Origin: a bacterium
GTDB taxonomy: Bacteria > UBP15 > UBA6099 > JAJRTR01
Assembly (NCBI GenBank): GCA_024278215.1
Contig: JAJRTR010000074.1
Span: forward strand, 1-23,827
DNA length: 23,827 nt
Reading direction: 5' to 3'
Numbering within the stretch: position 1 is the first letter of the stretch; every line of letters starts with the position of its first letter. The notes below the pieces were generated by a model. It saw nothing but the letters and a program-made list of their open reading frames with translations. It made no database searches and had not been told where the DNA came from. Both the position numbers and the translations under genes were made by a program. This document shows positions 1-23,827 of this stretch, piece by piece.

Positions 1-328
1 GATTGAATATTACACCGGGCAGGCAACCGTATTCGTCGGTTTTTCCCTTCGCACCCGCCGGCATGAAAAGGATTCCTTTCACACGCAGGCCAGTGCTCAT
101 ATACGTAATATCCCACTGCGAATAGCGGTCGGTTTTCCCGGACAGCGTAACTGAAACGATCGTCCCGTCCGCAGGGGGCGCGGCGCTGTCGCTTCTCATG
201 TCCTGTATGCGGACCTCAAGCAGTCCTCCGGTTTTTTCATCATCCACCGCTATCGCTGCACACGCAACAGAAGAAAGCAGAATCACAGTAAGCGCAATAA
301 AGTGTACGAAGAAATAATATCGCTTCAT
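1..328 (-). CDS. Secreted alpha/beta-hydrolase-like protein, N-terminal part (runs off window)
   Basis: The gene reads leftwards from an ATG at 326-328 and leaves the window, so only about 109 residues are visible. It opens with a Lys/Arg n-region and a hydrophobic stretch (FFVHFIALTVILLSS), followed by VACAAIA, which could be a signal-peptidase I site; the lipobox match is poor. After a linker comes an Asp-rich segment (QWDITYMSTGLRVKGILFMP), then a Gly-rich turn and LPGVIFN. The pattern of an activity strand, then VKG-hydrophobic-P, then LPGVIFNHG is how S9 prolyl oligopeptidases, acetyl-xylan esterases and dienelactone-hydrolase-like enzymes enter their catalytic fold. The Ser-Asp-His triad lies outside the window, so peptidase and esterase cannot be separated. 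It is transcribed away from the repeat at 397-596. Confidence 0.55.
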   Translation of the reverse strand, partial: MKRYYFFVHFIALTVILLSSVACAAIAVDDEKTGGLLEVRIQDMRSDSAAPPADGTIVSVTLSGKTDRYSQWDITYMSTGLRVKGILFMPAGAKGKTDEYGCLPGVIFN

Positions 329-396
329 CGTTTGTTCTCCCTGCTTGAAGAATGTTCCGCACCATCTCTCATGGTTGTTGAAATATATTATTTTTA

Positions 397-596
397 GAGC
401 CAATTGTAAAATTGATTCGGCGGCGGCCGGCTGCAATTGTCCGGATTTCTTTGTGAGAAATCCGGGATAGCTGCGTTGTCGGCACAACATCTTTCTCAAC
501 GTACTCCACGAGTACGCCTGCGGGGTTTTGTATCTCCGCCTTGCTTCATAAAAATTTCGTTCGACCTCGCTACGAACATAATTTTGCAACTGGCTC
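397..596. repeat. Dispersed palindromic repeat, copy 1 (about 200 bp, terminal inverted repeats)
   Basis: The ends are imperfect inverted repeats: gagccaattgtaaaatt at 397-413 and its near-complement aattttgcaactggctc at 580-596. The body holds a perfect 10-bp stem, ccggatttct / agaaatccgg (441-465, 5-nt loop), and a central acgtactc...gagtacg palindrome near 500-520. Closely related copies lie at 7638-7800 and 15780-15956. The tetramer ttta abuts both ends (393-396 and 597-600) and may be a target duplication. An open frame crosses the element, but it is not conserved in the other copies and I do not call it a gene. Confidence 0.8.
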
Positions 597-688
597 TTTA
601 TTGTTTTGCATTTACAAATGATGAAACTATGAGTCCTGCTTACAGTTCCTGTCGCGTGCTTCATACTATCAAGTTGCGGAAAGCGGGG

Positions 689-1381
689 TCAAACGCAACC
701 GGAATAGAAACTTCTTCGGGCGTCATTTGCGGCGTTGTGGGCGGCGCGGACCGGGGCGGGGATGCGGAAGCGCGGGGCGCAATCGAGGATAAGCCTGCGT
801 GCGGCGGGCAGGTCGATGTGGTTGCCTGTAGAGACGAATACAGGCTTCACGTTCGCGCGGGTTCTCACCACCTCGCCGATTGTCTCGCCTTTATGTATTA
901 CGGGAGAGAAGCTGCCGCGCTCCACGCCCGGCTCATCATATTTGCCGATAAGCAACGACTTGGCGCTTCCGACGACAGGGCAGTCGAGGATAAGGCCGGC
1001 GTGGCACGCAAGCCCGAGCCGGCGGGGATGCGCTCTGCCGTGGCCGTCCATTATTACAAAGTCGGGCTCGTTTTCCAGCGCTTCGAATGCCGCTTCGAGA
1101 ACAGGCAGTTCGCGAAAGGAGAGCAGCCCCGGCACGTAAGGAAAGCCGGTTTCAACAGAGGCGGTTTTGACTTCTATCTGTTCGAGATCGGGCAGAGTGA
1201 GAACCACAACCGCCGCGAAGAGACGGCTCGATAAACGGTTGCACGAGATGTCCGCCGCGGCGACAAGGCGCGGACAGAAATCATGGGGCAGCCGCTCGAC
1301 TATTCTGCCCGCGAGCTGTTTCTGTATCTCGACCGCGTCTTTCGGGGTTATATCCCAACTGTGCAGTTTGTTGATTTTCAT
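689..1381 (-). CDS. nfi: Endonuclease V (deoxyinosine 3'-endonuclease)
   Basis: Endonuclease V cuts the second phosphodiester bond 3' of deoxyinosine and starts repair of deaminated adenine. All family landmarks are present: AAADIS with the metal Asp (about D44), the wedge PYVPG followed by LSFRELP with the catalytic Glu (about E91), MDGHGRAHPRRLG with the second Asp (about D112), and the late KPVFVSTGNHIDL block. The product is 230 residues, close to the usual 220-230. I start at MKINKLHSW (1379-1381), which has a purine-rich gggaaaagg just upstream. The frame stays open to 1438, but the added 19 residues do not resemble the family. The gene stands alone between repeat copy 1 and the iron regulators. 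Confidence 0.95.
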   Translation of the reverse strand: MKINKLHSWDITPKDAVEIQKQLAGRIVERLPHDFCPRLVAAADISCNRLSSRLFAAVVVLTLPDLEQIEVKTASVETGFPYVPGLLSFRELPVLEAAFEALENEPDFVIMDGHGRAHPRRLGLACHAGLILDCPVVGSAKSLLIGKYDEPGVERGSFSPVIHKGETIGEVVRTRANVKPVFVSTGNHIDLPAARRLILDCAPRFRIPAPVRAAHNAANDARRSFYSGCV

Positions 1382-1567
1382 TTCCTTTTCCCGGTGCGGT
1401 GTGCGCTTCATTTCGGGCAATGGCTCACAGCCATGCACGTAGTACCATAGTCAGGAACTTCCATACCCTTGCGCTCCCAAGTCCACCCTGGGAACGATGA
1501 ATACAATCATTAAGCGTAACATATTGTACCGGTCCGATTCGCTGCCGACAAATGAACCATGGAATCG

Positions 1568-1597
1568 TTGACAGGAGCCGGACCGGGTTTGTATAAT
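1568..1597 (+). promoter_or_regulatory. Consensus sigma-70-type promoter for the DtxR-type regulator
   Basis: TTGACA at 1568-1573 and TATAAT at 1592-1597 are separated by 18 bp; both hexamers match the consensus exactly. The DtxR-type start codon is at 1629. Just after the -10, attagtcgactctaacg contains an imperfect dyad around GTCGAC that loosely resembles DtxR/IdeR boxes (TTAGG...CTAAC), so autoregulation is possible. That operator call is inference only. Confidence 0.75.
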
Positions 1598-1628
1598 TAG
1601 TCGACTCTAACGAGACAGATCGGCCAGG

Positions 1629-2084
1629 ATGAACGAATCGAACAAACTTACGCCCGCTCTTGAAAATTACCTCGAAGCTATTTATATACTACAAAAAGTC
1701 AAAAAACGTGTCCGCATCAGCGAGATCGCAAGATACCTTAATGTGAAAATGCCGAGCGTGACTTACAACATGAACAAACTGCGGGACAGGGGCCTTATAG
1801 ACTACAAGAAAAGAGCACATGTCACCCTGACAGCGCCGGGAGAAACACTGGCGCGCGGAGTGCTTCGCAGGCACGAGGAATTCTTCAGTTTTTTCCACGA
1901 GATACTTGGCGTACCAAAAGAAATCGCCGAAGAAGAAGCTTGCAGGGCCGAGCACATTTTCCGCAACGACACGATCGCCCGGCTTTCGCAGTTCATGCTC
2001 TGGTTCTTTTCGCTTCCTGAAGAAATGCAGTTTATCCCGATGCCGGCCCGAGTTGCCGGTGCCGGGACCGATGTGGAGAAATAA
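1629..2084 (+). CDS. DtxR/MntR-family iron-dependent transcriptional regulator (short form)
   Basis: This is a metal-activated DNA-binding repressor. The N-terminal winged helix-turn-helix spans about residues 8-70 (ALENYLEAIYIL, VRISEIARYLNV, MPSVTYNMNKLRDRGLIDY, VTLTAPG). The dimerisation and metal domain follows (VLRRHEEFF, GVPKEIAEEEACRAEHIF). The EACRAEH motif places a Cys at about 105, then E108 and H109, matching Cys102-Glu105-His106 of DtxR; manganese-type MntR has Glu at the first position. This favours iron sensing. At 151 residues it lacks the C-terminal SH3/FeoA-like domain of long DtxR/IdeR proteins, and the end is a short Ala/Gly-rich tail. A consensus promoter lies 32 bp upstream. 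The next gene downstream, beyond a MITE-like insert, is another iron regulator. Confidence 0.93.
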   Translation: MNESNKLTPALENYLEAIYILQKVKKRVRISEIARYLNVKMPSVTYNMNKLRDRGLIDYKKRAHVTLTAPGETLARGVLRRHEEFFSFFHEILGVPKEIAEEEACRAEHIFRNDTIARLSQFMLWFFSLPEEMQFIPMPARVAGAGTDVEK

Positions 2085-2100
2085 CTTCAAGGACAATAAT

Positions 2101-2240
2101 GATTCGTGTGTAATAAGTCGAAGATAACAATTGTCAACAAACAATGATCGACTATAACGAACGTGCGTTCAGCATTTTAAAGCATCTTGACCGACTTTGA
2201 CAAAACATTGTTTTTGAAAATGACTTATTACACACGAATC
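2101..2240. mobile_element. MITE-like element, 140 bp, perfect 19-bp terminal inverted repeats
   Basis: The left end gattcgtgtgtaataagtc (2101-2119) is the exact reverse complement of the right end (2222-2240). The hexamer aataat flanks both sides (2095-2100 and 2241-2246), consistent with a 6-bp target duplication, although the surroundings are AT-rich and partly repetitive. The inside has no open frame long enough for a transposase. It carries small secondary palindromes such as gaacgtgcgttc (2159-2170). It sits exactly between the two iron regulators and would separate or re-promote the second. No second copy is visible in the window. Confidence 0.75.
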
Positions 2241-2285
2241 AATAATAATACACAAATAATTTTTTAACTGGACGGTAATACCTGA

Positions 2286-2999
2286 ATGAATAGCAATAAT
2301 AACGATCACAGACAGATGTCAAACGAAAAAGCACGATCCGAGTTTTTTCATCTTGCACAAAACAACAACATAGAACTCGACGAAAGACAGCGAGCGGCGG
2401 TGAACTGTTTTTTCGATACGGAAAGCCACCTGTCGGCAACGGAACTGCTCGACCTGGCCTCGAAGACATGTGAAAAGTGCGATATCAATGATGTCGAATC
2501 AGCACTGAAGCTGCTGGAAGAATACGGGTTTGCAAAAAGAAGAGTCTTCGAGAACAGGGAAGATGAAACACTGTACGAACACTGGCATCTCACCGAACAT
2601 CACGATCATCTTGTCTGCATAAAATGTGAAAAGATCATCGAATTTTTTGATCCGCAGCTCGAGCGGATCCAGGAAAATATCTCCCGGAGCCACGGATTCG
2701 AGACTCTCAACCACAAGCTCGAAATATATGGCATCTGCTCGGAATGTATGGGTAAACGCGAGCCGCTTATGCCTATTACGATGGCGGCACAGGGAGAGAG
2801 CGTAATAATCCGGAAAATACATGGTGGCCGCAACCTCGTGAAAAAACTTTCCGACATGGGACTCACACCGGACACACGCGTGGAGGTCATCACAAGCGGC
2901 GGACAGATGATCATCTCCATTCGCGGCTCACGTGTTGCCATCGGGCGCGGCATGGCGTCGAAAATCTTTGTCGAACTTGATAGAGATGGTGATAGATAG
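2286..2999 (+). CDS. Fur-family regulator fused to a C-terminal FeoA domain
   Basis: The 237-residue product has two parts. Residues about 15-157 are a Fur repressor: a winged helix (about 31-90), then HWHLTEHHDHLVCIKC (99-114), IIEFFDPQLERIQ, HGFETLNHKLEIYGICSEC (136-154). The HHDH cluster and the pairs C111/C114 and C151/C154 match Fur regulatory and structural zinc sites. Residues about 160-231 are a FeoA/SH3-like domain (MTMAAQG-like start, IIRKIHGG, LVKKLSDMGLTPDT, VAIGRGMASKIFVE). Free-standing FeoA supports the ferrous transporter FeoB, and a related SH3 fold ends long DtxR proteins. No feoB follows. The start at 2286 has a weak upstream ggacgg; M11/2316 is an alternative. Both domains are read directly; an iron-responsive role is inferred. 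Confidence 0.9.
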   Translation: MNSNNNDHRQMSNEKARSEFFHLAQNNNIELDERQRAAVNCFFDTESHLSATELLDLASKTCEKCDINDVESALKLLEEYGFAKRRVFENREDETLYEHWHLTEHHDHLVCIKCEKIIEFFDPQLERIQENISRSHGFETLNHKLEIYGICSECMGKREPLMPITMAAQGESVIIRKIHGGRNLVKKLSDMGLTPDTRVEVITSGGQMIISIRGSRVAIGRGMASKIFVELDRDGDR

Positions 3000-3067
3000 C
3001 CCGCATCGGGGTGTAATATGCGGGATAGCTATAGTAGTTCCGTATATGCAACGACACAGTCGTTGCA
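3000..3067. other. Two hairpins between converging genes
   Basis: Directly after the Fur-FeoA stop, cccgcat (3000-3006) pairs with atgcggg (3018-3024). A second hairpin has a perfect 9-bp stem, tgcaacgac / gtcgttgca, with a 3-nt loop (3047-3067). Neither is followed by a T-run on either strand, so they are not classical intrinsic terminators, but they lie where two convergent transcripts meet. The rest of 3000-3217 holds no gene I can support. Confidence 0.45.
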
Positions 3068-3217
3068 CTCCAAAACATTCACATGTATACCCCCGGGAAC
3101 AGTTAACGCTGACTTTGAGCATCATTATTGCTTAAGTGAACGGTATTGGGGCTAAGCGCAAACGCAATGACTGAACGCGCCCTGCATACCCTGCGCATTT
3201 ACAAGTGTGACATGACA

Positions 3218-4678
3218 CTATGTCGGAGTGAAGGAATCGAAAATGAAGGGGTGGAAACAAATCCAGCGCGGGTCGTTCGAGAATCCGGAGATACTTCTGA
3301 TTACGGATTCGAAGTGAGGGAACCTGTATCCAAGATCATTCTCTGTGGATTTCTCGCTGCGTTTACTGTGATATACCATGTAATGTTCGAGTGAAGTTCG
3401 GAGAGGCTCGAAGCCGTGTTTTTTCGGTTCGAGCGCCCAAGGGGACAGGGGCTCGATCTCGATAGGCATCGTGATGATCGTCAGATGTTTGAAACGCCGC
3501 AACAGGTTTCGAGCGAATTTCAGTCCCCGCATGAGTTCCTCGAGAGGTTCCTGGGGAAGCGGGGAGTAGTAGAAGACTGTGGGCAGGCCTGATTTTTCTG
3601 TTTCAAGCAAGAGCTTTCTTAAATCATCATCGGAAAAGCCGGAGGGACAGAATCGTTTTCTGGCGGTTTCGGTGAATGCCGTCGGTGAGAAAACCAGTTG
3701 GGACGTCGAGATATCGAATGTATCGGCGAAATCCTTAAAAAAACTCACGTCGGGCACAGTGTTGTAGTATTCGAAAATCATGCCGGGTTTCAATGACGAC
3801 TTGCGAATCAGTGAAAAACACTTCGAGTAGAAACCACGCTTGAAACCCGGTGGATGAAAACAGATATAGAATGTTCGAGTGTCATGGTTGCGGTTCATAT
3901 ATGTAATGTCGGAAGCTACGGCTTCGGGGCTGCGCATGGAAACGCCTGTACGCCGCGACAGAAGTGAATGTGCATGTGCGCCGCCGCCGCAGAAGGCGCA
4001 GTCGACCGTACATCCGCGCCCGATATAAAGATACCAGGTGCGCGCGGAGCGCGTCCATTTACCAAAGGTCTCGGACGAAGCGTCATAAAAGTAACGACCG
4101 CGGTACAGTTCATGGTTCTGCAGTAATGTGATTCTGGTATGAGAGTACATATCAAGTTGATGGCCCGGAGCATGATAATCGACAGGGTTGTGCACGGGCA
4201 TGCCGTCGGGAGTGCGCCATGAGATATTTGAAACAGTCCCGGGATGTGTGAATTTATTCCGAAGAAGCTGGTCCAGCGCCTGCTCCGATTCGCCGCGTAT
4301 GATGTAATCCACGTGTTGCCAATCGGCCATGATTGATTCGGCGAAGGCTGTGGCCGTGATCCCGCCCAGCAGGACGCGTGTATCGGGACAGGCGCGTTTT
4401 ACTGCTCGTGACATTTCGTAAACTTCGAAAAGCTGCTTATGCCAGTGCAGCGCGAAGCAGACAAGGTCCGGCGGTTCGCCGGCCAGTTTTTCCTCCAGAC
4501 GATATCCGGAGTCCCTCAGCGTTTCGATCCCCGTGTGAATAATCCTGACATTTTGTGAATACCGCGTGGCCAGGTCCGCGAGGCTCCAGATGCCGAGCGG
4601 CGGGATCATGACCTGGTATTGGAGCAACTTCCCACGGTCTTCTATCCGTTTTGGAGTATGAATAAACCGAATGTTCAT
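3218..4678 (-). CDS. Radical-SAM protein with N-terminal B12-binding-type domain
   Basis: The 486-residue protein begins with a B12-binding-type Rossmann region (PPLGIWSLADLA at 26-37, DLVCFALHWHKQ at 71-82, TRVLLGGITATAF at 100-112, VDYIIRGESEQALDQLL at 123-139). The DxHxxG cobalamin-ligand motif is not evident, as in many members. The radical-SAM core follows with YIGRGCTVDCAFCGGG, whose C223, C227 and C230 (CxxxCxxC) bind the 4Fe-4S cluster that cleaves S-adenosylmethionine. This class methylates or rearranges unactivated carbons, but I cannot name a substrate. The ATG at 4676-4678 has no clear Shine-Dalgarno. It diverges from the double radical-SAM gene at 5012, suggesting a shared pathway and shared control. 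Confidence 0.85.
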   Translation of the reverse strand: MNIRFIHTPKRIEDRGKLLQYQVMIPPLGIWSLADLATRYSQNVRIIHTGIETLRDSGYRLEEKLAGEPPDLVCFALHWHKQLFEVYEMSRAVKRACPDTRVLLGGITATAFAESIMADWQHVDYIIRGESEQALDQLLRNKFTHPGTVSNISWRTPDGMPVHNPVDYHAPGHQLDMYSHTRITLLQNHELYRGRYFYDASSETFGKWTRSARTWYLYIGRGCTVDCAFCGGGAHAHSLLSRRTGVSMRSPEAVASDITYMNRNHDTRTFYICFHPPGFKRGFYSKCFSLIRKSSLKPGMIFEYYNTVPDVSFFKDFADTFDISTSQLVFSPTAFTETARKRFCPSGFSDDDLRKLLLETEKSGLPTVFYYSPLPQEPLEELMRGLKFARNLLRRFKHLTIITMPIEIEPLSPWALEPKKHGFEPLRTSLEHYMVYHSKRSEKSTENDLGYRFPHFESVIRSISGFSNDPRWICFHPFIFDSFTPT

Positions 4679-4704
4679 CTGTGGATTGTTTTACCCGATG
4701 TTCT

Positions 4705-4890
4705 TCATATCAACGTTTGATCCGGACTCATCCGTTTCAATACTTCCCGGAGTTCGGATACAATTCCATATAAAATCTCTTGATTATTGGTGTCTGATGA
4801 ATACTTTACACCAACTTCATGTAAAATTGAAGATTCTCCGCAAGTAATACTTTCGCCGCCGCGCGGAGCAGCCGGGAAGAATGACAACAT
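4705..4890 (-). CDS. Possible small protein between the radical-SAM genes (weak)
   Basis: An open frame of 61 residues from an ATG at 4888-4890 (70 residues from a TTG at 4915-4917) ends 26 bp before the B12 radical-SAM start on the same strand. It begins MLSFFPAAPRGGES, has one Cys, and ends in an amphipathic-looking segment (YGIVSELREVLKRM). I see no Shine-Dalgarno and recognise no family. The position is where a peptide substrate or small partner of a radical-SAM enzyme would be expected, but the frame could be chance. The remaining spacer contains only the hairpin at 4936-4962. Confidence 0.2.
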   Translation of the reverse strand: MLSFFPAAPRGGESITCGESSILHEVGVKYSSDTNNQEILYGIVSELREVLKRMSPDQTLI

Positions 4891-4935
4891 TTTACTGATC
4901 GGTGCATTATGATACAATTTCAGTGAGGTGCATAT

Positions 4936-4962
4936 CCCGGATTTCTTTATGAAGAATCCGAG
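4936..4962. repeat. Solo hairpin related to the dispersed repeat
   Basis: The stretch reads cccggatttctttatgaag then aatccgagat. It is an imperfect version of the ccggatttctttgtgagaaatccggg hairpin found inside repeat copies 1 and 2, including the following gata(g). It lies about 50 bp upstream of the double radical-SAM start, in the shared divergent regulatory region. Confidence 0.5.
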
Positions 4963-5011
4963 ATAGTGGTTTTCCCCGGAAACAGATTATTGCCGAACAG
5001 GAGTGCAATGA

Positions 5012-7429
5012 GTGTCGAACCATAAATTCTCTGATATCGTCTATGTACTGTCTCTTGACGGCTTTTGCAATAATAACTGCAATATCTGCATTTACCGGGA
5101 AAGAGAACGCAAGCGGAGCAGGCCGGCGAACGACTTGCTGAAGGAGGCAGAGGAGGCACGCCCTTATTTCAACGGGTACATCGTTTCGGATGGGGAGCCG
5201 ACTCTTATCGACGATCTGCCCGGACTGCTGCGGGGCTTGAAGAAGCTGTCGCCGGACGTGCTTCAGGTTCATACCAACGCGCGTATGCTTGTGTATAAAG
5301 ATTACGCCGCCCGCCTTCTGGACGTCGAAGGCGTCGATTATGTGGTTCGGGTCTATAGTTTCAATCCTGATGTTCACGACTCGATTACGGGTATGCCCGG
5401 AAGTTGTCTTCAGACACTTGAAGGTGTCGGCAATATAGCTTCATTTCATTCCGGGGTCGGGCTCCATGTGGAGATACCTGTTGCCGGGATCAACTTCAGG
5501 GATGTGCCGAAAACGATCGCTGTCTGCCGGCGGCTGGGCGCACAGAGTATCATCATATCCGGCGGGTTCCCGGCGGCGGGCGATTCAGGATTAACAGAAA
5601 GAGATATATCCGTGCTTGTCGAGCATATCGAGTCCGCCGAACGCGAAGGACCGGTGACGACAGCTTGCGTGCGGGACGATCGTTCTATCAGACCGTATGT
5701 CGAATCGCAGCGCAGCGGGAAGTCCGGTCTCCGGGTCTGCGGCACCGATACGAACAATCCGCATGTTTTCAGAAAGTGCCGGGATGACAGGATAAGCACA
5801 TCCTTTATCTTTATGCCCTTCAGTCTGAGCAAACAAGGGGAGCACATTGTGCAAGCGCCCATGTCGGCGGGCGGGATGAAGGGCTTCCTGGACAAACTCG
5901 GCTATCCTTCCGGCATAATAGACCTGGACAGGAGATGGAAGACCCGCTCTGAATTGTCGGGCGGCCCGGCCCTGGAAGCGGGACCGGGGGAGGAAAACTT
6001 TGCAGAGCAGAATGAAACCATATCGCGAAAAGAGGCCGAATCGGTTTTCAGAGAACTGCTGCCGCCTGAAGAACTGCGCGGCGCATCCGTGTTGTGGATA
6101 TGTTCGCGCTATGAACTGTTGCAGTGTTTTGATGCCGCTACTCAAGTGGAACTTGCAATGGGACTCGGGGACTGCATAAGGAAAACCGGGCCGGAATCTC
6201 CTGTTGTGTTCGAGTATATCGATCAGGTGCCGGAAGAACGATTCGAAGGTCTGGCCGATTATGTTTTTGACGGCTCGCCATTCTGGATTTACAGTGTCGG
6301 CGGGCTTCTCAACATGATGGAATACGGCGACCGGTCGGCCGCCGCGATTTCCGGCAATATTTCTTCGCCGGGAATGCCGGACTCACAATTTGATATATCG
6401 TTGATTCCTGCCCCTGCCTTCGGCAACCTCGCAATGTGCGATTATCTTGTTCCCATGCCGGGTAAACTGAAGTCATTTTTCGAAAGTGAAAATATGATGT
6501 TCGACAGAGAGAATCTCGTCGGTCGTTTTTGTTACTATATAAGCAGGGGTTGCAACTTCGACTGTGCTTTCTGCGGCAACCCCGGTATATTCCGGAAAAT
6601 GGACCCTGTGCAAGCGGCTGAGAGTATCGCTATGATGGCCCGTGAGACAGGGTTAAACAATGTGGAAATATTGTCTCGATCAATCAATATTGATGAGGCC
6701 TTCCTCGAACAGTTCTGCGACGCACTGGCGAATATCGGAGCGCCGGTCCTGTGGAAGGCTGTCGCGCGGCCCACCTTCAGCGATCACAGGATTCCGGAGA
6801 AGATGCGCGCGGCCGGCTGCGTCATGCTGACTTTTGCCGTCGAAAGCGGCAGCGATGCCGTGCTGAATAATATGAGAAAAGGCTTCACAGCGGCGGAGTC
6901 CGAAAAAGCGCTTTCTCTTGCCGCCGGCGCCGGGATAGTTACCTGCGTCAATATCCTGAGCGGGTTCCCATACGAACAAACTTCCGATGTGGATGCAACA
7001 GTCTCATATATCGAACGCAACTCGGACAATATAGATTTTATTGCGAGCCACAAAAGTTTCCTCCTGCGGAATCCCGGTCCCGACATCGCCGGAGTCAGAC
7101 CGCGTGTTGCAGGCAATTCCGCTGGTTTTGTCATACCCTACGATGAAACGGGCGGGCGCGAATGGGAGGAAATACTTCGCTGTAAGCAATACGCTTATGT
7201 TCGGATCGAAAAAAAGATCAACGAACTGCTCGCGTTCATTTCCATTGAAGACGATCTCGCTGTTTTCAACATATTCAGCCTGGGTTTTGGGAGAGATACT
7301 GTCGGACGTTATATTGAATACTGCCGGAATCAAGGGCATAAATACCAGCCGCAGCCGGGCGGCGACTCGATAGATGAGCAGATAATTCGTTGTTTCCGGA
7401 AGGGATACCACCTGCCGCATCAATACTGA
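5012..7429 (+). CDS. Double radical-SAM protein (two CxxxCxxC domains in one chain)
   Basis: This 805-residue protein has two separate radical-SAM signatures. The first is LSLDGFCNNNCNICIY with C19, C23 and C26, followed by SDGEPTL (59-65), a variant of the GGEP SAM-binding motif, giving a MoaA/SPASM-like fold. A second Cys pair lies at C243 and C256. Residues about 340-500 look like a degenerate B12-binding-type region (VLWICSRYELL, ADYVFDGSP). The second core is YYISRGCNFDCAFCGNPGIF with C514, C518 and C521, then CVMLTFAVESGSDAVLNNMRKG (603-624), typical of Elp3/B12-type enzymes. The start is a GTG at 5012: AGGAG at 4999-5003 is 8 nt upstream, and the nearby ATG at 5008 stops after five codons. 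The substrate is unknown; the gene diverges from another radical-SAM enzyme. Confidence 0.85.
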   Translation: MSNHKFSDIVYVLSLDGFCNNNCNICIYRERERKRSRPANDLLKEAEEARPYFNGYIVSDGEPTLIDDLPGLLRGLKKLSPDVLQVHTNARMLVYKDYAARLLDVEGVDYVVRVYSFNPDVHDSITGMPGSCLQTLEGVGNIASFHSGVGLHVEIPVAGINFRDVPKTIAVCRRLGAQSIIISGGFPAAGDSGLTERDISVLVEHIESAEREGPVTTACVRDDRSIRPYVESQRSGKSGLRVCGTDTNNPHVFRKCRDDRISTSFIFMPFSLSKQGEHIVQAPMSAGGMKGFLDKLGYPSGIIDLDRRWKTRSELSGGPALEAGPGEENFAEQNETISRKEAESVFRELLPPEELRGASVLWICSRYELLQCFDAATQVELAMGLGDCIRKTGPESPVVFEYIDQVPEERFEGLADYVFDGSPFWIYSVGGLLNMMEYGDRSAAAISGNISSPGMPDSQFDISLIPAPAFGNLAMCDYLVPMPGKLKSFFESENMMFDRENLVGRFCYYISRGCNFDCAFCGNPGIFRKMDPVQAAESIAMMARETGLNNVEILSRSINIDEAFLEQFCDALANIGAPVLWKAVARPTFSDHRIPEKMRAAGCVMLTFAVESGSDAVLNNMRKGFTAAESEKALSLAAGAGIVTCVNILSGFPYEQTSDVDATVSYIERNSDNIDFIASHKSFLLRNPGPDIAGVRPRVAGNSAGFVIPYDETGGREWEEILRCKQYAYVRIEKKINELLAFISIEDDLAVFNIFSLGFGRDTVGRYIEYCRNQGHKYQPQPGGDSIDEQIIRCFRKGYHLPHQY

Positions 7430-7511
7430 CAGCAGTGCATAGCATTTTTTCCCGCCGGGGACAATATAGGCCGGCGAGAAGGGTGTCCTGGTAACGAGGA
7501 AGAAAGTTTGT

Positions 7512-7587
7512 CATTCCCGAATGTTCTTTCGGGAATCAATGTTTCCGGATTTCTTTGTGAAAACTCCGGGCAATGAATCCCGGAGTT
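7512..7587. repeat. Cluster of three consecutive hairpins
   Basis: Hairpin one is attcccgaa / ttcgggaat (about 7512-7535, 6-nt loop). Hairpin two, 7545-7569, is a decayed copy of the ccggatttctttgtgagaaatccgg motif. Hairpin three, aactccggg (7562-7570) with cccggagtt (7579-7587), has a perfect 9-bp stem and overlaps the second, so the two are alternatives. No T-run follows on the plus strand. They sit just beside repeat copy 2 and probably reflect repeated insertion or decay of the same family. Confidence 0.5.
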
Positions 7588-7637
7588 GTTAAAAAAATGC
7601 CGGGGTATGCCTTGAAGCGATCATGTCATCGTAATAC

Positions 7638-7800
7638 GAGCCGATTGCAAAATTATGTTCGTAGCGAGGTCAAACGAAATTTTTCAGAAGCAAGGCGGAG
7701 GTGCAAAATCCTCGCAGGCGTACTCGTAGAGTACGTTGAGGACGATTTTGTGCCGACAACGCAGCTATCCCGGATTTCTCACAAAGAAATCCGGAAAATC
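7638..7800. repeat. Dispersed palindromic repeat, copy 2 (inverted, one end lost)
   Basis: It begins gagccgattgcaaaattatg and runs antiparallel to copy 1. The core is a long stem: caaaatc (7704-7710) pairs with gattttg (7744-7750), enclosing cgtactc (7719-7725) and gagtacg (7729-7735) around a 3-nt loop. It ends with the perfect ccggatttct / agaaatccgg hairpin (7770-7794). The distal gagcc-type inverted end seen in copies 1 and 3 is missing. The open frame across it (7573-7923) is repeat sequence, not a gene. I see nothing recognisable in 7804-8011. Confidence 0.8.
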
Positions 7801-8011
7801 GCTATAACGCCTGTTCTACCGCGTTGCGGCGGCGATTCGGGATTGGTCACATACCTGCATATTGCGCAAGAGGCCGGCCGGCTGGCTGCTCCCGCACCAC
7901 TCACTTGCCGCGCCTTGTATTAACAGGCATTCTCCCGATTTTTGGCCCGCATTGGTGAAATATGCGGAGAGTGATTTATACATATTCGGGCAGGAACAGG
8001 TTTTCGCACAG

Positions 8012-8605
8012 CTACTTTTCAAGTGGTGCTGAAATATATTCCGCTACCAACAGCGCGTCGGCTCTCGCTGTGTCGTGTTTTTCGATGTCGCCTCGTGCGT
8101 CGATCTGTCTGTAATAGAGGCTGTGTTCACGGTCAAATTCGATGTCGAGAATACTGTAAAAACACTTCATAAGCTGATCTATTCCGGCAAACATAGTTGT
8201 GCCTTTAGTGCCGCCTACAGTTAGCAGCAGTCCTCTGTGACGTCTATCATCGTCCCTGACAGGTTTGTTCAACACAAACTTTTTCGCCCATATACACTGG
8301 AAGCGGTCGATAAAGGATTTCATTTGCGCGGGTACATTCATAAAGAAAAGCGGTGCTGCCATAATCACCCAGTCGGCACCGAGCACACTATCATAAATAT
8401 CCTGCATTTCGTCGTCGATAACACAAAGTCCTTTTTTCAGGCAGCCGCCGCATTCTATACATGGGGAAATATCAAGTTCCGATGTCCTGATCTTTTCCGT
8501 GTCCGCGCCGCGCCCAGCGGCATCGTCGAGAATCCAGTCAAGGAGCTTTTCGGTGTTCCCCCTTTTGCGAGGGCTTCCTGCTATTCCGACAATCTTGTTT
8601 CTCAT
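8012..8605 (-). CDS. Iron-sulfur flavoprotein / NAD(P)H-dependent FMN reductase family
   Basis: This 197-residue flavodoxin-fold protein opens with IVGIAGSPRKRGNTEKLLDWIL, the FMN phosphate-binding loop of the FMN-reductase superfamily. At about residues 49-61 comes CIECGGCLKKGLC, a CxxCxxCxxxxxC cluster motif typical of iron-sulfur flavoproteins of anaerobes. Then follow the DEMQDIYDSVLGADWVIMAAPLFF block and PAQMKSFIDRFQCIW. Such proteins pass electrons between reduced carriers and oxygen species or quinone-like acceptors; the physiological partner here is unknown. The ATG at 8603-8605 has GAGGA 8 nt upstream. It is the last gene of a leftward run behind two glycosyltransferases, with a 93-bp gap, so it may have its own promoter. 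Confidence 0.88.
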   Translation of the reverse strand: MRNKIVGIAGSPRKRGNTEKLLDWILDDAAGRGADTEKIRTSELDISPCIECGGCLKKGLCVIDDEMQDIYDSVLGADWVIMAAPLFFMNVPAQMKSFIDRFQCIWAKKFVLNKPVRDDDRRHRGLLLTVGGTKGTTMFAGIDQLMKCFYSILDIEFDREHSLYYRQIDARGDIEKHDTARADALLVAEYISAPLEK

Positions 8606-8698
8606 ATCATTATCCTCAAATATGCGCAGGGCTTATGTGCGAATTGTTTGGTATCAGAAAAAGAACATTCTTTATTACCGGTACGATCCTGCGAGCGG

Positions 8699-9835
8699 TT
8701 ATTTTTTTCCTGTTATAACATCCATATATTCTTTCATGATAACCTCGATATTATATTTCACAGCGGCATTATCACCAAACTGAACCCTGTTCAACGACGG
8801 CAACGCATCAATAGCGCGAAGTATTTCCCCGGCGAATGTTGTCGGCTCCTGGACATCGACGATCCAGCCGTTAACACCGTTTTCCACAATGTCGCGTGTG
8901 CCGCCGATAACCTCGTTGGACAGGACCGGAGTGCCGAGGCAGACGCTTTCCAGTACAACATTCGGCGAACCTTCAAGAAGAGATGTCAGCAGCAGCATAT
9001 CCGCATGTTTGATATATGGGTAAGGGTTTTCGATAAAACCCGCGAGCCGCACATGCCCGGAAAGTCCGAGTTCAGCTATCAGGGTTTCAAGCGCCGGCCT
9101 CATAAAGCCGTCTCCCACTATTGTAAGATGCAGGTCTTTTCGCCGACAGATACATTCCGCCATCGACTCCAGCAGGAAATCGTATCTTTTCACAGGAACC
9201 ATGCGTCCCACGGCGACGAGATTCACACCACCGGTTTTGTACGGATTGTCTGTCTGATCCGCAAGTCCGCAGACCCTTTCCGTATCCACAGGATTTGAAA
9301 TAACCCTGATTTTCGACTCGGCTACACCGCTGGAATGCACAAGATCATCGGCGGCGCTTCCTGAATTGCAAATAACCTTATCCGCCCGCGGATAAAGAAA
9401 TTTTGCGCATAATCTATATGCCGCGCCTGTCCATCCGCCGATCACGCCGGCCTCGACATTAGCGTCTATCCACTTGCTCAGAATAGTCGCTTCCCGCAGT
9501 ATGACACGAGTTTTTTTCGGGAAGAAAAATTTTGCGGCCAGTAAAGCATAGTTCATCTGCATCTGATTTGATACGACAACTTCGGGTTTGAGGGCTCTGA
9601 CCAGCTTGACCACCGCCGGAATGACATACCTGAACTTCGGCGACATCAGATGGATTGTTACGTCTTCGGGCACTTCTTTTTTCAAAGGACCGCTTTGATC
9701 CATCACGCATAGATGCGGTTCGTAAGCGCTCCTGTCCATCCATCGGATGCAGTTGACGATCACACGCTCCGCGCCGCCGCAGAAAAGTGTTCCCATGAAG
9801 AAAAGTATCCTGGGCCGCTCGACGACACCGCTCAT
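8699..9835 (-). CDS. Family 4 glycosyltransferase (GT-B fold)
   Basis: The 378-residue protein has the N-terminal acceptor-side motif FFMGTLFCGGAERVIVN and a C-terminal nucleotide-sugar domain: NLVAVGRMVPVKRYDFLLES, LTIVGDGFMRPALETL, VRLAGFIENPYPYIKHADMLLLTS and EGSPNVVLESVCLGTPVLS. The last contains the E-x7-E pair of retaining GT4 enzymes. It would transfer a sugar from a nucleotide donor to a glycan or lipid carrier in the cytoplasm; donor and linkage cannot be read from sequence. Its start overlaps the stop of the upstream glycosyltransferase by 4 bp (ATGA, 9832-9835), showing translational coupling. Confidence 0.92.
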   Translation of the reverse strand: MSGVVERPRILFFMGTLFCGGAERVIVNCIRWMDRSAYEPHLCVMDQSGPLKKEVPEDVTIHLMSPKFRYVIPAVVKLVRALKPEVVVSNQMQMNYALLAAKFFFPKKTRVILREATILSKWIDANVEAGVIGGWTGAAYRLCAKFLYPRADKVICNSGSAADDLVHSSGVAESKIRVISNPVDTERVCGLADQTDNPYKTGGVNLVAVGRMVPVKRYDFLLESMAECICRRKDLHLTIVGDGFMRPALETLIAELGLSGHVRLAGFIENPYPYIKHADMLLLTSLLEGSPNVVLESVCLGTPVLSNEVIGGTRDIVENGVNGWIVDVQEPTTFAGEILRAIDALPSLNRVQFGDNAAVKYNIEVIMKEYMDVITGKK

Positions 9836-11082
9836 GCGGACACCCCGCTTTTGTCCCGGATCAGCCTCAGGTAGAGTTCTTCGAGTTCATCCGCGATTTT
9901 ATTGTAGTCGCGAAACTTTTCGAGATATTCGCGGCCCTTCCCGCCCAGTTCCCGCGTCATTTCCCGGTTTGAAAAATACTCGATCATAGATTCGACATAT
10001 CCATCTACAGTGTGTGCTACAATCCGGCCTGCGCCCGATCCTTCGATCAGATGTTCCTGTTCCGGTATTGCGGAGCCGAGTACCGGGCGGGCCATCATGA
10101 ACGACTCGACGAGTTTTGTGGGGCTGCACGACATGAACGCAGGTATGAGCGGATATGGCGAGATTGTAAAATCCGACGCCCGGATAAGCGGAAACACATC
10201 GCCCCTGTAAACCTGTCCGGTAAAAACAACATTGTGTCGTATCCCGAGCCTGCTGCAAAGTTGTTTTAATTGTTCCATGTCGGCGGGCGCATCTCCACCG
10301 CCAATCATGAGCAGCATTGCATCGGGAATCTTTTTCAGGCAAACAGCGAAGGCTTCGATCAGAACATCCAGGCGGCGCGCCGACTTCATTGTTCCGAAAT
10401 ACGCCGCGACAGGCCTGTCGCCGAGCCCATATCTGCCGCGTACCGGCCCGGGGTCGATGTTTTCCGGCTTTATCGAACAGTCGAACCCCATCGGCAACAC
10501 CGACATGCGAGACGGGTCGCAGCCCATTTCCTCGAGTTCGGTTTTCATCACTTCGCTTACAGGGAAAATCCAGTCCGCTTTCGGCCTTAGACGTTTGACA
10601 ATCGAATTCTGTATCTCAGTCCTGATAATGCGTGGAACTCTTTTCGCGGAAGTGTCCAGACGGGCCGTCCTGCGTGATGAAAACCACAGCGCGAACGAAG
10701 CTTGAAATAGGAAAGGAATGCGGCACCTGTGCGCCGTCCTGCGGCCTGTCCACAGCGCCGCGATATCCGTATCCCAGTCGTTGCGCACCTGGACTACATC
10801 ATAGCGGCGGCTCTCGATCTGCTCGCGCAAAGCGGCAACCGCCTGAAGATGTGTGTGCCAGGCATCCGGTCGCCGCGGGTAAAGAAACGCCCTTGTACCT
10901 TTGATATCCACCTCTTTGATCCCCGCCTCCGGTTCATCATGGGGCAGCATCCACGTGACATGCCAGCCTCTCGCGGGCAATATTCTGATATACATATCTT
11001 CGAGCAGTGAATGCCCTACAGGGTGCCTCCTCGAAAACATCAGTATGTTTTTTCTCTGTTCTTTCAAAAGCAATGCAACCAT
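9832..11082 (-). CDS. Family 4-type glycosyltransferase
   Basis: The 416-residue GT-B protein has N-terminal RKNILMFSRRHPVGHSLLED, a central DVVQVRNDWDTDIAAL, and IFPVSEVMKTELEEMGCDPSRMSVLPMGFD. Its C-terminal donor domain has VAAYFGTMKSARRLDVLIEAF, LLMIGGGDAPADMEQL, NVVFTGQVYRGDVFPLIRASDFTISPYP and SPTKLVESFMMARPVLGS. It probably acts early in assembling the same glycan as its coupled downstream neighbour. The ATG at 11080-11082 lacks a good ribosome site; starting at M15 would cut into the first beta strand, so I keep the longer form. It diverges from the glycosyltransferase at 11332. Confidence 0.9.
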   Translation of the reverse strand: MVALLLKEQRKNILMFSRRHPVGHSLLEDMYIRILPARGWHVTWMLPHDEPEAGIKEVDIKGTRAFLYPRRPDAWHTHLQAVAALREQIESRRYDVVQVRNDWDTDIAALWTGRRTAHRCRIPFLFQASFALWFSSRRTARLDTSAKRVPRIIRTEIQNSIVKRLRPKADWIFPVSEVMKTELEEMGCDPSRMSVLPMGFDCSIKPENIDPGPVRGRYGLGDRPVAAYFGTMKSARRLDVLIEAFAVCLKKIPDAMLLMIGGGDAPADMEQLKQLCSRLGIRHNVVFTGQVYRGDVFPLIRASDFTISPYPLIPAFMSCSPTKLVESFMMARPVLGSAIPEQEHLIEGSGAGRIVAHTVDGYVESMIEYFSNREMTRELGGKGREYLEKFRDYNKIADELEELYLRLIRDKSGVSA

Positions 11083-11331
11083 TCACATAATTGGGAAATG
11101 GATTCCGATAATATTTACCGAAAAACAATCGGCGCAAACTCTTTCAGGAGAACATAATACAATAGCTCAATTCAGATCACAAATTTATTCAACGATTTGA
11201 ATAAGTCAATATACTGCACTACAGTATGAGTCTGAATAATGCGCATGACATTTCCACATTTTTGTAGTGTGAGATTCAAGTGACTGTCCCGGGTATTGCA
11301 ATGTGCGCGGAAAGGGTCGTCAAAGCAGTTA

Positions 11332-12549
11332 ATGAGTGAAGCGAATACCGACTACAGTGTTCTGACACTGATAGCCCGCCTGAATGTCGGCGGACCTGCC
11401 AAACACGTTATATGGATCACAAAAATGCTGCGCGATCGCGGACGTTCTGCGATGCTGGTGAGCGGGCGTGTGGAAGCAAACGAAGCGGATATGAACTACT
11501 TTGCTGAAGAAATGGGCGTAACCCCAGTCTATATAGAGGATATGGGAAGAAGCCTTACTTATAAAGATTTTTTCAACATAATTAAGTTCTACCGGATTCT
11601 GCGCCGTGAGAAGCCCGACATACTGCATACGCATACGGCAAAAGCAGGCACGGTGGGCAGAGTGGCCGCATTGCTGTACAGGCTGACAACAGGCAGGAGC
11701 GTCAGATGTGTGCACACCTTCCACGGACACACATTCAGGAACTACTGGAGCCCGCCTGTTACAAAGATATTTCTCTCGATCGAACGTTTCCTGGCAAGAT
11801 ATGCAACAGATATTATTGTGGCGATAAGCGATGGTTTGTTGAAAGAAATAAACCGGGAATTCGGCATTGGAAGGCGGGAACAATTCAGAGCAGTCCCGCT
11901 CGGGATATACTTCCACGAACTGGAACCATGCCCGGATTCCACGTCGGACGATGAAACGGTCGGCCCGAAGGATAAGTTGACAGTTGGCTACATAGGCCGT
12001 CTGGCCGACATAAAAAATGTAGGACTGTTCGTCGATGCGGTAAGTATTCTGAATGAAGAAGGCCGCGCGCACGGCGCGAAATTCGCAATAGTGGGAGACG
12101 GCAGCCTGCGCCATGACCTGGAGAAAAAAGTCAAGCGGCTCGGCATAAGTGAAATTGTCACTTTCACAGGAATGGTCGATAAGATAGCCGACATCTACAA
12201 CAATCTTGACGTTGTAATCATATCCTCGAATAATGAAGGCACGCCCACAACACTGATCGAGGGGATGGCGCTCGGGATACCTTTTGTGGCAACGTCGGTG
12301 GGCGGTGTGCCGGATATCGCGGGGCCGATGCGCGAGGAATGCTGCAGTTTTTCAATACACGATCACGGTATCATGACAGCGCCGTGCGACTCCCGCGCAT
12401 TCGCCGACGCCATAGAAAAACTGACCGGCGACGCGCAGCTTCGCGAATCGCTCGGCGCGGCGGGAAAAAAATTCGCAACAGAAAAGTTCTCACTCGAACG
12501 CATGGTTGACGATCTCGAAAATATCTATACTTCGCTGTTAAACAGATAG
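11332..12549 (+). CDS. Family 4 glycosyltransferase
   Basis: The product is 405 residues from the ATG at 11332 (MSEANTDYSVLTLIARL). The frame extends upstream to a TTG at 11296, but those 12 residues do not look like family sequence. Landmarks are LNVGGPAKHVIWITKML (Gly-rich acceptor loop), PDILHTHTAKAGTVGRVAALL, CVHTFHGHTFRNYW, DIIVAISDGLLKEI, LTVGYIGRLADIKNVGLFVDA, FAIVGDGSLRHDLEK and NNEGTPTTLIEGMALGIPFVATSVGGVPDI with the E-x7-E pair. This subgroup is common in capsule, O-antigen and exopolysaccharide loci. It is the only rightward glycosyltransferase here and converges on the next gene with 47 bp between stops. No good Shine-Dalgarno precedes the ATG. Confidence 0.93.
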   Translation: MSEANTDYSVLTLIARLNVGGPAKHVIWITKMLRDRGRSAMLVSGRVEANEADMNYFAEEMGVTPVYIEDMGRSLTYKDFFNIIKFYRILRREKPDILHTHTAKAGTVGRVAALLYRLTTGRSVRCVHTFHGHTFRNYWSPPVTKIFLSIERFLARYATDIIVAISDGLLKEINREFGIGRREQFRAVPLGIYFHELEPCPDSTSDDETVGPKDKLTVGYIGRLADIKNVGLFVDAVSILNEEGRAHGAKFAIVGDGSLRHDLEKKVKRLGISEIVTFTGMVDKIADIYNNLDVVIISSNNEGTPTTLIEGMALGIPFVATSVGGVPDIAGPMREECCSFSIHDHGIMTAPCDSRAFADAIEKLTGDAQLRESLGAAGKKFATEKFSLERMVDDLENIYTSLLNR

Positions 12550-12596
12550 AATCAAATGAATGCCGAGGATGGCTATGCGAAATTCGGGTCGGGAGA

Positions 12597-13679
12597 TCAG
12601 TCTGCAACGCGCTTGCCGGTTACGTTTTCGTAGATTTCAATATAGTCCGCAGCGACGTCATTCCAGCTTCGGACATCTGCGACATCAATCTCGGGCGGAT
12701 TATCGAGAACAGCCAGTAATATTCTTGCCATGTCTGCGACATCTCCGTAATTCACGAGTGCGCCGCGCCCGTCTGTTATCGCATCCTCATTGCCGCTGTC
12801 ATACGTTCCCACCGTGAAAGTGCCGCATGCGTTGGCTTCGAGATGTATCAGTCCGAAACCCTCGAAATAATATCTCTCGGACTTCGACGGAAGCACATTC
12901 AGTTTCGCACGCCGGTACAATCCGACAAGTTCATCTACTGAAACTTTCCCTGTAAATTCCGCATTTATTCCCTGTTTACTGATATAATCCGCCACTGCGC
13001 GATATTCATGATTGCCTTTATAGTCCCTATTGATATTGCCCACGATCAGGAGTTTTGCCTCGGGTTTTTTCCTGTTAACTTCGGCAAATGCTTCGAGAAT
13101 GAACCGTATCCCTTTTCTTCTTTTCAGGTTTCCCACAAAGAGAACAGTATCTGTTTTTTCGACATTCGGGTCCGGACAAAACTTTTTCTTGTCAACTCCG
13201 GGATTGACAACGTCGACATCGGCTTCCACCCTTTCTTCCGCCATTCTTTTCTTCGTATATTCACTGATCGAAACAACCCTGTCGGCTCCGGCGAAAGCTT
13301 CCCTGAATACCGGGTTTCTCGCTGGAAGAGTAATTGCATAGGTACCATTGGCGGTGATAACGTGCGGTATGTGCAGTTTTTGTGACAGCGCGTGCCCCAT
13401 GTCTGCCGAATTTTCAGTCATGGAATGTATCAGGTCGAACCTGCCGTCCGCGTTGCAGATGCTGATAACTTCACGAGTACGTTTCACATTTTTCATGATT
13501 CTATTAAGCAATATGTCCAAACGAGAAATGCCGAAACCTGTTCTCACAGGACTGACAATTCCTGCCGTTGCATACTCGACCCCGGCCTCGCCGATATGAC
13601 GGATCATATTCGACGCCTGGCAGCCCCACCCGTTATTCATATCCAGCGTAGATGTCAGAGCAATCACTTTCATACACAA
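12597..13679 (-). CDS. Family 4 glycosyltransferase
   Basis: The 360-residue protein reads VIALTSTLDMNNGWGCQASNMI, FDLIHSMTENSADMGHALSQ, IPHVITANGTYAI, ADRVVSISEYTKKRMAEE, VDVVNPGVDKKKFCPDP, TVLFVGNLKRRKGIRFILEA and KLLIVGNINRDYKGN. Its E-x7-E motif lies in YYFEGFGLIHLEANACGTF. This makes it a GT4 enzyme of unknown donor. Two starts compete: a TTG at 13677-13679 with AGGAG 6 nt upstream, or the ATG two codons later at 13671-13673 with 12-nt spacing. The ribosome site favours the TTG. It follows the methyltransferase by two bases, so they form one transcription unit. Confidence 0.9.
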   Translation of the reverse strand: MCMKVIALTSTLDMNNGWGCQASNMIRHIGEAGVEYATAGIVSPVRTGFGISRLDILLNRIMKNVKRTREVISICNADGRFDLIHSMTENSADMGHALSQKLHIPHVITANGTYAITLPARNPVFREAFAGADRVVSISEYTKKRMAEERVEADVDVVNPGVDKKKFCPDPNVEKTDTVLFVGNLKRRKGIRFILEAFAEVNRKKPEAKLLIVGNINRDYKGNHEYRAVADYISKQGINAEFTGKVSVDELVGLYRRAKLNVLPSKSERYYFEGFGLIHLEANACGTFTVGTYDSGNEDAITDGRGALVNYGDVADMARILLAVLDNPPEIDVADVRSWNDVAADYIEIYENVTGKRVAD

Positions 13680-13681
13680 TT

Positions 13682-14398
13682 TCAGCTCCTGCTTTTTTCC
13701 AAGTCGATCTCAACGATAATCCCCATCGAAAACATTGAACCCCATACCCGGTTCAGCAGCGGTATCCCCTCATAGCAATGCAGCGTGCTGAATTCTAAAT
13801 AACCAAGGTCTCGCAGCCACCTGCGCATATCGGCGAGCGTCCAGTACCGAAGATGCTCACCGGGATGAACCCGCCACTGCATAGGGAAACGACCTGATAA
13901 AAGTCTTATCCTGTAAGGGAAATATCCACTGTTCGGGACACTGAAAATGATAGACCTGCGAGCTTTTGTTTCGATTATTCGCAAAAACTTCTCGGGATTT
14001 TTCATGTGCTCGATAACCTCGAGCAGAAGGATGTGATCCGCTTCAGGAAGCGATTCCACAGATTCAAAGTCCTCGAAATCCAGCTTCTGCGCATCGAATC
14101 CCTGATCCTTCAAACATCCGATAACAACATCAGAGTTCTCGACTGCAATTGCCCTGATGTTTTTTCTTTCCCTGATATGTCTTAATATGCTGCCGTCGCC
14201 GCAGCCGATGTCCAGCACCGCCGCGCCGTTCTCGATTCGCCCGATAATCCAATCCGCTCGATATTCCCCGAATCTGTTCAGCGCCGACGCGCCTTCTTTA
14301 CGCCTGCTTCTCCAGTAAGTGTCATAATCCACCTCTTCTAAAGACATGGTCGGGTTATGAAAAATCAGCCTCACCATCTCGCGCCATCGCTGACGCAT
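13682..14398 (-). CDS. SAM-dependent methyltransferase, MetW-like
   Basis: The class I methyltransferase core is clear: YDTYWRSRRKEG near the start, AAVLDIGCGDGSILRHI (SAM-binding motif I), IRAIAVENSDVVIGCLKDQG, DFEDFESVESLPEADHILLLEVIEHMKNPEKFLR, SIIFSVPNSGYFPYRIRLL, and HLRYWTLADMRRWLRDLGY. The LLEVIEHMxNPExFL pattern is that of MetW and of sugar or ubiquinone-type O-methyltransferases. Next to four glycosyltransferases it more likely methylates a sugar than acts in methionine synthesis. The frame is open to 14632, but the first 78 residues look non-coding. I use the ATG at 14396-14398; 14377 and 14347 are also possible, and none has a strong Shine-Dalgarno. Confidence 0.85.
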   Translation of the reverse strand: MRQRWREMVRLIFHNPTMSLEEVDYDTYWRSRRKEGASALNRFGEYRADWIIGRIENGAAVLDIGCGDGSILRHIRERKNIRAIAVENSDVVIGCLKDQGFDAQKLDFEDFESVESLPEADHILLLEVIEHMKNPEKFLRIIETKARRSIIFSVPNSGYFPYRIRLLSGRFPMQWRVHPGEHLRYWTLADMRRWLRDLGYLEFSTLHCYEGIPLLNRVWGSMFSMGIIVEIDLEKSRS

Positions 14399-14691
14399 TG
14401 TTCTTAAAAACTTAATCAAATATATCGATATCTCCTTGAAAACCAATCGATTTCGAGGGGCCTGAAAAATCCACCATTCAAGAACGATATGTCGACGAAC
14501 AGCACCTTCATAATTCCTCACGAATGCAATTAACGAACAGTCTACCACACAGTCACAGCGATATACAATAAATCCGGATAGCTCCGACACACGAAACACA
14601 CAGTACCGTGATCGAGAATCCCGCTGATTCATTCAGGGAGACTTACCTTAACTCTTGACTTATTCCACCTTGCTTGATAAGTTTACAAACT

Positions 14692-15654
14692 ATGCCGAAA
14701 ACAGTATTCATAACAGGCGTCGCAGGCTTTATAGGAAGCCGGGTGGCGGAAAAACTGCTCGCGCGCGGCGATAAGGTAATCGGTATCGACAACATGAACG
14801 ACTACTACCCGGTCAGCCTTAAAAAGGCGCGTCTCGAACGGATACAACACCCGAACCTTAGATTCGAACTCTGCGACATTGCGGATTATGAAAAACTGCG
14901 CGACACTATCAGGCGCGAGCCGCCCACTCATGTCTGCCACCTCGCGGCGCAGGCGGGCGTCCGTTACTCTCTCGAAAACCCCTTCATATACCAAAAAACA
15001 AACGTCGAGGGCTTTCTGAACCTGCTGGAGATTATGCGGGAATTCGAACCCGAGAATTTCGTCTACGCTTCCAGCTCCAGCGTGTACGGAAAGAACAAGA
15101 AAACCCCATTTTCCGTCGAAGACAATGTGGATATGCCGATATCATTGTATGCGGCCACGAAAAAAACATCCGAACTCTTCGCACACGTCTATCACCATCT
15201 ATACGGCATGAAAACAACCGGACTGCGATTCTTCACAGTCTACGGTCCGTGGGGCAGGCCCGACATGGCATGTTATAAATTCGCGCTGTTGATAATGCAG
15301 GGCAAACCCATTCCTCTTTTCAACAATGGCGACATGTACAGGGACTTCACTTATATAGACGACATCGTAAGCGGCGTACTCGCATCAATCGACACTCCTT
15401 TCGACTACGAGATATTTAACCTTGGCAACTCGAAAACCGAGAAGCTCATGTCGTTTGTCGAGCTTATAGAGAAATATCTCGGACGCGAGGCCCGGAAAGA
15501 TATGCTCCCCATGCAGCCGGGAGACGTGCATAAAACAAGCGCGAATATTGATAAATCAAGAAAGCTGCTCGGCTTTCAACCGCAGACAGGAATCAAAGAA
15601 GGACTCAAGCACTTCTTCGATTGGTTCAGGGACTATCACTCGGATATGTTCTGA
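14692..15654 (+). CDS. NAD-dependent sugar epimerase, UDP-glucuronate 4-epimerase-like
   Basis: This short-chain dehydrogenase/reductase sugar nucleotide enzyme has FITGVAGFIGSRVAE (GxxGxxG NAD site, residues 9-15), GIDNMNDYYPVSLKKARL, CHLAAQAGVRYSLENP, YASSSSVYG, YAATKK with catalytic Y153 and K157, and LRFFTVYGPWGRPDMA. The NDYY..LK, AGVRYS and WGRPDMA signatures are those of UDP-GlcA 4-epimerases (CapI/LpsL type), which interconvert UDP-glucuronate and UDP-galacturonate. It would supply UDP-GalA for the polysaccharide made by the adjacent glycosyltransferases. The length of 320 residues is normal. I start at the ATG of MPKTVFITG; an in-frame TTG at 14674 adds six unlikely residues. It diverges from the methyltransferase. 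Confidence 0.93.
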   Translation: MPKTVFITGVAGFIGSRVAEKLLARGDKVIGIDNMNDYYPVSLKKARLERIQHPNLRFELCDIADYEKLRDTIRREPPTHVCHLAAQAGVRYSLENPFIYQKTNVEGFLNLLEIMREFEPENFVYASSSSVYGKNKKTPFSVEDNVDMPISLYAATKKTSELFAHVYHHLYGMKTTGLRFFTVYGPWGRPDMACYKFALLIMQGKPIPLFNNGDMYRDFTYIDDIVSGVLASIDTPFDYEIFNLGNSKTEKLMSFVELIEKYLGREARKDMLPMQPGDVHKTSANIDKSRKLLGFQPQTGIKEGLKHFFDWFRDYHSDMF

Positions 15655-15779
15655 ACCGCCGCCGAATAGATAATAATCAGCGCATCCGGGTTTTGAACAG
15701 GTTCCCCCAATATATTCTAAAACCGATTGTCACTACTTTCATGTTACACCGTTATCGTTTTTACGCTAACCCATCCTAC

Positions 15780-15956
15780 GAGCCAATTGCAAAATTCTGA
15801 TTCTGCTGCGGTCGGCTGCTATTGTCCATAGCTGCGTTGTCTGCGCGAAATCGTCCTCGACGGACTTTACAAGTACGCCTGCGAGGATTTTACACCTCTG
15901 CCTTGCTCTGAACAATTTCGCTCGACCTCGCTACGAACATAATTTTACAATTGCTC
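15780..15956. repeat. Dispersed palindromic repeat, copy 3
   Basis: Same orientation as copy 1. It starts gagccaattgcaaaattctg (15780) and ends aattttacaattgctc (15956), an imperfect inverted pair. It shares the blocks tagctgcgttgtc, aagtacgcctgcgaggattt and cgacctcgctacgaacataa with copies 1 and 2. The internal ccggatttct hairpin is absent, so this copy is shorter (177 bp). Flanks show no convincing target duplication. It sits beside gene relics. Confidence 0.8.
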
Positions 15957-15975
15957 GATGTTATAATAAACGTTT

Positions 15976-16098
15976 TCAGTCCGCGCGCCGCAACCACCGC
16001 TCGACCGCCACATTCCCGGCTTCGTCTTCCGCCTCGACAACTATCGCGTTCGGCCCCTCCTCGAGCGCAACGCCGGACATTATCCATGCGCCGCTTCT
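15976..16098 (-). pseudogene. C-terminal fragment of an Ig-like/FN3-like repeat protein
   Basis: Reading leftwards from about 16098 to the stop at 15976-15978 gives SGAWIMSGVALEEGPNAIVV then EAEDEAGNVAVERWLRRAD. The pattern GVxLxEGxNxIxVxAxDxAGN is the end of a bacterial Ig-like cell-surface domain. Upstream of about 16098 the same frame stops resembling anything (DQLHQQASQRPVAARS), and there is no start or ribosome site. It therefore looks like the broken tail of a larger surface-protein gene, stranded 20 bp from repeat copy 3. The plus-strand frame through the same bases is a shadow. Confidence 0.5.
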
Positions 16099-16217
16099 GG
16101 CAGCCACTGGTCGCTGAGAAGCCTGCTGGTGAAGCTGGTCAAAATCGGCGCAAAGGTTGTCAGTACAGAGAGATACACCTATTTTCGAATGGCGGAAGTC
16201 GCCGTGCCACGAGGTCT

Positions 16218-16594
16218 TTTAAAGCGCATCCTGTTGCGAATCAACTGATTGCGATGCTGTCCGGTATAAACCAGCGCAACAAGGAAAACTTCGGTGTACA
16301 AGTGCACCCTGCGGACATTTTTTCTGACACGAGCCTTCAATGGATACATAATTTGGAGTAAAATATGCGACAGAGACAGACTTTCACACAATCCGGCTCG
16401 CAGCGCCACACATTTTTCTGCGGCTCAGCCACGGTGGAAGCTATAAAGAAATTCGATATGTGTGTGTCGGATAAAATACAAAGCAGGCAGGCCCACCCTA
16501 TTGCCGTGTCTTGTATTATAAGTCTTTTTGCGGTCCAGGTCCGGATTCGCGGGATTTCCAGGGTAGTAACAACTTTACTGAGAGGGGATAATTA
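16218..16594 (+). pseudogene. Possible relic of a carrier-domain/thioesterase module
   Basis: In one frame the bases encode KAHPVANQLIAMLSGINQRN, then FGVQVHPADIFSDTSLQWIH and a TAA at 16359-16361. This resembles the second half of an NRPS peptidyl-carrier domain (GGHSLxANQLIAxI...FGVxLPxxxLFxxPTL), with Pro in place of the phosphopantetheine Ser. In the same frame after the stop comes RQTFTQSGSQRHTFFCGS, like the linker into a thioesterase (LxxGSxxPxFFCVHG). The rest, to the next gene, is unrecognisable. An alternative is a genuine 76-residue ORF from the ATG at 16365, which has GGAG upstream. The similarity is by eye only. Confidence 0.3.
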
Positions 16595-18088
16595 ATGTTT
16601 TCATTATCAAGATTTTCAAAGCTATATATTTTTCCTGTTTCTATACTTATTTTCTCGGTGATTGTAATAACTGGATGCGTAAAACAGAAATCCACTAAAA
16701 TGAACAGGCCGAATATACTCCTGATAACCATCGATGCCCAGCGTGCGGACCAGATCGGTTGTTATGGTGAAAAAGTCACCAGGACTCCTGCAATCGATAG
16801 ATTATGCGAATCGGGAATCGTTTTCGAGCAGGCATTCCCTTCAATACCATGGACAACTCCATCCATGTTTTCACTTTTTACGTCAAGGTTTCCGAAATCT
16901 TATACATATAAAACGAATGTAAATAAATTGATGAGGCGAAAAGGCTTTGAAACTATTGCAAAGATTATGAAAAAGAATAAATACCTGACGATTGGAATTT
17001 CAGGTAGTCCAATAATGAGAAAAGGAACGGGTTACGCGCTTGGATTTGATACTTTTCTGGATCCCGGAGATGAGCAGATGCTGCCTTCGGGATACACTGC
17101 CGCTTCCGCGCTGGTTGAATTGGAGAATCTCGCTGATAATGAGAGCATAATCTCCGGGGAAAAGAATTTTTTCTTCTGGATTCATTTTATGGATCCTCAT
17201 GGTCCATACACACCTCCGGATCATTTTAAAATATATGAAAACTCGAGTAACAAGATTACTAAGCTTGCAGACAGGTGGGTTTTGGATCATGCCGATTGGA
17301 GAAAAATTGCAGTAGAAGCTCGTGATGGAGACGAGACGCTCAGCGATGCTCAACCAAGAAATTATATGTCTGAAGTGACGTATACTGATTTTTGTGTTGA
17401 TCTGGTCGTTACACGGTTGAAAGAGTTGTCCCTGTCAGAGAATACGATAATCATTCTCACTGCTGATCACGGGAACAGTTTTGGGAGACATGATAATCCT
17501 TTTGGATATGCCTACACGCTCTATCAGGATGTGACACGAGTTCCTCTTATTATAGTACCCCCGGATCATGGCAATGCCGGAGTAAGAATAAAGCATGCAG
17601 TTTCCACGCTTTCCATAAAGCCTACCATCATTGAACTTGCCGGTATAAACCCCGACCAATACGTATGCGAGGGGGAATCTCTGGTCCCCTATCTCAAAGG
17701 CATCGTTCCTCATAATCCACCGCTTGTATATTCTCAGACTTTGATTCTTTATGATGAAAAACAGAGAGACAACAAGCTTCGGCGCTTCAAACCCGGCACG
17801 AAACAAAGACACATGATTGTAGGCGAATCAGGGAAATGGGTCATGGTTACAGATGGAAGATTGAAGTTCATTTACATTCCCACTCCTGACGGACCGGAGT
17901 TTGAATTGTATGATCTTAACAAGGACCCTGATGAGATGACAAATATTGTTAATGAAAACCCTGAAAAGGCAAAATATTTTCAGAAAAAAACAATGAAGTT
18001 TCTCAAAGAAAAAAAGCCGATAAAATCTACGATGGAAATAGATGCTGAGTCCGAGAAAAGACTCAAGTCTCTTGGTTATATTGAATAG
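16595..18088 (+). CDS. Sulfatase/alkaline-phosphatase superfamily lipoprotein with Thr at the nucleophile site
   Basis: A signal peptide ends in the lipobox ITGC (C28), so the mature protein is probably a lipoprotein outside the cytoplasm. RPNILLITIDAQRADQIGCYG (38-58) carries the first metal Asp (D47). HFMDPHGPYTPP (197-208) and LTADHGNSFGRHDN (288-301, D291/H292) supply the other metal ligands. YDLNKDPDEMTNIV is the usual sulfatase tail. The expected formylglycine motif C/S-x-P-x-R reads T87-T-P-S-M91, so the oxidisable Cys/Ser and the Arg are both missing. Thr is the nucleophile in LtaS and phosphoethanolamine transferases of this superfamily, so a phosphoryl-type transfer or hydrolysis is plausible. 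GAGGGG lies 8 nt upstream of the ATG. The gene is visibly AT-richer than its neighbours, suggesting a separate origin. Confidence 0.88.
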   Translation: MFSLSRFSKLYIFPVSILIFSVIVITGCVKQKSTKMNRPNILLITIDAQRADQIGCYGEKVTRTPAIDRLCESGIVFEQAFPSIPWTTPSMFSLFTSRFPKSYTYKTNVNKLMRRKGFETIAKIMKKNKYLTIGISGSPIMRKGTGYALGFDTFLDPGDEQMLPSGYTAASALVELENLADNESIISGEKNFFFWIHFMDPHGPYTPPDHFKIYENSSNKITKLADRWVLDHADWRKIAVEARDGDETLSDAQPRNYMSEVTYTDFCVDLVVTRLKELSLSENTIIILTADHGNSFGRHDNPFGYAYTLYQDVTRVPLIIVPPDHGNAGVRIKHAVSTLSIKPTIIELAGINPDQYVCEGESLVPYLKGIVPHNPPLVYSQTLILYDEKQRDNKLRRFKPGTKQRHMIVGESGKWVMVTDGRLKFIYIPTPDGPEFELYDLNKDPDEMTNIVNENPEKAKYFQKKTMKFLKEKKPIKSTMEIDAESEKRLKSLGYIE

Positions 18089-18570
18089 TCCGTCACTGTC
18101 TAGCGAAATGAAGCTTACCCGGGGACATAGTTTACCCACGGCGTCAGCAGGGCGGAATTACAGAATCGCGTCGACTTCTCTACAGAGCTTTTCGACCACC
18201 GCTTGACAATTGTCAAATCGTGTCTTTGCACACCTTTATCATTGCGTATCCTATCGTTCGTTATCGTACCCCGAATCCTGTGCTATTATTCTCGAAAGTT
18301 CATCGTGAAAATATTTTTTTTGCAACTTTTTACACATGAATCAAGTTTCGGGCACTCCAGCGCCCATCTTTAACGCGATGGATACACGATGGGGTAGTTT
18401 TTCATCTGTAATGGCCGTAATCCGACCGCGTAATCGTTCTGAAACAACGATGCCCATTCGCAGAGGTGCGGCGCGATTGTGGTTATCGTAAAAAACGCTC
18501 AGGCGGGATGCGTGGCGACCGTCCCGCATAAATGCCGAAATATTCCGCGCGGATTCTGAAGACCGGCGCG
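18089..18570. other. Intergenic region between converging genes
   Basis: The region has no gene I can support. A frame on the minus strand (18341-18574, GTG start overlapping the upstream stop) encodes 77 Arg-rich residues with no family resemblance and no ribosome site. It contains the perfect 14-bp palindrome ttgacaattgtcaa (18203-18216) and a run of eight T near 18310-18320 without a convincing stem before it. Confidence 0.5.
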
Positions 18571-20988
18571 TCACTGGCTATTGAGTTCAGACACTGCCAC
18601 CGATGTGTTCACCTCGTCGGTAATGGTTTCATCGGCTCTGCACTCCGGCGTGTAGCTTCCGGCGGAGCTGTATGTGCAATCCATGCGGATCGTGCCCGAT
18701 GCGAATTCCTCCCAGGACGAAGCCGAGCCACAGCGCCCCTCGAGTTTTTCGTATGAGCCCGCAAGGATCGTGCATGTGAGCTGGAAGGCATTGGTTGTAT
18801 AGCCCGACGACGGGTAAACGGTGGCCTTGACGAGCGGATAGCCATTTGCGCACCTGAAGCCCAGATATGAGAAGAAAGAGCCGGGCAGCGACTGCACCCT
18901 GTGTGTGATACGCAGATATTGAGCGTTGTCGTTGAACGAACCGCCGCGCGCTACGCGGTGCGTCCCCGTGTCGGGGCCGCGTGGGTCTTCCTGCGAATCC
19001 GAAGTATAGGCGTCGTAAATGTCGAATACCCATTCCCATACGTTTCCGGCCATGTCCAGCGCGCCGTTGCCGCTCGCGCCCGCCGGGTAATAGCCGACCG
19101 GTGTCGTGTCGTTGTCGTAGCTATCGCCGCTGTTGGCGTAATTTGCTTCCGGGGCGGTCTCGTCGATCTGCGCGCCCCACGGATACCTTATGCCGCTCCC
19201 GCCGCCTGCCGCGTACTCCCATTCGGCCTCTGTCGGCAGGCGACCGCCCACCCAGTCGCAATAGGTCTTCGCCTGGTCCCAGTTCACGTTGACTACCGGG
19301 AAATCGTCGTATGTCGTATCGCCGTAATATGTCAGCCGGGTTTCCGATTTCGTTTCCTGCGGCTCCGTACAGAAACCGGTGTCCACACAACGCTTGTATT
19401 CTTTATTTGTAACCTCATACATCTGGATGCTGTATTTCGACACAGTCACCGAATGCGAAGGTTTCTCGTATTCATTACAGAAGCTGTCCGATGTCGCGCA
19501 GCCCATCGAGAACCCGCCGCCGCCGATGTCGATCCATTTGTTGAGGTCGACATTCGTACAGGTTGACCGGGTGGTGCCGGGATAAACGCACGTGTCGACC
19601 GTGCTCGTGGCGCTGTCGTCGCAGTCGCTGTCCTGCTCGCAGGCGATAGCGCAGTTGCCGATGCAGAGTGTGAGGTCCGTGCTGCCGGTGAGCGAGTCAC
19701 GGCACGAGTCGATTGTCGCTGTTGCCGAATACTGACCGTTCAGGTAGCCCCGCACCTGCCATGCCGAGTATTCGGGCGCACTGTTGAACTGAGCGTAGCC
19801 GTCGTATGTGACCATACCGGCATACTTCCAGCCGCTGCCCGTCTCCGCCTCGACATACGCTCCGATGACCGGGTTGTTGTTCTCGTCCACAAAGTAGATT
19901 GTCGGCTTGCCGAATTCGCAGCTTCCCACTTTCCAGTCGAGATTGAATGTAGTCAGATGCGTGGTAGTGAAATACGTGTAGAAACCGTCCGCGTCCTGCC
20001 CGACCTCCGCGAGCATGGGCGACGAACCTTCGGTTTCCACGACCCATGCGCCGGTATCTTCGTCGTAAGTGAAAACAGGAATCATGTCGCCGGCGGCAAG
20101 CGGCAGGCCGGTCTCCGGATTCGTTATACCGTCCGGGATCCGCATCTTTACAAGCGCTGTCGCACCCTCCGCGAACCCTGTCACATCCGTTCCGTCCGCG
20201 CGCGTGAGCGAGATGGTTATGAAGCCCGCCGTTATGAGCGTGCCCTCTCCTGAAAGACCGTTGCCGGTGTCGCTCGATGTTGTGAACTCGCCGGGAAAAA
20301 GCGCGAGGTCCGCCGCGCTCGTCGGGTCGCCGTATACGATCTCTCCGGTTATCGTTCCTGTAGCGCCGAGCACTTCCGCGGCGGAGAGGCTGCCCGTTTC
20401 GCCAAGTGTAAACTCGACATCCGCCGCCCCGCCGCCGCTCGCAGGTGTGCTGAATGTCACTACCTGGACATCTTCCGTTATGTTCACCGCGCAGCGGGCT
20501 ACCGTCAGCCCCGAACCCTGCTCCGTGACAGGTTCCGCCGTTGCTTCCGCCGTCGATCCGTCTGCATATTCAATGCGCGCCTGTGTCGCGCCCGCGCTTG
20601 TGGACGGTTTCCTTTTCATTACCAGCTCGGCGGAATGTGTGTTGTTGTCGAGTGTCCTCTCGAAAACCCGCACAGTGTGAAAAGCTGTGTAATAGCCGCC
20701 CCTGCTCAGTTCGATAACAACAGGTGTTCCCGTTTGCGCCGGAGTGCCCTGCACGGCGATAGTGAAGCTGCCGTCTGCGCCGGTTTTCAGGATGGATTGC
20801 CCGCCGTTCACACCGACCTCGACGTCCGAAACGGCGTTGCCGTCAGTGTCTTTCACTATTCCGGCAACGATGTATGATGTCCTGACTGAAGCAACCGGCG
20901 AAGTCGAAGAACCGCCGCCGCACCCGGCAATGATTGCAACTATTGATAAAAACATAATGACCGCCGCAGTTACACGCGCTCGTGTCAT
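18571..20988 (-). CDS. Large lipoprotein with SUMF1/FGE-like domain and carboxypeptidase-regulatory-like domain
   Basis: The 805-residue product starts at the ATG at 20986-20988: GGAG lies 9 nt upstream and the signal peptide is then normal length, ending in the lipobox IAGC (C23). The frame is open to 21030. Order of parts: a carboxypeptidase-regulatory-like beta domain (about 35-125, VAGIVKDTDGNAVSDVEV); a middle region with TGLPLAAGDMIPVFTYDEDTG and TTTHLTTFNLDW; a second beta domain; a Cys-rich linker CEQDSDCDDSATSTVDTC; a SUMF1 domain (about 485-713: GRLPTEAEWEYAAGG, ALDMAGNVWEWVFD, RVARGGSFNDNAQYLRITHR, LGFRCA); and an Ig-like end. The Cys pair that makes formylglycine in true FGE is absent, so a structural or ligand-binding role is more likely. 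It converges on the sulfatase-like gene. Confidence 0.88.
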   Translation of the reverse strand: MTRARVTAAVIMFLSIVAIIAGCGGGSSTSPVASVRTSYIVAGIVKDTDGNAVSDVEVGVNGGQSILKTGADGSFTIAVQGTPAQTGTPVVIELSRGGYYTAFHTVRVFERTLDNNTHSAELVMKRKPSTSAGATQARIEYADGSTAEATAEPVTEQGSGLTVARCAVNITEDVQVVTFSTPASGGGAADVEFTLGETGSLSAAEVLGATGTITGEIVYGDPTSAADLALFPGEFTTSSDTGNGLSGEGTLITAGFITISLTRADGTDVTGFAEGATALVKMRIPDGITNPETGLPLAAGDMIPVFTYDEDTGAWVVETEGSSPMLAEVGQDADGFYTYFTTTHLTTFNLDWKVGSCEFGKPTIYFVDENNNPVIGAYVEAETGSGWKYAGMVTYDGYAQFNSAPEYSAWQVRGYLNGQYSATATIDSCRDSLTGSTDLTLCIGNCAIACEQDSDCDDSATSTVDTCVYPGTTRSTCTNVDLNKWIDIGGGGFSMGCATSDSFCNEYEKPSHSVTVSKYSIQMYEVTNKEYKRCVDTGFCTEPQETKSETRLTYYGDTTYDDFPVVNVNWDQAKTYCDWVGGRLPTEAEWEYAAGGGSGIRYPWGAQIDETAPEANYANSGDSYDNDTTPVGYYPAGASGNGALDMAGNVWEWVFDIYDAYTSDSQEDPRGPDTGTHRVARGGSFNDNAQYLRITHRVQSLPGSFFSYLGFRCANGYPLVKATVYPSSGYTTNAFQLTCTILAGSYEKLEGRCGSASSWEEFASGTIRMDCTYSSAGSYTPECRADETITDEVNTSVAVSELNSQ

Positions 20989-21164
20989 ACAGGCACACTC
21001 CGAATCTATTGTGTATCTTTTTGCGTCCATAATGAAAAAAAGCCGTTTCAGATTTTATTTTTATTTCTGTAATTAAGGTGTGTCTTGCAGATAAAATAAT
21101 AACACAGTAATATTTGTGAGGCAATGAAACGGGAATACGCAAGCATCTGTTCGTCTTAAAAACA

Positions 21165-21296
21165 GGCGAGGGAACACCTTAGCTGTACCGTGCTCATGTG
21201 CGGTACAGCAAGGTTTAGGAACGAGAAATCATGTATCGCTGAAAGGCTTATCCCGCCTATCTCGCCAATGCGGGCTGTAAACTTGAACCGTGGAGG
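21165..21296 (+). promoter_or_regulatory. Structured leader upstream of the Dabb gene (possible cis-regulatory RNA)
   Basis: A 14-bp stem with one bulged A (21176-21190 with 21201-21214; inner arm gctgtaccg / cggtacagc) is followed by a second stem, cccgc (21252-21256) with gcggg (21270-21274). The loop of the second holds ctcgcc (21261-21266), which is the exact complement of ggcgag (21165-21170) upstream, so a pseudoknot or alternative pairing is possible. The Shine-Dalgarno ggagg (21292-21296) lies 18 nt beyond. It matches no riboswitch consensus I know. Function is inference. Confidence 0.35.
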
Positions 21297-21302
21297 AATA
21301 TT

Positions 21303-21590
21303 ATGCTTTTTCATGCTGTGTTGTTCAACTTTAAAAAGGAACTCGGAGAGGACAGGAAAGAAGAGATACTCGGGCTCGCCCGCAAACTTTCGGAGATTCC
21401 CGGTGTGCGGAACCTGCTGGCCGGGAGAACGATAAACGAGGGTGGGAAGTTCGAATATGGCCTGACGATGTACTTCGAGGACGAGGAAGCGCTCCGGGAA
21501 TATCGCGAGCATCCCGACCATGTCCGGTTCCGGGACGTGGATTTTTTCCCATTTGTGGAGGATAAACTGGGACTCGATTACACGGACTGA
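21303..21590 (+). CDS. Dabb-family (stress-responsive alpha/beta-barrel) protein
   Basis: The 95-residue protein matches the Dabb fold: MLFHAVLFNFKKELGEDRKE at the start, LARKLSEIPGVRNLLAGRT in the middle, FEYGLTMYFEDEEALREYREHPDH, then a C-terminal FFPFVEDKLGLDY. The HxVLFxFK start and the YxxHPxHxxF block are family hallmarks. These small ferredoxin-like dimers occur as stand-alone proteins of mostly unknown biochemical role, and some are cyclases or decarboxylases. GGAGG lies 6 nt upstream of the ATG. The long structured leader suggests post-transcriptional control. It is a single gene followed by about 350 bp without coding. Confidence 0.88.
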   Translation: MLFHAVLFNFKKELGEDRKEEILGLARKLSEIPGVRNLLAGRTINEGGKFEYGLTMYFEDEEALREYREHPDHVRFRDVDFFPFVEDKLGLDYTD

Positions 21591-21971
21591 GCGGTGCCGC
21601 ACTATCGCCCCCGTTCCCCCTGATCGAGGTGGTAACGATGAAAGAACTCCGAATTCCTGTCTGGGTCCGGCCCTGCCCGATAAACAGATATGCTGCACAT
21701 GATTCAAAAACGTACAAGTTCCGTAATAATTAACAAATCTGGAAAATATGTCGAGATGCGGGTGTGTTGACAAATTGGGGGGAAGTGTTAAGAATATATG
21801 CAGCGGGTAAACACGGTGAATAAGGTAAACCACATAACTACAAAAGGGATCGTTGGAATAATTTCGTTCCCTGAACAGGAAATCAATCTATCCAGTGCAA
21901 TCTTTTATAAATAGATTTATCGGAATGACGGATGCTAGATTATGCATGCAAAACGAAGGAGGACAAAAAAG
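21591..21971. other. Non-coding stretch before the FecR gene
   Basis: I see no gene here. TTGACA at 21767-21772 could be a -35 element, but the best following -10 candidates (taagaat, tatatg, 21789-21800) are poor or badly spaced. The strong ribosome site aaggagga (about 21955-21962) belongs to the FecR gene. Confidence 0.4.
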
Positions 21972-22865
21972 ATGAGATCGGAAACAGGAAAAATCAAGAT
22001 GGCGGGTAGGAGTGCGTTATTTCTGGCAATAGCGATATTCACATATACGGCAATCGCAGGAGCGGCAAGCGTGACGACAATCCTCGCAAAGAAAAAGGGG
22101 AAAGTGGAAGTGAAGCTGCCCGGCGGCGACTGGAAAGACGCGCAGGCCGGCATGAAGCTTGAGGAAGGCGCGGCGCTGAGGACTTCGATCGGCGCGGAGG
22201 CTTTCATCAAATGGGGAAACGGGGACGTGATTAAAATATCGTCACTTTCCGAAGTGAAACTCTCGAAGCTGCAGGAGTCCGGAAAAGTGCGAAACAACGA
22301 AGTCTCGTTGCTGAAGGGCCGGACATTTGCAAGAGTCAATAAACTTGAATCGGATAAAAGCACATTCACTATCAGGACGCCGACCGCTATAGCCGGAGTG
22401 AGGGGCACAGGATTCGACAGCTCGTTCACGCCCGACCAGGGGGCGCAGTTCTCGGTTTTGAGCGGCTCGATAGAAGTCGAGGCGGAAGGTGTCGTCGTGG
22501 AAGTGCAGGAGGGTATGATGAGCCAGGTTAACATCGGCGAACCGCCCATGCCTCCCGAACCCGCACCGCCCGTCGTCATCGAAACGCTCAGGTCGGACGA
22601 CACGCAGGCATCCGAAGTCTCCGCAGCGCCGGAATTGCCCGAGACCACAGAGAAAGCCGAACCTGAAAAGCCGGAACAGACCGAAGCATCGGAACAGACC
22701 GAAGCATCGGAGCAGGATGAAGCAACAGCACAGGATGAAGTCATCGAACGAACGGTCGATACGGTCGACGACGATGTCGAGCAGGTTATCCAGAACGACA
22801 TCGAGCAGACAGGCGTAGAAGAAGGAATGCGCGAAGCCGGAACTCTGATAATCAACATAGAATAG
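21972..22865 (+). CDS. Exported FecR-domain protein with acidic C-terminal tail
   Basis: From the ATG at 21972 (GGAGGA just upstream; the frame extends to 21942) the product is 297 residues. A signal peptide (ALFLAIAIFTYTAIAGAA) is followed by a FecR domain at about 35-170: GKVEVKLPGGDWKDAQAGMK, AFIKWGNGDVIKISSLSEV, SLLKGRTFARVNK, and TIRTPTAIAGVRGTGFD, the TPxAxxGVRGTxF hallmark. After PPEPAPPVV comes a Glu/Thr/Gln-rich tail with a QTEASE duplication and an acidic VDDDVEQVIQNDIEQ helix. No cytoplasmic anti-sigma segment or partner sigma factor is present, so this is not a siderophore-type FecR. These exported forms are usually linked to surface or adhesin proteins. The lipoprotein gene follows 126 bp downstream. 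Confidence 0.9.
   Translation: MRSETGKIKMAGRSALFLAIAIFTYTAIAGAASVTTILAKKKGKVEVKLPGGDWKDAQAGMKLEEGAALRTSIGAEAFIKWGNGDVIKISSLSEVKLSKLQESGKVRNNEVSLLKGRTFARVNKLESDKSTFTIRTPTAIAGVRGTGFDSSFTPDQGAQFSVLSGSIEVEAEGVVVEVQEGMMSQVNIGEPPMPPEPAPPVVIETLRSDDTQASEVSAAPELPETTEKAEPEKPEQTEASEQTEASEQDEATAQDEVIERTVDTVDDDVEQVIQNDIEQTGVEEGMREAGTLIINIE
22677..22712 (+). repeat. In-frame 18-bp tandem duplication in the FecR tail
   Basis: The unit cagaccgaagcatcggaa (22677-22694) is repeated at 22695-22712 with one change at its last base. It encodes QTEASE twice and could vary in copy number by slippage. Confidence 0.8.
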
Positions 22866-22880
22866 GCATACCGGAACACT

Positions 22881-22900
22881 GCGATTCACAAATGAATCGC
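22881..22900. other. Hairpin between the FecR and lipoprotein genes
   Basis: gcgattca and tgaatcgc form a perfect 8-bp stem around the loop caaa, 15 bp after the FecR stop. No T-run follows, so it may be a processing or stability element in a shared transcript and not a terminator. Confidence 0.5.
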
Positions 22901-22991
22901 CACGGCGAAAACAATCAAAAGGGAAAAACCGAACTTCGAATATATTGAAAAGAATGAAAAAGTGAAATTGATTTTTAGGAGGAATGACCGG

Positions 22992-23827
22992 ATGAAAACG
23001 TACTACAGACAGTCAGTGATAATGGTGATTGGAATGTTTATGATAATAACAGCCGCCGGATGCGGTGGGGGCGGTGGAGCAGGTGCGCCGTCGAGTGCGC
23101 GAAACACCGGAAAGATCGTCCTGCACTTCGACTTTCCACAGAGCGCGCAGGCCCGGAGCACAGGCCGCGCGGCGGCGGCTGTCCCGGACAACACGACTTC
23201 AATCGTTATCACCGTGGAGAGTGACGGCCTGGCCGAACCTGTCAGTGTCACACTTACCCCGGAAAATGATACGACAACTATAGAAGACATCCCCGCCGGT
23301 CGCGTCAAAGTCACCCTTATGGCGTACACTGTATACGACGGCGAGTCCGAAGTCGTCGCATCACGGATCGAATATATCGACGTAACAGCGAACCAGACCT
23401 CCACGCTCGATACCGTGCTGGGCATATCCATTACCGACGACGGTGTCGTTCCCGCCTCGCTCTATGTCGACGCCTACGAACGAATCGTCTGGGTCAACAA
23501 CAGTTCACACGATATTACTATTGATATTCCCGGCACAGACTGCAACATGACACTCAAAGAACTCGGTGTTCTTTCCTGCATATTCTCCAGCGCGGGATAC
23601 TATACATACACGGACGTTATAGCGCCTTCGAGAACAGGATTCCTGAGCATCTCCGAGGCGACCGGCACGGTGGCTGCCTATGCCGACGCTTCCGCCGACC
23701 GGACTATGGGCGAGGCGCCTATGGACGTCCGGTTCATGGCCTCCGGCTATATCCCCGATTCCACTTCGGCAACATTCCAGTGGAATTACGGCGACGGAAC
23801 TTCGAGTTCTCAATATTCACTCGCGAC
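22992..23827 (+). CDS. Lipoprotein with PKD-like domain, N-terminal part (runs off window)
   Basis: The ATG at 22992 follows an aggagga ribosome site. The signal peptide MKTYYRQSVIMVIGMFMIIT ends in the lipobox TAAGC, followed by a Gly-rich spacer. About 278 residues are visible. A beta-sandwich region (GKIVLHFDFPQS, TSIVITVESDGL, IEDIPAGRVKVTLMAY) is followed by RIVWVNNSSHDITIDIPG and CIFSSAGYYTYTDV, a pattern reminiscent of cupredoxin-like domains. A PKD repeat then begins (APMDVRFMASG, FQWNYGDGTSSSQYS; the WxxGDG core is clear). More repeats are likely to the right. It is probably a surface or periplasmic lipoprotein co-expressed with the FecR-domain protein. Confidence 0.8.
   Translation, partial: MKTYYRQSVIMVIGMFMIITAAGCGGGGGAGAPSSARNTGKIVLHFDFPQSAQARSTGRAAAAVPDNTTSIVITVESDGLAEPVSVTLTPENDTTTIEDIPAGRVKVTLMAYTVYDGESEVVASRIEYIDVTANQTSTLDTVLGISITDDGVVPASLYVDAYERIVWVNNSSHDITIDIPGTDCNMTLKELGVLSCIFSSAGYYTYTDVIAPSRTGFLSISEATGTVAAYADASADRTMGEAPMDVRFMASGYIPDSTSATFQWNYGDGTSSSQYSLA

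Follow-up and report, generated by a model that had tools for sequence, protein, structure and literature searches.

A single open reading frame of 805 amino acids, here referred to as P0001 (positions 5012..7429, + strand), carries two intact radical-SAM cluster motifs and, in both its sequence and its structure models, two radical-SAM barrels on either side of a B12-binding-type domain that has lost its cobalamin loop. The gene lies in a stretch of DNA of 23,827 nucleotides that was analysed as a whole (the window). A first-pass annotation had proposed a layout in which a worn B12-binding-type domain lies between two radical-SAM cores, and sequence and models alike back it. Radical-SAM enzymes normally contain one radical core per chain, with FbiC as a rare named two-core case, and the P0001 layout is a new variation on the multi-core type that FbiC exemplifies. 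The reading favoured here, with somewhat less than even confidence, is that P0001 would be a bifunctional enzyme with two radical steps on a single substrate, which may be a sugar from the glycosyltransferase cluster nearby.

The gene starts with a GTG codon at 5012, 8 nt downstream of the GGAG of a likely ribosome-binding site (AGGAG, 4999..5003, + strand, by direct reading). The two CxxxCxxC motifs at residues 19-26 and 514-521, as well as the SDGEPTL (59-65) and FAVESGSD (608-615) segments, are present on this one frame just as the first-pass annotation described them. The first triad reads C19 N N N C23 N I C26 (5066..5089, + strand) and the second C514 N F D C518 A F C521 (6551..6574, + strand). 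In 20,000 shuffles of P0001 with its own letters, at least one CxxxCxxC motif was obtained in 1.6% and two in 0.005%, and the presence of two is thus very unlikely to be due to chance. PF04055 is matched twice, i.e., by each half when scanned alone (49.7 bits for the N-terminal and 54.9 bits for the C-terminal half, against a cut-off of 29.5), and GC3 is even along the three parts of the gene (0.62/0.59/0.58).

It had been suggested to split the protein at about residue 335; the domain border lies instead near residue 258-262. Five regions are distinguished, all on the + strand, namely, I) an N-terminal radical-SAM core of the SPASM/MoaA/HxsC-like type (residues 1-220, 5012..5671), based on Pfam, the model, and Foldseek; II) a linker (residues 220-262, 5669..5797) with C243 and C256, a remnant of an auxiliary-cluster (SPASM/twitch) region; III) a B12-binding-type Rossmann domain with its tail (residues 263-500, 5798..6511), recognised by modelled strands and helices and by alignments, with no Pfam match; IV) a C-terminal radical-SAM core of the B12-radical-SAM type (residues 501-690, 6512..7081), based on Pfam, pLDDT, and the alignment with AprD4; and V) a mostly helical C-terminal region (residues 691-805, 7082..7426), modelled with low confidence. 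According to both alignments and models, the C-terminal module includes residues 263-500 as its B12-type domain.

The first-pass annotation had put forward conservation of both cysteine triads among homologues as a check. No homologue of the same layout was found among the matches listed; in half-wise alignments, the first triad is invariant across 44/44 sequences and the second across 57 sequences. P0001 also retains T88-N89 in the N core and E611 in the C core. D60 of the N core stands where 41 of the 44 rows have glycine. Of the auxiliary-cluster cysteines of SPASM/twitch proteins, P0001 has only C243, which aligns with a cysteine in 32/44 rows, and C256, without a CxxC, and Pfam finds no SPASM domain in the protein. 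The N-terminal half is best read as a SPASM-lineage core with a reduced auxiliary-cluster region.

Both halves were modelled by AlphaFold as radical-SAM barrels. The N half was modelled separately because N-type rows fell onto the C core in a joint alignment, which was rejected for this purpose. Its model, built from 44 sequences, is a barrel with pLDDT >85 over residues 11-180, and its best PDB matches in Foldseek include SuiB, SkfB, DesII, BlsE, and NifB. The full-length model, built from 57 sequences, has a mean pLDDT of 63, with the N half poorly resolved because only three rows covered it. In this model, a Rossmann-type domain starts at residue 263, and the second barrel follows at about residue 506, with pLDDT >85 across most of 511-680. 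Residues 260-741 of this model match AprD4 (Z 23.1 over 384 residues, 17% identity) as well as OxsB, MgmA, and TsrM (Z ~22), in agreement with the best PDB sequence matches of P0001, which are AprD4 and MgmA. Fold similarity alone does not show what the substrate of P0001 may be.

In alignments of 12 and 57 sequences, the middle region of P0001 lines up with B12-binding domains, beginning at strand 1 (FIFMPF...APMSAGGMKGFLDKLGYPSGIIDLD). In the loop after strand 4, P0001 alone has no glycine, and at least one is found in all other 56 of the 57 rows; the GEGE motif of the B12 domain is replaced by DGSP, and a few relatives also deviate from GEGE. The loop after strand 3 is longer in P0001 than in its aligned relatives, and in one reviewed class the residue below the cobalt sits in the loop after strand 3 (PMC13331322). 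When the middle was scanned separately, no B12-binding Pfam match was obtained, and profile-profile comparison of this stretch alone is weak (probability 1.2%, P 0.044). The full-length model does contain a five-stranded Rossmann domain ahead of the C core, a B12-type fold towards which it is possibly biased, since the AlphaFold input alignment had already placed B12 domains there. With both the loop glycine and the GEGE motif lost, P0001 is probably without cobalamin, as far as its sequence can tell. It is another candidate for a B12-type domain without its cofactor, and lets one ask what the role of such a domain is once cobalamin is gone.

As all six cluster cysteines are intact, the sequence favours two working cores. 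We infer that each core would bind a [4Fe-4S] cluster and SAM of its own and generate a separate 5'-deoxyadenosyl radical, and that the two would act sequentially on the same substrate. AprD4, a radical-SAM 1,2-diol dehydratase, is not known to depend on cobalamin, and the C core of P0001 should likewise run without cobalamin because the corrinoid-binding loop of its Rossmann domain is lost. The most likely substrate would be a sugar unit or a nucleotide sugar from the neighbouring glycosyltransferase cluster, and electrons would come from a flavoprotein.

The glycan cluster comprises four GT4-type glycosyltransferases, a methyltransferase, and an NAD-sugar epimerase (8699..15654). It starts 1.3 kb from P0001 on the opposite strand, so that the two are not in one operon. 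BlsE acts on a sugar. Among the other fold matches, AprD4 has an aminoglycoside as substrate (PMC5461906) and DesII a TDP-sugar (PMC11434129). By analogy with these sugar-acting fold matches, and given the neighbouring glycan cluster, a carbohydrate would be the best single guess for the substrate of P0001, albeit one that is less likely than not. An NADPH-dependent FMN reductase/flavodoxin-fold protein (8012..8605, - strand; PF03358, 85.3 bits) is a possible electron donor. On the other side, the divergent neighbour at 3218..4678 (- strand) encodes a single B12-binding/radical-SAM protein that is TIGR04190-like, below the cut-off, and has a 30% identical relative in genome G005. Elsewhere in the window, a DtxR-type regulator (1629-2084) adjoins a Fur-FeoA fusion regulator (2286-2999), forming an iron-control pair upstream, and a sulfatase gene (16595-18088) lies near a gene (18571-21030) whose large lipoprotein-like product ends in a formylglycine-generating-enzyme domain. 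An interspersed, partly palindromic repeat of ~131 bp occurs at 433-596 and 7638-7768, with at least ~40 copies in the source genome at 91-96% identity; the ORF at 7573-7923 overlies this repeat and was rejected as a gene. No Rfam matches were found in the window.

Alternatively, only one of the cores may be catalytic, the other being a structural, substrate-binding, or regulatory remnant. The B12-type domain sets a precedent within P0001 for the loss of function domain by domain, and the N core would be a candidate for the same fate with its departure from GGEP at D60 and its incomplete set of auxiliary-cluster cysteines; retention of both triads, T88-N89, and E611 argues against this, and we consider it unlikely. 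A RiPP maturase, in which the SPASM-like N half would mature a peptide and the C half would make a second modification, is suggested by the peptide maturases SuiB and SkfB, the top fold matches of the N half, and by weak HxsC-type family scores. However, no convincing precursor-peptide gene adjoins P0001, and Pfam finds neither a SPASM nor a recognition domain in it, which makes this role improbable. It is marginally less probable still that P0001 is a B12-dependent methyltransferase whose C half binds cobalamin and methylates a substrate prepared by the N half: the C half has many sequence relatives among B12-radical-SAM families, several of which are methyltransferases, but P0001 has neither the glycine loop nor the GEGE motif, and its middle gave no B12-binding Pfam match, as opposed to 34.1 bits for the one module tested of the Lernaellota proteins described below.

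Genome searches covered 193 and then 386 genomes, mostly from other families of the domain, the second with the C half only. Among the matches listed from these ~600 genomes there is no relative of the same layout, and no other ORF matches P0001 from end to end. A scan of named genomes with the single protein gave no relative, and an alignment-based scan gave matches to the C half only; an alignment of 12 rows contained no segment of sufficient conservation for such a scan. The source genome contains 106 radical-SAM matches in 4.5 Mb, which in our judgement is an unusually rich set, and six ORFs with two cores, on contigs C6 (871 aa), C10 (758 aa), C30 (658 aa), C44 (P0001), C47 (753 aa), and C112 (502 aa). 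The first-pass view that tandem cores are uncommon is therefore too strong for this lineage, given these six ORFs and the chains of three to five cores found in other phyla. Two of the two-core families recur in the order, with 33-50% identity over most of the protein and both triads kept; none of the families conserved in the order has the layout of P0001. At another locus (C30, 1834-8077), the 658-aa two-core protein lies next to a fusion of NifH and nitrogenase component 1 (879 aa) and a further protein of 448 aa that resembles nitrogenase component 1; the group may represent a nitrogenase-like reductase and its maturase. An accidental fusion without joint function, in which adjacent genes were joined by stop loss or assembly error, would fit a protein with no known orthologue from one fragmented genome assembly, but is very improbable in view of the 805 open codons with an even GC3 profile, an inter-domain border only a few residues long, and the conservation in the order of two-core families with other layouts.

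Among the matches listed, the C half has its best relatives in modules of giant proteins, which occur in all seven genomes of Ca. Lernaellota, the name that corresponds to FEN-1099 (PMC11382960). In six of the seven, a single ORF of ~2.3-2.6 kaa holds five triads, with an N-terminal SPASM-type core that precedes four B12-radical-SAM modules, and with 41-65% mutual identity over most of the length; the fen_1099 genome and G195 share the same 2527-aa ORF. In the seventh genome (G194), the five-core chain is distributed over three ORFs (1155, 671, and 535 aa). A second Lernaellota giant is ~1.9-2.1 kaa long, and in the fully read genomes its SPASM-type core comes last, after three modules. In two genomes of another phylum (that of G388), three-module B12-radical-SAM ORFs of 1583 and 1509 aa were found, and in G388 an 874-aa and a 701-aa ORF overlap and resemble one three-module chain with a shifted frame. 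A search of the open-paper literature found no published description of such giant multi-core proteins. P0001 was placed beside MiaB-like long branches in a first tree, which was rejected, and was unplaced in a second tree without them (branch 2.49); no claim is therefore made that it descends from the Lernaellota proteins. It is conceivable, though rather unlikely, that poly-radical-SAM proteins are a general, unrecognised group of modular enzymes with 2-5 cores per chain in several uncultured phyla, which would carry out ordered radical steps on a single bound substrate and of which P0001 would be the smallest mixed version. Together with the two-core families of the order and the three- to five-core proteins from two other phyla, P0001 offers a testable set for the question of ordered radical reactions on a single substrate inside one protein.

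Compared with known systems, FbiC is not known to have a B12-type domain, unlike P0001, in which one forms the middle. What FbiC (FO synthase; a CofG-CofH fusion) shares with P0001 is a pair of radical-SAM cores on a single chain; in FbiC, each core has its own radical (PMC11917521). The first-pass annotation knew of no named family with this layout; a family with the exact order of domains was not found either, but FbiC/FO synthase is a known two-core enzyme (PMC11917521). CofG and CofH models are absent from the best 25 of 44 NCBIfam matches of P0001 (E up to 10), and the CofH C-terminal Pfam domain is not among its matches listed. AprD4 resembles P0001 in its Rossmann domain and radical-SAM core of the B12 type, as reflected in the fold match to residues 260-741, whereas it has one core and an aligned motif of CX3CX3C, against CX3CX2C and an extra N-terminal core in P0001. 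PhpK/TIGR04479, BchE, MgmA, OxsB, and TsrM share the module type and fold of the C half but are single-core; P0001 scores far under every cut-off of the B12-radical-SAM family models (best 67.8 of 600 bits). The Lernaellota five-core proteins differ from P0001 in having four modules rather than one, in retaining the glycine loops, in the presence of a SPASM domain (38.2 bits, one tested), and in an N core that is 15% identical to that of P0001 in the alignment. They nevertheless begin, as P0001 does, with a SPASM-type core that is followed by B12-radical-SAM modules, and the second of these modules ranks with the nearest listed relatives of the P0001 C half, with 36-38% identity over ~180-210 aa in several of the proteins.
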